In this document: in pieces, positions 1 through 64,000 of the stretch
Layout: every line of letters starts with the position of its first letter
Position numbering within the stretch: position 1 is the stretch's first letter
Source: Lewinella sp. LCG006
GTDB taxonomy: Bacteria; Bacteroidota; Bacteroidia; Chitinophagales; Saprospiraceae
Length of the DNA stretch: 64,000 nucleotides
Direction of reading: 5' to 3'
Assembly (NCBI RefSeq): GCF_040784935.1
Contig: NZ_CP160680.1
Coordinates: forward strand, 4,879,802 to 4,943,801
The notes under the pieces: model-generated
Databases searched by the model: none
Seen by the model: only the letters and a program-made list of their open reading frames with translations
Told to the model about the DNA's origin: nothing
Translations under genes and position numbers: made by a program

Positions 1-963
1 CTTGATGAAGGCTATGCCTTATTGGACCCTGAACAGTTAACGGTTGAAATGCCTTCTTCCACTCTTTTTATCCGGTGGGAATATTATGATGATAAGGAGA
101 ATTGGCAATCCCTTCCTGACACCCAGGCTACGCTGGCTTTTCGTCAAAATCAACTACGTTTTTCTTTTCATCAACCTGTTTATGATGAACCTGGGCTGTA
201 CCGTTACCAACTAAAAGGTTTTGATACCGGCTGGTCGGAATGGTCGACACGATATGAGAAAGAGTATACCAATTTACCTGCCGGGAAATACGAATTTATG
301 GTGACCTCGCAATTTAGCGGAGTAAGTAGATCGATAGCGTTTGAAATCAATCCTCCCTGGTATTTGTCAGGGTGGAGTTTTGTTTTATATACTATCCTGG
401 CCTTGCTTATTTGGTGGGGATTGTACCGTTTGCACAATTGGCGACTGCATCGGCAAGCACTGGCATTGGAGTTAAAGCGCAAACGTGAATTACAACACGA
501 ACGCATCCAGTTACGCAACGAACAACTCCAGGCGGACATCATCGGCAAAAGTAAAGCACTTGCCAATAGTACATTCAACCTTGTTCGTAAAAATGAAATT
601 TTACTCACCCTCAAGCAAGAACTCCGAACAGCTGCCCAACGAAGCCTTTCTGAGCGCGACTACTACAAACTAAAAGACCTGATCGACAAACACCTGAGTG
701 GTGAACAAGATTGGGAAATGTTCGAGTCGAACTTTAATCAGGTGCACGATGATTTTTTCAAAAGGCTCAAAAAAGCATATCCTGATCTCACCCCCGGTGA
801 TTTGAAGCTGGCAGCCTATTTACGGATGAACTTATCTTCAAAAGAAATCGCACCCTTACTGCATATCTCCATCCGGGGAGTGGAAAACAAGCGCTACCGC
901 CTCCGCAAAAAAACCAATCTGGACGCGAACGATAGCTTGACCGACTTCTTTATGAATTATTAG
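1..963 (+). CDS. C-terminal part of a Y_Y_Y-domain sensor/HTH transcription regulator (truncated by window edge)
   Basis: The reading frame is open from base 1, so the gene starts outside the window. Visible parts in order are a beta-rich Y_Y_Y (triple tyrosine) module with the typical YRYQLKGFDTGWSEW-type stretch, one membrane segment (WYLSGWSFVLYTILALLIWW), a basic coiled coil, and a C-terminal LuxR-like helix-turn-helix (LKLAAYLRMNLSSKEIAPLL followed by IRGVENKRYRLRKK). Proteins of this layout usually carry N-terminal beta-propeller repeats in the periplasm and regulate adjacent glycan-use genes. Here it directly precedes a glucanase/Sus locus on the same strand, so it is probably the local regulator. 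That role is inferred; the sensor part is not in the window. Confidence 0.8.
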   Translation, partial: LDEGYALLDPEQLTVEMPSSTLFIRWEYYDDKENWQSLPDTQATLAFRQNQLRFSFHQPVYDEPGLYRYQLKGFDTGWSEWSTRYEKEYTNLPAGKYEFMVTSQFSGVSRSIAFEINPPWYLSGWSFVLYTILALLIWWGLYRLHNWRLHRQALALELKRKRELQHERIQLRNEQLQADIIGKSKALANSTFNLVRKNEILLTLKQELRTAAQRSLSERDYYKLKDLIDKHLSGEQDWEMFESNFNQVHDDFFKRLKKAYPDLTPGDLKLAAYLRMNLSSKEIAPLLHISIRGVENKRYRLRKKTNLDANDSLTDFFMNY

Positions 964-1225
964 AGATGATGAGGTGCAAGGTGTAGTGGGGAAATTGTTT
1001 TTTTGCACCAGTATATTGGCTTTTATTGGTTTTAATTATCTGTTTATCAGTTAGCTGTGTCCACTGAGATCCTGTCTCCAAAAATCCCCGTCTTTTTACA
1101 AAAATCATCAATGGCGTAGTCGTGGTGAGGTGTTTTTCTTGCTTTTGGCAAGTCTTGATCGTAATATTATGCTTGATAATAGCGAATTAGCTATTAAATA
1201 TTTGGTTGTAATATTATTTGACAAA

Positions 1226-3136
1226 ATGATCAAACTGTTTACTCTTTTTCTGTTGTTTCGGCTTCCATCCTTGCTCCGCATGGCTGTTTTTGCGCTTTTG
1301 TTGTGTTGTAGTAGCATTTTTTTGGCTGCGCAGCCCGATACGCCAACAGGATTGACGGTACAAGCTTATGACCACCATTGTGAACTCCAATGGGATGCCA
1401 GTGCCGAACCTGGTTTACAAGGGTACCGTATCTATGCGCAACACGAAGGAGAGGCCACTTATAGCTTTATTGGTTTCGTGAATAACGTAAAAACCAGTTT
1501 TATCGATTTTGTCGGCGATTGGAACAAAACAACGGCATACTATCTGACCGCCGTTGACCTGGCCGCCCAAGAAAGTACCCCTTCGGATACGCTTACGGCA
1601 ACCACTTTCGAGATGACAGATGAGCAGTTGCTGGATATGGTTCAGGCTTATACGTTTCGCTATTTCTGGGATTTCGCCCATCCTGTTTCTGGACTGGCAA
1701 GAGAACGGAACACCACGAGTACGGTCACTTCCGGGGGAAGCGGCTTTGGTGTGATGGCTATCATTGTAGGAGCAGAACGTGGATTTGTAACCTATGAAGA
1801 AGCATTGGTGCGGATCAATAAGATCGTTAACTTTTTGCACGATGATGCTGCTCGCTTTAAGGGAGCTTTCTCCCATTGGCTAAACGGCGCAACCGGGCAG
1901 GTTATCCCCTTCAGTCCACAAGACAATGGCGGGGATTTGGTGGAGACAGCCTTCCTCGTACAAGGATTACTCACCGCACGGGAGTACTTCAGCGGTAATA
2001 CCGACATGGAGATCTCCGTAAGAGAAAAAATAACCAATATATGGGAAACAGTCGACTGGAATTGGTATCGCAAACTAGTCAGCAACGTCTTGTATTGGCA
2101 TTGGTCGCCGGATAATAATTTCAACATCAATCTTCCCTTGCGGGGATTCAATGAAACCCACATTGTTTACCTGCTGGCCATCGCTTCGCCTGTAGAGGCA
2201 TTCAATATTCCTGCTTCACTCTACCATACCGGCTGGGCCGGGGGCGATTATACCAGTAACAGCAGTTACTATAATTACCCGCTGGAAGTAGGAGGTTTTC
2301 GGGGTGGGCCGCTGTTTTTTAGCCACTACAGCTATTTGGGTTTTGATCCACGCGGCATCGCTGATCAATACACCAATTACTTCAATCGAAATACTTATCA
2401 CACGCTGATCAACCGGGCACACTGTATCGCTAATCCTTTTGGGCACGTGGGATATGGCGAGAACAGTTGGGGCTTGACTGCAAGCGATAGCCCCAATGGC
2501 TACCTGGCGCATGAGCCCGCCAATAGCACCACCGATAACGGCACGCTGACTCCTACCGCTGCGCTGAGTTCTATGCCCTACACACCTGCTTTGAGTATTA
2601 GTGTGATGAAGCATTTCTATCGAGAATACGGCGACCGGCTCTGGGGCGAATATGGCTTTTACGATGCCTTTAACCCAGGAGCCAATTGGTTTGCCAACAG
2701 TTATCTGGCCATTGACCAGGGACCGATTATTTGTATGATTGAAAATTATCGCACAGGCTTGCTTTGGGATTTGTTTATGCAGAACCCGGAAATACAACCT
2801 GCGCTTGATGCGATTGGGTTCACCCCCGATACTTCCGTCGTAAACAGCGTGAAAAAGGTAACAGATTTCCTGGCTAGCGAAGTTACGCTTTCCCCAAATC
2901 CCGCAAGTAGCCAGGTGACCATGGTCTTTAGCCTTAAAAACACAACTGATCTAACGATTCTTTTACGGAATACCAATGGTCAACAAGTAGCTGTGTTGCA
3001 AAAGCCTACCACGCTTGCTGCTGGAGAACAAAGATTGACTTATCAACTCCCTTCCTTACCAGAGGGGCTCTATTTTATTCAAATGATATCGGAATCAGAA
3101 CAGCATTGGTCTCCATTAGTGCTACTGGGTTCCTAA
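1226..3136 (+). CDS. Secreted GH144-type glucanase (glycoamylase-like domain) with Fn3-like N-terminus and T9SS type A sorting domain
   Basis: About 636 residues. A hydrophobic N-terminus ending in FLAAQ is followed by a fibronectin III-like module (PTGLTVQAYDHHCELQWDAS), then a glycoamylase-like alpha/alpha barrel (about residues 130-550; RYFWDFAHP, WGLTASDSPNG, AIDQGPI, ENYRTGLLWDLF) and a C-terminal T9SS type A domain (LSPNPASSQVTMVFSL, LPEGLYFIQM). The family includes endo-beta-1,2-glucanases (GH144). D237, E240 and E310 have the same spacing as the acidic residues proposed as catalytic in the Chitinophaga enzyme (D139, E142, E211, from memory). The start is set at the ATG before MIKLFTLF; ATG 1280 is an alternative, and the longer frame from 1130 lacks a sensible signal peptide. 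It is the first gene after the regulator. The beta-1,2-glucan substrate is inferred from the family. Confidence 0.82.
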   Translation: MIKLFTLFLLFRLPSLLRMAVFALLLCCSSIFLAAQPDTPTGLTVQAYDHHCELQWDASAEPGLQGYRIYAQHEGEATYSFIGFVNNVKTSFIDFVGDWNKTTAYYLTAVDLAAQESTPSDTLTATTFEMTDEQLLDMVQAYTFRYFWDFAHPVSGLARERNTTSTVTSGGSGFGVMAIIVGAERGFVTYEEALVRINKIVNFLHDDAARFKGAFSHWLNGATGQVIPFSPQDNGGDLVETAFLVQGLLTAREYFSGNTDMEISVREKITNIWETVDWNWYRKLVSNVLYWHWSPDNNFNINLPLRGFNETHIVYLLAIASPVEAFNIPASLYHTGWAGGDYTSNSSYYNYPLEVGGFRGGPLFFSHYSYLGFDPRGIADQYTNYFNRNTYHTLINRAHCIANPFGHVGYGENSWGLTASDSPNGYLAHEPANSTTDNGTLTPTAALSSMPYTPALSISVMKHFYREYGDRLWGEYGFYDAFNPGANWFANSYLAIDQGPIICMIENYRTGLLWDLFMQNPEIQPALDAIGFTPDTSVVNSVKKVTDFLASEVTLSPNPASSQVTMVFSLKNTTDLTILLRNTNGQQVAVLQKPTTLAAGEQRLTYQLPSLPEGLYFIQMISESEQHWSPLVLLGS

Positions 3137-3169
3137 TATCAATCACATTCAACCATTAAAAAAGCTTAA

Positions 3170-5872
3170 ATGTTAAAAATTCTACTTACCCCAATCCTCT
3201 TACTGCTGCTGACCTTCAGCTTGTCGGCACAAGTAATTTACGAAGACTTCGAGGGCGGTGGCCAGGGGATAACCTGGACGGCCTTTGACGGTACTTATGA
3301 TGGTGTGGTTGCCAACCCTGCTATGGCTGGTATTAACACTAGTGCTAATGTGGGTTCCTATACCAAGAGCAATATGCATGCTTACAGCCTTTTCCTTGGG
3401 GAATTGGCTACACCAATGGATCTTTCTGTGAACAATCATTTCAAGATTCAATTGTATGCCGGTGCTGCTACCCAGGTACTGATGAAACTGGAAGGTGTAG
3501 GCGAAGCCATTGAAGTCACAAAAAATATTGCCATTACCAACCGTTGGATCGAATATGATTTTGATTTCAGTGGAGCGGCTGGTTTTACGACGATCACCAA
3601 GATTATTTTCTTCTTTGATCCAGGGGTAGAGGCCAGCGGTGATACCTACCTATTCGACAACATAGTGGCTACACCCGCAAACAGTTGCGCCGGAACAATT
3701 CCAGACCCTCTGATCATTGACGATTTTGAGTGCCAACGCAACGCTACTTATGCGATCCCTGGCTACGATGATATTGAAGCCATTGCTAATCCCGATGCCA
3801 GCGGCATTAACACCAGTGCAGGTGTAGGCCAGTATACGGACCGCGATGGTGAGTACCACGCGATGGTGATTGACTACAATAGTGCTTTAGATTTGTCGGT
3901 CAACAACCAGATTTGTATGAAAGTTTGGGCACCTGTAACGGGTAACCTATTGTTTAAGCTCGAAGGCGGGCTCTCTGCTCCTGTAGAGCAGGGCGTACAA
4001 ATTACACAAACCAATACTTGGGTAGAAGTGTGTGCCGACTTTAGTTCACAGGCTACGGCGAACCACAAGAAATTGGTATTCTTTTTCAATGCTGGTGTCA
4101 ATGGTGATGGAGACATCTATTACATCGATGATATCACCCGTATCCCTGCTCCAGCCGCAGAACCCCTAGAAGATTTTGAAGGTGGTGCTGCTTTAGGCTG
4201 GATGCCACTGAACGGTGATACCGATTTGCACGGTACGTTTAATGGCGCAATCAATAATCCCGACCCTGCCAATGGTAACACCACCCCAACGGTGGGTAGT
4301 TACACCAGAGGTCCATCTAACTTTAGCACCTTAACCGCGTTTCTGCCAGAAGGCATCGACCTGTCGGGTAATCCACAGATCAACATGCAGGTATGGGCAC
4401 CAGCAGGAGCTACCACCGTAACTATGCAACTCCAAAGCCCAACCGAAGGGGCCGTGAGTGTTTCTCAGAACTTAGCTGCTACCGAGAGCTGGGAGTCGTT
4501 AAACTTCACCTTTGAAGATTATGCTGATGTTACTGACTTTGAACGCATCAACCTCTTGTTCGATCCAGGAACCACGACCACGGGTACTTACTATTTCGAT
4601 AACCTCGGTCAGGGCGAAAGCACCGTTGATCCTTGTGAAGGAGTAGAGCCTCTTACAGGTATCCTCGACAATTTTGAATGTCAGCGCAATGCCACTTATT
4701 CTGTAGGCATTGATCGCCTTACCGTGATCGATAATCCAGATTTAACGCCCGCTAACCCGAGTGCCAGAGTAGGAGAGTACCTTGATCCCAACGACGAATG
4801 GTCAGCGCTGGTGATTGACAACGTAGATCCTTTTGACCTAACGGACTACAACCAGTTTTCGGTGATGGTTTGGTCTCCTGCTGCGGTACCAATGTTGGTT
4901 AAACTGGAGGGTGGCCCTAATCCTGCTACCGAAGTATTCGTAGACATTACAGAAACCAATGCATGGGTACGTTACCAGGTGGACTTTAGTGCGGCTGCCG
5001 ATATGGGATACACTCGCCTGGCTATTTTTATGAATGCAGGCCAAAACCCTGGTAGTGAAGTTGCTTACTATCTCGACAATATCGAGTTACGCCACGCACC
5101 TCTTCGTGATTGTGTGAGTAACTTCGAAACACCTGAAACCAGCTTAATCGGTTGGCGTTATTTTGCCAATGGAGCATTGGAGGGCAACCCATTTATCGTA
5201 CAGGCCAACCCTGCACCTGATGCAGTGAATGGTAGTGCGATGGTAGGTACCTTCGAAGAAGCCAATGACGGCCTAGAATTTGCTGGTATGTTTGCCGATC
5301 CGATTGGGCCAATCGCTTTGCCCAATGATAATAAAACCATGACCATGAAGGTATGGATGCCCGTAGCAGGGATCGTGACCATGAAATTGGAAGGCGGTAT
5401 CGATGGTGCGCCCAATTCTCCTGATAACAATGTAGACTATACCACGCCTAATCAATGGCAGGAGCTGACCTGGGATTTCAGTGGGCTTCCTGATGATGCT
5501 CTTTATGCAAGGGTTACTTTAATACCCAACTTTGGCGTGATTCCTACGGAAAACCTTACGCATTACTTCGATGATATTTCAGTAGCTGGTGAAAGCTGTG
5601 GCACTGTGGGGGTCTTCAACCCTGTACAAGTGGCTCAATTACGCGTTATGCCCAACCCGGCACAAGATGTTCTTCGTGTTGAAAATGCGGAAGAAGCTAC
5701 GCTGTTCCGGATCGTCAACGTATTGGGACAACCCATGAGAACGTTACAATTGGCGAGCAGCGCACAAGTTACAGAGTTAGACCTCATCGGCTTGTCTCCA
5801 GGGGTATACCTCCTCACTGCTTACAATCAAAGCGGTCAGCTGGTGGCTAATGCCAAGTTTGTAAAACAATAA
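3170..5872 (+). CDS. Secreted five-repeat beta-sandwich protein with T9SS type A sorting domain, probable glycan-binding
   Basis: 900 residues: signal peptide (LLLLLTFSLSAQ), five related modules of about 150-160 residues, then a T9SS type A C-terminal domain (MRVMNPAQ-like start, LSPGVYLLTAYN). Each module opens with an EDFEGG or DDFECQRNATY motif, holds a VGxY turn, a MKLEGG strand and a TNxWVE stretch, and closes with YFDNI/YYIDDI/YYLDNI. Modules 2 and 4 share DDFECQRNATY, which suggests a duplication of a module pair. The pattern resembles jelly-roll carbohydrate-binding modules, but I do not recognise a named family. It lies 33 bp after the GH144 gene and before a second GH144-type gene, so capture of the same glycan at the cell surface is the likely role. 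Confidence 0.75.
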   Translation: MLKILLTPILLLLLTFSLSAQVIYEDFEGGGQGITWTAFDGTYDGVVANPAMAGINTSANVGSYTKSNMHAYSLFLGELATPMDLSVNNHFKIQLYAGAATQVLMKLEGVGEAIEVTKNIAITNRWIEYDFDFSGAAGFTTITKIIFFFDPGVEASGDTYLFDNIVATPANSCAGTIPDPLIIDDFECQRNATYAIPGYDDIEAIANPDASGINTSAGVGQYTDRDGEYHAMVIDYNSALDLSVNNQICMKVWAPVTGNLLFKLEGGLSAPVEQGVQITQTNTWVEVCADFSSQATANHKKLVFFFNAGVNGDGDIYYIDDITRIPAPAAEPLEDFEGGAALGWMPLNGDTDLHGTFNGAINNPDPANGNTTPTVGSYTRGPSNFSTLTAFLPEGIDLSGNPQINMQVWAPAGATTVTMQLQSPTEGAVSVSQNLAATESWESLNFTFEDYADVTDFERINLLFDPGTTTTGTYYFDNLGQGESTVDPCEGVEPLTGILDNFECQRNATYSVGIDRLTVIDNPDLTPANPSARVGEYLDPNDEWSALVIDNVDPFDLTDYNQFSVMVWSPAAVPMLVKLEGGPNPATEVFVDITETNAWVRYQVDFSAAADMGYTRLAIFMNAGQNPGSEVAYYLDNIELRHAPLRDCVSNFETPETSLIGWRYFANGALEGNPFIVQANPAPDAVNGSAMVGTFEEANDGLEFAGMFADPIGPIALPNDNKTMTMKVWMPVAGIVTMKLEGGIDGAPNSPDNNVDYTTPNQWQELTWDFSGLPDDALYARVTLIPNFGVIPTENLTHYFDDISVAGESCGTVGVFNPVQVAQLRVMPNPAQDVLRVENAEEATLFRIVNVLGQPMRTLQLASSAQVTELDLIGLSPGVYLLTAYNQSGQLVANAKFVKQ

Positions 5873-6139
5873 GCTTTGGGTATTAGGTACTTAGTACTAG
5901 GTACTTGGTATCCAATCTGGTGATAAGATGACGTGACGATTTTAGTCGCGTTAAAAAACACCAGAAAATGGATGGGCCACGGATCCAACGGATCTGACGG
6001 ATTTACACGGCTTTTAAATCTGTGTAAATCTGTTTTATCCGTTAGATCCGTGTTCTATCAAGTTTTAAAGGAGCTTCTTGTCCTTTGGAAAGCTGGGCTC
6101 TAACCTACCCTCCACAACCTTCCCGAAATTCATTCAGCT
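5873..6139. other. Intergenic region with tandem TAGGTACT-like words and a 75-bp palindrome
   Basis: The 267 bp between two PUL genes hold no ORF of note. Bases 5884-5911 repeat a GGTACTTAGTACTAGGTACT-like word; the same word appears at about 29968. A long palindrome lies at 5978-6052 (separate entry). Confidence 0.5.
5978..6052. repeat. 75-bp imperfect palindrome (33-bp arms, 9-nt loop)
   Basis: The left arm 5978-6010 (begins CACGGATCCAACGGAT) and the reverse complement of 6020-6052 (begins CACGGATCTAACGGAT) agree at about 27 of 33 positions around a short AT-rich loop. I know similar CACGGATCTAACGGAT sequences as scattered palindromes in unrelated environmental genomes. It could fold in RNA and shape expression of the genes on either side, but no U-run marks it as a terminator. 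Confidence 0.7.
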
Positions 6140-7564
6140 ATGAAGCGGTATTGCTCTGCTATTTTATTATTTGTTTTTGCAGGACTTTTCAGCTGCAATG
6201 GAGTCGTCCGTCCTGATGTATCGGGGATAGCTGCCACTGTAGTTGAGCAGCCGGTGCCCTTCAGTATGGACGAGTTGCAACAGCGAACCTTTGGCTACTT
6301 TTGGGAATTGGCACTTCCAGGTAATTACCAGATTCCTGACCGCTGGCCCACCAAAAGGTTTAGCAGTATAGCCGCTACTGGTTTTGGCTTGTCAGCCTAT
6401 CAGGTAGGGGTGGAAAGAGGGTATATTACTCGATCAGATGCCGCAGAACGAACCTTAGCAACCCTGCGTGTTTTGTGGGAGCTACCACAAGGCGCATCCA
6501 AAAGTGGTGTGAGTGGCTACAAAGGGTTTTTCTATCACTTTCTCACCAATGACCAGGCCTTGCGTTACAAGACAGTTGAATTGTCGACGATTGATACGGG
6601 TTTACTCATGGCGGGTGTGCTTTCTGCACAAATGTATTTTCAGGAAGACAATACCACCGAAAACGAAATAAGGAGGCTGGCAGACTTGCTCTATCGGCGG
6701 GTAGAATGGGATTGGATGCTTGATAAAGAAGGCCGAATCAGCATGGGCTGGCACCCGGAAAAGGGTTTTCTGGAAAGCAATTGGCACGGCTATAACGAAG
6801 CCATGATCCTGATCATTTTAGCCATGGCTTCCCCTACTCATCCTATTCCATCTAACAGCTGGGAATTGTGGTGCGAAACGTATGAATGGGCTACTTTTCA
6901 AGGGCAAACGCACCTGAATTTTGACCCGCTTTTCGGCCATCAGTACAGTCAAATGTATATAGACTTCAAGGGGATTCAGGACGATTTTATGCGTCGGCAG
7001 GAGAGTGATTATTTTATTAATAGTCGGAAGGCGACGCTTGCTAATCAAGCGTACTGTATAGAAAACCCTATGGATTTCGTAGGCTATGGAATCACTCAAT
7101 GGGGCTTGACGGCTTGCGACGGACCAGCAAGCGTAGATACTGTTTGGCAAGGTAAACCTCTCACCTTTTTTACTTATCGTGCACGTGGAGCAGCTAGCCA
7201 ACAGATCATTGATGATGGCACAATAGCACCCACCGCTGCCGGAGGTTCTGTCCCTTTTGCACCCGAAGAATGCTTAGCCGCTTTGGAGCAGATGTGGACG
7301 AACTACTATGATGATTTAATAGGGCAGTACGGCTTTAAGGATGCTTTTAACCTTACTTACACCTCTTCTACCCATCCAAAGGGGTGGTTTGATATAGACT
7401 ATCTGGGGATTGACCAGGGCCCCATATTACTACAAATCGAAAACCATCGAAGTGGGCTTTTGTGGGAAACCATGAAACAGAGCCCCTACATACGAACAGG
7501 CTTACTGCGTGCTGGATTCAGCGGCGGTTGGCTCGACGCAGAAGATAACAGGAATAGCCACTAA
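6140..7564 (+). CDS. GH144-type glycoamylase-like lipoprotein
   Basis: 474 residues. The N-terminus MKRYCSAILLFVFAGLFSCN has a lipobox with Cys 19, so it is probably a lipoprotein facing the periplasm or cell surface. The rest is a glycoamylase-like barrel: RTFGYFWELA, GFGLSAYQVGVERGYI, GYNEAMILIILAMASP, WGLTACDGP, GIDQGPILLQIENHRSGLLWE. It is a paralogue of the gene at 1226 but lacks the Fn3 and T9SS parts. At the DxxE site of the first protein it has LSTID, with serine where the first has Asp 237 and Asp 152 where the first has Glu 240; Glu 220 is kept. This may mean a different cleavage mode. Role in the same glucan pathway is inferred from position. Confidence 0.82.
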   Translation: MKRYCSAILLFVFAGLFSCNGVVRPDVSGIAATVVEQPVPFSMDELQQRTFGYFWELALPGNYQIPDRWPTKRFSSIAATGFGLSAYQVGVERGYITRSDAAERTLATLRVLWELPQGASKSGVSGYKGFFYHFLTNDQALRYKTVELSTIDTGLLMAGVLSAQMYFQEDNTTENEIRRLADLLYRRVEWDWMLDKEGRISMGWHPEKGFLESNWHGYNEAMILIILAMASPTHPIPSNSWELWCETYEWATFQGQTHLNFDPLFGHQYSQMYIDFKGIQDDFMRRQESDYFINSRKATLANQAYCIENPMDFVGYGITQWGLTACDGPASVDTVWQGKPLTFFTYRARGAASQQIIDDGTIAPTAAGGSVPFAPEECLAALEQMWTNYYDDLIGQYGFKDAFNLTYTSSTHPKGWFDIDYLGIDQGPILLQIENHRSGLLWETMKQSPYIRTGLLRAGFSGGWLDAEDNRNSH

Positions 7565-7576
7565 AGCTCCAACTTG

Positions 7577-7609
7577 CCTGCCTGTAAGGACAGCTTGCTG
7601 GCAGGCAGG
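7577..7609. repeat. CCTGCCTG/CAGGCAGG hyphenated palindrome
   Basis: Arms CCTGCCTG (7577-7584) and CAGGCAGG (7602-7609) lie just after the stop of the GH144-type lipoprotein gene. Related palindromes occur at 19757-19791 and 38559-38590. It may act as a 3' RNA hairpin. Confidence 0.55.
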
Positions 7610-7717
7610 TTTGTGTCTTCGTTGCTAAAAAAATAAAGGAGTACCTGTAGGGCTTTTTTCTCCAAAGTGAGAACCACTGGTTAGAAAACCAGATCCTAAA
7701 AATGCAAAAAATACAAC

Positions 7718-9934
7718 ATGCGTAAAAATATACTCTTGCTTTTAATAGCCTTCAGTGCAGGTAGCTTATTTGCCCAAAGCAGATGGACTACGGAGGAGGA
7801 AGAAAAAGCCATTGATGCTTTAATTTCCGAGATGACACTTTTAGAAAAAATAGGGCAAATGACCCTTTTTACCAGCGACTGGGATCAGACGGGCCCCACC
7901 TTGCGCGAAGGGTATCAAGAGGATATAAGGGGCGGTAGAACCGGGGCGATCTTCAATGCGCATACCGCTGATTATAACCGCGAGTTGCAACGAATGGCTA
8001 TCGAAGAAACCCGCTTGGGTATTCCCTTGATTTTTGGCTACGATGTCATTCATGGTTACCGTACTATTTTTCCCATTCCACTGGGAGAAGCAGCTAGCTG
8101 GAATACCACTTTAGCAGAAGAAACGGCCCGTATTGCCGCCCGTGAAGCTGCAGCTGCCGGCCTGCACTGGACTTTTGCACCGATGGTAGATGTGGCGCGT
8201 GACCCCCGATGGGGAAGAGTAATGGAAGGGAATGGAGAAGATGTTTTCTTGGGCAAAGCCATGACCGAAGCAAAGGTCAAGGGGTACCAGGGAGAAGATT
8301 TATCCGATCCTTTTACACTGGTGGCTTGTGCCAAACACTATGCCGCGTACGGAGCGGCGCAAGCAGGGCGTGATTATCATACCGTAGATATTTCAGAACG
8401 TAGTTTGCGCGAAACCTATCTTCCTCCCTTCAAAACTGCACTGGATGCTGGGGTAGGGACTTTCATGACCAGCTTTAATGAAGTGGATGGCCAACCAGCA
8501 AGCGGTAATTACCACCTCCTTACCGAAATTCTCCGCGATGAATGGGGTTTTGAAGGTTTTGTCGTTACCGATTACACCAGCATCAATGAAATGGTCCCTC
8601 ACGGGATCGTTGCCAATGATGCCGATGCTGGTGAGCTTGCCGTAAATGCAGGTGTAGACATGGATATGCAAGGCGCAGTCTATTACAATTACCTGGAAAA
8701 GAAAGTGGCAGAAGACAAGGTGAAACTAGCTAAAATAGACCAGGCCGTACGGCAAATCCTCCGTATTAAATACGCACTTGGACTGTTTGAAGACCCTTAT
8801 CGCTATAATGATATGGATCGTCAGGCAACGAATATTTTTACCGTTGATCACCGAGCTACGGCACGAGCAGCAGCACGGGAAAGTTTAGTATTGCTTAAAA
8901 ATGAAAACAATGCACTTCCCCTCGCAAAAAGTATTAGACAGCTAGCGGTTGTAGGCCCCTTGGCGGAAAGCCAGGAAGATATGCTTGGCGCATGGCATGC
9001 CGATGGCCGTGCCAGAGACTGCGTAAGTTTGCTGACGGGTATTCAGGCTGCTTTAGGTCAAACCACAAAAATTTCATACACACCAGGGGTGTCGGTAGAA
9101 GGAGACGACGAAACGGGTATTCCCGCCGCTTTGGCAGCCGCCAAATTGGCCGATGCCGTGGTGGTGGTGGTAGGCGAAAAGTGGACGATGAGTGGTGAAG
9201 CAGCCAGTCGTACCAGCATTACGCTACCGGGGAAACAAGCTGAACTGATTAGTCAATTGCATCAAACAGGTAAGCCTATAATAGTGGTATTACTCAACGG
9301 CCGTCCTCTGGATTTGAGCAACATCATTGATCATTCAGATGCCATCCTGGAAGCCTGGTATCCTGGCTCAGAAGGGGGGCATGCGGTAGCGGATATCCTC
9401 TTTGGCGATTACGTACCAGTGGGTAAACTCCCCATGACTTTCCCTCGCTCAGTGGGGCAGGTGCCGATTTTTTACAACATGAAAAATACGGGCCGCCCTT
9501 TTGATGCTGGAAACAAATACACAAGCAAATACCTCGACGAAAGCAATGATCCGCTGTTCCCGTTTGGTTTTGGCCTTTCTTATACCACTTTTAACTACGA
9601 AACGCCTACCGTCACCAAAGCGGCTTCGGAGGGAGATTTTACAGCTACCTTTAGTGTCAAGGTTACGAATACAGGCAAACGTTTAGGTCGGGAAGTGGTA
9701 CAACTTTATGTGCACGACCTGGTTGGCAGTGTCACCCGGCCACTTCGTGAGCTAAAGGGTTTTCAACTCGTCGATCTTGCCGCAGGGGAAAGTAAAACAG
9801 TCGAATTTACGCTCAGTAAAGAGGAACTGTCCTTCCTGCGCAGGGATATGACCTGGGGCATGGAGCCCGGTACTTTTGATGTTTATATCGGCGGGGATTC
9901 GCGAGCTACGCAAAAGGTTAGTTTTGAGTACTAG
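7718..9934 (+). CDS. bglX: GH3 beta-glucosidase (BglX-like), periplasmic
   Basis: 738 residues with signal peptide MRKNILLLLIAFSAGSLFAQ. The (beta/alpha)8 domain contains KIGQMTLF, PLIFGYDVIHGYRTIFPIPL, FAPMVDVARDPRWGR, AKHYAAYGAAQAGRDY and FVVTDYTSI, where Asp 285 is the expected nucleophile. The alpha/beta sandwich domain has LVLLKNENNALPL and WTMSGEAASR, with Glu 494 the likely acid/base, and a C-terminal Fn3-like domain follows (VKVTNTGKRLGREVVQLYV). Length and layout are typical of BglX. In this locus it would cleave short glucans made by the GH144 proteins to glucose; Bacteroides GH3 enzymes active on beta-1,2-linked disaccharide are known. The linkage specificity here is inferred. Confidence 0.92.
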   Translation: MRKNILLLLIAFSAGSLFAQSRWTTEEEEKAIDALISEMTLLEKIGQMTLFTSDWDQTGPTLREGYQEDIRGGRTGAIFNAHTADYNRELQRMAIEETRLGIPLIFGYDVIHGYRTIFPIPLGEAASWNTTLAEETARIAAREAAAAGLHWTFAPMVDVARDPRWGRVMEGNGEDVFLGKAMTEAKVKGYQGEDLSDPFTLVACAKHYAAYGAAQAGRDYHTVDISERSLRETYLPPFKTALDAGVGTFMTSFNEVDGQPASGNYHLLTEILRDEWGFEGFVVTDYTSINEMVPHGIVANDADAGELAVNAGVDMDMQGAVYYNYLEKKVAEDKVKLAKIDQAVRQILRIKYALGLFEDPYRYNDMDRQATNIFTVDHRATARAAARESLVLLKNENNALPLAKSIRQLAVVGPLAESQEDMLGAWHADGRARDCVSLLTGIQAALGQTTKISYTPGVSVEGDDETGIPAALAAAKLADAVVVVVGEKWTMSGEAASRTSITLPGKQAELISQLHQTGKPIIVVLLNGRPLDLSNIIDHSDAILEAWYPGSEGGHAVADILFGDYVPVGKLPMTFPRSVGQVPIFYNMKNTGRPFDAGNKYTSKYLDESNDPLFPFGFGLSYTTFNYETPTVTKAASEGDFTATFSVKVTNTGKRLGREVVQLYVHDLVGSVTRPLRELKGFQLVDLAAGESKTVEFTLSKEELSFLRRDMTWGMEPGTFDVYIGGDSRATQKVSFEY

Positions 9935-9994
9935 GTACCGTTGCGACAAGTTGAATTTTACGGGTTGATGCTTGGTGATTTGTGCGTTGCGCTT

Positions 9995-10165
9995 GGTAGG
10001 GTGGTGCTCATTTCATTCGCGGTGGTGTTCATCCCGATTCTCGGGATGCTCGCTAAAGCTCTCGGCTAGCTCGGCTATCGCCGACGCAGTCGGCATCACC
10101 GCGAACCCGACGAAAGGTCGGGAGAGCACCACCGTGAGTCCCGAAGTCTCGGGACGAACACTACC
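9995..10165. repeat. Palindrome-spacer array 1 (mirrored)
   Basis: Forward half: GGTAGGGTGGTGCTC (9995-10009), CGCGGTGGTGTTC (10018-10030) and the palindrome ATCCCGATTCTCGGGAT (10031-10047). The reverse half has the complementary spacer words at 10095-10106, 10123-10137 and 10155-10165, with palindromes at 10106-10122 (CCCGAC..GTCGGG) and 10138-10155 (GTCCCGA..TCGGGAC). The centre (about 10048-10094) is GC-rich, with CGGCTAGCTCGGC and GCCGAC..GTCGGC. It fills most of the 314-bp gap between bglX and susC. An 86-residue ORF across it (9972-10232) is just the repeat read as codons. Confidence 0.8.
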
Positions 10166-10248
10166 AACCCGGCATGAAAGTGTAGAAACAAAGCATTTGA
10201 AACCAACAAAACTAAACTTGACAGACCACTAGGTAACACTTAAAAATC

Positions 10249-13239
10249 ATGATGATGAAGAACATAAACTGTGTTTTACTTTTCCTCTTGCCGTTCAGCT
10301 TACTAGCGCAGCGTTCTGTCTCAGGAACAGTCACTGATGCAAACGGCGCACTGATCGGTGTGAATATTCTAGCGGTAGGTTCTACTTCAGGAACTATTAC
10401 CGATCTCGATGGAAACTACGAACTGGTAGTGTCCAGTACAACCGATTCATTGGAGTATTCCTACCTCGGCTACGTCACTCAAAAGGTGGCTATCGCAGGA
10501 CGGAGTAAGATTGATATCGTATTGGAAGAAGCCATGCAATTGCTGGAACAAGTCGTTGTGATTGGCTATGGTGTCCAGAAAAAAGATGACTTGACGGGGG
10601 CTGTTTCTGTTGTAAGCTCCAATGAATTAGACAACCTTCCTTCCCAGTCATTAGGGCAGGCTTTGCAGGGCAAAGTTACGGGCTTGCAAATTATTCCCAC
10701 CTCGGGTGCACCCGGCGCAGATGCTATTTTCCGAATTCGAGGGGTTGGGACGCTCAACAACGCCGACCCACTTTTTGTAGTGGACGGCATGATCGTCAAT
10801 GATATCCAATTCATTAACCCTCAAGATGTAGAAAGCGTTTCTGTGCTCAAAGATGCTTCTGCAACGTCTATTTATGGCGCTCGAGGAGCTAATGGGGTCA
10901 TCATCATCACCACTAAACTTGGAAATACCGAAGGAAAGGGAACCATCAACGTAAGCGCATATACCGGTACCCAGGAAATTACCAAAACGATCGAATTGGT
11001 CAACGCCGAACAATATGCGACCCTCATCAATGAAGCGGATGTTAACGAAGGGCGTCAGCCTCGCTTTGCTGATCCCAGCCAATTTACGGAATCTACCGAT
11101 TGGCAAAACGAGGTGCTGCAAACGGCGGCCGTCCATAACATTCAACTAGGCATTAACGGGGGAAATCAAAAGTCTCAGTACAATATTAGCGCCAACTACT
11201 TTGGCCAGGATGGCATTGTGAAAGGTTCAGATTACGAACGTATCACCACTCGGTTCAATAATCAGCTGAAAGTAAAAGACTGGCTGACGGTCGCAAGCAA
11301 TGTTTCCTTAGGAACTTTCCATAGTAACAATATCAATGGTGGTGCTATCCTACTCGGGGCCTATCACGCCGATCCACTCACTCCCGCAATAGATTCGGTA
11401 GGGGACTTTGGAAATACCTCCGTTTTTGGCTCAACAGGCAATCCTGTGGCAACCATTTTTTACAATAATAACGAGACGCGGGGCTACAGGGTAGTCGGAA
11501 ATACTTATGCAGATGTTTCTTTTTTGAAACACTTCACCTTCCGGACCAATTTCGGTTTAGACTATGTGAACAATACCAATCGGGCATTTGTGCCCGTATT
11601 TGAAGTGTCACCTATTCAGCAAAACCAGCAGAACAAATTGACGATACGTAATGAGTCTTACCGCAACTGGCTGTGGGAAAATACCTTGTCTTACGCCAAT
11701 ACCTGGGGCGATCACCAAGTAGACGGCATCGCAGGCTTGACCTACCAGGATAATTTTGGCGAAAGCCTGGAAGGAAGCCGTCAAAACCTCGTAGGTGAAA
11801 GCCCCGATTTACTCTACATCAACGCCGGAGAACAACAGACCAGCTTTGCGGGTAATGGCATCTATGGTGGCGATTGGGGGCTGGTTTCCTACCTGGGGCG
11901 CGTCAACTATACCTTTGCCAGCCGCTATCTGCTGACGCTGGCAGGCCGCGTGGACGGTTCTTCCCGCTTTGGTGCCAACAACCGTTATGGCGTATTTCCT
12001 TCCGTAGGCTTGGGGTGGAATATTACGAACGAACCTTTCTTTCGGGAAACAGAACTGTTAAGCCGTTTAAAGCTGCGTTTCAGCTGGGGTAAAACGGGTA
12101 ACGACCGTATCGGCGACTACCAATATACAGCACTAATCCAAACAGGCCTGGGAGCCGTTTTTGGTACCACCGAGCAATTGAACCAGGGCTCTACCTTGCA
12201 AAATCTGGCTAACCCCGATATCCGCTGGGAAGAAACGACCCAGGTGGATGTAGGACTGGAAGCTGGCTTTTTCGACAACAAACTTCAACTAGAAATAGAT
12301 ATCTACCAGCGGACAACGGAAGGCATTTTATATGCGGCCGATATCCCTAACTATTTGGGTGCTGGTCCTCCTACCCAAAATATTGCGGAGGTACTCAATC
12401 AAGGGATTGACATGAAGCTGAACTGGCGGAAAAATGGCAGCGTTGTCCGTTATGGCCTTGGGGTGCTTGGCTCCATACTCCACAATGAGGTTCTTAAAGT
12501 AGACGATTTGGACAGTGACCTGTTTGGTGGTGGTTTGGGTATCGGTGGCCAATTGGGTACCAATTCTCGGGCAGGCAATCCGGTTGGCGCTTTCTACGGA
12601 TTGGTCGTCGAAGGAGTCTTCCAGAATCAAGAAGAACTGACCACCTATGCCACCCTAGGTAATCAAGTACCCGGTGATTTACGCTTCGCCGATCTTGACG
12701 GTGATGGTATCATTACAGCAGAGGGAGACCGGACTTTATTGGGTTCTCCCATCCCTGATTTTATCCTCGGTGCCAATGCATTTATTGAAGTTGCAGGCTT
12801 TGATCTGAGCGTGGATATCGTTGGGCAATTCGGCAACGAAATCATTAATGCCAAAAAAATGGCCCGCTTCGGCGCCTATAATTTTGAAACAAACGCTCTC
12901 GATCGTTGGACGGGCGAAGGAACGAGCAATAGCGAACCCCGCGTGACCTTTGGTGGAACCAATATCGAACGCCTGAGCAGCCGTTTCATTGAGGACGGCT
13001 CTTATATCCGACTACGAAATGTGCAATTTGGTTACAACCTCCCGTTGTCATTGGCACAAAAGATCTACCTGCAAAGCCTGCGCGTTTATGTGAGCGGTAC
13101 CAACCTGTGGACCTCCACCGATTACACCGGTTATAATCCGGAAATTTATAACAACAATGTCTTTGACAACGGAATTGACCGTGGCAATATTTACCCCGTT
13201 TCGAAAACGATTACGGTAGGGATAGACATTCAGTTTTAA
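10249..13239 (+). CDS. susC: SusC/RagA-family TonB-dependent outer membrane transporter
   Basis: 996 residues. After a signal peptide ending in LLAQ come a carboxypeptidase-like regulatory domain (SVSGTVTDANGALIGVNI, TDLDGNYELVV), a plug domain (VVIGYGVQKKDDLTGAVSVV, GVGTLNNADPLFVVDGMIV, SVLKDASATSIYGARGANG) and a 22-strand-type barrel ending in the aromatic-terminated ITVGIDIQF. These are SusC hallmarks. It imports oligosaccharides across the outer membrane with the SusD protein encoded 33 bp downstream. It follows the glucanase and beta-glucosidase genes, so short beta-glucans are the likely cargo. Two further ATGs (10252, 10258) could be the start instead. Confidence 0.95.
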   Translation: MMMKNINCVLLFLLPFSLLAQRSVSGTVTDANGALIGVNILAVGSTSGTITDLDGNYELVVSSTTDSLEYSYLGYVTQKVAIAGRSKIDIVLEEAMQLLEQVVVIGYGVQKKDDLTGAVSVVSSNELDNLPSQSLGQALQGKVTGLQIIPTSGAPGADAIFRIRGVGTLNNADPLFVVDGMIVNDIQFINPQDVESVSVLKDASATSIYGARGANGVIIITTKLGNTEGKGTINVSAYTGTQEITKTIELVNAEQYATLINEADVNEGRQPRFADPSQFTESTDWQNEVLQTAAVHNIQLGINGGNQKSQYNISANYFGQDGIVKGSDYERITTRFNNQLKVKDWLTVASNVSLGTFHSNNINGGAILLGAYHADPLTPAIDSVGDFGNTSVFGSTGNPVATIFYNNNETRGYRVVGNTYADVSFLKHFTFRTNFGLDYVNNTNRAFVPVFEVSPIQQNQQNKLTIRNESYRNWLWENTLSYANTWGDHQVDGIAGLTYQDNFGESLEGSRQNLVGESPDLLYINAGEQQTSFAGNGIYGGDWGLVSYLGRVNYTFASRYLLTLAGRVDGSSRFGANNRYGVFPSVGLGWNITNEPFFRETELLSRLKLRFSWGKTGNDRIGDYQYTALIQTGLGAVFGTTEQLNQGSTLQNLANPDIRWEETTQVDVGLEAGFFDNKLQLEIDIYQRTTEGILYAADIPNYLGAGPPTQNIAEVLNQGIDMKLNWRKNGSVVRYGLGVLGSILHNEVLKVDDLDSDLFGGGLGIGGQLGTNSRAGNPVGAFYGLVVEGVFQNQEELTTYATLGNQVPGDLRFADLDGDGIITAEGDRTLLGSPIPDFILGANAFIEVAGFDLSVDIVGQFGNEIINAKKMARFGAYNFETNALDRWTGEGTSNSEPRVTFGGTNIERLSSRFIEDGSYIRLRNVQFGYNLPLSLAQKIYLQSLRVYVSGTNLWTSTDYTGYNPEIYNNNVFDNGIDRGNIYPVSKTITVGIDIQF

Positions 13240-13272
13240 GTGATTTGTAAAATCCTGAAAAACAAAAAATAT

Positions 13273-14733
13273 ATGAAAAATCTATTATATCTTTTTCCGC
13301 TATTATTCCTGGCAACAGCCTGCAACAGTGTCCTGGATCGGGCCCCACAAGAGAGCTATACCCTGGATAATTACTTTCTCGATGCAGAACAAGCGACGCA
13401 GTCGGTGAATGCGATTTATTCCCAATTACGGGATTGGGAAACCCATGTGTTTAGTTTTATCGGTATGACCGATATCGTGAGCGATGATTCCAACAAAGGC
13501 AGCACTCCAAACGATGCCTTCTTCTTGCAGGAAGTTGACGATTTTGCCCATACGCCTACCAATGTAGCCCCTGCCAGTGTCTGGAACGGATATTATGTAG
13601 GCATCTTCCGAGCTAACTTGGCCATCGACCGCATTCCAACGGTCCCGGAAATGGATGAAAATTTGCGGATGCGTTTGATTGGAGAAGCTAAATTTTTGCG
13701 GGCGCATTTCTACTTCAATCTTGTCCGCTGGTTTGGAGACCTGCCCTTGATAACAGAACCCTTTCCAAGTGATTTTTCTATTGAACGAAGCCCCAAAAGC
13801 CTGGTTTACGAACAGATTATCGCGGATTTGAATGATGCCAGTGATGCCTTACCAACCAGAAACGGATACACAAGTGCCGATGTTGGTCGTGCTACCCAAG
13901 GAGCCGCGAAAGCCATGCTTGCTAAGGTATATTTGACTTTAGAAAACTGGCCCGAGGCCGAACGCCTTGCGCTGGAAGTGATTAATTCTGGGCAATATAA
14001 TCTTTACAATAGCTATGCAAAGCTCTTCCGTAGAGAAGGGGAAAATTCGGTAGAAAGTATTTTTGAAGTACAGGCCGCCGCTTACGAAACGGGTGGAGGC
14101 GGAACCCAATACAACGAGGTGCAGGGCGTAAGAGGGGAACCCAATTTAGGTTGGGGATTCAATAGTCCCAGCAATGATTTGCTGAACGCCTACGAACCAG
14201 GTGATCCACGTCGTGACGCAACCATTCTTTTCGTTGGAGAAGTACTACCCGATGGCTCTGGAATTGTCCAGGATAATGTCAATATCATCGGGGAGCGGTA
14301 CAACCAAAAAGCTTGGGTACCTGAGCATACAGGAGGGAATGGCAATGGCCCAGGTAATATCCGTATTCTTCGTTATGCCGACGTGCTGCTGATCGCAGCA
14401 GAAGCGCTGAACGAAAATGGTAAAACTCCTATGGCCTTGACCTATATCAACCTGGTTCGCGAACGTGCCCGTGGAACAAGCCCCTCCGTTTTACCCAACC
14501 TGACCCTGACCGACCCTGCTGAATTACGTGCAGCAATATGGCGGGAACGTCGGGTAGAATTAGCGTTGGAGCAGCACCGTTGGTTCGATCTCGTTCGCCA
14601 AAAAAGAGCAGCTACTGTTATGCAAAACGTAGGCAAAAACTTCATTGTCAACCAGCATGAACTGTTTCCCATTCCGCAAGGAGAGATTGACTTGAGCCAG
14701 GGTGCTTTGGTGCAAAACCCGGGGTATAATTAA
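13273..14733 (+). CDS. susD: SusD/RagB-family glycan-binding lipoprotein
   Basis: 486 residues from the ATG of MKNLLYLFPLLFLATACNS; an in-frame GTG at 13240 right after the susC stop would add 11 residues but spoil the signal peptide. The lipobox ATAC gives a surface lipoprotein. The N-terminal SusD-like domain (LDRAPQESYTLDNYF, YYVGIFRANLAIDRIPTVPEMDENLRMRLIGEAKFLRAHFYF split over residues about 90-140) is followed by a RagB/SusD C-terminal domain (ILRYADVLLIAAEALNE, WRERRVELALEQHRWFDLVR, NPGYN). It forms the lid of the SusC transporter and binds the glycan. Confidence 0.95.
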   Translation: MKNLLYLFPLLFLATACNSVLDRAPQESYTLDNYFLDAEQATQSVNAIYSQLRDWETHVFSFIGMTDIVSDDSNKGSTPNDAFFLQEVDDFAHTPTNVAPASVWNGYYVGIFRANLAIDRIPTVPEMDENLRMRLIGEAKFLRAHFYFNLVRWFGDLPLITEPFPSDFSIERSPKSLVYEQIIADLNDASDALPTRNGYTSADVGRATQGAAKAMLAKVYLTLENWPEAERLALEVINSGQYNLYNSYAKLFRREGENSVESIFEVQAAAYETGGGGTQYNEVQGVRGEPNLGWGFNSPSNDLLNAYEPGDPRRDATILFVGEVLPDGSGIVQDNVNIIGERYNQKAWVPEHTGGNGNGPGNIRILRYADVLLIAAEALNENGKTPMALTYINLVRERARGTSPSVLPNLTLTDPAELRAAIWRERRVELALEQHRWFDLVRQKRAATVMQNVGKNFIVNQHELFPIPQGEIDLSQGALVQNPGYN

Positions 14734-14849
14734 CGGGGGGAGCTAATTGACTTTTATTAGCCACTAAAGTACTAATCTGCCTTCAAACTGGCCTTGCAGG
14801 CATGGACCCGGAGTTTTATATTAGGAACCGCGCATTTTAGTTTCCGAAC

Positions 14850-14889
14850 GATCCCGACCACAAAGTGAAAGCACTTCGAGGTCGGGATC
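14850..14889. other. Stable two-part hairpin after susD
   Basis: GATCCCGACC (14850-14859) pairs with GGTCGGGATC (14880-14889), and inside it AAGTG pairs with CACTT around a 4-nt loop. It sits between the convergent susD and M20 genes. There is no U-run on the exit side in either direction, so it is not a textbook terminator, although it could end or protect the susD mRNA. Confidence 0.5.
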
Positions 14890-14941
14890 AAAAAATCTTC
14901 TCTTAAATTCCCTAATAATCCCTCGTATGGATCAAAAAAAC

Positions 14942-16369
14942 TCAATTTCCCTCAATCGGCGGTGGCCCCTCTGGCAAAATAGCCTTGTACTCGGAATCAC
15001 CTCTACGCTCTTTAAACTCCGCTTGTATCTCTTTCACCAATTCCGGGTTTTCGTAAAGGTCCACCATGGTCATGGAAAGTGCCTTGGCGGCGTAGACCAT
15101 TCCTTTGTGCCCGATGCTCATGCCGCCACAAGCGACTACAGCCCACGAGTGCCAGGGCGTATCTTTAGGAGCCGTCGTCACGCGTAGCCGTATTTCAGGC
15201 ACCAGCCAACTAACATCCCCTACATCGGTAGAACCACCGCTTGGATTCTCAGCGGTTTCTTTAAAAGGCTGTACACTACCATCAATGCCCACCAGCGGCT
15301 TGCCGGTCGCTCTTTGAATACCCCGCCCGAAGGCCGCTTCTGCCTCGTTGTACTTGATGGGGCCCAGGAATTCCAGATTAGCGTGCATGGCTGCACCTCC
15401 CGTACGGTTAGGAAGCACTTCGTGCAGACCTGATACCAAGGTGATTTCGTAGTCAACATTGGCCATAATTGCTGCACCACGGGCAATCTCCTGCACGCGT
15501 TCCCATACGGGCATCATCCCTTCGCGGTCGCGGTCGCGAACGCGTACCCACATTCTGGCGTAGTCGGGCACCACGTTGACCACATCACCTGCTTGCTGCA
15601 TGTGGGTATGGATGCGTACAGTAGGCTTGATGTGTTCGCGGTAAGCATTGATACCCGCCGACATCAGCTCCATGGCATCCGAGGCACTACGGCCGTTCCA
15701 GGGATCTCCGGCCGCGTGCGCTGCCTGTCCGCGAAATTCTACCACGAAATCTACCAGCGCCAGCGAGCTCTGCACATCGGCTTCAATCCGCGAGCTGGGG
15801 TGCCAGTCGAGACAAACATCCAGGTCGTCAAACATGCCAGCCCGGGCCATGAACAGCTTGCCAAAGTACTTCTCTTCGGCCGGGGTGCCGTAAAAGCGAA
15901 TGGTTCCTTTCAATTTGCCAGCAGCAATCAGTTCCTTAATGGCCACAGCAGCCCCCAGGCTACCCGCACCAAAGAGGTTGTGCCCACAGCCATGGCCAGC
16001 ACCGCCTTCTTCAATAGGTGTTTTCTCTGGATTGACATCTTGTGATAATCCCGGCAGGGCATCAAATTCTCCGAGGATACCAATGATCGGATGGCCTTCG
16101 CCAAACTCTGCGGTGAAGCCGGTGGGCATTTCTGCTACGCCGCGTTCTACCCGAAAACCATTCTTTTCCGCGTAGGCCGCCAACAATTCTGCCGACCCCG
16201 TTTCTTCAAAGGCCGTTTCGGCTAAAGCCCATATTTCATCGCTGATCTTTATTAAATCATCGGATTGTGCTTCAATGGATGCGATCACAGCGGCTTTGTT
16301 ATCGGAATTTTGTCCAAAACAAATACCGCAGAGGTAAACCATCAGGCAGGTAAAAAGCGTTTTATACAT
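14942..16369 (-). CDS. M20D-family amidohydrolase (AbgB-like), exported
   Basis: 475 residues from MYKTLFTCLMVYLCGICFGQ, a signal peptide; the longer frame to 16408 adds 13 residues ahead of it and is unlikely. Family motifs are visible: GILGEFDALPGLSQD, GAGHGCGHNLFGAGSLGAA, YGTPAEEKYFGKLFM, DWHPSSR, AAHAAGDPWNGRSASDAMELM and STDVGDVSWLVP. These match aminoacyl-/p-aminobenzoyl-glutamate-type metal hydrolases with a dimerisation lid. Reaction: hydrolysis of an amide bond in a small N-acyl compound; the substrate cannot be told from sequence. It is convergent with the Sus operon and divergent from the rhodanese gene, so it stands alone. Confidence 0.88.
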   Translation of the reverse strand: MYKTLFTCLMVYLCGICFGQNSDNKAAVIASIEAQSDDLIKISDEIWALAETAFEETGSAELLAAYAEKNGFRVERGVAEMPTGFTAEFGEGHPIIGILGEFDALPGLSQDVNPEKTPIEEGGAGHGCGHNLFGAGSLGAAVAIKELIAAGKLKGTIRFYGTPAEEKYFGKLFMARAGMFDDLDVCLDWHPSSRIEADVQSSLALVDFVVEFRGQAAHAAGDPWNGRSASDAMELMSAGINAYREHIKPTVRIHTHMQQAGDVVNVVPDYARMWVRVRDRDREGMMPVWERVQEIARGAAIMANVDYEITLVSGLHEVLPNRTGGAAMHANLEFLGPIKYNEAEAAFGRGIQRATGKPLVGIDGSVQPFKETAENPSGGSTDVGDVSWLVPEIRLRVTTAPKDTPWHSWAVVACGGMSIGHKGMVYAAKALSMTMVDLYENPELVKEIQAEFKERRGDSEYKAILPEGPPPIEGN

Positions 16370-16418
16370 AATGATTGGATTGATGTTTGATATGCTATAA
16401 GATTCCAAAATACAAATA

Positions 16419-16949
16419 ATGCAAGCTTTGCTGAAATATATCCGCTACACTTTATCCTTAGCGCTCCTGTCCTTGATCGTTTCCTCTTGTCTTACTGCTC
16501 AGGAGGCTTCTGTAAAAAGCAATAGCTACGGCCTAATGCTAAAAACCCTCCTCTCTCATACTGTTCCCGAAATAAATGTGCCCGACGCGGCAGAAAAACC
16601 CGCGAATACGGTGTTTCTTGATGCGCGCGAGCGCAAAGAGTACGAGGTCAGTCACATTGATGGTGCGCGCTTCGTGGGCTATGATCACTTCCGGCTTGAG
16701 GAGGTAAGTGACCTTCCAAAATCCACGCCCATCGTGGTGTATTGCTCTGTGGGCTACCGTAGTGAGAAAATTTCCGAGCAACTCATTGCTGCAGGTTTTG
16801 AAGATGTTTCCAACCTTTACGGAGGGATTTTCGAGTGGAAAAATCAGGGGCACACTGTTGTTACACCCGCCGGCGATACCACCGAGGCCGTACATGCCTA
16901 TAATCGTACCTGGGGCATCTGGTTGAAGAATGGGGAAAAGGTGTACTAG
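16419..16949 (+). CDS. Rhodanese-like domain lipoprotein
   Basis: 176 residues. The N-terminus ends in LIVSSC, giving a probable lipoprotein with Cys 24. A single rhodanese domain follows: NTVFLDARERKEYEVSHIDGAR split by residues 64-84, then the active-site loop VVYCSVGYRSE with Cys 109, and LYGGIFEWKNQG. Single-domain rhodaneses move sulfane sulfur or act as binding modules. It starts 49 bp from the divergent M20 gene, so the two probably share a promoter region. The physiological acceptor is unknown. Confidence 0.85.
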   Translation: MQALLKYIRYTLSLALLSLIVSSCLTAQEASVKSNSYGLMLKTLLSHTVPEINVPDAAEKPANTVFLDARERKEYEVSHIDGARFVGYDHFRLEEVSDLPKSTPIVVYCSVGYRSEKISEQLIAAGFEDVSNLYGGIFEWKNQGHTVVTPAGDTTEAVHAYNRTWGIWLKNGEKVY

Positions 16950-17005
16950 TATTCCAAAAAAAGCCAGACCTTTGTGCTTCCCAAGCTCTTAGCTGGACTT
17001 TTCTC

Positions 17006-17208
17006 AAAAGTCCGTAGAGGTGCTCGGGCTACTTCGTGCCCTCAGGGTAGAAGGTAGAGGGATTCATTCTCTCAGCGTAATCTAACTATTAATTCCGAAT
17101 ATTGATTTACTTGATGGATGTTGGAAATTAAACAATGATGGTTTCTTAATCTCTATACCCTCTACTAAAAGGCCGCGAAGCACGGTCTGTATCTCCATAC
17201 GGACTAAG
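17006..17208. repeat. MITE-like element, copy 1: two inverted 57-bp repeats around a non-conserved centre
   Basis: The left copy (17006-17063) begins AAAAGTCCGTAGAGG and ends GTAGAAGGTAGAGGGATT. The right copy is inverted (about 17148-17208); its complement begins CTTAGTCCGTATGGAGAT and ends TAGTAGAGGGTATAGAGATT. A second such pair lies at 62648-62835. GGACTTTT (16995-17002) pairs with AAAAGTCC (17006-17013), forming a hairpin across the left edge. It occupies the gap between the rhodanese gene and the next secreted protein; no gene is seen inside. Confidence 0.65.
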
Positions 17209-17247
17209 TTGGCTAAAACCAAACTATTGGTCCTTAATCCCAGAAAA

Positions 17248-18090
17248 ATGTCCCGAAAATTTAGCTGTAAATTAGCGTTTCATACCCTGCTTTTTGTTCT
17301 ACTCGCTCTAGCTGTACTGGTGGATGTACAGGCACAAATGGGTATCGTCGTAGGGATCAATGGTCACCAAATGGTAGAGGTAAATTTAGAGAGCGGCGAA
17401 CTGCTGCCTATGCGTGAACTAGAGGGGCTTCCCGCAGGTGCAGAACTTCGTAATTTGGTCTATATTCCCCGAGATACCGCTTTTTATTCTACCATGAATG
17501 CCCACGATCATCCGGAGTTGATCAAAATTCGTACCACCGGAACTTGGGAAAGGGTAGGGCACTTTGAGACCAACAATCAAAAAGTTCACTTTTGTGAGGG
17601 CCTCACTTACGATGAAGCCAATGACCTGCTCTACCTCTCGGCGAGCCTTGATGGTGATATTGAACAAGACCAAAATGCGGAAGCTATTCTAACGGTCAAT
17701 CGCAACAATGCACGTTGCAAAATGGTAGCTACCCTGCGCCAAAATCCGCCGCCCGATGATTTTGATGAGATAGCCATGTTTCAGGGCCGACTCTTTGGCT
17801 TGGATGGTCTTCCTGATCGAAATACCACGTACATTTACCCATTTTCTCCTGCACAATTTGATGGTCGTGAGCTGTTTGCCGGGACCAAACAGAATATTCC
17901 TTACTTCACGATGGATGATGTGGTAGTGATTGGGCAGTTGCTCTATTTTCCTGACCATACTACCCAAGGCTGGTATTACTTTGACTTGCTGGCTCGTCGT
18001 TGGCATCAGGTTGGGCGATTGCACGGCCCAGCATCTATAGGGCCAATAAAAATTACGGGTTTGGCCTATCTTCCTTTGGAGCAAGTTTAG
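17248..18090 (+). CDS. Secreted protein of unknown function, beta-propeller-like
   Basis: 280 residues from the ATG of MSRKFSCKLAFHTLLFVLLA, a signal peptide ending in VQAQ; a TTG at 17209 opens the frame but gives a poor start and lies at the edge of a repeat. The mature part alternates short strands with turns of the type YIPRDTAFYSTMN, EGLTYDEANDLLYLSASLDGD, AMFQGRLFGLDGLPD and GQLLYFPDHTTQGWYYFDLL, as in WD40/Kelch-like propellers (about five blades). I do not recognise a family. Its 3' end overlaps the 3' end of convergent xseB by 38 bp. Confidence 0.7.
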   Translation: MSRKFSCKLAFHTLLFVLLALAVLVDVQAQMGIVVGINGHQMVEVNLESGELLPMRELEGLPAGAELRNLVYIPRDTAFYSTMNAHDHPELIKIRTTGTWERVGHFETNNQKVHFCEGLTYDEANDLLYLSASLDGDIEQDQNAEAILTVNRNNARCKMVATLRQNPPPDDFDEIAMFQGRLFGLDGLPDRNTTYIYPFSPAQFDGRELFAGTKQNIPYFTMDDVVVIGQLLYFPDHTTQGWYYFDLLARRWHQVGRLHGPASIGPIKITGLAYLPLEQV

Positions 18091-18247
18091 CATTCAAATC
18101 CCGCAGTTTTTCCTGGCAATAGCTGAGCAATACTTCTGCCCGCTCACTTTTGGCACTCAAGGCATCAATACTCACTTGCTCTTTTTGCAAATCCTGGAGG
18201 ATCGTTTGAAGTTCTGCCAATGCTTCTTCGTAACTCAATTCTTTCAT
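18053..18247 (-). CDS. xseB: Exodeoxyribonuclease VII small subunit
   Basis: 64 residues, MKELSYEEALAELQTILQDL and a C-terminal helix, matching the XseB helical hairpin (LSYEEALAELexIv pattern). It is slightly shorter than the E. coli subunit. Its ATG overlaps the xseA stop by 4 bp (18244-18247), so translation is coupled. Several copies bind one XseA to form the enzyme that degrades single-stranded DNA to oligonucleotides. Its end overlaps the convergent gene ending at 18090. Confidence 0.93.
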   Translation of the reverse strand: MKELSYEEALAELQTILQDLQKEQVSIDALSAKSERAEVLLSYCQEKLRDLNAKLAPKEDRPNP

Positions 18248-19488
18248 TTTTTCTTGTCTTGTGGAGCTGTACTTACGGTGGTTGTTCCGTCCTGTAAATG
18301 TAAGGTGACCGTATCGTGTTGTGCGAGCTGGTGACTGTTGCGAATGATTTCGTCGCCAACACTCAGCAGCGCAAAACCTCTTTCAAGTTGGCGCTCTACA
18401 CTGAGCAAATCTTGTAGCTGTTGGAGTTGCTCCAGTTTTGAGGAAGCTTTGTCCAGTATTTGCCGCACCAATTGGGGCACTTGCTGAGCATACTGATCCA
18501 GTTTCCAGGCTTCTTTTTGGAGCAATTGTTGTTGTTGAAATTTGAGTTGCTCACCAAGGCGAGCAAGCTCAAACGCCTTGCGCTGTACCAGTTGAGAAGT
18601 TTGCTGTTGTAGTGTTTGTCTGGCCCCAGCGAGTTGCTGATCCAGGTAATGGAGTCGGTCGATGAGGAAATTGGCAGCCGCCGTAGGCGTCTTCAGCGCC
18701 GTATGGGCAACCATATCCATGATGGACTGATCGGTTTCATGGCCGATACCACTGATGATGGGCAAGGTCATTTGAGCTGCCGCAAAGCACAATTCTTTTT
18801 CATCAAAGTCAGCAAGATCCATCCGTGCGCCGCCGCCGCGAATAATCACCACCGCGTCAAAACTATCCCGGCGGCGCTCAATGGTCTTCAATTGTCGGCG
18901 AATCTCTGGACTGGCTTGAGCCCCCTGCATCGCTGCCGGAAACAATTGTACCTCAAAGTCGTAGCCGTAAGGATTGTCCCGCAATTGCGCCATAAAGTCC
19001 TCCCAGCCCGCTGCTGCGGGCGAGCTGATCACCGCCAGGCGCTGGGGGACCAATGCCAGGCGCAGCATCTTATTGGCTTGCAGCAAACCTGCCGCCATTA
19101 ATTCGTCTATCGTTCGCTGCCTTTGTTGAGCCATTACCCCCAGGGTATAGTTGGCATCGAGGTCTTGCACTTGCAATTGTAGACCATAGCGCTCGTGAAA
19201 ACTCACCTGCACTTGCAGCTTTACTTCGCGGCCTGCTTGCAGTAGGTCGTGGAGCAGCAACTTATTGGTTCGTTGCCACTGATTGGCCGTCCTGGACCAG
19301 ATGACGGCCTTGGCTTGTGCGGCTACCTCCTGGCCATCCTCGGTCTTCTCCATCAAGGCCAGGTAGAAATGTCCACGCCGTTCGTCTACTTCAGCTACCT
19401 CGGCCTGTACCCACACCGGTTCCGGTAGGTTCAACGCAACAAAGCGGCGTATAAAAGTATTCAGCTCAAATAATCGATACGTTGACAT
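18244..19488 (-). CDS. xseA: Exodeoxyribonuclease VII large subunit
   Basis: 414 residues from MSTYRLFELNTFIRRF; the frame extends to 19572 but the extra 28 residues look non-coding. An N-terminal OB-fold (VWVQAEVAEVDERRGHFYLALME) is followed by the exonuclease domain with LALVPQRLAVISSPAAAGWEDF, AVVIIRGGGARMDLADFDEKELCFAAAQM and ISGIGHETDQSIMDMVAHTALKTPTAAA split motifs (all read on the minus strand), then a glutamine-rich coiled coil that binds XseB. Acts in the cytoplasm on single-stranded DNA ends. Operon with xseB by a 4-bp overlap. Confidence 0.95.
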   Translation of the reverse strand: MSTYRLFELNTFIRRFVALNLPEPVWVQAEVAEVDERRGHFYLALMEKTEDGQEVAAQAKAVIWSRTANQWQRTNKLLLHDLLQAGREVKLQVQVSFHERYGLQLQVQDLDANYTLGVMAQQRQRTIDELMAAGLLQANKMLRLALVPQRLAVISSPAAAGWEDFMAQLRDNPYGYDFEVQLFPAAMQGAQASPEIRRQLKTIERRRDSFDAVVIIRGGGARMDLADFDEKELCFAAAQMTLPIISGIGHETDQSIMDMVAHTALKTPTAAANFLIDRLHYLDQQLAGARQTLQQQTSQLVQRKAFELARLGEQLKFQQQQLLQKEAWKLDQYAQQVPQLVRQILDKASSKLEQLQQLQDLLSVERQLERGFALLSVGDEIIRNSHQLAQHDTVTLHLQDGTTTVSTAPQDKKK

Positions 19489-19797
19489 GCGGTGAAGATA
19501 ATGCTTTGATTTTATAGATGAGACAGAGACAAGCCTCCTAATCATTGGGTAGGACTCACATCCTACCCCCAATAGCTATCGTCTTTTCAGGACTCCAACT
19601 CTTTATTAAGCCCTGAAAGGATGACAGATGACGAGCTCTCCTCCATTTTAGTAATACCAGAAGAATACCAACCAAATAGCAAAAGAGGCAAGCGCACGAG
19701 GAGAAGATATCCAATTTTGGACAAAGTGAAAAAATCAGTGTCAACCGCGTTAAATCCCTGCCTGCTTGGCAGTGCCTTACGGGCAGGTAGGTGTGTT
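19489..19797. other. Intergenic region with one CCTGCCTG-type palindrome
   Basis: The 309 bp between xseA and the DUF6498-like gene hold no convincing gene. The palindrome at 19757-19791 (CCTGCCTGC .. GGGCAGGTAGG) resembles those at 7577 and 38559. Open frames on both strands here have no family features. Confidence 0.5.
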
Positions 19798-20349
19798 CTA
19801 TCCAGCCTCAGTAGTACTACCCTGCGTACTCCAAATATCCAAAAATACCTTCACCGCCAGTACGGTCAATGCCACCGGCACCACATTGTCGATCTCAAAG
19901 TGCTTGCTTACAAACATTGCCAACCCGCCGAGCACAATGCCAACGTGCAACCTGATTTGAAGCAGGAAGACCTCAGCCCCCGGCAAATTTCCTTTGATGA
20001 TACGAAAACCCAAGTGGAGGACTAGCAGCAATAAACACAAATTGAAAAGCTTGTCCTGAAACATCACCACCCCCAAGTTGTCAAGAATTTGATCCCTGTT
20101 CGAAGCCAGCATCCCCAAAATCACAATCACGAATACCCAATAAACAAAATAAGGAAACAATTGCCCCCAGCGGGCCTCCTTTATCCCCATCCGTTTGCTG
20201 ATGAAAATACTTACAGCTGTACTCAATAGGCCTTCCCACCACCACAAATAAACGAGCGGAAAGATCGGCCAGCCTAGCATTATTATACCGTATAATAGGA
20301 TCCCGTTGCTCGCCAGCAAGTACAGCCAGTTTTCGTGTTTTGCTTTCAT
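19798..20349 (-). CDS. DUF6498-like multi-pass membrane protein
   Basis: 183 residues with five or six hydrophobic segments (WLYLLASNGILLYGIIMLGW, LFPYFVYWVFVIVILGMLA, LFNLCLLLLVLHLGF, GIVLGGLAMFVS, VVPVALTVLAVKVFLDIW). The order of aromatic-rich segments and the WWWEGLLSTAVSIF stretch recall DUF6498 proteins, whose role is unknown. It is divergent from the flotillin cluster, with a 482-bp repeat-filled gap between them. Function is not assigned. Confidence 0.7.
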   Translation of the reverse strand: MKAKHENWLYLLASNGILLYGIIMLGWPIFPLVYLWWWEGLLSTAVSIFISKRMGIKEARWGQLFPYFVYWVFVIVILGMLASNRDQILDNLGVVMFQDKLFNLCLLLLVLHLGFRIIKGNLPGAEVFLLQIRLHVGIVLGGLAMFVSKHFEIDNVVPVALTVLAVKVFLDIWSTQGSTTEAG

Positions 20350-20831
20350 CCCGCCAAGATCAATGTTTTTGGGAATATTAAATAACGCCTTTGAATAAAA
20401 TCACACCTCGCACCCTGCACCAAAAAAGGTGTAAGCGTTGGAAAGGTGTAAGGGTGTAAAGGTTAGGTTAAACTTGATACGAACCCTTACACTTTTACAC
20501 AGCAACCAACTACCAACCATTTTAAAGTCGTAAGTCGGAGATGGGAAGTGGGAATTCGGAAGTACTTCAAATTTCCGGTTTAGTAGGTGTAGCTATATTA
20601 TTTATACTTTGACTAACCCTTACACCATTACACCCACCCAACGTTTACACCTTACACTTCCGACTTCCGCTTTCCGCTTTCCGACTTTCGCTTCCCCACT
20701 TCCGACTTCCAATTTTCGTCGTATTTCTCTGGATGTTAGCCGATGAAATCTGCAAAATGTTAAATTTTATAACATCTTAGAACTATCAAATCGCAAGTAC
20801 ACAGACACAGTCATCATTAAATTTACTAACT
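20350..20831. other. 482-bp divergent intergenic region with low-complexity inverted arrays
   Basis: No gene. Bases 20428-20460 carry GGTGTAAGGGTGTAAAGG-type words, and complementary CCCTTACACTTTTACAC lies at 20484-20502 and again about 20611-20658. A second word family, GTCGGAGATGGGAAGTGGG (from 20534), faces CTTCCGACTTCCGCTTTCC-type repeats at 20656-20710. Promoters for both divergent genes must lie in the remainder; I could not place them with confidence. Confidence 0.55.
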
Positions 20832-21167
20832 ATGAGAATTCTCTCTGTTTTCTCCCAAGGCAACGAAATCGCCATCCGCAATACCATCTGGGGTAAGGAA
20901 AAAGTATTCTACAACGAGCGCGAAGTCAGCGGTAAGTACTCCTTCTTTGGCGCTACCCACACGTTCGAAGTACAAGAAGGCTCCGATTGGGTCGAGTACA
21001 TCGTCAAAGTAGGCTACAACAACCTTGGCGTCTCTGCCAATGTCTGGCGCAATGGCGAAATGCTCGTACGGGGCTTGGCTAAGGAGTGTGCAAGCAGCAG
21101 CTCGCCGCCCCAACGCACCACCAACAGCCGCTCCAATATGGACAGTTACCACCACGATTTAGTCTAG
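20832..21167 (+). CDS. Small beta-rich protein of unknown function, first gene of the flotillin cluster
   Basis: 111 residues without signal peptide or membrane segment. Residues 1-80 alternate strands and turns (IAIRNTIWGKEKVFYNEREV, FFGATHTFEV, WVEYIVKVGYNNLGVSANVW), then a serine-rich tail (CASSSSPPQRTTNSRSN). I do not know a family for it. It lies 150 bp before the YqiJ-like gene on the same strand, with a hairpin between them, so it may be cotranscribed. Codon use is like its neighbours. Confidence 0.7.
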   Translation: MRILSVFSQGNEIAIRNTIWGKEKVFYNEREVSGKYSFFGATHTFEVQEGSDWVEYIVKVGYNNLGVSANVWRNGEMLVRGLAKECASSSSPPQRTTNSRSNMDSYHHDLV

Positions 21168-21203
21168 GAACACCGGTTACCTCATCCCTTTTTTTACAAT
21201 TAA

Positions 21204-21254
21204 TCCGCTGGCTGGGTAAGAAATAACGACTGCGTTGTATCTTACTCCAGCGGA
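21204..21254. other. Hairpin between the small protein and yqiJ-like genes
   Basis: TCCGCTGG (21204-21211) pairs with CCAGCGGA (21247-21254), and GTAAGA (21216-21221) pairs with TCTTAC (21240-21245). It lies in the leader of the YqiJ-like gene and could mark an attenuation or processing point. No U-run follows. Confidence 0.45.
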
Positions 21255-21317
21255 CCTACCCCGCGCAGGCACAGCCTGGCAAGCACCGCCCGCGAAGTAT
21301 TAAAAAACGAAACCCTC

Positions 21318-21950
21318 ATGCAAGAACTATTTCAGGTAGCAGTACACCCGCTCAATCTGTTCTACACCGTACTCATGCTTTTGGTCGTATTATACTGGTT
21401 GTCAGTTATTTTGGGCGCCATTGATATGAGCGCCTTCGACTTTGACCTAGATACAGACCTGGACGTCGATGCCGACGCAGATACGGATTTTTCGGCGGGT
21501 GGCTGGTTGGCCACAGCTCTTCATTTCTTCCACTTCGATCGCGTACCCTTCATGCTCGTCATGTCGCTGGTCATCCTTTCGGCTTGGACCATGACGGTGC
21601 TCACCAACCACTATTGGGGTAACTACTCCACCGCTTTCGGTCTTGCGCTGATAGCACCCATTTTGCTGATCGCTTTCTTTGTGGCAAAAATGCTCAGTTA
21701 TCCGCTGATTCCACTTTTTGCCCGCATGAATACGGCTGCTGCTCCGGTGGAATATGTAGGTATGCAGTGCCGGGTCAAGTTACCTCCTTACGGTAATAAT
21801 TTTGGCCAGGGCGGTGTCTACCACGATGGCGACGAACTTTTGGTCAACATCAAAAGCAACCACCCTCTCAAAGCCGGGGAAGAAACGGTCATCATCGGTC
21901 GTACCGAAGACCAGCGCTATTGGCTCGTCGAACCACTGGATGGTAACTGA
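21318..21950 (+). CDS. YqiJ-like membrane protein with C-terminal OB fold (NfeD-type)
   Basis: 210 residues. Membrane segments lie at about residues 15-35 (LFYTVLMLLVVLYWLSVILG), 75-95 (PFMLVMSLVILSAWTMTVL) and 105-130 (TAFGLALIAPILLIAFFVA). Between the first two is an acidic loop, DFDLDTDLDVDADADTDF. A C-terminal OB-like domain (EYVGMQCRVKLPPYGNNFGQ, GDELLVNIKS, EETVIIGRTEDQRYWLVEPL) follows. This is the layout of E. coli YqiJ, which is encoded next to the flotillin YqiK, as here (51 bp apart). NfeD-type proteins are thought to work with SPFH proteins at the membrane. Confidence 0.85.
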   Translation: MQELFQVAVHPLNLFYTVLMLLVVLYWLSVILGAIDMSAFDFDLDTDLDVDADADTDFSAGGWLATALHFFHFDRVPFMLVMSLVILSAWTMTVLTNHYWGNYSTAFGLALIAPILLIAFFVAKMLSYPLIPLFARMNTAAAPVEYVGMQCRVKLPPYGNNFGQGGVYHDGDELLVNIKSNHPLKAGEETVIIGRTEDQRYWLVEPLDGN

Positions 21951-22001
21951 GAAAAGGATAATTAGTAATAAGAATTTAAACAACCATAAACCTCAACAGT
22001 C

Positions 22002-24125
22002 ATGCTATTATTGCAAGTAGACATTGCAGGATCCATGATCAACCTCCTGGTAGGTGTCGGTGTCCTGCTATTTTTTGGCTTCCTGGTGATGCTCGTCAAA
22101 TGGTACCGCAAGGTGCCCCAGGGCAAAGCCATCATTGCTACCGGATTGCGCGGTACGCGAGTTGCCTTCGAAAACGGCCTCATGGTCATTCCCGGCATCG
22201 AGATGTACGAAGAGATGGACCTCTCCGTAAAAACCATCGAAATCAGCCGGATGAATCAGGATGGTCTCATCTGTAAGGACAATATCCGCGCCGACATCAA
22301 AGTCGTCTTCTTTGTCCGCATCAACAAGGATTCCAAAGACATCCAAAACGTCGCGCAGAACATCGGCTGTGTCCGTGCTTCTGATCTCAATACCTTACGT
22401 GAACTCTTTGAGGCCAAGTTTTCCGAGGCCATCAAAACGGTAGGTAAGCGTTTCGATTTTGTCGAGCTGTACGACAACCGTGAGAAGTTCAACTCCGAAA
22501 TTCAAAACACCATCGGCGAGTACCTCAACGGTTACAAGCTGGATGATGTAAGCATTGATTACCTCGAACAGACAGATATCGAATTCCTCAAGGAAAACAA
22601 TATCCTCGATGCGGAAGGGATCAAGAAGATTACTGAGCTGACGGCCCAGCAGCGCGTCAAGGCCAACTTTATCCGCCGTGAGGAAGAAAAAACCCTCAAG
22701 GAGCAGGACGTAGAAGCCCGCGAAGCCATTCTCGAGTACGAGCGCCAACTGGCCGAAAAGGAAGAACGCCAAAAGCGGGAAATCGCCAATATCAAGTCGC
22801 GCGAAGAAGCGGAAATCGTCAAGATTACCGAAGAGGAGCGCCTCCGTGCGCAGCTGGTGCGGATCAAGACGGAAGAGGAGCTACAAATTGCGGAAGAAAA
22901 CCGCATGCGTCAGGTGATCGTCGCGGAGAAAAACAAGCAGCGTACCGAAGCAGTAGAAACCGAGCGGGTAGAAAAGGATCGCTTGCTGGAACTTACCGAG
23001 CGGGAGAAGATCGTCACCCTGGCGGAGATCGAAAAGCAGCGCGCCGTAGAAGAAGAGAAGAAAAACATCCAGGATGTCATCCGCGACCGGATCATGGTCG
23101 AGAAGCGAGTCGTTGAAGAGGAGGAGCGCATCAAGGACACCCGCGTGCTGGCCGAAGCGGACCGTCTCAAGCAGAAGGTCATCATCGAAAGCCAGGCCAA
23201 AGGCGAGGCCATCGTGATCGAAAAAGAGCGTGGTGCCGAAGCCGCTAAACTTGCAGCAGCCATCCAGGCCGATCAGTTGTTGATCGAAGCCGAGGCCAAC
23301 AAGCAAGCAGCCGAGAAGGAAGCCGAAGCCCGCAAAATCATGGCGGAAGCCAAAGCTGCGGAAGAAGCAACCCTCGGTCTGTCCGAAGCACAGGTCATCG
23401 AAGCCAAAGCCCACGCGAAGGAGCAAGAAGGTAAGGCCGAAGCCCTGGTACTGGAAACTCGTGCCCTCGCCGAAGCTCGTGGCATCGAAGCCAAAGCCGA
23501 TGCGATCAAGAAGCAAGGCATGGCCGAAGCCGAAGTGGCCGACCAGAAAGGCGCCGTAGACGCCAGAGTACTGGAGCTCAAACTGGCTGCCGAAGCACGT
23601 GGTGTAGAGCAGAAAGCCAACGCCATGAAGAAGCTCGACGGAGTAGGCAAAGAGCACGAAGAGTTCAAGCTTCGTCTGGAGAAAGACAAGGAAGTCGAAC
23701 TGGCAGGCATCAATGTGCAGCAGCACGTGGCCGAAGCCCAGGCGATGGTCTTGGGAGAAGCCATGAAGCACGCCAAGATCGACATCATCGGCGGTGAAAT
23801 GCAGTTCGTGAATAGCATCATGAACTCTATCAACCGCGGCAAGTCACTTGACGGCCTCATCAATAACTCTACGCACCTGAGTCAATTGAGCAATGGCCTA
23901 CTGAACGGCGGAGGCGGTAACGGTAATGGTGTCCTGACACAAGTCCTGGGCCTCATCCAAAAAGCCGGCCTCACCACCGAGACCATCAAAAACCTGACCC
24001 TCACCGCCCTCCTCCTGCGCCTCAACAACGAACTGAGTGGTGATGATCGTAGCCTCGTTCAGCAACTCCTTAGCAAGGTAGAAAGCCTTGGATTGGGAGG
24101 GGTAGAGGTTGGTAAGCTGATGTAG
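22002..24125 (+). CDS. YqiK-like flotillin (SPFH/Band 7 protein)
   Basis: 707 residues. An N-terminal membrane segment (INLLVGVGVLLFFGFLVMLV, about residues 10-30) leads into an SPFH domain (VPQGKAIIATGLRGTRVAFE, MDLSVKTIEISRMNQDGLI, DIKVVFFVRI, VSIDYLEQTDIEFL; about 35-215). From about 220 to 620 there is a long Glu/Ala/Lys coiled coil with repeated EAxA/EARG motifs, then a glycine-rich hinge (LLNGGGGNGNG) and a short C-terminal helical part. Flotillins form large membrane cages or microdomains. The stop codon TAG (24123-24125) lies inside the first spacer word of palindrome array 2. Neighbours suggest work with the OB-fold protein and the AAA ATPase. Confidence 0.92.
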   Translation: MLLLQVDIAGSMINLLVGVGVLLFFGFLVMLVKWYRKVPQGKAIIATGLRGTRVAFENGLMVIPGIEMYEEMDLSVKTIEISRMNQDGLICKDNIRADIKVVFFVRINKDSKDIQNVAQNIGCVRASDLNTLRELFEAKFSEAIKTVGKRFDFVELYDNREKFNSEIQNTIGEYLNGYKLDDVSIDYLEQTDIEFLKENNILDAEGIKKITELTAQQRVKANFIRREEEKTLKEQDVEAREAILEYERQLAEKEERQKREIANIKSREEAEIVKITEEERLRAQLVRIKTEEELQIAEENRMRQVIVAEKNKQRTEAVETERVEKDRLLELTEREKIVTLAEIEKQRAVEEEKKNIQDVIRDRIMVEKRVVEEEERIKDTRVLAEADRLKQKVIIESQAKGEAIVIEKERGAEAAKLAAAIQADQLLIEAEANKQAAEKEAEARKIMAEAKAAEEATLGLSEAQVIEAKAHAKEQEGKAEALVLETRALAEARGIEAKADAIKKQGMAEAEVADQKGAVDARVLELKLAAEARGVEQKANAMKKLDGVGKEHEEFKLRLEKDKEVELAGINVQQHVAEAQAMVLGEAMKHAKIDIIGGEMQFVNSIMNSINRGKSLDGLINNSTHLSQLSNGLLNGGGGNGNGVLTQVLGLIQKAGLTTETIKNLTLTALLLRLNNELSGDDRSLVQQLLSKVESLGLGGVEVGKLM

Positions 24126-24387
24126 TGGTACTCCCCCGGAAAGCCGGGGTCGTGGAGGTGCTCATCCCGATACCTCGGGATTCGCGGTAGTGCTCTTCCG
24201 ATTTCATCGGAATCGCGGTAGTGCTCGCTTCGCTCGCGGGTTTTTGCTGGCAATCTCACTACGTTCGTGAAAAAAAACGTGAGGCACAGCCGAACACCAC
24301 CACGAGTCCCGAGGCATCGGGACGAGTACCCCGTGATCCCGACAGCAGGTCGGGAGAACACTACGAGCGCAGCGAGTACCTACCCCC
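24122..24387. repeat. Palindrome-spacer array 2 (mirrored), spanning the gap between two convergent stop codons
   Basis: Forward units: GTAGTGGTACTC (24122-24133), the palindrome CCCCCGG..CCGGGG, TCGTGGAGGTGCTC, ATCCCGATACCTCGGGAT, TCGCGGTAGTGCTC, TTCCGATTTCATCGGAA, TCGCGGTAGTGCTC, GCTTCGCTCGCG. After about 45 bp the order reverses: GAACACCACCACGAG, TCCCGAGGCATCGGGA, CGAGTACCCCGTGA, TCCCGACAGCAGGTCGGGA, GAACACTACGAGCGCAGCG, GAGTACCTACC. The two outer words contain the TAG stop of the flotillin gene and, on the other strand, the TAG stop of the four-helix-bundle gene (24380-24382). Confidence 0.85.
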
Positions 24388-24742
24388 TTCGCTCCACCGC
24401 CTCGATGAACTTGGCGAGTTGGATACCTAACTGGATGCCTTGCTTTTGGAGTTGTTTAAATAACACTTCATCAGTAAGGGATCCAGTTTCAAAAAGCGTT
24501 TCGAGATGATCAATGGTTTCATCTTGGGAGGACTTAGAGAAAATGAGGAAACGAATGAAATCTTTGGGATATCGCCTTCGGCCTGTCCCTTCGACAATAT
24601 TCGCCCTGACAGACTTAGACGACCTTCGGATTTGAGACCCCGTTTCATACAATTCGAATTTTGGAAGCCCCATGCTCATCTTGTGGATAGCAATAGATTG
24701 CTCACGAGCGAGCTGCCAGATAGAGAGTTTGCGGTAATTCAT
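24380..24742 (-). CDS. Four-helix-bundle protein of the S23/IVP family
   Basis: 120 residues, [20 protein letters not shown], then [42 protein letters not shown] and [20 protein letters not shown]. The IRRSSxSVxANIVEG motif is typical of the family first found in 23S rRNA intervening sequences and now common as free-standing genes. The family is basic and may bind nucleic acid; related bundles serve as Avd accessory proteins in diversity-generating retroelements, but no reverse transcriptase is seen here. It is opposite in strand to the flotillin and ATPase genes on either side and bracketed by palindrome arrays 2 and 3. Its stop codon is inside array 2. Confidence 0.88.
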
Positions 24743-25049
24743 AAACCTACTGTTTTGTTAAGAATCCAATAAAAATAAGTTATTTGTTTTAAAAATAAAA
24801 TAATTAAACTTATTTTTTTGGAAAATTAGATCTTGCTAAGCCCCAAAGACGACCAAAAAACCGTGATCCGACAAAAGGTCGGGAGAACACCCCCACTCTC
24901 CCGATTTATCAGGATAGTACCCCCGCGATTTCGATGAAATCGAAAGAGCACAACCGTGAGGCGCAGCCGAACACAACCACGAGTCCCGAGGTATCGGGAC
25001 GAGTACTACCGTGATCCCGATGAAATCGGGAGAACACAAAAAAAATAAC
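24743..25049. other. Intergenic region: AT-rich inverted repeat plus palindrome array 3
   Basis: The 307 bp between the divergent S23 and ATPase genes. Next to the S23 start is an AT-rich stretch with AAAAATAAGTT (24771-24781) facing AACTTATTTTT (24807-24817), likely holding the S23 promoter. Array 3 fills 24862-25037, leaving 12 bp before the ATPase start. Confidence 0.55.
24862..25037. repeat. Palindrome-spacer array 3 (one arm only)
   Basis: All units are in the reverse orientation: CCGTGA, TCCGACAAAAGGTCGGGA, GAACACCCCCA, TCCCGATTTATCAGGA, TACCCCCGCGA, TTTCGATGAAATCGAAA, GAGCACAACCGTGA, GGCGCAGCC, GAACACAACCACGA, GTCCCGAGGTATCGGGAC, GAGTACTACCGTGA, TCCCGATGAAATCGGGA, GAACAC. There is no forward arm and no GGTAG-type end. 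It ends 12 bp before the ATG of the ATPase gene, so it forms the 5' leader or promoter region of that gene. Confidence 0.85.
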
Positions 25050-28000
25050 ATGTCCAATACCCAAAACATAGCCCTCGACACCGGCACTTATGACATTATC
25101 CGCGGACGATTGGAGCAGCAGGCCGATGCCTTGCGCCAGCGTTTAGCACAATTAAACGAAGAACGTAAAACGGTTTTTGGGGCCATCGAGACGACTTTGG
25201 TGGCGAATGACCGTATCCATACCGGCAACTACTGTACGGCGCGGGATGTAGTAGCTATTGGCGAGCATTGTATTTTTGGGTACAACGTACATGTGGGCTT
25301 GCGCTCCGGCATTAAGTTGTCGGATGTGTTTAGCGGCTACCGCTTTACGGAACAGCGTTTCAAAGAAGAAGAACTGACCATCCTCAAGGACGAAAAATTT
25401 CTGACGGATTTTCAGAACCTGTACCGCTATTACAAGGATGCTTTCTTCGCGCGGTTTTCTCGCCGGGGGCAGTACCTGTACATGGTGTTTCACCTCAACG
25501 AAGGGACGACGGATTTCAAGACCTTCAAGTGGTTAGTCACCGATGAGGGACTCCGCTACGTGGATAACCGCTCGGATCATGAAGTGAAGTTTCCGGAGCA
25601 GTACGAATTCCGCTGGCGGCTGGCCACCCGTGATGACCAGCGAACTGGGAAACACCCCCACGTATCGATCATGGACCGGGTGTTTGTGGAAACCGTGGGC
25701 GGCGATTTAACCATCAAAGTACAGGACAATACCAATGACGGACGCGGTATTTACGCCGAACCCGTCGAATACCCTGATCAGACCCTCGATGATGCGGAGT
25801 TCTCTTACGCCGATTTGGGCAACCTCATTGCGCTGCGTATTCGCCCTTATCAGGAGAAAGACCGTTATTTCGTTTTCAATGAAAAGATTCAAAAAGTAGA
25901 GCGCGTCGATGCTCTGGCGAAATCGGGTATTCTCTTGCCGGAAAGCCAGGGCTTGATCTTTGCCAACGGTTACTACCTCCAGACGGGCGAACACAAGCTC
26001 TTTGAGCAAGTCACCCAAGGCTTAGTGTTCAAAAAGAGAATCAGCTCCGGTAATGGGGAAGATTACCTCTTTGTGTTTTACGACAACCTGCAGGGGACGT
26101 ATGTGCTCTTGCCTTATAATATTATCAGCCAGTCGGTGACGACCCCGATCATTTGTAATGGCTTTACCCTTTTTCCTGGTGGAGAATTGTGCTATTTCAA
26201 GGCGGAAGAAGAAGCGACCAAGCACCACGTCATGCAGATCTGGCAAACGCCTTTTGTGGCGGATGTGGAGGCAAAGTCGGGCAACCAGGACAATTTCTTA
26301 TTCAAGGTAGGCAACAAGGACATTGTCCGCGCAATGGCCGAGTGCCAGGAAATCCTAACCCTCTGCGGTAAGGAAGACTCTTATGCCAACCTTTATGACG
26401 ACCTGGCAAAGCGGGTGACGGACGTGTTGGATGCTTACTACTGGATTGACGATCCCAAAGTTTTCCAGTTGGCCGAGGGGCTACGTCCTATTCGTGAAAC
26501 GGCCCAGGCGGCGATTGAAGAGTTTGAGAAAAAAGTGCGTACCCAACGGCAAACCAGCGATGCACTGGAGTCGGTGGCCAAGCGCGCTGAGAAGTTGTTT
26601 GACCGCATCCGTCGGGAGCGATTTGACAGCATTGAGCTTTTTGTGGAACAATTGGCGGCCCTGCGTCAGTTGCGAGGTGATATTCTTGGCCTCAGGGAGC
26701 TCCCCTTTACCAATGAAGAACTGATCGTAGAACTCCAGGCAGAAGCTCAAAAAAACAACGAAAAACTGGCGGAAGCGTGTGTAGAATTTCTGCTCCAACC
26801 CGAAGCATTGAAGCCCTACGAAGCGCAGATCAATCAACAGGCTAAGCTCGTTGGTGAGCTGAAAACGGCAAAGGCAGCCAGCGAATTGGAGGGAAGTTTT
26901 GATAAGATCGGTGGACAATTAGAGTTGTTGGTGGAGATGGTCAGTAATTTAAAAATTGCCGATGCAACCCAGACCACCCGGATCATTGATACCATTTCCG
27001 CACTTTTTACCCAGCTCAACCAACACAAGGCCGCCATTAAAAAGCGGGCGCAGCAGTTTCGTACCCAGGAGTCGGCAGCGGAGTTTGGTGCGCAGTTGAA
27101 GCTTTTGGACCAGAGCTTGATCAATTATCTCGACCTCGCAGATACGCCCGCGCGTTGTGATGAGTTTCTGACCAAGTTGATGGTGCAGCTCGAAGAGCTG
27201 GATAGTAAATTCGCGGAAGTGGAAGCCTTTACGCTTGAACTGACCGAGAAGCGGGAGGAGGTCTACGCGGCTTTAGAAAGTAGGAAGAACAGTCTGGTAG
27301 AAGCTCGAAACAACCGGACGACGGCCTTGGCCAAAGCGGCGGAGCGCATTTTTTCTGGTATCCAGAAGCGCACTGAAGCTTTCAAAGAGCTTGCGGACAT
27401 CAATAGCTTTTTCGCGGCAGATTTGATGGTGGATAAAGTACGGGACATCATCCAGCAACTCTACGCGCTGGACGATAGCAATAAGGCTGATCGTATCCAG
27501 ACGCAGTTGAAAACCTTGCAGGAAGATGCGGTACGCGGCTTACGCGATCGCCAGGAATTGTTTGTTGGTGGCGAGAACGTCATCCAACTGGGGCGTCATC
27601 GCTTCTCGGTGAATAGCCAGCCTTTGGAATTGACGGTGGTCAACGAGGGGGATGAGTTGCTGTACCATTTGACGGGTACAAACTTCTATCTACCCATCGA
27701 GGATGAGGTCCTCAATGGCAACAAAACCTATTGGCAGCAACGCCTCATCTCAGAAAACAAGCAAGTGTACCGGGGCGAGTACCTGGCTTTCTCTTTATTG
27801 CCAACAGCATTGGCACAAAAATGGGAGACGGATTACGATGCGATCTTGCCAAAGGTCCAGGAAGCCGCAGCAGGCCGCTACCAGGAAGGCTACACCAAAG
27901 GTATCCACGATGAAGATGCGGCGCGTATCTTGAGCGCGATGTTGACGATGCAAAGCAAGATCGGTTTATTGGCTTTTACGCCCAGTGAGCGGGCGTTGGC

Positions 28001-29909
28001 GCTGGTCTGGTGGATGCAGTTTGCGCAAGCAGATCGGAAGGTAGAACTGGAACAGCAGTTGGAAAGTGCTGGTACCATTCTGAAAGTTTTCCCCAAAACG
28101 AAGGAGTTCACTTACCTGAAAGAAGACTTAGTCACGGAGCTGGAGGCGTTCTTGGCGACCCACAAATTGTTTCCAACCTATTTGACCCAGCGTGCTGCTG
28201 CGTATCTCTTCAGTGAGTTGACGGATGGCGGGACGATTTCGGTGAGCCAAACTGCGGGGCAACTGTGGGAAGATATGCAGGCATTCCTGAAAAAGGAGAA
28301 ATCCCTGACCAAGTTCAAGGAGTCCTTGAAGCTATTGTCGGGTCACCCAAGAGAGCAATTTTTGCTGGCCCGCAAGTGGGCCCACGCCTACCTGGAAATG
28401 CAAGAAAAGGAGGAATTATGGGCATACCAGGAAGAACTGGCGGGGCTGATGCTGTACGGTGAGTTGCTCACCACTACGCTGGTTGATGCACCCTTGTTGG
28501 TGCAGATTGACGGCATGCGTGGTGACCATGCTTTGATTGTCGATGGAAGTTATACCTTGGCCTACCATACGTTTATGGATAAGATGGAGGCTTATGTGAA
28601 CACGTCAGTTCCAGGGTTTACGGCCTTTACCCAGCGCAAGCGGGCCCTGGCGGAAAGCTTCCGAAAGGAAATGCAATTGGAAGAGTTTGAACCCAAAGTG
28701 CTCAGCTCTTTTGTCCGCAACCGCCTGATTGATCAGGTCTACTTGCCGATTTTTGGTGACAACCTGGCCAAGCAAATTGGCGCAGTGGGAGAGCAAACGC
28801 GCACGGATCGGATGGGACTCCTACTCTTGATCTCGCCACCAGGATATGGTAAGACGACCTTGATGGAATACATCGCCAACCGCTTGGGCCTCATCTTCGT
28901 AAAAGTCAATGGCCCGGCGATCGGGCACAATGTCGTTTCGCTGGCCCCCAAAGATGCACCTTCGATGGGTGCTGCCAAAGAGTTGGAAAAACTCAATTTG
29001 GCCTTGGAAATGGGTGATAATATTATGCTCTATGTAGATGATATTCAGCATTGTAATCCCGAATTTCTACAAAAATTTATCTCCCTCTGTGATGCGCAAC
29101 GCAAGATCGAAGGCGTCTATCAGGGTCGATCCAAAACCTACGATCTACGTGGTCGTCGGGTGGCCGTGGTGATGGCCGGGAACCCTTACACAGAGAGCGG
29201 TGACCGCTTTCAGATCCCGGATATGTTGGCCAACCGGGCGGATATTTACAACCTGGGTGATATCATCGGTGATTCCGCGAAAGCGTTTAAGCTCAGTTAC
29301 CTGGAGAACAGCTTGACCTCCAACCCAACCTTGGCTCCTTTGGCCATGAAGGCCCGCCAAGATTTGTACACCATGATCGAGGGCGTGGAAACAGCTCGCC
29401 TCGAAGACCTGCAACTGGAAGGTAGTTACAGTGGGGAAGAATTGAAGTCCTACATCAATGTGCTCACCAAGCTATTGTATGTGCGCGATGTGGTGCTGCG
29501 TGTCAATAAAGCCTACATTCACTCGGCAGGAATGGCGGATGCCTATCGTACCGAACCTGCTTTCAAGTTGCAAGGCTCGTACCGGAATATGAACAAATTG
29601 GCGGAAAAGGTCTCGCCGATTATGAATGACCAGGAATTGAATACCCTACTTGTGGCACACTACGAAGGCGAGGTACAGACCCTGACCTCTGATGCTGAAG
29701 GAAACCTCCTGAAGTTGAAAGAACTGTTAGGTTTACAAACCCCAAAAGAAAAAGCACGTTGGGAGGAAATCAAGCAGACTTTTAATAAAAATAAACTCTT
29801 CGCCAATGCTGATGGTACAGACCGCATGGCGCAGATATTAGCTCAGCTAGATGATTTCAACAGCGGCCTGCGAGGCATCAAAGAGGCTTTGAACGGGGAT
29901 GGTAAATAA
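25050..29909 (+). CDS. Giant coiled-coil AAA ATPase (annotated in relatives as DNA repair ATPase)
   Basis: 1619 residues from ATG 25050 (MSNTQNIALDTGTYDII); the frame opens at 25011 but that part is array 3. The N-terminal 450 residues are beta-rich (DFKTFKWLVTDEGLRYVD, GDLTIKVQDNTNDGRGIY); long helical and coiled-coil stretches fill about 480-850. A C-terminal AAA domain has Walker A PPGYGKTTLMEY with Lys 1268, Walker B MLYVDDIQHC with Asp 1330-1331, and a sensor-like VAVVMAGNPYTESGDRF. No nuclease motif was seen, so the repair label is from database names I remember, not from evidence. It follows the YqiJ/flotillin genes on the same strand. I infer a membrane-linked remodelling ATPase. Confidence 0.8.
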   Translation: MSNTQNIALDTGTYDIIRGRLEQQADALRQRLAQLNEERKTVFGAIETTLVANDRIHTGNYCTARDVVAIGEHCIFGYNVHVGLRSGIKLSDVFSGYRFTEQRFKEEELTILKDEKFLTDFQNLYRYYKDAFFARFSRRGQYLYMVFHLNEGTTDFKTFKWLVTDEGLRYVDNRSDHEVKFPEQYEFRWRLATRDDQRTGKHPHVSIMDRVFVETVGGDLTIKVQDNTNDGRGIYAEPVEYPDQTLDDAEFSYADLGNLIALRIRPYQEKDRYFVFNEKIQKVERVDALAKSGILLPESQGLIFANGYYLQTGEHKLFEQVTQGLVFKKRISSGNGEDYLFVFYDNLQGTYVLLPYNIISQSVTTPIICNGFTLFPGGELCYFKAEEEATKHHVMQIWQTPFVADVEAKSGNQDNFLFKVGNKDIVRAMAECQEILTLCGKEDSYANLYDDLAKRVTDVLDAYYWIDDPKVFQLAEGLRPIRETAQAAIEEFEKKVRTQRQTSDALESVAKRAEKLFDRIRRERFDSIELFVEQLAALRQLRGDILGLRELPFTNEELIVELQAEAQKNNEKLAEACVEFLLQPEALKPYEAQINQQAKLVGELKTAKAASELEGSFDKIGGQLELLVEMVSNLKIADATQTTRIIDTISALFTQLNQHKAAIKKRAQQFRTQESAAEFGAQLKLLDQSLINYLDLADTPARCDEFLTKLMVQLEELDSKFAEVEAFTLELTEKREEVYAALESRKNSLVEARNNRTTALAKAAERIFSGIQKRTEAFKELADINSFFAADLMVDKVRDIIQQLYALDDSNKADRIQTQLKTLQEDAVRGLRDRQELFVGGENVIQLGRHRFSVNSQPLELTVVNEGDELLYHLTGTNFYLPIEDEVLNGNKTYWQQRLISENKQVYRGEYLAFSLLPTALAQKWETDYDAILPKVQEAAAGRYQEGYTKGIHDEDAARILSAMLTMQSKIGLLAFTPSERALALVWWMQFAQADRKVELEQQLESAGTILKVFPKTKEFTYLKEDLVTELEAFLATHKLFPTYLTQRAAAYLFSELTDGGTISVSQTAGQLWEDMQAFLKKEKSLTKFKESLKLLSGHPREQFLLARKWAHAYLEMQEKEELWAYQEELAGLMLYGELLTTTLVDAPLLVQIDGMRGDHALIVDGSYTLAYHTFMDKMEAYVNTSVPGFTAFTQRKRALAESFRKEMQLEEFEPKVLSSFVRNRLIDQVYLPIFGDNLAKQIGAVGEQTRTDRMGLLLLISPPGYGKTTLMEYIANRLGLIFVKVNGPAIGHNVVSLAPKDAPSMGAAKELEKLNLALEMGDNIMLYVDDIQHCNPEFLQKFISLCDAQRKIEGVYQGRSKTYDLRGRRVAVVMAGNPYTESGDRFQIPDMLANRADIYNLGDIIGDSAKAFKLSYLENSLTSNPTLAPLAMKARQDLYTMIEGVETARLEDLQLEGSYSGEELKSYINVLTKLLYVRDVVLRVNKAYIHSAGMADAYRTEPAFKLQGSYRNMNKLAEKVSPIMNDQELNTLLVAHYEGEVQTLTSDAEGNLLKLKELLGLQTPKEKARWEEIKQTFNKNKLFANADGTDRMAQILAQLDDFNSGLRGIKEALNGDGK

Positions 29910-30121
29910 GGTGAGGTTTAGTTTTTTGTATTTTTGAAAGCGAGAATTGCCATTGTAAACCTCACTGTATTAGGTACTTAGTGTAGGGTATAGGGATTTG
30001 AGAACCCTGAATTCGACATTGTACCAAGTACCATTTACCTGGTTCAAAAAAACACCCCTCAGGTGTCTTTGGTGGTTCAAAACCAGAAATACCCTAACTT
30101 AGCGGAGCATATAACCAGTAA

Positions 30122-31216
30122 ATGAATCCACAACTCGCACAAACCAGTAGTTTTCGTTCCCGTTCCTGGCGACTGATTTTGCGGGTCGCCGTCTTTTGGT
30201 ACTTTGTCGCTTTGGCCAAGACCATTTATGATTATTACCTGCTAAAAAACAACAACGGAGAAGTTTTTGAATTCATCAATTGGCTGATTGGCAGTTGGGT
30301 AGCCTGTACGATTGGATTGTTATTATTAGGTCCGTTTATCGTCTACCTTTTATATCGTACCCTGAGGGCTGCACCTTATTGGAAGGTGCTGAGCTACCTG
30401 TTAGGAGGCTTTACCTTGATAGCTTTAGTTGCGGATATGGTGGCGATGCCGGTGATTTATGCATTGGACAATAAGGTGGCCGTTTATGGAAAAGAAAGCC
30501 TGGCCTACGCTTTTGGTTATTTACAGACCCCCAATTTTTTGGCTGTTTACTTCTTTTGGTTACTGGTAACGGTCTTAACGGTCATCGTTATTTTGGTCAA
30601 TGAAAAGTATGGCCCGGGTATGTTTGGGAAGTTACTAATGGGGCAGTATTATAGCCCAAAGCGAGAGGAACGGGTCTTCATGTTTTTGGATATGAAATCT
30701 TCCACGTCGATCGCAGAGCAAATAGGGGAGGAGGATTACTTTAACCTCCTGAAAGACTGTTTTGCGGATATGACCGGCCCCATTCTCGATAACTCTGGAG
30801 AAATCTATCAATACGTCGGTGATGAGATCATCGTCTGCTGGCCCATGAAAGTAGGGGTAGAACAGGCGCGTTGTGTGAGGACTTTCTTTGGTATAAAACT
30901 CCAGCTACAACGCCGGGCAGCTTATTACCAGGAAACTTACGGGGTGGTCCCTTCCTTCAAGGCGGGCTTCCACTTTGGGCAAGTGATGGCCGGAGAGATA
31001 GGCATCATCAAACGCGATATCACCTACTCTGGGGATGTACTCAATACCGCCGCTCGCATCCAATCGAAATGCAATGACCTTGGGGTTGATCACCTGATCT
31101 CAGGCCCGCTCTGGGATAAGATCGCCGATGAATTCCCCCAGGGTGGGGAACAGGTGTCGGATCAGATAGAATTGAGGGGAAGGCAGGAGCGGATTGATTT
31201 GTATCGGGCGCTTTGA
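30122..31216 (+). CDS. Membrane-anchored class III adenylate/guanylate cyclase
   Basis: 364 residues. Four membrane segments lie in residues 15-165 (VAVFWYFVALAKTIYDYY, WVACTIGLLLLGPFIVYLLY, YLLGGFTLIALVADMVAM, VYFFWLLVTVLTVIVILV). The catalytic domain starts near 180 with MFLDMKSSTSIAEQIG (metal-binding Asp 190), then GEIYQYVGDEIIVCW (Asp 234), and DITYSGDVLNTAARIQSKC carries the Asn and Arg of the transition-state site. All key residues are present, so it should make a cyclic nucleotide from ATP or GTP; the base preference is not clear. It follows the giant ATPase gene by about 210 bp on the same strand. Confidence 0.9.
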   Translation: MNPQLAQTSSFRSRSWRLILRVAVFWYFVALAKTIYDYYLLKNNNGEVFEFINWLIGSWVACTIGLLLLGPFIVYLLYRTLRAAPYWKVLSYLLGGFTLIALVADMVAMPVIYALDNKVAVYGKESLAYAFGYLQTPNFLAVYFFWLLVTVLTVIVILVNEKYGPGMFGKLLMGQYYSPKREERVFMFLDMKSSTSIAEQIGEEDYFNLLKDCFADMTGPILDNSGEIYQYVGDEIIVCWPMKVGVEQARCVRTFFGIKLQLQRRAAYYQETYGVVPSFKAGFHFGQVMAGEIGIIKRDITYSGDVLNTAARIQSKCNDLGVDHLISGPLWDKIADEFPQGGEQVSDQIELRGRQERIDLYRAL

Positions 31217-31238
31217 GGAAAACTCAACACTAACTCAA

Positions 31239-31853
31239 ATGATTAAACAATATTCGGTTTTGACATGCCTAGCTATTTCAGTAGTCTTGATCGTAATCGC
31301 CACTTTGGTTTATCCTGGAGGCTCGTTGTTGGACGAAAACGCTGTAGGGTTTGATTGGTCAGAGAATTTTATTAGTAACTTGTTTGAAGTAAAGGCGGTA
31401 AATGGTTTGGAGAACACGGCCAGAATTTGGGCACTTGTAGGAATATTCTTTCACTCCATTGGTTATGGCCTCTTTTTTATCAGTATGTCAAAAAAGATGC
31501 CGCTCAGGCAAGCTACTACTGTCTTGAAACTTATTGGGGTAGTCAATATCTTTTTTACTTTCTTAATTGCCACCCCTCTGCACGACATCATGGTAACGAT
31601 ATCGAGTACTTTGTTCCTGATAGGTATGTTTTATATTACGGTATTCATCCTAAAGACCAAGCTCCATTTGTTCAAAATCGCCTGCATTATTTGCTTGTTG
31701 ATTTTTTACTATACCTTGTACTTGTATGGTTCCGGAACTTGGGAGTCACTAGCCATCATGCAGAAAGTAACTTTTATCAGTTCCATGTTACTGGTTTTAG
31801 GACTGGAATATTTCACCAAACGGGAAGACTTTGAAGCTGACGCCCAAAAATAA
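31239..31853 (+). CDS. Six-span membrane protein, DUF998-like
   Basis: 204 residues from ATG 31239 (MIKQYSVLTCLAISVVLIVI); the frame opens earlier inside the cyclase gene. About six membrane segments are visible. The YPGGSLLD and NFISNLFE motifs after the first segment recall DUF998 proteins (YPGG and an S-D-LG-like motif), whose role is unknown. It begins 22 bp after the cyclase stop and ends 5 bp before the esterase gene, so the three genes are probably one operon. Confidence 0.7.
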   Translation: MIKQYSVLTCLAISVVLIVIATLVYPGGSLLDENAVGFDWSENFISNLFEVKAVNGLENTARIWALVGIFFHSIGYGLFFISMSKKMPLRQATTVLKLIGVVNIFFTFLIATPLHDIMVTISSTLFLIGMFYITVFILKTKLHLFKIACIICLLIFYYTLYLYGSGTWESLAIMQKVTFISSMLLVLGLEYFTKREDFEADAQK

Positions 31854-31858
31854 AACCC

Positions 31859-32800
31859 ATGACCTTACCACTCCGAATACTCCTCTTCTACGTCAATCAT
31901 TTCAAGCCGAAGCTGGATTTGAGCCGGGTTTCGCCAGCGAAAATGCGGGTGATGAATCGCAAAGAGCTGCAAAAAATCGGGCCGCTTATTGACGGTGCAC
32001 CCTGTGCGATGAAGGTGGTTGTAGAGGCTGAATTCACGGCCAGAGATGGTACCAGTATTGGCTATCGCTACTATGAACCCTTGGAAATGGGTGAGGAAGG
32101 AAAGTCCATCCTCTTTTTTCATGGTGGTGGTTTTGTGACGCGTGACCTGGACTCGCACGACAAAGCTTGCCGCCGGCTGGCCCAGGAGAACCGGATGCCC
32201 GTGTTTTCGGTGGCCTACCGACTGGCACCCGAATACAAGTTTCCGGTGCCAGTGCACGACTGCTACGATGCCTTCGAGTGGTTGGTGGATACTGCTGCTG
32301 ATCGTGGCCTGGACCCCGAGCGGATCACGGTAATGGGAGATAGTGCTGGTGGCAACCTGGCTACGGTGGTGTGCCTAATCAGCCAGCAAGAAGCCAAAAT
32401 TATGCCCTGGCGGCAGGTGTTGATTTACCCGACGGTAGATGCCAGACTCAGTTTTCCCTCGATTGATAGCCTGGGCAAAGGGTATTTTTTGACGCGCGAA
32501 TTGATGGAATGGTTCGTCGCGCATTACCAAGACAGCAAGGAGGATATTCTGAACCCACTGATGTCGCCCTTGCTGGCGGAGGATGTGAGTGGCTTGCCTC
32601 CTGCTTACGTCTGCACGGCGGATTTGGATCCCCTACGGGATGAAGGGATGGCTTACGCCGAAAAGTTGGCAGCTGCGGGTGTAGAAGTTGAATTTCAGAA
32701 CTTCCACGGAGTAGTGCACGGCTTTTTGAACTTTCGTCGCTTGTGTAAGCGCCAGAATAGTGCTATGCACGCGGCGATTGCTGCCTTTTTAGTGCACTAA
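31859..32800 (+). CDS. Alpha/beta hydrolase, HSL-type carboxylesterase
   Basis: 313 residues, no signal peptide. Family motifs: oxyanion-hole FFHGGGF (88-92), nucleophile elbow VMGDSAGGN with Ser 162, LDPLRDEG with Asp 257, and VVHGFLNF with His 287. This is a complete catalytic triad of the hormone-sensitive-lipase/Aes type. It hydrolyses short-chain esters or related small substrates in the cytoplasm; the true substrate is unknown. It lies 5 bp after the DUF998-like gene. Downstream are a tandem repeat and an IS element. Confidence 0.9.
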   Translation: MTLPLRILLFYVNHFKPKLDLSRVSPAKMRVMNRKELQKIGPLIDGAPCAMKVVVEAEFTARDGTSIGYRYYEPLEMGEEGKSILFFHGGGFVTRDLDSHDKACRRLAQENRMPVFSVAYRLAPEYKFPVPVHDCYDAFEWLVDTAADRGLDPERITVMGDSAGGNLATVVCLISQQEAKIMPWRQVLIYPTVDARLSFPSIDSLGKGYFLTRELMEWFVAHYQDSKEDILNPLMSPLLAEDVSGLPPAYVCTADLDPLRDEGMAYAEKLAAAGVEVEFQNFHGVVHGFLNFRRLCKRQNSAMHAAIAAFLVH

Positions 32801-32891
32801 GGTTCTGAGTGGGCCTCTTTTTTAGCCACGAAGACACTAAAACACGGAATGGTACGGAGTTTTTTTGCCAAGAAGGCACTAGCGGGAGATG

Positions 32892-32933
32892 GTTGTTTGT
32901 TGATAGTTGTTTGTTGATGGTTGTTTGTTGAGA
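32892..32933. repeat. Three tandem 14-bp repeats at the edge of the IS element
   Basis: Units GTTGTTTGTTGATA, GTTGTTTGTTGATG and GTTGTTTGTTGAGA run head to tail, 4 bp before the left end of the IS3-family element. They lie in the 3' region of the esterase gene. Confidence 0.8.
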
Positions 32934-32981
32934 CCCCTGACCTTCCCTAAATAACGTTGACAGGTTTATCAATCATTCTAC

Positions 32982-34004
32982 TTAAAAGCTAAGTGCTAGT
33001 TGTCCATCTTCTTTTGGCAAACCAAGCTTAACAAATGCGGGCAGAATCTGACTTGTCCCATCAAAAGCTCCGCTACTGGGATAAGTCAGATTCTGAGCCG
33101 CCATTGGCTGGTATTCCAACTCTTTTGCTTCGCCGTCTCGTATCAACAACGATGGTGGTCTTTGCCCCTTACTCTCCTCAAGATAACATTCAAATCCCAA
33201 AGGTGCAATTCGCAGCGGTAACTGACTATGGTGACGCACTTTGTTGTAGTTCTCTACAGCCCTCTTCACGTACCTTCTCAGTGCTCTATAATCTCTGATT
33301 GGCCAGTGCTCAAGGTATTCATTCTTGATCACATCATTGAGCTTCTCTGCGTACGCATTGTCCAATGCTGTAATGCACATGCTAGAGCTGATTCCTCGTG
33401 ACCTCAATACTTCTATAAAGTCATTGCTGCGATACTGGGAGCCCCCGTCACTGTGGAAGATCAGTTCACTCAAATCCATACCACGACGCAACCGCAAGGC
33501 CATTTTCAGTGCCTCTATGTTTGCTCTAGCTCGGAGGTTATCACTTACGCTATAGCCCACTATAAGCCGGGAATACACATCTATGATAAACGTCAGATAG
33601 TAATACTTGTCCTCTAGGCGATAGTAAGTCGTATCCGATTGCCAAACTCGGTTTAAACCTATGATAGTAAGCAACTTAACTAAATTAGGATACCGTAAAC
33701 CACCACTCTTCGTAGTTCTAACATAGCTCCTTTTTCGTTCCAGCGAATGACCCAATAGAGTCATCTCTCGAATAAATGCATCGCGACCTAGTCCTTCTGG
33801 CTGGATCATATAGTAGGCCTTTTCAAGACCCAAACCTCCGTGATCTGCACGGTGTGTCAACAGCATTGCTTCCGCTGAATACACCCCGTCCTGATAATCC
33901 GCTCGCCGACGTAAATATTGCGACAGCGATTGACGCGAAGTACCTAGTGCAGCATATACTTGTTCATTACTTGGACTCTTCATTTCTGATCTGTATTTCG
34001 ACAA
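32982..34004 (-). CDS. IS3-family transposase OrfB (DDE integrase domain)
   Basis: 340 residues as an open frame, but it has no ATG near its beginning; the frame continues upstream through KWFYDSLVRLL to the A9G run at about 34033-34042, so the natural product is an OrfAB fusion made by -1 frameshifting. The HTH_21-like part (YYMIQPEGLGRDAFIREM) is followed by the integrase core: WQSDTTYY, LIFHSDGGSQYRS and NAYAEKLNDVIKNEYLEHW give D, D and E with normal spacing. It cuts and joins the ends of its own element. Confidence 0.92.
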   Translation of the reverse strand: MSKYRSEMKSPSNEQVYAALGTSRQSLSQYLRRRADYQDGVYSAEAMLLTHRADHGGLGLEKAYYMIQPEGLGRDAFIREMTLLGHSLERKRSYVRTTKSGGLRYPNLVKLLTIIGLNRVWQSDTTYYRLEDKYYYLTFIIDVYSRLIVGYSVSDNLRARANIEALKMALRLRRGMDLSELIFHSDGGSQYRSNDFIEVLRSRGISSSMCITALDNAYAEKLNDVIKNEYLEHWPIRDYRALRRYVKRAVENYNKVRHHSQLPLRIAPLGFECYLEESKGQRPPSLLIRDGEAKELEYQPMAAQNLTYPSSGAFDGTSQILPAFVKLGLPKEDGQLALSF

Positions 34005-34387
34005 GAGCCGGACAAGGGAGTCGTAAAACCACTTTTTTTTTCAACATCTATTCCTGCTTCACGAAGCTCCTCTATAAAGCTCTCATAGTAGTCCAATTTA
34101 ATTTGTTTTTGACCTAGAGAACGTTCTAGTTCAGCCACCCGCTTTTCCAGCAATTTAACCTTCTCCGTCTGGGAATTTGGTACTTCCACTATTATCGCTT
34201 TTTGTTGATCGTACGCGCTGTACTTACTTATCCAGCGGTACAGAATATTTACATGGATACTGTATAAACGACCCATCTGGGCCACGCTAAAGGTACCTTC
34301 TTCGTAGTCCTTAACTCGCGCTTTTTTAAAGGTTTCACTGTAATTACGACGCCTTTTGGGCCGATTAACCTTATTCGTTGACTTCAT
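33980..34387 (-). CDS. IS3-family OrfA (HTH transposase subunit)
   Basis: 135 residues. The basic N-terminus (RPKRRRNYSETFKKARVKDY) and HTH (GTFSVAQMGRLYSIHVNILYRW split across residues 34-55) bind the element ends, and a leucine-zipper-like helix follows (VKLLEKRVAELERSLGQKQI). Near the end the codons GAA AAA AAA AGT form a slippery run; a -1 shift there enters the orfB frame without a stop. It overlaps orfB by 25 bp. Confidence 0.9.
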   Translation of the reverse strand: MKSTNKVNRPKRRRNYSETFKKARVKDYEEGTFSVAQMGRLYSIHVNILYRWISKYSAYDQQKAIIVEVPNSQTEKVKLLEKRVAELERSLGQKQIKLDYYESFIEELREAGIDVEKKSGFTTPLSGSCRNTDQK

Positions 34388-34432
34388 TTTTAACTAAATT
34401 TGTTGTCAACGTATTTCAGGGATAGTCACCCC

Positions 34433-34489
34433 AACCCTTACACTTTTACACTCTTACACTTTTCCAACCCTACACCCTTACACTTTTCC
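34433..34489. repeat. CCTTACACTTTTACAC-type low-complexity tract
   Basis: Directly outside the right end of the IS element are repeated words CCCTTACAC, TTTTACAC and TCTTACAC, as at 20484-20658 and 36606-36668. The remaining stretch to 34724 shows no gene beyond antisense shadows. Confidence 0.6.
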
Positions 34490-34724
34490 TTAACAGCCTC
34501 ATTTCAGCCAGCGATAGGAGCGGTATGCGCGGAGCTTTGGCGAGCACATAGGAGCGGATAGCGCGGTGCCGCCCTGGGAAGGTATTCATTCAAGCGATAG
34601 GCAGGAAGGGCGGCAGGCTGCCAAAAAAAACGTATAAATAATCCCCTTGCAGCGCAGGTGCTACTTGACATGGTGTCACATTTGAAGATGAAAATCCTAG
34701 CACCCCGCACCCCACCGCACCCCT

Positions 34725-36011
34725 TCACCCCACCGATCCCCGCGCGTACCACCACCATTGGATGGCCCCACGAAAGACCATGAAGCCCAATAGACTGAGC
34801 CAGAGGCCGTGATTGTTTTGATGTTGGCCGAATAAATAATAGAGCAGCAGGTAGCCCGCAAAGGCCAGCAGCATGGTGTTGCGCATGGCTTTGGAGGCGG
34901 TGAGGCCCACGTAGACGCCGTCCCAGATGTAGCAAGGCGTGCCCAGGAGCGGGAAGATGATCATCCAGGGCAGGTAGGGAAGGGCCGCGCTGACGATCTC
35001 CTCCTGGTCGGTGAAGACATACAAAAGGGAAGCTCCGGCGCCACCGTAGATGAGTGCATAGATAGCCGCCAGCACCATGCCCCACAGAAAGCTGAGCCGT
35101 ATAGCATGTTGGGTCTTTTGAGGCTGGGCTGCACCGTGGTATTTGCCTACCAGGCTCTCGGCCGCAAAGGCGAAGCCATCGACGCCGTAAGACATCCAGT
35201 TGACGTATTGCAGCAAGATCACGTTGGTGGCCAGCACCAGCTCGCCCAGACCAGTGGATTGGCGGTAAAAGAAAGCAAAGGCCAGGGTGAGGCAGAGTGT
35301 GCGCAAGAAAATATCGCTGTTGATACGCAGGAAGTTGCTCAGTGCATCCCACTGCAATAAAGCTTGGTACTTTACGGTTGTCCGCACCCAGGGGTATTTG
35401 TACAGCAACATGCCGATACCCGCAAAAAGGCCTGTGTACTGCGCAACGACCGTGCCCCAAGCGACGCCACTAATGCCCCAGCCCCAGTACTGGACCAAGC
35501 CATAACTGACCAGCATGTTGGTGACATTGATGAGGATGGTAAGCAGCAGCGGATAGATGGCGTTTTGCATACCGAAGTACCAGCCCATGAGTGCGTACAT
35601 GCCCAGGGCTGCGGGCGCCGCCCAGATACGCACCTGGAAATAAGTGCCTACCAGGGATTGCTGATCGGCGGCCACTTGCAGCAGGCTTTGAGCTGCGTTG
35701 AGCAGGGGTACTTGTAAGATCATCAGGAGCAGGGCCAGACTGATGGCCACGATAGCGGCCTGGCCCAGTAGAGTGCTCATAGCAGTCTGGTCCTTGCGGC
35801 CAAAGGCCTGGGCCGTCATCCCCGTAGAGCCCATGCGCAAGAAGCCAAAATTCCAGTAAACGAAATTGAAGATCATACTACCTAATCCGACAGCCCCGAG
35901 ATGGTCGGCGCTCATGCGGCCCATCAGCGCGGTATCAAAAGAACTGAGCAGCGGCACTGAAATATTACTCAGAATATTGGGGATGGCCAGGCGTAAAATT
36001 TCTTTATTCAT
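34725..36011 (-). CDS. MATE-family efflux transporter (DinF-like)
   Basis: 428 residues from ATG 36011 (MNKEILRLAIPNILSNISVP); a GTG two codons earlier is possible. About twelve membrane segments occur in two related halves. Motifs include LSSFDTALMGRMSADHLGAVGLG, split over residues 24-46, FGFLRMGSTGMTAQAFGRKD, and YGVDGFAFAAESLVGKYHGA at the start of the second half. These fit the DinF branch of MATE exporters, which move cationic or organic compounds out of the cell against Na+ or H+. It stands alone, and its upstream region faces the DUF1761 gene. Confidence 0.92.
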   Translation of the reverse strand: MNKEILRLAIPNILSNISVPLLSSFDTALMGRMSADHLGAVGLGSMIFNFVYWNFGFLRMGSTGMTAQAFGRKDQTAMSTLLGQAAIVAISLALLLMILQVPLLNAAQSLLQVAADQQSLVGTYFQVRIWAAPAALGMYALMGWYFGMQNAIYPLLLTILINVTNMLVSYGLVQYWGWGISGVAWGTVVAQYTGLFAGIGMLLYKYPWVRTTVKYQALLQWDALSNFLRINSDIFLRTLCLTLAFAFFYRQSTGLGELVLATNVILLQYVNWMSYGVDGFAFAAESLVGKYHGAAQPQKTQHAIRLSFLWGMVLAAIYALIYGGAGASLLYVFTDQEEIVSAALPYLPWMIIFPLLGTPCYIWDGVYVGLTASKAMRNTMLLAFAGYLLLYYLFGQHQNNHGLWLSLLGFMVFRGAIQWWWYARGSVG

Positions 36012-36129
36012 GGGCACAAGCTAAGAAGTAGCAGCGAAAATAAGCTACGAATTGCTTAAATTGGATACAATTATGGAGGTGCAATAAGACAATTGTGCCG
36101 TTTTTAACCAACCTAAACTTGAAAATATT

Positions 36130-36564
36130 ATGGGAAACAAAACGAACTGGTTGGCCATCATTGCCGCCGCAGTAGCAGGCATGGGCCTCGGATTTTTATT
36201 TTACGGAGCCTTGTTTCAGGACATCTGGATGGCAGGCAATGGCTTGACACAGGGAGCAACAGAAATGGAAATGTTGCGCTACGGTGAGAAAGTAGATGTA
36301 AGTGCGCTGCCGATGATCATCAACACAGTAGCCATGTTTATCTACGCCCTGATCATGAACTGGCTCATCGGAAAAACCAGCATGACCAGCTGGGCCGGTG
36401 GTGCTACCCTCGGTGCTGCCGTAGGCTTCATCGTGTTCCTGAACACCTATGTAAGCAATCGTTTCGCTGCTAATCCTACTTCCTTGTCGATGGTTGATGG
36501 AGGTTATGCTTTTCTGCTTTTCATCGCCATGGGTGCGATCATTGGTGGTTGGCGGAAGTCTTAG
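36130..36564 (+). CDS. DUF1761 membrane protein
   Basis: 144 residues with four membrane segments. LAIIAAAVAGMGLGFLFYGALFQDIWM at the N-terminus (split: residues 8-34) matches the GxxWYGxLFgkxWm-type start of DUF1761, and FLFIAMGAIIGGW-like residues close the protein. Family function is unknown. It is divergent from the MATE gene and convergent with the DUF1801 gene. Confidence 0.8.
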   Translation: MGNKTNWLAIIAAAVAGMGLGFLFYGALFQDIWMAGNGLTQGATEMEMLRYGEKVDVSALPMIINTVAMFIYALIMNWLIGKTSMTSWAGGATLGAAVGFIVFLNTYVSNRFAANPTSLSMVDGGYAFLLFIAMGAIIGGWRKS

Positions 36565-36565
36565 C

Positions 36566-36668
36566 AAAGTGTAAGGGTTGTATGCCGAAGGCCTGGCTAT
36601 GCCAAGGGTTCAAAGGTCAATGATCTTTACACCTTTACACCTTTACACTTTTACACCCTTACACTTTT
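36566..36668. repeat. Inverted GTGTAAGGG / CCCTTACAC low-complexity repeat between convergent genes
   Basis: AAGTGTAAGGGTTG (36567-36580) faces a run of CTTTACACCTTTACACTT-like words ending in CCCTTACACTTTTCCAACC (to 36668). The two sides can pair. It may act as a two-way transcript end, as well as being a repeat family member. Confidence 0.55.
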
Positions 36669-36684
36669 CCAACCAATCCCCCCC

Positions 36685-37140
36685 TTACCGCTTATAATTA
36701 GCTTCATAAAGCTCAATCCATTCCTGCATGGTCATTTTCTGTGCCAGCTCCGCAATCAGTGCGTAGGGGATTTCTTCCACCTTTTTAAATCGGATACAGC
36801 TTTTTCCCATGTCGAGCTTTCGCTTATTGTGTTTGGGATATTCGGCTACAAACCACTCCATAAGTTCAGGATTGGCGTAGATGCCCATGTGGTAGAGCGC
36901 GATGAAGTTCTTTTGGGAAGCGATGTTCATGAAAGGCAGCGGTAGTTTGGTATCGCAGTGATAACCAGCAGGGTAGGCCGAGTGAGGCACTACGTAGCCG
37001 ATCATTCCGTAGTTCATGGTTTCCTCAAAACCAGCAGGAATATTTTGCTGGATCGTAGTACGTAGTTGCTGCATCGCCGCTTGGCGATCTTCGGGCAGTT
37101 GTTCGATATAATTATCGGGGGTGATGGCTTCGGTCTTCAT
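36685..37140 (-). CDS. DUF1801 (YdhG-like) domain protein
   Basis: 151 residues, soluble. The ITPDNYIEQLPEDRQAAMQQ start, NYGMIGYVVP, NFIALYHMG and LDMGKSCIRFKKVEEIPYAL motifs are those of DUF1801 proteins, small alpha/beta proteins of unknown role. Here the family is complete. It is divergent from the VOC gene 41 bp away, so the promoters overlap. Confidence 0.85.
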   Translation of the reverse strand: MKTEAITPDNYIEQLPEDRQAAMQQLRTTIQQNIPAGFEETMNYGMIGYVVPHSAYPAGYHCDTKLPLPFMNIASQKNFIALYHMGIYANPELMEWFVAEYPKHNKRKLDMGKSCIRFKKVEEIPYALIAELAQKMTMQEWIELYEANYKR

Positions 37141-37181
37141 CTTTTGCGCTATATTTTTATCTTGAGCAAAAATAAGAAATT

Positions 37182-37574
37182 ATGCGCCAACATATTGCCC
37201 GGATTGCGCTGGTGGTAGCCGATTACGATGACGCGATAGCTTTCTATACCCAAAAGCTGAAGTTTGAACTTTTGGAAGATACCCAGCTGACGCCGGAAAA
37301 ACGCTGGGTGGTGGTCGCGCCTCCTGGTGGCAAGGAATGTGCCCTGCTGTTGGCCAGAGCGGCCAATGAGGAGCAGCGGAAATCCATCGGCAACCAGACC
37401 GGCGGCCGGGTGTTCCTCTTTCTGTATACCGATGATTTTTGGCGGGATTTCGAAAACATGAAAGCCGAAGGCATTGAATTTGTGCGTGGGCCGGTAGAAG
37501 AACCCTACGGCACCGTAGCCGTTTTCAAAGACTTGTACGGCAACCTGTGGGATTTTATTCAGCCTAAGGGGTAG
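37182..37574 (+). CDS. VOC-family (glyoxalase/dioxygenase superfamily) protein
   Basis: 130 residues with the paired beta-alpha-beta-beta-beta fold: HIARIALVVADYDDAIAFYT, FELLEDTQL, RWVVVAPPGG, GGRVFLFLYTDDFWRDFENM and FKDLYGNLWDFIQP. A C-terminal Glu metal ligand is replaced by Asp in WDFIQ. Similar small proteins act in resistance or detoxification, but the substrate is not predictable. Confidence 0.87.
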   Translation: MRQHIARIALVVADYDDAIAFYTQKLKFELLEDTQLTPEKRWVVVAPPGGKECALLLARAANEEQRKSIGNQTGGRVFLFLYTDDFWRDFENMKAEGIEFVRGPVEEPYGTVAVFKDLYGNLWDFIQPKG

Positions 37575-37595
37575 GTCTTTTTGGGGCCGTGCTCC

Positions 37596-37640
37596 GTAGC
37601 TCCGTAGCGCCGGGTTTTAAACCTGGCGCTACGGAGCTAC
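37596..37640. repeat. Near-perfect 22-bp-stem palindrome between convergent genes
   Basis: The arm at 37596-37617 starts GTAGCTCCGTAGCGCC and pairs with 37619-37640 with one mismatch in 22, around a single T. It lies in the 92-bp gap between the convergent VOC and SAM-hydrolase genes. A palindrome of this length can form a cruciform or a two-way RNA terminator stem. Confidence 0.75.
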
Positions 37641-37666
37641 GAAGCTACTCGGGCATAATTCCGGGG

Positions 37667-38464
37667 TTAATTTTGCGCGTTGGAGAAATCTATCTGAACA
37701 GTATCTTCTACTTTGAGGCCCAGGAGACTTGCTCCACGGTCCATGTTGATGGCAATTTCCAGAAGATCGGCAGAATTGAACCGGCACAAGATCTCACCCA
37801 CTGCTACATCGTGAAAGTTGGTGGAGAGCTCTGTAATAGGAGAGTGCCGTTTGAAATACAGCTCAAAAGCTCTTCCCCGTCCTACACTTTCCATTAGCTG
37901 GCGGTCGATGTTGAGGATGGCATTGTCAAATTGGTCGATATACACTACCGAACCTCGTATGTGGTTGGGGCCCGTGACGGGTTGCAGCGTGATGCGTTCT
38001 AGCCATTGTTCAACGGCACTGCCTAAGCCTCCGGCAGGGAAATCCTGCGCCAAATGCCCTACTGCGTTGCCAAAGATATTCGCCAGTGGGAAACGACTGA
38101 AGGTCATCTCTTGGGTGTCAATCTGGAAAATATTAGCTGGTTGATCTTGGAAGATAAGGGAGAAAAGCCCGTTGTCTGGCCCAACAAAATGATGACCTTG
38201 GTAAGAAAAAACCAGGAATGGCCGATCTGGTTGGTCAAAATCGTTGACACTCAACAGGTGGATAGTACCCGCAGGGAATGCTTGCCAGGCATGCCGGAAG
38301 AGAAAAGCTGCTTCTACAATGTTGTAATTGGCCACGGCATGGCTGATGTCTACTATGCGAGCATTAGGCGTTTGCTGCAGGATAGTACCTTTAATCAGCG
38401 CCAGATGGTAGTCGCGCCAGCCAAAATCCGAAGTGATCGTAACGATAGGGGGTGTCCGTTCCAA
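37667..38464 (-). CDS. SAM hydroxide adenosyltransferase (DUF62/chlorinase-fluorinase family)
   Basis: About 265 residues. Family motifs: IVTITSDFGWRDYHLALIKG, VDISHAVANYNIVEAAFLFR, LLSVNDFD, FVGPDNGLFSLIF, GNAVGHLAQ and GSVVYIDQFDNAILNI. These enzymes use water or hydroxide to split S-adenosylmethionine into adenosine and methionine; true halogenases have an extra loop that I do not see. No ATG is available: the frame opens at TTG 38515, but TTG 38464 gives the usual short lead into the first strand, and 38498-38515 lies inside an inverted repeat. Start uncertain. Confidence 0.83.
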   Translation of the reverse strand: MERTPPIVTITSDFGWRDYHLALIKGTILQQTPNARIVDISHAVANYNIVEAAFLFRHAWQAFPAGTIHLLSVNDFDQPDRPFLVFSYQGHHFVGPDNGLFSLIFQDQPANIFQIDTQEMTFSRFPLANIFGNAVGHLAQDFPAGGLGSAVEQWLERITLQPVTGPNHIRGSVVYIDQFDNAILNIDRQLMESVGRGRAFELYFKRHSPITELSTNFHDVAVGEILCRFNSADLLEIAINMDRGASLLGLKVEDTVQIDFSNAQN

Positions 38465-38497
38465 ATTACTGTGCTCTTTTGCGTAAAGTGAGCGTAT

Positions 38498-38640
38498 AAA
38501 AATAAGGTGATCCAATTTGGGTTTAGTAAAAAAAGATAAGCAACTGAATGAAATGAAAGCCTGCCTGCCTTGCGGCGAGCAGACAGGTTGCGTTCTTTTT
38601 CTTACTAAACCTTGAAAAAAATTGGATCATCTTATTTTAG
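38498..38640. repeat. Inverted-repeat element (about 35-bp arms) with a CCTGCCTGCC core
   Basis: The left arm (38498-38535) carries TGATCCAATTT and GTTTAGTAAAAAAAG; the right arm (38594-38640) carries CTTTTTCTTACTAAAC and AAATTGGATCATCTTAT, complementary to the left with one 6-nt gap. The core holds GCCTGCCTGCC..GACAGG (38559-38590), related to the palindromes at 7577 and 19757. It lies upstream of the SAM-hydrolase gene. Confidence 0.65.
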
Positions 38641-38698
38641 CTCGAATACAAAGGTAATGATTTTGGAAAATTTTATATCCATTCTTCTTTCTGCAACG

Positions 38699-38726
38699 TT
38701 GTTCTAATTGCGAATGATTACTTTTG
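38699..38726 (+). promoter_or_regulatory. Candidate Bacteroidota promoter for porX
   Basis: TACTTTTG (38719-38726) fits the TAnnTTTG -7 element, with TTG (38699-38701) 17 nt upstream as the -33 element. It ends 43 bp before the porX ATG. Proposed by pattern only. Confidence 0.4.
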
Positions 38727-38769
38727 AGGAAATTGAAGCCTCCTAATACAAAAAAACGAATCACCCAAT

Positions 38770-40326
38770 ATGGACGCCATTAAGATTCTCTGGGCGGATG
38801 ACGAGATCGATCTGTTGAAACCCCAACTACTTTTTCTTGAGAAAAAAGGCTACGACGTCACCACCGTCACCAATGGCCACGATGCCCTGGAAGAAATAGG
38901 AGAAAGTAACGATTTTGATGTCGTTTTTCTCGATGAAAGTATGCCTGGTATTACCGGGCTGGAGACGCTGGCAAAAATCAAGGAAATCAAGCCCAATATA
39001 CCCGTGGTGATGATTACCAAAAACGAGGCGGAAACCGTCATGGAAGAAGCCATCGGTAGCCAAATCAGCGATTACCTCATCAAACCCGTCAATCCACACC
39101 AGATTTTGCTGACCTTGAAAAAACTGATGGACAGCCAGAGTCTTTTTCGGGAAAAAACCAGTTCCGACTATCAGCAGGAGTTTCGCCAGATTTTGATGGA
39201 AATCAACAGCGGCCTCAATTACAAAGAGTGGGTGGATATCTATAAGCGGATTGTAAGCTGGGAGCTAAAAATTGACGAGAGCAACTCCACTGCTATGGGA
39301 GATATTCTGTCCATGCAAAAAAACGAGGCCAACAACGCTTTCTCTAAATTTATCGTCAAAAATTATCTGGACTGGCTCAAAAACGGGGATGGCCCCATCA
39401 TGAGTGATCGTCTCCTCCGCGAGAAAGTCCTTCCTCAAATGGACGAAGGTACCCCCACGGTGATGCTCCTGCTCGATAATTTGCGCTACGATCAGTGGAA
39501 AGTACTGGAGCCTATCTTTCTCGAAGAATTTCGGGTAGTGGAAGAAGATTTTTTCTGTAGCATTCTTCCTACGACCACCCAGTATAGTCGCAATGCTATC
39601 TTCGCCGGGATGCTGCCCGCAGAGATTGAGCGCCACTACAAGCAGTGGTGGAAAAATGATGTGGACGAAGGCGGAAAAAACAACCACGAAGAAGACCTCC
39701 TCCAAGCTCAAATCAAGCGTTTGGTGCGGCGTGATGTAAAGGTGGCTTATACCAAAATCACCAACGTCAGCAAGGCCAAGCAGTTGGAAGACAGTATCCT
39801 GGATTATATGCACAATGATCTTACGGTCATCGTCTATAACTTCATCGATATGCTTTCTCACGCCCGTACGGAGATGGAAGTCCTCAAGGAATTAGCCAGT
39901 GATGAAAAGGCTTATCGTTCCCTAACCGTCTCCTGGTTTAAAAACTCTCCCTTGTGGTCTGCGTTGCGGAGAATTGTTGAAAAAGGTGATGTGAAACTCA
40001 TCGTGACCACCGACCACGGTACGATCCGCGTGAATACGCCTTCCAAAGTAGTAGGTGATCGTGATACGACCACCAACCTACGTTATAAAGTAGGGAAAAA
40101 CCTCAATTACGAAAAGAAGGATGTGCTCGAAATTCGCGACCCCTTGGAGGCTGGCTTGCCGCGCCCCAACGTCAGTTCTACCTTCATTTTTGCAAAAGAA
40201 GACAAGTACTTCCTCTATCCCAATAATTACAATTACTACAACAATTACTACCGCGATACTTTCCAACACGGAGGCATCAGCCTGGAGGAAATGATCTGCC
40301 CCATCGTACTGTTGAGGAAACGGTAA
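38770..40326 (+). CDS. porX: PorX: response regulator with PglZ/alkaline-phosphatase-like effector, T9SS control
   Basis: 518 residues. The receiver domain (IKILWADDEIDLLKPQL, VVFLDESMPGITGL with phosphoacceptor Asp 55, ITKNEAE, YLIKPVNPHQ) is followed by a helical linker and a PglZ domain of the alkaline phosphatase superfamily (MLLLDNLRYDQW, LPTTTQYSRNAIFAGML, VTTDHGTIRVN, FQHGGISLEEM). The metal ligands and nucleophile threonine are present. PorX governs T9SS in Porphyromonas together with the kinase PorY and SigP, and its effector domain is reported to act on nucleotides. The partner kinase is not in this window. Several T9SS cargos are encoded here, one just downstream. Confidence 0.96.
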   Translation: MDAIKILWADDEIDLLKPQLLFLEKKGYDVTTVTNGHDALEEIGESNDFDVVFLDESMPGITGLETLAKIKEIKPNIPVVMITKNEAETVMEEAIGSQISDYLIKPVNPHQILLTLKKLMDSQSLFREKTSSDYQQEFRQILMEINSGLNYKEWVDIYKRIVSWELKIDESNSTAMGDILSMQKNEANNAFSKFIVKNYLDWLKNGDGPIMSDRLLREKVLPQMDEGTPTVMLLLDNLRYDQWKVLEPIFLEEFRVVEEDFFCSILPTTTQYSRNAIFAGMLPAEIERHYKQWWKNDVDEGGKNNHEEDLLQAQIKRLVRRDVKVAYTKITNVSKAKQLEDSILDYMHNDLTVIVYNFIDMLSHARTEMEVLKELASDEKAYRSLTVSWFKNSPLWSALRRIVEKGDVKLIVTTDHGTIRVNTPSKVVGDRDTTTNLRYKVGKNLNYEKKDVLEIRDPLEAGLPRPNVSSTFIFAKEDKYFLYPNNYNYYNNYYRDTFQHGGISLEEMICPIVLLRKR

Positions 40327-40347
40327 GTAGCATGATCGCTATTGGTG

Positions 40348-41433
40348 CTACTTTTTGAATCCAATAGCATTTGACATGGTATTACGTTCGAAGTCTATTT
40401 TGTCAATATTAAAGATTTCTGCGAGGGTCATCGCTTTGTTGCCTGTCTCATGGCCAAGTGCACTGAGTAAGGTATTGGCTTTATTGCTTGTCAAAGCCTT
40501 AAACTCATAATAAGCAATCATTCGTCCTTTTCGCAGCAAAGCCTTGTCGACCTTGTCGATGCTTGTATTGAAGGTACAGATGATCTTGATATTGAGAAAG
40601 TCACTGAACAGACCATCCGTAAGTTGAAGAATCGTAGAAACCACAGAGTTTTCACTGTTGCTGTCACGAGAAATGATGACCTTTTCTGCATCTTCAATGA
40701 CCAGAATGGAATTTTTATTACTGATCAAAAAAGAGACAAAGTTGGGCTGCAGCAATTCGCTAACGAAGTCATTAGGAATAAAAATAAAATTGCGCTTGCC
40801 CTGCTTGCTCAGCAGGTACTTGATATAAGACGTCTTGCCAGTTCCTGGTGCTCCGTGTAGCAAAATGAGCCCGGAACTATCAACATTTAGAGATGCTTGA
40901 ATAACTTCGTGAATAGGCAAAAAGTCGTCATTATAGTGCGCATTTATATCTAAGGTAATTTCACTGATGCTGATGTCTTCGGTATAGTAATCAAAGCCAC
41001 TTTTAGACAATACCTTGAAAACGGCGGTTTTCTTTTGGCTAAATTTACGCTTGATTTCTTCAAAATACCCTCTGATCCACGTTTCTAGCTTTTGGTCGAG
41101 ATGGTTATAAAGTGCTTCAATGTAAAGCCTTTCGTAATCCAGTGAGATCCAAATGCAAAAATCATCACTTGCACTTTTGAAAAAATGCTGACGAGGAAAA
41201 TCCCCTTTTTCTTCGGTTTCTTCTTCATCCTGATTTTTCCATATCTTGAAAATGAGTTCCAATTTTCGTTCGGATGCGTGTAGGAGCTCCAGCAGGGTTT
41301 TCAGGTTTTCCTCCTTATCATCCAGTTGTAATTCTAAAAAATGCTTAGAAGGAAGGCAATCAAAAGCCTGGATAAAGTACTTTTCTCTTAAGAAATTACC
41401 GTGTGAGTTGTAGTTTTTTAACAATTCGTTCAT
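40348..41433 (-). CDS. AAA-family ATPase, single C-terminal AAA domain
   Basis: 361 residues. The first 165 residues are helical and acidic (KNQDEEETEEKGDF) with no recognised domain. The AAA core starts near 185 with Walker A LLHGAPGTGKTSYIKY (Lys 200), Walker B SILVIEDAEKVI, a sensor 1-like IICTFNTSIDKVDKALLRKGRMIAYYEF (split: residues about 292-319) and a C-terminal lid. The arrangement resembles BCS1/CDC48-type remodelling ATPases without the mitochondrial parts. It is convergent with porX (21 bp apart). The substrate is unknown. Confidence 0.8.
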   Translation of the reverse strand: MNELLKNYNSHGNFLREKYFIQAFDCLPSKHFLELQLDDKEENLKTLLELLHASERKLELIFKIWKNQDEEETEEKGDFPRQHFFKSASDDFCIWISLDYERLYIEALYNHLDQKLETWIRGYFEEIKRKFSQKKTAVFKVLSKSGFDYYTEDISISEITLDINAHYNDDFLPIHEVIQASLNVDSSGLILLHGAPGTGKTSYIKYLLSKQGKRNFIFIPNDFVSELLQPNFVSFLISNKNSILVIEDAEKVIISRDSNSENSVVSTILQLTDGLFSDFLNIKIICTFNTSIDKVDKALLRKGRMIAYYEFKALTSNKANTLLSALGHETGNKAMTLAEIFNIDKIDFERNTMSNAIGFKK

Positions 41434-41554
41434 TGGGGGATAGTTGGAGGTTGAGATCAGCGTTGACCAAAAGCACCGCGTAGGGTATGCACTTTCGGAA
41501 TAACTTTAAATCGGTTAGTGAACGGGTGAAATTACATAATAGTTCCTTATTAAA

Positions 41555-41598
41555 CCAACAAGCGCTCCTCTCCAATAAAGGAAAGGAACGCTTGTTGG
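41555..41598 (-). terminator. Probable terminator of the SprB-repeat T9SS gene
   Basis: CCAACAAGCG (41555-41564) pairs with CGCTTGTTGG (41589-41598), with a few more pairs inside. It lies 22 bp after the stop of the minus-strand gene ending at 41621, and its exit side on that strand reads TTTAATAA, a weak U-run. Confidence 0.55.
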
Positions 41599-41620
41599 TA
41601 GTTGTTGATTTTTTACAATA

Positions 41621-44600
41621 CTATTTTATCAGTGTCACATCACCGCGATAGGTCAGTACAACACCATCAAGAAATTCGATTTCGATTACGTAAACGTATA
41701 CTCCTGGCTGCATGGTCTCCCCATTTTTGCTGCCATCCCATAGTTTGGTGCCATTTAGGCAGGCAGGTTCTAGCAGGGTAGCTTCGTACAGGAGGCCACC
41801 CCAGCGGTCGAACAAGCGAGCCGAGGTAATGGTTCTTACTCCCAAACAGGCAAATACCGCAAACTCATCATTGCGTCCGTCTCCGTTAGGACTGAAAATA
41901 TTAGGAATGTAGACGTTGCGGTTCGCATCCAGTTCTACAAAAACGGTCTCTGATGCCGTACAACCATTTTCATTCACCACGGTGAGGGTGTATTCCAAGC
42001 TACGCTCAGGAAAGACAAATGGATTGCGAATGGTATCAGAGCTCAGAAATTCAGCAGGGGTCCATTGGTAATTGTAGATGCCGCCGGGAGTAATCGTCGG
42101 GAGTAACTGTACGGTGCTATCACCTAGTTCTACCACAATGGGCGAGTCCATAATAATCTGGATTTGCCCTGGAGAAACGATGGTTATCTCCAACTCTTCG
42201 GTACATCCATTGATATCTTCTACCGTAACGATATGGTCACCAGCAAAAACGGTAGCGGGTTGTAGTACCGGAAAGTTGAGACCGTTGTTATCCACCATGA
42301 AGGTATATTCTTCAAAAGGATTATTGGCCCCACCAAACACGGTGTCAATAACAATAAAGGTAGGGTCACCAAAACAGAGTGGCGGTTCAATCGGCTCAAG
42401 AGAGAAGACCAATGGGTCAGGTTCACCAATAGTGAAGCTCAGGTCATCAGTACAGCCTTTAAAGTCCGTTACCGTTACGGAATAAGTGCCCGCCGCAAGG
42501 TTGGCGTTGATCGCTCCAACGGCATTATTGTTCCATACATACTGGTAAGGGTTGGCTGGATTGACGTTGCCGCCAGTAGCCGTTACGGCGATTACGCCAT
42601 CGGTGTCGCCGGCACAAGTCACTTGATCCGTTGTGGTTACCTGATCAATAGCTAGCGTTAATACTGCCGGCTGGTCTACCACCACCGTTTGGGTAAAGGT
42701 ACACATGTTGGCATCGGTGATGACCGCCGTATAAGGGCCCGCACTCAGGTTATTGATGTTAGCTGTTGTTTCGCTGGTTTCCACCCAGAAAAAGGAGTAA
42801 GGCCCTGTTCCTCCCATCGGATCGATGGTAATGCTGCCATCGGCATCACCATTACAGCTGACAGGAGAAATTTCAGTACCAACTACGATGGGGGCAGGGG
42901 CATCGATGGTGAATTCTACATCAACACCACATAAGCCACCAATCACATTCAGGGTTTGGGTACCCTCACAGAGTTGAACAGCTGTGGAAGTAAGGCCGCC
43001 ATTGGTCATCTCTCCTGAGTTCCAGGTGAAAATAAAGTCACCGGGCGAACCATCACTATAGCTGGCCGTAGCGGTAGCCATGGCGTCACAAGTGTTGTCG
43101 TCAGGACAGCTGGTATCTGTAACGTTAGAGAAGACGACATTGATGGTAGGAGCATCTTCAACAGTGATGACGAAGGTTTCACTACTACAATTGTTGGCAT
43201 CGAAAATAACCAGCGTATAGTCACCTGCTGCCAAAGAGGTAATCGGGTTCTGGGTAGTAGGCATGGGTAAATGTGCCCAGCTATATCTGTAGGGAGGTGT
43301 ACCTCCACTGGCAAAAACGGAAATCTGTCCATCTGATTCTCCCGGGCAACTCGGACGACGAACCTGGGTGGAATCCAGTAAAATGGGTGCCGGTGCTGTC
43401 ACCAGAGCCGTATCAATGGTCACACAAGCATTGTTAGCTGTAATAGTGACGATGTACTCACCAGGGGAAAGGTTGGTAATAGCGGGGCCAGTTTGCCCTG
43501 TGCTCCAGACAATCGACTGGATGCTGGTACCGGGAGCTGGTGTAACCTGAACCAGTAAGTTACCGTCTTGGTCATCGGCACAAGTCACAGCGTCATCAGC
43601 TAGACTGGTGACTGTGGGTGGCGTTGGCGCAGAGATCATCTGAGTGATCTGGGTCATACACATGTTGGCATCGGTGATGATTACCGTATAGCTCCCTGCG
43701 GAAAGGTTGGTAGCGATAGAATCCATCAACATGGCATCGTGCGACCAACTGTAGCTATATGGAGCGGTACCGCCAGTAAGACCAAGGGTGATACTGCCAT
43801 CATTGCCTACTACACAAGTTTCGTTGGTAAAGTTGAGGATTTGTGCAGTCAGAGGTAAAGGTTGAGTAACGATAAAGGTATCTATCACTTGACAACCCGC
43901 TGCGCTGGCATCCGTCATCGTCACCGCATAGGTGCCAGCGACTAAGCCTGTGATCTGACTTGTAGTAGGCGTATTGGTTGCTGCCGGGGCATTCATGCTC
44001 CACGCAAAAGCATAAGGCGTATCAGCAGGGGCTCCAGCTGTGTTACCACTTACGAGAATGGCACCCGAGGCATCGCCGTTACAGGAAAGATCCGTGATGT
44101 TTTCATTCAATGAAAGCACCTTGACAGCACCCACCGTGTAGCATTCTTGGGTAGAACAACCGTTGTCATCCGTTACCGTGACACAGTATTGGCCCGGATT
44201 TAAGTTGATAATGGTCGTTGTGGAAGCTTGGATGTTGAGGCCCGTACTCCAGTTAAAGGTGTAATTGCCATTGGCGGTTGTTCCACCAGAAGCAGTAATG
44301 GTGATCTCACCATCCTGCCCTCCGGTACAACTGGCATCGGTGATGAATGTATTGGCATCGAGTACGCGCAAAGCGGGCGGCTGACCAAGAGGAATCAAAG
44401 CAATTTCCTGACAACCTGCTGGATCGGTCACGGTTATTCCGTAAGAACCCGCTCGGATATTGTCTACGTAGAAGGTATTACCCGGGTTGGTTACCCCATT
44501 GGGCACACTCCAGTTGAAAGTATATTCAGGCCCTGGATTGGTAATCGGCAAACCATCGGAAGTAGGAAGGAAAGCAAGGGAACCATCGCTCAAACCAAAA

Positions 44601-46243
44601 CAGGTAGGCACCGTATCGCGAATGGTTATTCCCAGCACTGGCCCGGCAATCACTTCGATGGTATCGACGACCACCTGGCTAGGAACGGTAGCATCCGTGA
44701 TGGTAATCTGGTAGGACCCCGCAGCAAGGTTGCTTACAGTAGCCGAACCACCATTCGCAGGAATCACCACTGGTGCGCTGTTGGGGCCGCTGAGTGGAAC
44801 CGTATTCCACACAAACTGATAGGGGGCCATACCTTGATCGACAGTAACGGTGAAACTGCCATCATCGAAAGAAGGACAGGTAAGGCTGTCTTGTTGGATC
44901 AATACAAAAAATGGATTGTCCGTTACAAGGGCTTTCCCATTATCAGGGATCAATTGAATCTGCTGACTATTGTTATCAACGACTTCAAAGGCTACGGGGT
45001 TCTCCGTAATGTCCAAAGGAGAGCAATCGTCCAACTGCCCAATTACATCGAAACATATTTCGAAGAAGATCGCATCATCGGGGAGGGTAACACCAGCAAA
45101 AGTATTATCCGACCAAGAGAAAGTCATTACACCTGCAGGAATGGCGTTAGGGCTTGGAAAGTTTTGCCAACCAAAGTTACCTACATTCAAATCAGGTGCC
45201 ATCGGGTTAAAGCCCTGCACACCAGAAATACTAAGGATGGTAGGATCCCAGTTTACCGAAAATTGGGCGGAGATAAGGTTGACAAAATTACCCACCGTCA
45301 CCGGGATACATTCGTTAGAACCGGGGAGTAAATTGGTCAGCGGTAGCCCAAAAACCACAGCATCGCAGGCTGTAACGGCTGGGGTAGTCGCTGATCCGCC
45401 ACAACTCTTACCGTCTTCCACTTCTATCACGTAAGTGCCGGGGCCAGGAACGGTGAAGCTGATCACATCATCGTGGTCAAAAGGCCCTCCAATCACGGAG
45501 CCCGTTACCGTGGGGTCATCTTGCCGGTAGATAAGGATACTCGTATAATCGGTGTTGTCTAATTCCGAAAGGCCTCCTCGAACCCGGAAACTACCCTGGC
45601 ATCCGGTCATAGCTACTTCGCTAATGACAATTTCATTGAGGTAGGCCACGGCAAAAGCTTGATCCGAGCGTAAATTGACACACTCACCTACAGGATTTCC
45701 TTCGTATTCTGCTAATGAACCAGCAAACAAGGCATCAAAAGTAATGGGAGCAAAGTAGTAGATGGCTGGCGCTCCTCCATTGAATGCATTCTGTAGGTTC
45801 CCGTCGTTGAAAAACGGAACATCACCACTAAGCGTATTGCCGGTGTAGACGTAGAAACCGTAGGTCGCATTACCATCATCTAAAGTACAGGGGTCATTTT
45901 TGATGGCCGCTGTATCTGGCCCTGTAGTGGTGGGCAGACAGTTGAAAAAGGCATAACCTATTCCCCCAGGAGTTAACATATTGGGATCGCCACTCAGGTC
46001 TTGATCATCATTGTGATCAATAAAGAGGGTATCTCCCAGACAGAGGTAAATGGTGTCTGGTGTAATATCATTGGTCTGACCAATGAGCGGCCCAAAAGAA
46101 TTGATGGAACCGGCATCAGAGGTACACATCCGAGCTTCTCCAGTGGAGACGGTTCTAGTGAGTACGACTTGGTCCGGGGTTTGGGCCTGTACCGTAATTA
46201 CGGTAAAAATAAGGATGACTAAACTAGTAAGGATCCTGTTCAT
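41621..46243 (-). CDS. Giant T9SS type B surface protein with SprB-type repeats and a cohesin-like domain
   Basis: 1540 residues from MNRILTSLVILIFTVITVQA, a signal peptide; the frame opens at 46288. After an N-terminal region of about 300 residues comes a cohesin-like module (AQFSVNWDPTILSISGVQGF .. IFFEICFDVIG). Then about eleven SprB-type repeats follow, each with a Cys-GxxDGxI motif and a YxxxW close (VSCNGDADGSITIDPMGGTG, PYSFFW). The C-terminus is the gliding-motility-type sorting domain (IPNIFSPNGDGRNDEFAV, LFDRWGGLLYEA, MQPGVYVYVI). Such proteins are exported by T9SS and act as adhesins or motility proteins; SprB is the model. The gene stands alone with its own terminator. Confidence 0.92.
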   Translation of the reverse strand: MNRILTSLVILIFTVITVQAQTPDQVVLTRTVSTGEARMCTSDAGSINSFGPLIGQTNDITPDTIYLCLGDTLFIDHNDDQDLSGDPNMLTPGGIGYAFFNCLPTTTGPDTAAIKNDPCTLDDGNATYGFYVYTGNTLSGDVPFFNDGNLQNAFNGGAPAIYYFAPITFDALFAGSLAEYEGNPVGECVNLRSDQAFAVAYLNEIVISEVAMTGCQGSFRVRGGLSELDNTDYTSILIYRQDDPTVTGSVIGGPFDHDDVISFTVPGPGTYVIEVEDGKSCGGSATTPAVTACDAVVFGLPLTNLLPGSNECIPVTVGNFVNLISAQFSVNWDPTILSISGVQGFNPMAPDLNVGNFGWQNFPSPNAIPAGVMTFSWSDNTFAGVTLPDDAIFFEICFDVIGQLDDCSPLDITENPVAFEVVDNNSQQIQLIPDNGKALVTDNPFFVLIQQDSLTCPSFDDGSFTVTVDQGMAPYQFVWNTVPLSGPNSAPVVIPANGGSATVSNLAAGSYQITITDATVPSQVVVDTIEVIAGPVLGITIRDTVPTCFGLSDGSLAFLPTSDGLPITNPGPEYTFNWSVPNGVTNPGNTFYVDNIRAGSYGITVTDPAGCQEIALIPLGQPPALRVLDANTFITDASCTGGQDGEITITASGGTTANGNYTFNWSTGLNIQASTTTIINLNPGQYCVTVTDDNGCSTQECYTVGAVKVLSLNENITDLSCNGDASGAILVSGNTAGAPADTPYAFAWSMNAPAATNTPTTSQITGLVAGTYAVTMTDASAAGCQVIDTFIVTQPLPLTAQILNFTNETCVVGNDGSITLGLTGGTAPYSYSWSHDAMLMDSIATNLSAGSYTVIITDANMCMTQITQMISAPTPPTVTSLADDAVTCADDQDGNLLVQVTPAPGTSIQSIVWSTGQTGPAITNLSPGEYIVTITANNACVTIDTALVTAPAPILLDSTQVRRPSCPGESDGQISVFASGGTPPYRYSWAHLPMPTTQNPITSLAAGDYTLVIFDANNCSSETFVITVEDAPTINVVFSNVTDTSCPDDNTCDAMATATASYSDGSPGDFIFTWNSGEMTNGGLTSTAVQLCEGTQTLNVIGGLCGVDVEFTIDAPAPIVVGTEISPVSCNGDADGSITIDPMGGTGPYSFFWVETSETTANINNLSAGPYTAVITDANMCTFTQTVVVDQPAVLTLAIDQVTTTDQVTCAGDTDGVIAVTATGGNVNPANPYQYVWNNNAVGAINANLAAGTYSVTVTDFKGCTDDLSFTIGEPDPLVFSLEPIEPPLCFGDPTFIVIDTVFGGANNPFEEYTFMVDNNGLNFPVLQPATVFAGDHIVTVEDINGCTEELEITIVSPGQIQIIMDSPIVVELGDSTVQLLPTITPGGIYNYQWTPAEFLSSDTIRNPFVFPERSLEYTLTVVNENGCTASETVFVELDANRNVYIPNIFSPNGDGRNDEFAVFACLGVRTITSARLFDRWGGLLYEATLLEPACLNGTKLWDGSKNGETMQPGVYVYVIEIEFLDGVVLTYRGDVTLIK

Positions 46244-46472
46244 GGTTCCGTTTTGAATTTTTTCTTTGCAGATGACTGCCAAAAGCAAATAGAGATAAAT
46301 GTAGTAGTATCTCTGCTCAACAGATACGGTTTGTTTGGCTTATGTTGCCCGAAAAAGCTGGTAAGAGACCTTATGGCGGGCATACGACAAGTTCCAAACG
46401 TCTTGCACGGCCGCAAAATTACAATCTCTTGGGCCAATATTTGTGTTAAAGTTGAAAATCAGCGTAGCGCAG

Positions 46473-47351
46473 CTAATTATTTACCAGAGGGACAATCTCT
46501 CCTTCCCGGTCATTACGCTGCAAGAAAACTAAAAACTGGCGGGCTTTCCCGGTCGTTGGGAAGTTGCCTAGCACTAGGAAAAACAAGCCCTCGCCATTGG
46601 GTTTTAATTCTGTGCTTTGTTCGTACTTTCGTTCAATTTCTGTTACCATCCTGACGGCGGTAGGGTAGTCTACAAGTACATTTTTCAACTGAATACCATA
46701 ACTTAATCCTGAACGTGGAGCAAATCCAGGTTGCACTGCTGCCAATGGTTCTCCACTTAATACCAACATCGGAGAAGACGTGTTTTCTTCTTGATAGGTG
46801 GCATTAGACAGTAAAGCAGGTGCTTCTTCTTCAGGAATTAAAGCAGGTCGGCTGAAAGCTATTTCTGCCTGTGGGGCATCCAGAGCAGTTTGCTGATCAA
46901 TTAAAGGTAAGGTTGCACGAAGATGGTTGGTGGGCTTGTCCAGTTTTTTTAACCATCTCAGTAAAGGTCGGGCTTCCATACTGGCCGTATTGCGGTCAAG
47001 CAATTTTCCATTGGGAGCAAACACGAGAATGCTTGGAATAGCCTCCACTTCAAACTGGTGCTGTAATACTTTGGCTTGCGCCTGGTTGAGGTCTACTTTA
47101 ACGGTAAGGATGTGAGCATGCAGGTAGTCCAACAATTCATCATCCTGGAAAGTATGCTGTTGCATCCATTGACAAGGTAAACACCAATCTGCCGTAAAAT
47201 AGAGGATGAAAAGTTTGTCTTCCTGTTGTGCCTGCGCTTGCGCACGTTCCAAATCGGGGGCTAACCAATTGACCGGAAGAGCACTGACGAGATGAGGTAG
47301 AAAAAATAATACCAAGCCCACAAGGGCTAATTTGTGTGTAGGGATGTTCAT
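46473..47351 (-). CDS. Exported thioredoxin-fold protein with C-terminal SPOR-like domain
   Basis: 292 residues from MNIPTHKLALVGLVLFFLPH, a signal peptide; the frame opens at 47399. The thioredoxin domain has LFILYFTADWCLPCQWMQQH with the Cys 57-Cys 60 active pair, VDLNQAQ and IPSILVFAPNG. A linker leads to a C-terminal part (SYGIQLKNVLVDYPTAVRMV, EGLFFLVLGNFPTTGKARQF) that looks like a SPOR repeat, a fold that can bind peptidoglycan. The thioredoxin part probably reduces or oxidises periplasmic proteins. It lies between the T9SS protein and array 4; its upstream region is array 4. Confidence 0.8.
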   Translation of the reverse strand: MNIPTHKLALVGLVLFFLPHLVSALPVNWLAPDLERAQAQAQQEDKLFILYFTADWCLPCQWMQQHTFQDDELLDYLHAHILTVKVDLNQAQAKVLQHQFEVEAIPSILVFAPNGKLLDRNTASMEARPLLRWLKKLDKPTNHLRATLPLIDQQTALDAPQAEIAFSRPALIPEEEAPALLSNATYQEENTSSPMLVLSGEPLAAVQPGFAPRSGLSYGIQLKNVLVDYPTAVRMVTEIERKYEQSTELKPNGEGLFFLVLGNFPTTGKARQFLVFLQRNDREGEIVPLVNN

Positions 47352-47747
47352 GGAAGGTCGCTTTTGGGATACTAAAGTTAAGCTTTTATTTCCAACCATG
47401 CAGGGGGGGACTGTCTGTATTTATGGAACGGTAGGGTATGGGGGGGCTTTTGTGCTCGCTTCGCTCACGGTGGTGCTCTTCCGTTGCACGGAATCGCAGT
47501 TGTGCTCTTCCGTTACACGGAATCGCGGTTAGTGCTCGCTTCACTCGCGGTGGGACTCTCCCGACCTTTCGTTGGGTTCGTGGTGGTGCTCGTTACACTC
47601 GCGGTCAGGTTAGGTAATACACCTTAAATTTGGGAATAACCCCGAGGGAACATTTGAAAAACCGCGAGCGAAGCGAGCACCCCCGTGAATTCCGAGAATT
47701 CGGAATGAGCACTCCCGTGATCCCGACCCTTCGTCGGGTGAGCACCC
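47352..47747. other. 396-bp intergenic region filled by palindrome array 4
   Basis: No gene. From about 47431 to the stop codon of the DUF5916 gene the region is repeat. The first 80 bp next to the thioredoxin-like gene are the only space for its promoter, unless the array supplies it. Confidence 0.6.
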
Positions 47748-47754
47748 CTACCTC
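47431..47754. repeat. Palindrome-spacer array 4 (mirrored, largest)
   Basis: Forward half (47431-47610): GGTAGGG, then TTGTGCTC, GCTTCGCTC, ACGGTGGTGCTC, TTCCGTTGCACGGAA, TCGCAGTTGTGCTC, TTCCGTTACACGGAA, TCGCGGTTAGTGCTC, GCTTCACTC, GCGGTGGGACTC, TCCCGACCTTTCGTTGGG, TTCGTGGTGGTGCTC, GTTACACTCGCGG. About 45 bp of other sequence follow. Reverse half (47661-47754): CCGCGAGCGAAGCG, GAGCACCCCCGTGA, ATTCCGAGAATTCGGAAT, GAGCACTCCCGTGA, TCCCGACCCTTCGTCGGGT, GAGCACCCCTACC. The last word contains the TAG stop (47748-47750, minus strand) of the DUF5916 gene. Confidence 0.85.
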
Positions 47755-50399
47755 AAAAACCGATACGTTGCCTTCACCAAAAACACATTTCTGGCATTGT
47801 CTCCAAATAGGTTGTCCGACAGACTTCTGGTTAGGCCACGGCTGGGATCACCAGCGGCATTAGCTCCTTGAGACCAAACCAGGAAAAGCTCTGAACCAGG
47901 GACGTATTCCCAGCGGAGCACGAGGTTGGAGCGAAATTGGATATAGCTGAAATCAGGATTGTCAAAAGTGTAATCAAAGGCTTGGTCGTTATTGTCATCG
48001 ACGAGGTAAAATTGGTTTTCGACATCGTAGGAGACGGTCTCAAAAAGGGCGAACCGATCCGCAAAAGTCTTACCGAGTGGATTGTCCGTTATCTTATTGA
48101 AATCTTGGTAACGTCCCCTTGAGATGAAAGGCTGACCATAGTACTGGATGGTTAGATCGGGTGTGATATTGTAATTTAGACGTGCTGTTATACTGATTGT
48201 TTGCTGGTCGACATTCGCATTGATGTACCTTTTTTCTCCTTCAAATTCCAACTGGGTAACGTATTGTTCCTGACGTTGGTACCGATCGAAGGAAGGGCTG
48301 ATACTGATGCTCATGGCATTGGTGGGCTGCAATTGTATATAACCACCATAGCTTTGCACTCTTACAATGTTGTGTTTGGTGAGGCCTTGGAAAGTGTTGA
48401 GCCCAAATTGTACTTTTTTGCGAGAATCGGTATTCAGATAAGCATTGATACCAAAACCATTTGGACGCCGGAGTAGGGGGCCTCCACGGAGTGCATTTTT
48501 TGAAATATCAAGGTTTTCGTAGGTGATGCCTCCGCCGGAAGACCAAAAATTGGCCCATTGCTGGTGAGCATTAGTGTTGACGGCTCGGTACAGGTTCTTG
48601 CCGGAAAAATCCCAGCGGCTCCAATGGTTGTAATTCCATTGGAAGCGGCGGAATGTCTTGTTGGGTTTTGTCCACCGACGAGCTCCCCAAAAGAAATAGT
48701 TGAGTTCATCCGTATTGACGAGAAAGCCGATGTCATTGAGTTCTAGTTCTGGAGATCGCCAAGTCATGCCGGTTTCAAAAATCCAATCACCACCGTAGTT
48801 GGCAATTTTAAAAGTGCCTCCAGTACCCATTAGATGGTTGGCCGTAGTATCAACTTCGAGATGCTCAGCGTCGGGGCGCTGAAAAAGATGTTCAAAAGCT
48901 TGTTGGGTAGACTGAATTGATTGGGGGCTTCCGTTGACGCGGCTCCAAAGCAGCTTACCGGTAGCTACCCATTGGTTATCTTTCCAGCGATGAACAACAT
49001 CAAGCCCTCCTGAATAGGCCGATTCATGTAAAAATGCTAATTCAGGTTGCCCATTAAGATCGCGATTGACTGCGGTGAAAATCCCGCCCACTACCGTATT
49101 CCCACCTCTGAAATCTTGTTGAACTCTCCCTACGAAAAAATTGGTGAGGGGTTCGACCACTTCTTTGGTGCGTTCTCCCAGCACATCAATGGTAGCCATC
49201 TCTCTTTGGGTAATACTTTCCAGAATGCCGACAGAAAGGCCACTTTCTGTTTTTCCGCTAAATTTGGCAGCTCCCAAAATGGTCGTATTGTTGGGTTGAT
49301 CAACATAGTAATTTTCACTTGGGTTGGAGTAAATGTTGCGGTGTGGAGCGCCGCCAATTCTGCGGGAATAAAACAAGAGGTCACTATTGAAGTTCCCTCC
49401 CGCTTCGGCCTCTGTGATCGCATAATTAAAGATGTTGCGGTTTTCGATAAAAAAAGGCCTCCGCTCATTAAAGAAAATTTGAAACCCGTTGAGATTCAGT
49501 GCACCTGGATCTGCTTCTACCTGACCAAAATCCGGGTTGACGGTGAAATCGAGCGTCAAATCAGAGGTGATGCCGATACGACCATCCAGGCCTGCCGTTA
49601 TGCGGGAATCCGCTCCGGTAGCGAAGGGGTTTCCTTCTTCTGCGGTAAAGGAAGATCGCTGCGCAGAAACATAGGGCTGAATTTCCACTTGCCGCTGCTG
49701 TTTTATGTCTTTGATGCCACGCAACTCTCCAAATCGACTTACCCACCCGGGTTCATTCAGCCGAATGGGCTGCCAGGTATCTCGCTCTTGTTCACGAAAA
49801 TAACGACGGGTTGATTGAATACCCCATACATATTCTTCTGCTTCCCCAAACCGCAATTGGCTGAGTGGAATTCTAACTTCAGCCGTCCAACCTTCCTCAT
49901 CTACCTGGGTTTTAGCGTACCAAATAGGGTTCCAATTCGCGTCCCAGTTGTTGCCGTCATTGGAGACAAACTCGTCGCCTTTTACGCCTGAAGCAGAGAT
50001 CGTGAAAGAAAATGCAGAGCGTAGATCGTGATAGCTATCAATATTGATTTCAATCCAGTCGCCAGGAAATCCATCTCTGCGAGACATTCTTCGCTCAATT
50101 TTATCAGGCTCGTTGTCGTAGCAGCGGTAAGCTACGTAAAGATTTTTGGCATCATATAGTACTTTCAGCTTAGTCTCTTGTGTAGGTGCTTCACTGTTAT
50201 AAGGCTCAAATTGTTGATAGTTACCACTCCATTCTACTTGTTCCCAGCAAGCATCGTTGATATTGCCGTCAATTTGTGGGGCATCTCCTTTTACAGCTTC
50301 CGTAAATAATATCCTTTTAGGAATAGAGTCATGCTGTTGGGCAGAAAGCGTAAAAAAAGATAGCACAACCAAAAGGTAGGACAGAAGGGGAGATTTCAT
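47748..50399 (-). CDS. DUF5916 outer-membrane barrel protein with N-terminal CBM9-like domain
   Basis: 883 residues from MKSPLLSYLLVVLSFFTLSA, a signal peptide; the frame opens at 50450. The N-terminal domain (APQIDGNINDACWEQVEWSG, LYVAYRCYDNEPDKI, WIEINIDSYHD, FSFTISASGVKGDEF) is the carbohydrate-binding family 9-like fold. From about residue 240 on it is DUF5916 (IGITSDLTLDFTVNPDFGQV, LNGFQIFFNERRPFFIENRN), probably a beta-barrel ending in VFLVKATYRFLR. Common in Bacteroidota, role unknown. Its stop codon lies within array 4. Confidence 0.9.
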   Translation of the reverse strand: MKSPLLSYLLVVLSFFTLSAQQHDSIPKRILFTEAVKGDAPQIDGNINDACWEQVEWSGNYQQFEPYNSEAPTQETKLKVLYDAKNLYVAYRCYDNEPDKIERRMSRRDGFPGDWIEINIDSYHDLRSAFSFTISASGVKGDEFVSNDGNNWDANWNPIWYAKTQVDEEGWTAEVRIPLSQLRFGEAEEYVWGIQSTRRYFREQERDTWQPIRLNEPGWVSRFGELRGIKDIKQQRQVEIQPYVSAQRSSFTAEEGNPFATGADSRITAGLDGRIGITSDLTLDFTVNPDFGQVEADPGALNLNGFQIFFNERRPFFIENRNIFNYAITEAEAGGNFNSDLLFYSRRIGGAPHRNIYSNPSENYYVDQPNNTTILGAAKFSGKTESGLSVGILESITQREMATIDVLGERTKEVVEPLTNFFVGRVQQDFRGGNTVVGGIFTAVNRDLNGQPELAFLHESAYSGGLDVVHRWKDNQWVATGKLLWSRVNGSPQSIQSTQQAFEHLFQRPDAEHLEVDTTANHLMGTGGTFKIANYGGDWIFETGMTWRSPELELNDIGFLVNTDELNYFFWGARRWTKPNKTFRRFQWNYNHWSRWDFSGKNLYRAVNTNAHQQWANFWSSGGGITYENLDISKNALRGGPLLRRPNGFGINAYLNTDSRKKVQFGLNTFQGLTKHNIVRVQSYGGYIQLQPTNAMSISISPSFDRYQRQEQYVTQLEFEGEKRYINANVDQQTISITARLNYNITPDLTIQYYGQPFISRGRYQDFNKITDNPLGKTFADRFALFETVSYDVENQFYLVDDNNDQAFDYTFDNPDFSYIQFRSNLVLRWEYVPGSELFLVWSQGANAAGDPSRGLTRSLSDNLFGDNARNVFLVKATYRFLR

Positions 50400-50679
50400 G
50401 CTAGTCGGGTGTTTTTTATACAAGTAAAACAAAGGGTGTTCCTTTTTCAATTTTTTGCGTCAAAAAAAAGACGAGCCAAAAAACGAAAAGTTGCACTAAC
50501 GTTTTGCCTCGAACGGAAATTAACATTTGAAGAGCCGAGCGAAGCGAACATTGTAACGTTTTTCTTACTTAAAAGAATAACCAACATCCAATTGAACTAC
50601 TTGACTCGTAATTAATTTCAAGTAATAATTTTGTAAAAATAGTCGTTCACGTAATATCCCATTGCTCAATACACTAGTT
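50400..50679. other. Divergent intergenic region, 280 bp
   Basis: No gene. GCACTAACGTTTTGC (about 50493) and ATTGTAACGTTTTTC (about 50551) flank a short GAGCGAAGCGAAC word like the GCTTCGCTC units of the palindrome arrays. Promoters for both neighbours must be here, but I could not place them. Confidence 0.45.
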
Positions 50680-51537
50680 ATGAAAAACTATCTCGCATCC
50701 CTTACCTTTTTTTTATGTGCTAGTACCCTCTTATTGGCACAGGTTCGATACACTGGTGAAGAATACCGCGATTATTACGAGTGGTTCCACCAATACAGCC
50801 AAACCCCGGATTTTTATTTGGACGGCACTCAGCTGATCTCCTTTGTAGAAAATACACCAGTAAAACAGCTTCCTCAGACCAATAGTCGCACCTTGGGTAC
50901 ATTGGCCTTGGGGCAAACCGTGACGAATTTTTCCATTCCTGTTGATAAAGCGGTCTATAGTGAACACCATGGTTATCGTGAACAATGGTTCAAGGTGGAA
51001 GCCTGTAGTGCTGATGGCAATGTTTACATCGGCTACGTTTGGGGTGGATTTTTAGCCAAAAGCTGGCAGTATTTTGATCTGGAAGAAAAGGGCACTAAAT
51101 CCCTAATTGCCCTTGGTTTAAGTACGAATCCTCGCCAGGCACCAGAAGATATTCGGGCGATGCTTAAGATTATCCAGAACGGGAAGTTAATCCAGGCACT
51201 TGAATTGGATGGTATTTGTCTATTTGAAGACTGTGGTGCAAGTAGTCTCCTGCGGATTTTTGACTTCAATACCAGCGACCAGACCATTGTTTTTGAATCC
51301 AGTATTTTTACCGCTGGATGCCTTACGGGAATTGATAAGGCTTTGGTGGCCTGGGATGGCCAGCAACTGACCTTGATTCATCGTGGGGAATATACTACTG
51401 GGCAGACTTACGCTAATAATCCCTTGTATCTCCGTCAAGCGACGCAAACCCAGGTGTGTTACTACCAAAATGAAAATAAGGCCTACGATCCCGTTTGGAA
51501 TTGTCGTACGCTGAATCAAGCTGTAGCGGTACCGTAA
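50680..51537 (+). CDS. Secreted protein with SH3-like domain, unknown function
   Basis: 285 residues from ATG 50680 (MKNYLASLTFFLCASTLLLA, signal peptide); a start 18 bp earlier is possible. Residues about 50-130 look like a bacterial SH3 domain (ISFVENTPVKQLPQTNSRTL, GQTVTNF, QWFKVEA, GYVWGGFLAKSW). The second half (MLKIIQNGKLIQALELDGIC, LLRIFDFNTSDQTIVFES, LVAWDGQQLTLIHRGEYTT) is beta-rich and of no known family. Probably periplasmic. It precedes the CPBP gene on the same strand by 69 bp. Confidence 0.72.
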   Translation: MKNYLASLTFFLCASTLLLAQVRYTGEEYRDYYEWFHQYSQTPDFYLDGTQLISFVENTPVKQLPQTNSRTLGTLALGQTVTNFSIPVDKAVYSEHHGYREQWFKVEACSADGNVYIGYVWGGFLAKSWQYFDLEEKGTKSLIALGLSTNPRQAPEDIRAMLKIIQNGKLIQALELDGICLFEDCGASSLLRIFDFNTSDQTIVFESSIFTAGCLTGIDKALVAWDGQQLTLIHRGEYTTGQTYANNPLYLRQATQTQVCYYQNENKAYDPVWNCRTLNQAVAVP

Positions 51538-51606
51538 TCTACTTTTTATCTTATACCTTTATGCGGAGCGTTGCTCAGTTGAGTAAAGCAAAGGTTAAAC
51601 CGCATA

Positions 51607-52503
51607 ATGATGGAATTATCCTCCCGGCAGCTGCCTTGGTGGCAAAAGCTGCTCTTTCTTATTCTCCAATTGGTCGCCTTTGTACTGCTCGGCCTACTGA
51701 CGGGCCTGTTGTTAGAGCTAGTAGGGGAGCAATTGCTGCAAAGCCATTTGTGGGAGGAAGAATTACCTGGTTTAATTTGGGGTTGGACCGTCGTACTCGT
51801 CAGTGCGCTAACCGCAGCTTATCTCTTAGCTTACGCCCAAACGAAGCAGGGCTGGTCAGCACTAGGCTTCACCACGGTCAGAATGGTCACCAGCTTACAA
51901 ACAGGGCTATTGGTGGGAGGAAGCATCATAGTGGTGTGCTTTCTGGTCCTTTATTCAGGAGGATGGGTTAAGATTACACAGGTAATTTTTTTGCCAAGAG
52001 CCTTTGCGGGGTGGTGCTTGTTTTTTTTGATTCAACCGCTGGCTGAGGAAGTGATTATGCGTTCCTTTTTACAAAATCAACTTCATCGCTATTTTGGTGC
52101 CTGGCCAGGGCTGATCGTGACTGCCCTGGTGTTTGGCCTACTACACGTAGGAAACAACGCTTTTACCTGGATTGCTGGTTTGGAGATTGTCCTGGGCGGA
52201 TTACTTATGGGACAACTCTACCTTTACACTCAAAATATCTGGGCACCTTTTGCCATGCATGCTATTTGGAATTTTTTGCAAAGTACTGTACTCGGGTTTG
52301 CCGTCAGCGGAATGGATACTTACCGACTCCTCCACCTTGAAATAAGCGGACCGGAATGGTTGACAGGAGGTGATTTTGGTATCGAAGGTTCTCTCTTGTC
52401 AGTATTATTTATTCTCGCAGCAATCATTTACTTTTGGCCTTCTGCCCGGCACGAAGCTCCCTGGAGTAAGTTGGAGACTGGAGATACTTCTCGGGATGGC
52501 TGA
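51607..52503 (+). CDS. CPBP-family intramembrane glutamic protease (CAAX-like)
   Basis: 298 residues with about eight membrane segments. Family motifs: EEVIMRSFLQNQL (EExxxR), VFGLLHVGNN (FxxxH) and HAIWNFLQSTV (HxxxN). These hold the catalytic glutamates and metal or water ligands of CPBP/Rce1-type proteases, which cleave substrates in the membrane and often serve bacteriocin immunity or protein maturation. The substrate here is unknown. The gene is followed by a RAYT gene on the same strand. Confidence 0.9.
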   Translation: MMELSSRQLPWWQKLLFLILQLVAFVLLGLLTGLLLELVGEQLLQSHLWEEELPGLIWGWTVVLVSALTAAYLLAYAQTKQGWSALGFTTVRMVTSLQTGLLVGGSIIVVCFLVLYSGGWVKITQVIFLPRAFAGWCLFFLIQPLAEEVIMRSFLQNQLHRYFGAWPGLIVTALVFGLLHVGNNAFTWIAGLEIVLGGLLMGQLYLYTQNIWAPFAMHAIWNFLQSTVLGFAVSGMDTYRLLHLEISGPEWLTGGDFGIEGSLLSVLFILAAIIYFWPSARHEAPWSKLETGDTSRDG

Positions 52504-52631
52504 AGTACCAGACGTGAAACCACATGAGTATTACCGGGAGATGTTGTTAACCTTTCCTGATGAAGCATCAAATACAAAATAATCAGACCACAGCGGCAAT
52601 CAGACAGGATGGCCCCAATCTCCCAATAATC

Positions 52632-53246
52632 ATGGCATATAACCCGCAAAAACACCGTCGCCGATCCATCCGTTTAAAAGGGTATGATTATTCGCAGGCA
52701 GGCTTGTATTTTATTACCATTTGCACCCAAAACCGCGCCTGTTTGTTTGGTGAAATCATAGATGGAGAAATGATATTGAACGATGCCGGAAAAATGATTG
52801 CAAAATGGTATGATGAATTGGAAAACAAATTCCCCGATATCCGGTGCCATGAAATGATCACCATGCCCAACCATTTCCATTGCATCATCGAAAACGTCGG
52901 TCCCCCCGTAGGGGCAGACCTGCGTGTCTGCCCGAATACCATTACGGATGGTAACAATGGAATTACGGATGATAACACATTGGACGAACAGATATTGGGT
53001 GAACAGACATTGGGCGAACACATAGGTTCGCCCCTACATCGGGTGGTGCAATGGTTTAAAACAATGACCACTAATGAATATATACGTGGGGTAAAAACCT
53101 TAGGTTGGCAACCGTTCAATGGGAAATTATGGCAACGAAATTATTGGGAACATATCATTCGCAATGAAAATACCTACCATCGCATTGCCGCATACATAAT
53201 AAATAATCCGAAAAAATGGGATGACGATAAATTGAAGTCGCAATAG
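52632..53246 (+). CDS. REP-associated tyrosine transposase (RAYT, Y1/HUH family)
   Basis: 204 residues from ATG 52632 (MAYNPQKHRRRSIRLKGYDY); the frame opens at 52560. Motifs: GLYFITICTQNRACLFGEI, HEMITMPNHFHCIIEN with the HUH pair His 81 and His 83, and the C-terminal YWEHIIRNENTYHRIAAYII, which holds the likely catalytic tyrosine. Such single-copy enzymes cut and move REP palindromes rather than themselves. Between the HUH motif and VVQWFKTMTTNEYIRG lies a segment of about 50 residues, made of two perfect palindromes joined by degenerate repeats, all in frame. The gene looks intact. Confidence 0.9.
   Translation: MAYNPQKHRRRSIRLKGYDYSQAGLYFITICTQNRACLFGEIIDGEMILNDAGKMIAKWYDELENKFPDIRCHEMITMPNHFHCIIENVGPPVGADLRVCPNTITDGNNGITDDNTLDEQILGEQTLGEHIGSPLHRVVQWFKTMTTNEYIRGVKTLGWQPFNGKLWQRNYWEHIIRNENTYHRIAAYIINNPKKWDDDKLKSQ
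52905..53053. repeat. Two REP-like palindromes inside the RAYT coding sequence
   Basis: GGGCAGAC-6 nt-GTCTGCCC (52912-52933) and GGGCGAAC-6 nt-GTTCGCCC (53022-53043) are both perfect 8-bp-arm palindromes with 6-nt centres. The outer flanks GTAGGGGC and GCCCCTAC also match in inverse. Between them are degenerate tandem words such as TTGGGTGAACAGACA and ATTACGGATG. Confidence 0.85.
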
Positions 53247-53289
53247 CCGACCACTGAGTCATTATTAAACCTACCAGAAAAATCTACCT

Positions 53290-54276
53290 ATGAAAGCGAT
53301 CCTGTTTGATCAGTTTGGAGGACCGGAAAATTTGTACATCGGTGAAACGGAAGCTCCCGTTCCTGGTCCAGACGAGGTATTGGTAGCGGTGGCCGCCACG
53401 GCCCTGAACCGGGCGGATATACTGCAAAGAGAAGGGAAATACCCACCACCGCCCGGAGAAAGTACCATCCTGGGCTTGGAAATGGCTGGAAGGGTAATGG
53501 CTTGGGGCGAAAATGTCAGTGGTTTCCAGAAAGGTGATCATGTATGCGGATTATTGCCAGGTGGCGGATACGCTGAGCAGGCCGTTTTACCCGCATCTTT
53601 GGTCTTGCCGATCCCGGAAGGCTTGTCCTTTACCCAGGCAGCGGCCATCCCGGAAGTATTCCTGACGGCTTTTCAAGCCTTGGATTGGTTGGCCCTACTA
53701 CAAGCAGGTGAACGGGTACTGATCCACGCCGGCGGTAGTGGGGTAGGTACCGCAGCGATCCAATTGGCTCGCCTTATGGACGCTGGTGAAATCATCATCA
53801 CCGCATCCAAAGAGAAACACGAATTTTGTCGTACCCTGGGGGCAATGCATACCATCGATTACAAAAACGAAGATTTCAGCCAAAGGGTAAAAGAAATCAC
53901 CAATGGGGAAGGGGTTGATGTTTTGATCGACTTTGTCGGCGGACCAAATTTTGCGCCCAATTTGGCAGCATTAGGATTGGATAGCCGTATGGTCATGCTT
54001 GCGTTTTTGGGTGGGCCTAATACAGAAGACGCTGTAAACCTGGCGGCTATTTTGCGTAAACGCATCCACATCATGGGCTCAACGCTGCGTTCAAGGTCTA
54101 AAGCCTACAAAGCCCAGTTGACCGCTGATCTACAGCAAAAATATTGGGCAGCCTTTACCCAAGGCCACCTGCTCCCCATCGTGGATAGTGTCTACCCTTG
54201 GGAGCAGGTGGCTGATGCTCATCGCTACATGGAGGCCAACCAAAATACAGGTAAAGTAATTTTGGAGATTTCGTAA
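53290..54276 (+). CDS. NAD(P)H-quinone oxidoreductase, PIG3/QOR-type MDR protein
   Basis: 328 residues of the zinc-free medium-chain dehydrogenase/reductase type. MKAILFDQFGGPENLYIGET, ALNRADILQREGKYPPPPG, LGLEMAGRVMAWGENV and VCGLLPGGGYAEQAVLP form the catalytic part. The nucleotide-binding motif is ERVLIHAGGSGVGTAAIQLA, and DFVGGPNF and STLRSRSKAYK follow; the latter is typical of the PIG3 branch. It reduces quinones or related carbonyl compounds with NADPH in the cytoplasm. It stands alone. Confidence 0.92.
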   Translation: MKAILFDQFGGPENLYIGETEAPVPGPDEVLVAVAATALNRADILQREGKYPPPPGESTILGLEMAGRVMAWGENVSGFQKGDHVCGLLPGGGYAEQAVLPASLVLPIPEGLSFTQAAAIPEVFLTAFQALDWLALLQAGERVLIHAGGSGVGTAAIQLARLMDAGEIIITASKEKHEFCRTLGAMHTIDYKNEDFSQRVKEITNGEGVDVLIDFVGGPNFAPNLAALGLDSRMVMLAFLGGPNTEDAVNLAAILRKRIHIMGSTLRSRSKAYKAQLTADLQQKYWAAFTQGHLLPIVDSVYPWEQVADAHRYMEANQNTGKVILEIS

Positions 54277-54380
54277 AGACACGAGGTTTTACTTCGTAGC
54301 AGGAAAAAGTCCACGCAAGCTCTTGAAATCCTTAAGTATCTTTCTATGTGTCCATTAACACAAGGCAAAACTAACGATAA

Positions 54381-56762
54381 TTACCTTCTCCTTCCTCCTG
54401 AATACTCCATTGCTTCTCCCTTGCCAAATCCGTAGCTAAGGCCCAGGGTGATGAAGCGTCCTCGTTGACCAAAGTTGTAAATGTAGAAGTCGTTTTGAAG
54501 AATTTCACTTTCCCGATTTCTGGAGGCAAAAACATCTCTTACACTTAGGTTGAGAATTGTTTTACCATTCATGATCTTCTTCCTTACGCCTAGGTCAATG
54601 AAGAAGTTATCACTGACGGCTTGTTGTACCGTCTGGTATTTTGAATTGTACTGGCCAGTGACCTCAAAATCAATCGCTGCCGGGAATTTTATCTTGGTCG
54701 TCAATTTGGATGACCACTGGTCGGCACTAAAATCGAACGTTTTGTCTTCAAATACTCCTTGGCGGTTGAAGTAATTGTAGTTGAAATCACCATTCAGCGA
54801 GAGCCATTTATTCGGACTGTACTTCCCATTTAATTCTATACCAGTGGCTCGGTTGGTGCCGATATTGATGGGCCTGAGTGTATTTACATTGTTTTCAAAC
54901 GTAGAAACCTGCTCAACGACATCGGTTGTGTAACGTTGATAAACTCCTAAATTCAAGGATACTTTTTCGAAAATGTAGATGCTATTGATTTCGTAGGCAT
55001 CCGTAAATTCAGGATTCAAGGATGGATTACCCGTTCTGATCGAGAAGTTGTTGCGGATATTGAAAAATGGGTTGAGGTCCCATAGGCGGGGACGGAAAAT
55101 GCGTTTCGAGTAGCCAGCCTGTAGGGAGAAACGATCGGTAACTTTAAAAGAAGTATGCAAGCTGGGGAAGAGGTTGGTATAATTTTGTTGATTTTTTTCT
55201 GCCGTATTGGTAAGTACCGTAGACAAATCGGTCATCTCCATGCGCAACCCTGCTTTTACGCCCCAGCGTTCTCCTTCGTAAGCACCTGTGCTATATACCC
55301 CTAGTACCTTTTGGTCGAACTCGAATACGTTGGTTAAGCCCGGATCTTCCACCCATTCATTATTTACTAAGTTGGAAACAGCATAGTCATTGGCAACATC
55401 AGTAATGACGTATTGGCTTCCTACTTCCAAGGTTACTTTTTCTGAAAAAGGCTTGGTGTAATCGGCTTGGAAGGTATACTTGGTTTCGCTAAAAGCAGTT
55501 GCAGTCTGCTGATTACTAGGTGCTTCACTACCCGTAATAGTCGCATTTTCGAATGCTGAAGATTGGTCTTTTCCGAAGAAATTGCCTAATGCGCTAAAAA
55601 GGAAAGTATGGTCTTTATCGTCTTCAAAGTCTTTTTTGTATTGGAGTTCATACTGCCATTTGGGATTGGTGGCTTCGGTGTTTTCTTGCCGGTACCATTC
55701 AGAAACGAGAAGGTCATCTCCTGCCAATTGGCGGAAGTTGGTAAGGGAGGGTTGCTCTTCTATTTCGTAGGCAAAATTTCCTGAAAGGGTTAATACATTC
55801 AGGGAATTGATATGATAGTCCGTACCCAGGATAAAATTGTAGAAGGTTTCATTTCTATAGTCGGTACCTGTACTCAGAATAGTTGTACCGGTAAGTAAAT
55901 CTTGATTGATGGTATTGTTGTTTTGGGGCAATTCCCGGTAGCCAACTCCAATTTGGCTGAAAAGATTAAATTTCTCTGTGCGGCGGTTTAAGCTCAATCC
56001 GATACTATGGTTGTCAGGAATACCTGTATTAACGGATATCGAGCCGTTGATGCCTTTTTTCTCTTCTTTTTTAAGAACAATATTGATGATACCGGCAGTA
56101 CCTTCTGCATCGTATTTTGCCGACGGGTTGGTGATGACTTCGATCCGGTCGATCATATCTGCGGTAATGGTACCTAGGGCACTGCCTTCATCATTGGCCA
56201 GAACGGAGGGTTTGCCATTGATGAGTATTTGTACGCCGCTGCTGCCCCGGAGGCTGATCTGTCCTTCAATACTGACATTTACAGAAGGTACGTGATTGAG
56301 GAGCTCTAGGGCACTGGCACCGTTGCTGCTTAAATCCTGGCCGACATTGAAGACTCTTCGGTCTAACTTGAACTCTGTCTGCGATTTTTCGGCAAGAACA
56401 ACTACTTCCTCAAGGGTTTGGCTGTTTTCGGATAAATAGACAGTTCCTAGGTCAACCTTGTTGGATTGTACTTGAAAATCGGTAATTCTTTGCGCAACGT
56501 AGCCAATAAAACTAATTTCGAGGTAGATGCTATCGGTATCAGCAGTGATGGAAAAAGTACCGTCTTCTAAGGTGGTGGTACCTGTCAGTACGGTATTGTC
56601 CTGGCTATTGCCCACCATGATGGTTGCAAACTCAATAGGCGATTGACTTTGGTAATCCAGGACTTTGCCAGTGATGAGAATAGCCCCATTTTGACTGTGG
56701 AGTAGCCCGCCAACAAGCATCAGGCAGACCGCAAAAAAGGAGCGTTTAAAGATAGATTTCAT
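54381..56762 (-). CDS. TonB-receptor-like outer membrane beta-barrel protein
   Basis: 793 residues, signal peptide ending in GLLHSQ. The carboxypeptidase-like regulatory domain (ILITGKVLDYQSQSPIEFAT, TLEDGTFSI) is followed by a plug (FNVGQDLSSNGASALELLNH, GVQILINGKPSVLAN, IDRIEVITNPSAKYDAEGTA) and a large barrel of the OMP_b-brl_3 type, with ITLGLSYGFGKG near the C-terminus. These proteins are SusC-like receptors without SusD partners. The ligand is unknown. It is divergent from a LytS/LytTR pair with a 186-bp gap, so these may control it. Confidence 0.92.
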   Translation of the reverse strand: MKSIFKRSFFAVCLMLVGGLLHSQNGAILITGKVLDYQSQSPIEFATIMVGNSQDNTVLTGTTTLEDGTFSITADTDSIYLEISFIGYVAQRITDFQVQSNKVDLGTVYLSENSQTLEEVVVLAEKSQTEFKLDRRVFNVGQDLSSNGASALELLNHVPSVNVSIEGQISLRGSSGVQILINGKPSVLANDEGSALGTITADMIDRIEVITNPSAKYDAEGTAGIINIVLKKEEKKGINGSISVNTGIPDNHSIGLSLNRRTEKFNLFSQIGVGYRELPQNNNTINQDLLTGTTILSTGTDYRNETFYNFILGTDYHINSLNVLTLSGNFAYEIEEQPSLTNFRQLAGDDLLVSEWYRQENTEATNPKWQYELQYKKDFEDDKDHTFLFSALGNFFGKDQSSAFENATITGSEAPSNQQTATAFSETKYTFQADYTKPFSEKVTLEVGSQYVITDVANDYAVSNLVNNEWVEDPGLTNVFEFDQKVLGVYSTGAYEGERWGVKAGLRMEMTDLSTVLTNTAEKNQQNYTNLFPSLHTSFKVTDRFSLQAGYSKRIFRPRLWDLNPFFNIRNNFSIRTGNPSLNPEFTDAYEINSIYIFEKVSLNLGVYQRYTTDVVEQVSTFENNVNTLRPINIGTNRATGIELNGKYSPNKWLSLNGDFNYNYFNRQGVFEDKTFDFSADQWSSKLTTKIKFPAAIDFEVTGQYNSKYQTVQQAVSDNFFIDLGVRKKIMNGKTILNLSVRDVFASRNRESEILQNDFYIYNFGQRGRFITLGLSYGFGKGEAMEYSGGRRR

Positions 56763-56948
56763 CGGGTATTTTTTTTCTTAATGGATGTATACCACAAATA
56801 AAAGGACGTTTGCAGGAAGAGGGAAAAATATTCTTTGAACGACGAGATAGAACCCGTCAACAGCAACTTCTACAGATAGCAGAACAATGAGGTCGTTGAG
56901 CCGTAAAGATGAACGGTTGGGCTATTATCACCAGGAAGTACATCTGAA

Positions 56949-57995
56949 ATGCGTAGTTTTAGGAGTATGATAAATATGCCAAAACAAGGATCGGCTTCCA
57001 GAGCTAAAGAAATTGCTTTCCAGGTAGTACTGCATCTACTGGTTTTTTCCTTTTATGCCATAGATCGAAAGAATCCCCAGATAGAGGAATCGGAGGTGGT
57101 GTTTTTTATCAATCTGGCGGTAGTCGCCTTTGTGATTAATTACATTTTCTTACCTCGATTTTTTTACAAAAAAAAGTACTTAACCTTTGCATTGGCGGTA
57201 GTGGGCATTATTGCTTTCACCTTGGTAATGGAGGAATTGGTTTTGGAGCAGATTTATTTTCCAGCAACCAGAGGTACGACCTTCCCTGGCGTATTTTACA
57301 CCTTGTTAAGTATTCTTCCCGTAGTCACAATATTGGTAGGTTTCCATTTTGGTTGGGACGCTTTCCGGAAGGAGCGAGAGTTAGAAGAATTACAAGGTGC
57401 GATTAAAGAAAGTGAACTCCAATTTTTGAAATCCCAAATCAACCCCCATTTCTTATTCAATAATCTCAATAACCTCTATGCACATGCGATTGAGAACTCT
57501 CCAAAAACACCCGATATCATCCTGGAATTATCGGCGGTATTAAGGTACATGCTCTACGACTGTAAAGCAGAATATGTGCCTTTGAGCAAGGAGATGGAGC
57601 ACATTGGGAATTTTATGAAAATCAGCGAGCTACAGATCGAAGAAAGAGGGAGCGTAAGCCTGACGGTAGAGGATATAGAAGAACGCTACCAAATAGCACC
57701 TTTGTTGCTCATTGTTTTTATAGAAAACGCTTTTAAACATAGTACTGCCAGCCAAACGGATAACATCTCAATAGAAGTAGATATCCGCGTGTTGAAGGGT
57801 GGGGTTCTTAAATTTTCTTGTGTGAATTCTTACCATCCTCAATCAAATATCGATAGTTTATCCAGTGGCATTGGTTTAGAAAATGTGAAGAAGAGGTTGG
57901 ACTTACTTTATCCTCAAGCTCACGAGTTGGTGATCAATAAAACAGCAGATCGCTTTGAAGTGATCTTAACGCTGCAACTTAATAATGCTAGCTAA
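56949..57995 (+). CDS. LytS-type sensor histidine kinase
   Basis: 348 residues. Four membrane segments (IAFQVVLHLLVFSFYAI, VVFFINLAVVAFVINYIFL, FALAVVGIIAFTLVMEEL, YTLLSILPVVTILVGFHF) lead into a short coiled coil and a His_kinase domain: LKSQINPHFLFNNLNNLY with His 167, VFIENAFKHS and GIGLENVKKRLDLLYP. Starts at 56949, 56967 and 56976 are all ATG; an AGGAG word precedes the last. The stop overlaps the ATG of the response regulator by one base (57995), so they are cotranslated. Confidence 0.92.
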   Translation: MRSFRSMINMPKQGSASRAKEIAFQVVLHLLVFSFYAIDRKNPQIEESEVVFFINLAVVAFVINYIFLPRFFYKKKYLTFALAVVGIIAFTLVMEELVLEQIYFPATRGTTFPGVFYTLLSILPVVTILVGFHFGWDAFRKERELEELQGAIKESELQFLKSQINPHFLFNNLNNLYAHAIENSPKTPDIILELSAVLRYMLYDCKAEYVPLSKEMEHIGNFMKISELQIEERGSVSLTVEDIEERYQIAPLLLIVFIENAFKHSTASQTDNISIEVDIRVLKGGVLKFSCVNSYHPQSNIDSLSSGIGLENVKKRLDLLYPQAHELVINKTADRFEVILTLQLNNAS

Positions 57996-58699
57996 TGATG
58001 AATTGTATAATCATAGAAGATCAACCACCAGCGCAGCGTATCCTCAAAAAATACATTGAAGATATTGGAACCCTCACGCTGAAAGCAACCTTTACGGACG
58101 CCCTTCAAACCATGGAGTTTTTAAAGACGCAAGAGATAGATTTGATGTTTTTAGATATTCATCTACCAAAAATATCAGGGATCGATTTTCTTAAAACCAT
58201 ACCCAATGCTCCTGCTGTTATCCTGACTACTGCTTTCCCTGACTATGCTTTAGAAAGCTATGAATTTAGTGTGGTCGATTATTTATTGAAACCTTTTTCG
58301 TTTCAACGCTTCGTTAAAGCAGTTGCCAAAGTGCCCGTAAAAAACAAACAAGTAAGCATTTTTTCACCCAGTGAAGAGAAGGCGAACTTTCGAAAAGAGC
58401 TGTTTATCAAATCTGGTTATGAATTGGTAAAAGTCCTTGTCGATGATATTCTCTACATAAAATCAGAGGGCGATTATACCGAGCTTTTCTTGCCTGAAAA
58501 AAAACACTTGTCATCGGAACCATTAAGGTTTTGGGAAGAGCAATTGGATAAGAATCAGTTTATTAGAGTTCACAAATCTTATTTGATCCATGCGGGAAAA
58601 ATTGAAAAGATAGCTGGTAATCAAATTTATCTAAAAGAAAAAGCCATTGTCCCGATCGGTAGAACCTACAAGGATGAGTTTTTGGCGAAAATAAATTAG
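57995..58699 (+). CDS. LytTR-family response regulator
   Basis: 234 residues. Receiver: MNCIIIEDQPPAQRILKKYI, LMFLDIHLPKISGIDFL with Asp 54, ILTTAFPDYALESYEFSVVD and YLLKPFSFQRF. The LytTR DNA-binding domain covers about residues 130-234 (LFIKSGYELVKVLVDDILYI, FIRVHKSYLIH, VPIGRTYKDEF). Pairs with the kinase just upstream; the target is possibly the divergent barrel gene. Confidence 0.95.
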   Translation: MMNCIIIEDQPPAQRILKKYIEDIGTLTLKATFTDALQTMEFLKTQEIDLMFLDIHLPKISGIDFLKTIPNAPAVILTTAFPDYALESYEFSVVDYLLKPFSFQRFVKAVAKVPVKNKQVSIFSPSEEKANFRKELFIKSGYELVKVLVDDILYIKSEGDYTELFLPEKKHLSSEPLRFWEEQLDKNQFIRVHKSYLIHAGKIEKIAGNQIYLKEKAIVPIGRTYKDEFLAKIN

Positions 58700-58892
58700 T
58701 GGCTTTTCTGCTTGTATATTGGTGGATAATCATCAATAAATGCCAAGAATCATTAGCAAAAAGTTGCTGAATTGTAGCTTTCTGAAAAGAGATTCTCAGT
58801 GAAATGTCAAAATATTTACACTGCTTGTAAGAATTAACAACTTTCCCAAACCACCGTAAAAGTGAGCTGTTTCATCACCAAAAATCGAAACA

Positions 58893-59681
58893 ATGGAACA
58901 AACTACACGGATTGAAAAACGCCTGGCACCCATGCGCAAAGCGCTTACGGAGCACCGCCTTTATGAGCACTTACAGCGAGTGGAGGATATACGTAGCTTT
59001 ATGGAAAGTCATGTCTTTGCGGTATGGGATTTTATGTCCTTGCTAAAGGCACTACAACAGCTTTTGACCACCACCACTACGCCTTGGGTGCCAAGTGCCA
59101 ACCCCCAATTAGCTAGATTTATCAACGAAATCGTTCTTGAGGAAGAGAGTGACGTCAACGAAGAGGGTGAACCTCAGAGCCACTTCGAGATGTACTTAAG
59201 TGCAATGGAGCAAATTGGTGCTAATACGGAATTCATCCACCAATTTATAGATCAGATCAAGTTGGGTAAGGACATCGAAACAGCTGCACAAAGCATTGAT
59301 CTTGATCCTGCGGTTCTCAAATTTGTACAGTTTACTTTTGCAACCATTAATAGTGGAGAAGCACACAAGATTGCGGCGGCATTTACTTTTGGTCGGGAAG
59401 ATGTGATTCCCGATATGTTCCTTGCCATCATCAAAGATGAAGCACAAAAAGTTGGTCGTGATCAATACACCAAATTAAGCTATTACCTCAAGCGCCATAT
59501 CGAACTCGACGGCGATGAGCATGGCCCTTTAGCGCTAAGGATGATCGCTGCACTCTGTGGGGAGGATCAACAAAAATGGGAAGAAGTGGCCCAAACCGCT
59601 GAGGCCGCTTTGGCTCATCGAATAGGTTTGTGGGATTATATCGCTAACTCGATCAGCGAACAATCTCTGGCGGCGGTTTAA
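58893..59681 (+). CDS. DUF3050 protein, heme-oxygenase-like helical fold
   Basis: 262 residues, fully helical. LTEHRLYEHLQRVEDIRSFM, ESHVFAVWDFMSLLKALQQL, FINEIVLEEESDVNEEG, FTFGREDVIPDMFLAI, YYLKRHIELDGDEHGPLALR and WEEVAQTAEAAL match DUF3050. Conserved His and Glu residues (HxxxVWDF, EEESD, HIELDGDEHG) recall di-metal proteins of the heme-oxygenase-like superfamily; the reaction is not known. It is monocistronic. Confidence 0.88.
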   Translation: MEQTTRIEKRLAPMRKALTEHRLYEHLQRVEDIRSFMESHVFAVWDFMSLLKALQQLLTTTTTPWVPSANPQLARFINEIVLEEESDVNEEGEPQSHFEMYLSAMEQIGANTEFIHQFIDQIKLGKDIETAAQSIDLDPAVLKFVQFTFATINSGEAHKIAAAFTFGREDVIPDMFLAIIKDEAQKVGRDQYTKLSYYLKRHIELDGDEHGPLALRMIAALCGEDQQKWEEVAQTAEAALAHRIGLWDYIANSISEQSLAAV

Positions 59682-59717
59682 TGAGATGGGGGAGGGGAGG
59701 GAATGTAATCCTTAGCA

Positions 59718-60485
59718 TTAAAATTGTTCCCGTTTTTCCGACAAATACTTCCAATAGCGACGGGGTACATGTTGCAAGTGCAGCTTGGGGTTTTTTCGTT
59801 CCTTGATATTTACGCTATCAAAGTAACTCTTCCATAGTACCTGGTATGCTACTTCCTGCTCTGCCATCATATCTGCGGGCAATTGCCGGTATTGTAAGGC
59901 GTGATCATTGGCAAAACTGACAAATTCGGTTTGTTGCTGGTCGTAATAAATTCCATAACGGCGACGGCTATCGTAGATCAGCCACTGCTGGGCAGGGTAT
60001 CTTTTTTCAAAATGGTCGGGAAGAAGGGGGAGGACGTTGAAGTCGGGCTCGATGACGGCATAGTAAATATCATCCTGCGTTCGCTGGAAGCGTACAAATG
60101 CGTGCATCCGGTGTACCTCCCGGCCAATTTTCTTTTTGATTTGGTGGAGCTTTAAAACCGTGTCATCCCCATAATTATCGCTGATGTCTTTAGGGCTGTC
60201 CATTATTTTTTGGACAAAATCATAAATCAATTTTCCCACTTCAGGAAATTCGGAAAGAAAGCAATGCTCCAGTAACCGAAGGCTTTTTTTTCCTCCTTTT
60301 TTGAGGATGCCTTTCTTTACCCGATCGGCCCAGGCTTCGTTGGTCGCTACAGCAAGCGGTGTTTCAAACAAGCTACCTTGCCACTCTTCAGTGGGAACAA
60401 TTGCTGTAGCGACCGTTTTTAAGCGGTAAGTCTCGAAAATGACACTGAGTAAACCTTCAAAAGAGCCGTCGTAAGTAAAAGTCAT
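59718..60485 (-). CDS. DUF4130 / TIGR03915-type putative DNA repair protein
   Basis: 255 residues. FTYDGSFEGLLSVIFETY at the start, FLSEFPEVGKLIYDFVQKIM, VHRMHAFVRFQRTQDDIYYA, VIEPDFNVLPLLPDHFEKRY, QQWLIYDSRRRYGIYYD and a C-terminal YFDSVNIKERKNPKLHLQHV, PRRYWKYLSE close match the family that normally pairs with a radical-SAM protein and has a uracil-DNA-glycosylase-linked role. That partner is not next to it here. It lies 8 bp from the head-GIN gene on the same strand. Confidence 0.88.
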   Translation of the reverse strand: MTFTYDGSFEGLLSVIFETYRLKTVATAIVPTEEWQGSLFETPLAVATNEAWADRVKKGILKKGGKKSLRLLEHCFLSEFPEVGKLIYDFVQKIMDSPKDISDNYGDDTVLKLHQIKKKIGREVHRMHAFVRFQRTQDDIYYAVIEPDFNVLPLLPDHFEKRYPAQQWLIYDSRRRYGIYYDQQQTEFVSFANDHALQYRQLPADMMAEQEVAYQVLWKSYFDSVNIKERKNPKLHLQHVPRRYWKYLSEKREQF

Positions 60486-60493
60486 AAATACAC

Positions 60494-61222
60494 TTATCTA
60501 CCGCTCATGGATTGTAAATCCCCAGAGCCAGAAATTCTTGATTGTACATTGGGGCTACCTTTGTAATAAACATCACCGGAACCAGAGACCCGTACATTAA
60601 GGTTTTTGGTAGCATGCACTTTAGCACCGCCGGAGCCAGAAATTCTTACCTCGCAGTTGCCGCTCATGAGTTCTTTAGCATCAATATCACCGGAGCCAGA
60701 GATAGAAATACTGAGATCTTCGGTGCTGCCGTCGAGCTCGATATCACCAGAGCCACTAATGGCAGCTTGAATGCTGCGGGCGGTCGTTTTAAAGCGTAGA
60801 TCACCGGAACCAGAAATACCTACTTCCACAACGTCATTACCCGTAAAAGTGTTCTCCGTGTAGATGTCGCCAGATCCTGAAAGCTTTACATAAGTCATCC
60901 GAGGAACAGTGATATAGATTTTTATCGGCGCGTGATCATCAATGTTTTCTTCGGTCTTGATTTTCCAGATATTACCTTCGACGTTTGTTTCCAGTAGATC
61001 GATGATGTTTTGCTGGGCAGAGACCCTTACCGATTGGGTATTGCCTTGCTTGAGGTAGACATCAGCACTGATATTTAGGCTTACGCCAGAAAAATTGCTG
61101 AGTTGTAATTCTTTTTCTACAACGGGCCCTTTTCCATCAATACCATTGTTCCACCATTTTTGGGCTTGGACATTGGAAAAAAAGCATAAGGCGAAAATGG
61201 GAAGCATTAGAAGGTATTTCAT
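60494..61222 (-). CDS. Head-GIN domain (DUF2807) secreted protein
   Basis: 242 residues with signal peptide MKYLLMLPIFALCFFSNVQA. The mature part is a right-handed beta-helix-like adhesin fold: LSNFSGVSLNISADVYLKQG, IKIYITVPRMTYVKLSGSGD, then eight to nine SGSGD/SGSG turns spaced about 18-22 residues (ISGSGDLRF, ISGSGDIELDGS, ISGSGGAKVH, VSGSGDVYYKG). Such proteins are common in Bacteroidota; function unknown. The DNA of the SGSGD turns makes short direct repeats. Confidence 0.9.
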   Translation of the reverse strand: MKYLLMLPIFALCFFSNVQAQKWWNNGIDGKGPVVEKELQLSNFSGVSLNISADVYLKQGNTQSVRVSAQQNIIDLLETNVEGNIWKIKTEENIDDHAPIKIYITVPRMTYVKLSGSGDIYTENTFTGNDVVEVGISGSGDLRFKTTARSIQAAISGSGDIELDGSTEDLSISISGSGDIDAKELMSGNCEVRISGSGGAKVHATKNLNVRVSGSGDVYYKGSPNVQSRISGSGDLQSMSGR

Positions 61223-61329
61223 CTAGGTATGTTTTTAGTGTGTGAAATAAAAGAATCCTATCTGTTTTCTTGCTGCTCCTAAAGACTTCACTACTTTTTA
61301 AAGGTTGCAATACGGAATATTTTAGCTAC

Positions 61330-62601
61330 TCAAATCAATAACTCAAAAAGCATTTTACTATCATTGAGGGGTTGGTAATCGATTTGATGTTTATCCATCC
61401 GCTGCACCAGCTGTTCGTAGTCGCCTCTTTCTTTAACCTGAAGGCCAACCAGTGCTGGGCCAGTACCACGATTGTGTTTTTTTGTGTATTCAAAATGGGT
61501 GATATCGTCATCGGGACCTAATACTTTGGTGAGAAAATCCTTCAGTGCTCCGGCGCGTTGGGGGAACCTGATGACGAAATAGTGCTTGAGCCCTTCGTAG
61601 AGCAAGGCCCGTTCTTTGATCTCTTCGGTTCTGGTAATGTCATTGTTACCACCACTGATCACGCACACTACGTTTTTGCCTTTAATTTTATCCGCATACT
61701 GCTCCAGGCCGGCTAAAGTAAGGGCACCCGCTGGTTCTACCACCAGGCCTTCTTCATTGTACAGTTGCAAAATTAAACTACAGATTTTTCCTTCATCTAC
61801 CAGGAGTATATCATCGAGTACTTGTTGGGCTATTTTGAACGTAAGGTCTCCTACCTGGCGTACGGCCGCTCCATCTACGAAGCTGTCAATTTGTTCCAGG
61901 TTGACGACTTTGCCTGCTTTCAGGCTTTCGTACATGGCGGGAGCACCGGCTGGTTCTACGCCGATTATCTTTGTGCTAGGGCTGATTTGTTTTACATAAC
62001 TGCCTATTCCTGCGGATAAGCCACCACCACCTACAGGTACAAAAATGTAGTCGATGGGCCCGTTGGCACTATCGAGTATTTCTACCCCCACGGTTCCCTG
62101 TCCGGCAATGGTGCCGGGGTCATCAAAAGGATGCACAAAGCCGCGACCTTCTACTTTAGCACAGAGCATTGCTTCCGCATAAGCATCGTCATAGGTGTCA
62201 CCGGTAAGGACGACTTCGACGAAACTTTTACCAAAGAGCTTTACCTTTTTTACCTTTTGTTTAGGGGTCACGATCGGCATGAATATCTTGCCGTGAACTT
62301 GCATCTTCTGACAGGCAAAGGCTACTCCTTGGGCGTGATTACCCGCACTTGCACACACCACTCCGTTTTTGAGTTGTTCCTCCGTCATGGTGGCCATGTT
62401 GTTGAAGGCTCCCCGAATTTTGTAGGAACGAACAACTTGCAAATCTTCTCTTTTTAACAAAAGATTGCATTCGTACAGCTCCGAAAAGCGGTAATTCGGT
62501 AACATGGGCGTAATGTCAGCAATGCCTTTCAGGCGTACTTTGGCCTGGTAAATTTGCTCTACGCTAAGCAGTGAAGTGTTGGAAGTAATGGGCTTAGCCA
62601 T
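61330..62601 (-). CDS. ilvA: Threonine ammonia-lyase (threonine dehydratase)
   Basis: 423 residues from MAKPITSNTSLLSVEQIYQA; the frame extends to 62715 through part of an inverted repeat and is not used. PLP-lysine motif VVRSYKIRGAFNNM with Lys 61, NHAQGVAFACQK, FVPVGGGGLSAGIGSY, and CVISGGNND. A C-terminal ACT-like domain (YFVIRFPQRAGALKDFLTKV, GLQVKERGDYEQLVQRM) fits the shorter form. It converts threonine to 2-oxobutanoate for isoleucine synthesis. It follows ilvC with a 255-bp gap, unusual within an operon, filled by a repeat. Confidence 0.95.
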   Translation of the reverse strand: MAKPITSNTSLLSVEQIYQAKVRLKGIADITPMLPNYRFSELYECNLLLKREDLQVVRSYKIRGAFNNMATMTEEQLKNGVVCASAGNHAQGVAFACQKMQVHGKIFMPIVTPKQKVKKVKLFGKSFVEVVLTGDTYDDAYAEAMLCAKVEGRGFVHPFDDPGTIAGQGTVGVEILDSANGPIDYIFVPVGGGGLSAGIGSYVKQISPSTKIIGVEPAGAPAMYESLKAGKVVNLEQIDSFVDGAAVRQVGDLTFKIAQQVLDDILLVDEGKICSLILQLYNEEGLVVEPAGALTLAGLEQYADKIKGKNVVCVISGGNNDITRTEEIKERALLYEGLKHYFVIRFPQRAGALKDFLTKVLGPDDDITHFEYTKKHNRGTGPALVGLQVKERGDYEQLVQRMDKHQIDYQPLNDSKMLFELLI

Positions 62602-62647
62602 TGTCGGTGATTTCGAATACGTGTAAAAAACAGAACTGAACTTTGGT

Positions 62648-62835
62648 AAAGTCCGTAGTGAGATGCGGGCTGCTTTACGCCCTTGGAGTAGAGGATATAG
62701 AGATGGAAGGACCAATTTTCATTAATTTCCCTCTTGGATAATCAACTTCGAGGATCGCGGGACGATCAACGAAGGTAAAATCCCTCTACCTTCTACCTCA
62801 AGGGGGGCAATCGCCCCGCATCCCTCTACGACTTT
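62648..62835. repeat. MITE-like element, copy 2, between ilvC and ilvA
   Basis: The left copy (62648-62704) begins AAAGTCCGTAGTGAGATGCG and ends GTAGAGGATATAGAGATGG. The right copy is inverted (62780-62835); its complement begins GAAAGTCGTAGAGGGATGCG and ends AGGTAGAAGGTAGAGGGA. The centre (about 75 bp) does not match that of copy 1. It separates ilvC from ilvA. Confidence 0.7.
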
Positions 62836-62856
62836 CGCCTAATAGCAAACTTCAGG

Positions 62857-63930
62857 TTAACCAACTTCCTGTTCTTTGGCCGCAGGTTGATTTTCCGGAC
62901 GTAGGCTTCTTACCGTACGGCCCGCTTGCCACATCTCACTGTTATGCAATTCTGAAAGCTCCGCCTCAAGTTTTACCCGGTAGTCTGGCTGGCTGTTTGA
63001 GTCAATTGAGCGTTGGGCTTCCTTACCAGAAGCAACGCTGTCGTACAGGTCATTAAAGACGGGGAGTACAGCATCACGGAATTTGTTTTTCCAGTCAAGG
63101 GCACCACGCTGTGCGGTGGTTGAACAATTGGCGTACATCCAGTCCATACCGTTTTCAGCAACCAATGGCATAAGACTTTGTGTAAGTTCTTCTACCGTTT
63201 CATTGAAGGCCTCACTTGGAGAGTGTCCCCGTTCGCGTAATACGGAATATTGGGCCTCAAAGATTCCCTGAATAGCACCCATAAGGGTTCCGCGCTCGCC
63301 AGTAAGGTCGCTGTATACTTCTTTTTTGAAGGTCGTTTCGAATAAATACCCAGAACCAATACCGATACCCAAAGCGATCACCCTTTCTTTGGCACGGCCC
63401 GTAGCATCCTGGTGGATCGCGTAAGAAGAATTGAGTCCGCGGCCTTCGACAAACATACGGCGCAAGCTGGTACCACTCCCTTTGGGAGCTACGAGGATAA
63501 CATCGACATCAGCAGGTGGAACAATGCCCGTACGGTCGAGGTAAGTAATACCAAAACCGTGAGAAAAATACAAAGCTTTACCAGGGGTAAGGTGCTTCTT
63601 GATGGTTGGCCACATCGCAATCTGAGCAGCATCAGAGAGTAGATACTGGATCACTGTTCCTTTTTCGGCAGCTTCTTCAATAGAAAACAGGGTTTCTCCG
63701 GGTACAAAGCCGTCAGCGATGGCTTTATCCCACGATTTTGAAGGCTGGCGTTGTCCTACAATGACATGGAAACCATTGTCTCTCAGGTTGAGTGCTTGGC
63801 CAGGGCCTTGTACACCATAGCCAATAATCGCGATGGTCTCTTCCTTTAAAACGGTTTGCGCTTTTTCTAATGAGAATTCTTCCCGGGTAGCTACATTCTC
63901 TTCGGTGCCACCAAAATTCAATTTTGCCAT
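62857..63930 (-). CDS. ilvC: Ketol-acid reductoisomerase
   Basis: 357 residues. IAIIGYGVQGPGQALNLRDN is the Rossmann motif, followed by VGQRQPSKSWDKA (the Arg and Ser fit NADPH use), YLLSDAAQ, LYFSHGFGITYLDRTGI, VILVAPKGSGTSLRRMF, ETTFKKEVYSDLTGERGTLM, EAFNETVEELTQSLMPLV and C-terminal helices. Converts acetolactate or acetohydroxybutyrate in valine and isoleucine synthesis. Upstream branched-chain genes probably lie beyond the window. The last 70 bp of the window are its upstream region, with no gene assigned. Confidence 0.96.
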   Translation of the reverse strand: MAKLNFGGTEENVATREEFSLEKAQTVLKEETIAIIGYGVQGPGQALNLRDNGFHVIVGQRQPSKSWDKAIADGFVPGETLFSIEEAAEKGTVIQYLLSDAAQIAMWPTIKKHLTPGKALYFSHGFGITYLDRTGIVPPADVDVILVAPKGSGTSLRRMFVEGRGLNSSYAIHQDATGRAKERVIALGIGIGSGYLFETTFKKEVYSDLTGERGTLMGAIQGIFEAQYSVLRERGHSPSEAFNETVEELTQSLMPLVAENGMDWMYANCSTTAQRGALDWKNKFRDAVLPVFNDLYDSVASGKEAQRSIDSNSQPDYRVKLEAELSELHNSEMWQAGRTVRSLRPENQPAAKEQEVG

Positions 63931-64000
63931 GATATGCGGATTTTTCTAAGTTGTTAAATTATTAGTGGGCAGCCTCAGCCAATTACCCAATCAAAGTTCA

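What the first reader, a model, noticed from the sequence alone, without database searches (positions are those of the whole stretch)
24122..24387. A dispersed element made of constant spacer words and changing palindromes, mirrored into a giant inverted repeat
Seen directly: arrays at 9995-10165, 24122-24387, 24862-25037 and 47431-47754 repeat a near-constant 12-14 nt word (TCGCGGTAGTGCTC and close variants). Between copies sit 15-19 nt hyphenated palindromes that differ in sequence, such as ATCCCGAT..ATCGGGAT-type, TTCCG..CGGAA and TTTCGAT..ATCGAAA. In three of the four loci the order is repeated in inverse, so the whole element can fold back. This is the reverse of CRISPR logic (spacer constant, palindrome variable). 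Compensatory change within palindromes suggests selection on structure. Inference: a mobile or regulatory element class, perhaps moved in trans.
Basis: partly seen in the sequence, partly recalled or inferred. Interest (0 to 1): 0.72.

Follow-up and report, generated by a model that had tools for sequence, protein, structure and literature searches.

The report
REP-like mirrored hairpin arrays in Lewinella
Dozens of gaps between genes in this Lewinella-type bacterium hold mirrored rows of small DNA hairpins whose letters vary while their folded shape is kept; they are best read as an unusual form of the known REP family of short, possibly mobile, palindromes.

Summary
In detail: the word clusters at all four named places (23 hits, 3.2 expected) and in dozens of other loci, nearly all intergenic. 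The reading changes. The word is not a constant spacer: its halves are the feet of neighbouring hairpins and covary across them. One unit is CC-RY-GA-[variable stem, often GNA or GNNA loop]-GA-RY-AC: a 2-bp foot, a 2x2 mismatch, a free upper stem. All 28 mixed arrays share one order, GA hairpins pointing away from the centre. Of 20 stop codons that arrays abut, 18 are TAG (background 33%). Between related species arrays are kept with different units, decayed or absent. These are habits of REP/BIME/REPIN repeats, thought to move as single-stranded hairpins cut by RAYT (HUH) transposases. RAYTs occur in the genus and two are flanked by hairpins of similar GA..GA shape, but none of 27 locus records read around such genes carries this family, and the GTAG tag is mostly degenerate. 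A new variant of a known kind; mobility and enzyme are inferred, not shown.

The parts
10004..10161 (.). Array 1, both halves, between a GH3 gene (7718-9934 +) and a TonB-receptor gene (10249-13239 +)
10048..10098 (.). Centre of array 1 (approximate limits), with a hairpin GCCGAC-GCA-GTCGGC that recurs, by eye, in other arrays
   Evidence: similar centres seen in L002, L004, L005, L013 and L156
24128..24239 (-). Array 2, left half: four units with the GA strand on the minus strand; begins 2 bp after the TAG stop of the Band_7 gene
24277..24379 (+). Array 2, right half: four units with the GA strand on the plus strand; ends at the TAG stop of the minus-strand four-helix-bundle gene
24380..24742 (-). 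23S_rRNA_IVP / four-helix-bundle protein gene between arrays 2 and 3; a similar neighbourhood exists in G199; not taken as part of the element
   Evidence: the two other copies in the genome have no array beside them
24861..25037 (+). Array 3: one-orientation array reaching the A-rich leader of the next gene
   Evidence: the parser starts it at 24923; the first two units are read
47452..47604 (-). Array 4, left half
47605..47661 (.). Centre of array 4, ending in AAAAACCGCG
47662..47745 (+). Array 4, right half; its outer end lies 2 bp from the TAG stop of the minus-strand DUF5916 gene

Best explanation
The arrays are a REP/BIME-type family of palindromic repeats with an unusual, structure-defined unit. 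Shown: each unit is a hairpin with a 2-bp foot (RY/RY), a 2x2 mismatch (GA/GA on one strand, TC/TC on the other), a variable upper stem and a preferred GNA or GNNA loop (TNC/TNNC on the other strand), with a short degenerate GNNG stretch before it on the TC strand. Units stand head to tail in two halves around a centre, always in the same sense, and often start right at a TAG stop codon. Between species arrays are kept with other units at some sites, and decayed or absent at others. Inferred: a founding copy was placed next to (G/T)TAG as single-stranded DNA by a Y1 HUH transposase of the RAYT kind that reads foot and mismatch, so that the upper stem may drift as long as it pairs; later units were added in the orientation of the existing words, or by slippage and recombination; the cognate RAYT is lost, undetected, or one of those present acting in trans.
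For: Foot covariation: a scan asking only for R and Y at the foot kept 97 units, 76 with Watson-Crick letters at both foot pairs; the reversed control, not filtered for stems, had 17 of 57. Shuffles: 0 of 500 reach the covariation score or the share of paired cells for 17 long and 29 short units. Loops: 29 of 29 short units have GNA though only a 2-bp stem was asked for; 77 of 90 triloops in a wider parse. Mismatch: 70 of 124 array hairpins flanked GA..GA, 17 of 1248 in other gaps. Order: 28 of 28 mixed arrays. Edge: 18 of 20 abutting stops are TAG against 32.6% of 463 genes, p 1.6e-7. Species differences. Y1/RAYT genes in all 4 genus genomes; by eye, hairpins beside L172 and L119 have GA-stem-loop-stem-GA, and L172 has doublets in the same TC-then-GA order. 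Literature: E. coli REP needs an unpaired 2x2 place while loop and upper stem tolerate change (PMC8266576, passages); REPs lie near 3' ends and often supply a TAG stop (PMC3733652 section 15).
Against: No W unit in 27 locus records read around Y1, RAYT or IVP genes (one E 0.44 match ignored). GT[AG]G in only 29 of 124 internal linkers. Flanks beyond the arrays did not align cleanly, so no exact insertion was seen. TAG is also frequent at stops that the array does not touch (7 of 10 by my reading), which insertion at TAG does not explain. In some searches two of five measures did not exceed the shuffles (pairs changed on both sides 180 and 156 of 500; further pair types 462 and 381 of 500). The scanner behind requires GA on both sides and rewards GNA loops and G.T on the GA strand, so counts from it are biased.
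Confidence: 0.6

Rival explanations
1. Passive growth: hairpin-prone DNA multiplied by replication slippage and template switching, which perfects palindromes and makes inverted copies, without a transposase.
For: Twelve tandem copies of one unit at G000 6823906; different unit numbers around a similar centre at the orthologous 3846467 site; no cognate transposase found.
Against: Template-switch correction should also repair the GA/GA mismatch, which is kept; slippage does not explain dozens of dispersed loci with the same words, nor the TAG edge.
Confidence: 0.2
2. RNA elements of 3' untranslated regions: transcribed hairpins that end or protect messages, kept by selection at gene ends.
For: 18 of 48 array-to-3'-end distances are -1 to 4 bases; of 45 intergenic clusters 33 are between codirectional, 7 convergent and 5 divergent genes, against 344, 138 and 167 of 649 gaps of 60 bases or more (its gene calls miss short genes, the IVP gene among them, so two window arrays are mislabelled); foot wobbles are 22 G.T against 8 A.C on the GA strand, stem wobbles 12 against 10; terminator-like sites in 23900-25200 are 6 against 1.7 in shuffles, 4 of the 6 in the arrays.
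Against: The two halves always face opposite ways; arrays are absent or decayed at some orthologous gene ends; no Rfam match in the window (gathering threshold).
Confidence: 0.15
3. A mobile unit carrying the four-helix-bundle (IVP) gene, with the arrays as its ends.
For: In the window the gene lies between arrays 2 and 3, and W-type units lie on both sides of it in G199 too.
Against: The genome has 3 IVP matches; the two others have no array, so the other array loci have no IVP gene.
Confidence: 0.03

Closest known systems
GTAG-tagged REPs, REPINs and BIMEs, in particular the E. coli type with a mismatch inside the stem
   Same: Intergenic, beside 3' ends; short hairpins with a 2x2 mismatch; inverted doublets and clusters; TAG at gene ends; several families in one genus
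   Different: Tag degenerate; only 2 bp below the mismatch; upper stems differ widely within the family (118 distinct hairpins in 182 units of two species); arrays of several units in strict dyads; no cognate RAYT found
Atypical secondary structures flanking subclass 2.6 TnpA_Y1 genes of Bacteroidetes (PMC6006769, section 13 and passages)
   Same: Bacteroidota; hairpins that do not fit the REP rule; copies elsewhere in the genome
   Different: Those flank a transposase gene; these do not in the records read
IS200/IS605 subterminal hairpins
   Same: Irregular hairpin; a short fixed word at the insertion point is the behaviour proposed here
   Different: No IS body or transposase gene between the halves in the arrays read
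CRISPR arrays
   Same: Alternation of more constant and more variable stretches
   Different: The variable part is a self-paired hairpin and the constant part its foot; cas genes were not searched for

Membership tests
GTAG REP | GTAG (or GT[AG]G) tetranucleotide 5' of the hairpin in nearly all members | tested here: not met
   G-TA-G or G-TG-G in 29 of 124 internal linkers; TAG at 18 of 20 abutting gene ends
GTAG REP | Short palindrome, intergenic, dispersed in many copies | tested here: met
   45 of 47 clusters intergenic, 2 single hits inside genes probably false
GTAG REP | Close to 3' ends of genes; termini often give the TAG stop | tested here: met
   reference behaviour from PMC3733652 section 15
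E. coli-type REP | 2x2 mismatch interrupting the stem, upper stem and loop tolerant | tested here: met
   (the last partly circular); reference behaviour from PMC8266576 passages
REPIN/BIME | Inverted doublets or mosaics with a fixed relative orientation | tested here: met
   28 of 28 mixed arrays of 54
REPtron (REP with its RAYT) | A RAYT gene flanked by the same repeat | tested here: not met
   0 of 27 locus records with R1 or R2 at E up to 1, apart from one E 0.44 match in L120; by my count 19 distinct Y1/RAYT places and 2 IVP genes, flanks about 1.5 kb; only 4 genus genomes
REP | Cutting of the single strand by TnpA_REP | not testable with these tools
   needs protein
CRISPR | cas genes beside repeat-spacer arrays | not tested
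   set aside on array anatomy only

The most novel reading that the evidence does not exclude
A repeat family recognised by shape rather than letters: a single-stranded DNA machine reads only a 2-bp foot, a tandem G.A / T.C mismatch and a GNA / TNC loop, so that the upper stem is free to diversify inside one genome, and the two halves are built outward from a centre as an oriented dyad at TAG sites.
Probability: 0.3. Interest if true: 0.62.

Novelty: new variant of a known kind. Interest (0 to 1): 0.45.

Why it matters
How RAYT-type enzymes recognise their repeats, and how REP arrays grow, is still open. A family whose upper stems vary while foot, mismatch, loop preference and orientation stay fixed is a natural mutational scan of that recognition, and related species with arrays at the same sites let gain, loss and drift of units be followed.

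Tried and rejected
A position-weight matrix grown by iteration drifted to noise (426 sites against 205 in reversed sequence above 12 bits) and was dropped. The loose flank pattern alone is barely above its control (283 against 203). Strict word clusters gave 9 loci in 1.6 Mb, so a structural scan replaced them; at its score of 20 it gives 162 units against 9 in reversed sequence. The IVP gene as driver was rejected. The four PF01797 genes of the genome are flanked, by eye, by other hairpins; their flanks match a few other places in the 2 Mb sampled for L118, L120 and L121, and only one for L119 (self matches not removed). A RAYT-like gene in the window (52560-53246) has no W unit within its fetched flank. 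The single viral-contig hit has no array around it and is taken as chance. In the scan of named genomes 6 of 16 stretches are Lewinella cohaerens; the other 10 are single hits in other taxa, taken as chance but not read (the tool may leave out the own genome). R1 gave 2 of 199 family genomes and none in G199, yet R2 finds G199 units at E 3e-7 in a locus fetched later: R1 misses carriers, and R2 was not run over whole genomes. The strand-energy comparison (GA lower in 136 of 192 with RNA and 135 of 192 with DNA parameters) is weak because the parser favours the GA strand. Searches for earlier reports; only asked for Lewinella repeats, and its one hit was seen in the listing only.

Full report
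Observation. The window is bases 4,879,802-4,943,801 of a 7.5-Mb single-contig genome. The four arrays are there. The word with up to three mismatches occurs 23 times in the window against a shuffled mean of 3.19. In the whole genome TCGCGGTRGTGCTC occurs 7 times exactly, its reversed control 0 times; with two mismatches the excess is about 1.7-fold.

What a unit is. Listing what lies between GTRYTC and CRYGG (283 places, 203 in reversed sequence) showed that in the clusters the halves of the word covary: GTGCTC goes with CGCGG, GTGTTC with CACGG, GTACTC with CGTGG. On the other strand a unit reads CC-R-Y-GA-[stem-loop-stem]-GA-R-Y-AC. A scan asking only for R and Y at the foot gave 142 matches against 57 in reversed sequence; with a stem of two or more 89 against 9, of four or more 42 against 0. 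Of the 97 units kept (stem of 2 or more, or a very short loop), 76 have Watson-Crick letters at both foot pairs: 40 GC/GC, 23 GT/AC, 11 AC/GT, 2 AT/AT. The 57 control matches, not filtered for stems, have 17. Inner stem pairs were part of the selection, so only foot pairs and loops are independent. Seventeen long and 29 short units aligned without gaps. For both, 0 of 500 shuffles reached the covariation score, the share of paired cells or the number of cells changed on both sides; the other two measures (pairs changed on both sides, further pair types) were not above the shuffles. All 29 short units carry a GNA loop, which was not asked for. In a wider parse of both species, 182 units hold 118 distinct hairpins; 334 of 364 foot pairs are Watson-Crick, 22 G.T and 8 A.C on the GA strand; 77 of 90 triloops are GNA and 31 of 77 tetraloops GNNA. 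That GNA loops and tandem G.A pairs make unusually stable DNA hairpins is recalled knowledge, not from a call.

The mismatch. In array regions any hairpin of five or more pairs was taken: 124, of which 70 are flanked by GA on both sides of one strand; other gaps gave 17 of 1248. On the GA strand 34 of those 70 loops are GNA/GNNA and 0 are TNC/TNNC; in the control gaps the two kinds are 84 and 75 of 1248. The regions had been chosen by a scanner that asks for GA on both sides and rewards GNA loops, so this is partly circular. It does show two unpaired letters per side kept between two paired stretches, which plain palindrome repair would remove.

Architecture. The parser returned 60 clusters with 243 units in the pieces read of two genomes. 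Of these, 54 have at least two units and a best score of 20 or more. Counting units of score 16 or more, 28 are mixed and all 28 run minus then plus; 15 are all plus, 11 all minus, none otherwise. One unit of score 13 out of order at 6440072 falls below that cut. So GA hairpins point away from the centre, and on the TC strand the degenerate tag lies outside, as in the HH dimers of REPs. One centre hairpin, GCCGAC-GCA-GTCGGC with variants, recurs by eye. Linkers between units are mostly two or three letters; GTAG or GTGG stands in 29 of 124, 11 of the other 95 coming from one 12-copy tandem.

Position. Of 47 G000 clusters, 33 were placed between codirectional genes, 7 convergent, 5 divergent, and 2 single hits inside genes, probably false; among 649 gene gaps of 60 bases or more in the sampled blocks the numbers are 344, 138 and 167. 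The gene calls are rough: they miss short genes such as the IVP gene, so arrays 2 and 3 of the window are mislabelled there. Of 48 array-to-3'-end distances, 18 are -1 to 4 bases. Within -5 to 10 bases 18 of 20 stops are TAG, against 32.6% of 463 genes (p 1.6e-7). At 11-400 bases 15 of 19 are TAG. Reading these 19, seven (six TAG, one TAA) in fact start at the stop with a degenerate unit and two repeat a gene already counted; of the ten that do not touch, 7 are TAG. This last excess is unexplained.

Relatives. R1 finds 69 units in the own genome at E up to 0.1 (150 of 2688 candidates scored, so a lower bound), and 2 of 199 family genomes, the own one and G155. R1 reported none in G199 and G062, but a G199 locus fetched for the Band_7 gene holds W units that R2 finds at E 3e-7 and weaker. 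The family is thus in at least 3 of 4 genus genomes and R1 undercounts; its wider spread is open.

Orthologous sites. Aligned gene DNA of G000 and G155 is about 74-89% identical. Of eight sites printed, seven have units in both, with different hairpins and numbers (one reduced to a single unit in G155), and one has an array only in G155: the end of a gene that I read by eye as DNA polymerase I, where G155 has TAG followed by an array and G000 TAG without one. Of three sites, one has arrays in both around a similar centre (by my parse six left-half units in G000 against one in G155), one (467018) has a decayed remnant in G155, and one (6440072) has none in G155. At the DUF5916 end G199 has the same last residues and TAG without array. 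Flanks beyond the arrays do not align cleanly, so exact insertion is not shown, and the direction of change is not known. In G199, as in the window, W-type units lie on both sides of the IVP-like gene after the Band_7 gene; G155 has another dispersed repeat there.

The enzyme. PF01797 gives 4 Y1 genes in the own genome and 11 in the 4 genus genomes; NF047646 adds others, including one in the window at 52560-53246, below the curated cut-off. Scanning 27 locus records (by my count 19 distinct Y1/RAYT places, some fragments, and 2 IVP genes) with both models gave no W unit except one E 0.44 match. By eye, two flanking families share the shape: L172 of G199 has GYGA-GCGTC-loop-GACGC-GAAC in doublets ordered TC then GA on both sides of its RAYT, and L119 has CGA-GTCCT-GAA-AGGAC-GAC; most of the other flanks do not. 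The first has 10 matches with up to 2 mismatches in G199, 4 of them beside the RAYT itself.

Known systems. I read sections 5, 14, 15 and 16 of PMC3733652, section 13 and found passages of PMC6006769, and the abstract and found passages of PMC8266576. They state that REPs lie next to 3' ends, that their termini often give a TAG stop, that dimers with tags outside are common, that E. coli REP needs its unpaired place while loop and upper stem tolerate change, and that a Bacteroidetes subclass of TnpA is flanked by atypical structures. The arrays agree with these points but fail two membership features, a conserved GTAG tag and a RAYT flanked by the same repeat. They are best called REP-like.

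Verdict. A real, structured, dispersed family; a new variant of a known kind. Structure, foot covariation, order, 3'-end position and differences between species are shown; single-stranded mobility, recognition by shape and the acting enzyme are inferred.

Noticed in passing
window 52560-53246 (+): A RAYT-like gene (NF047646, E 7.5e-16, below the curated cut-off) whose open frame holds, by eye, palindromic stretches with GTAG at about 52905-52940 and 53010-53045, as reported for subclass 2.4 genes (PMC6006769 section 13).
   Followed up: partly
L118-L121, L170-L176: The Y1 transposase genes read in the genus have, by eye, different hairpin families beside them, so several REP-like families coexist.
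   Followed up: partly
G000:C1:6823906-6824229 (L219): Twelve tandem copies of one short unit (GGAAC hairpin) in one array, a local expansion.
   Followed up: no
L277, about 777-1494: In G199 an IVP-like (four-helix-bundle) gene after Band_7 also has W-type units on both sides, as in the window; G155 has a different dispersed repeat in that place.
   Followed up: partly
genes whose 3' end faces an array without touching it: TAG stops are frequent there too (7 of 10 by my reading), without explanation.
   Followed up: no
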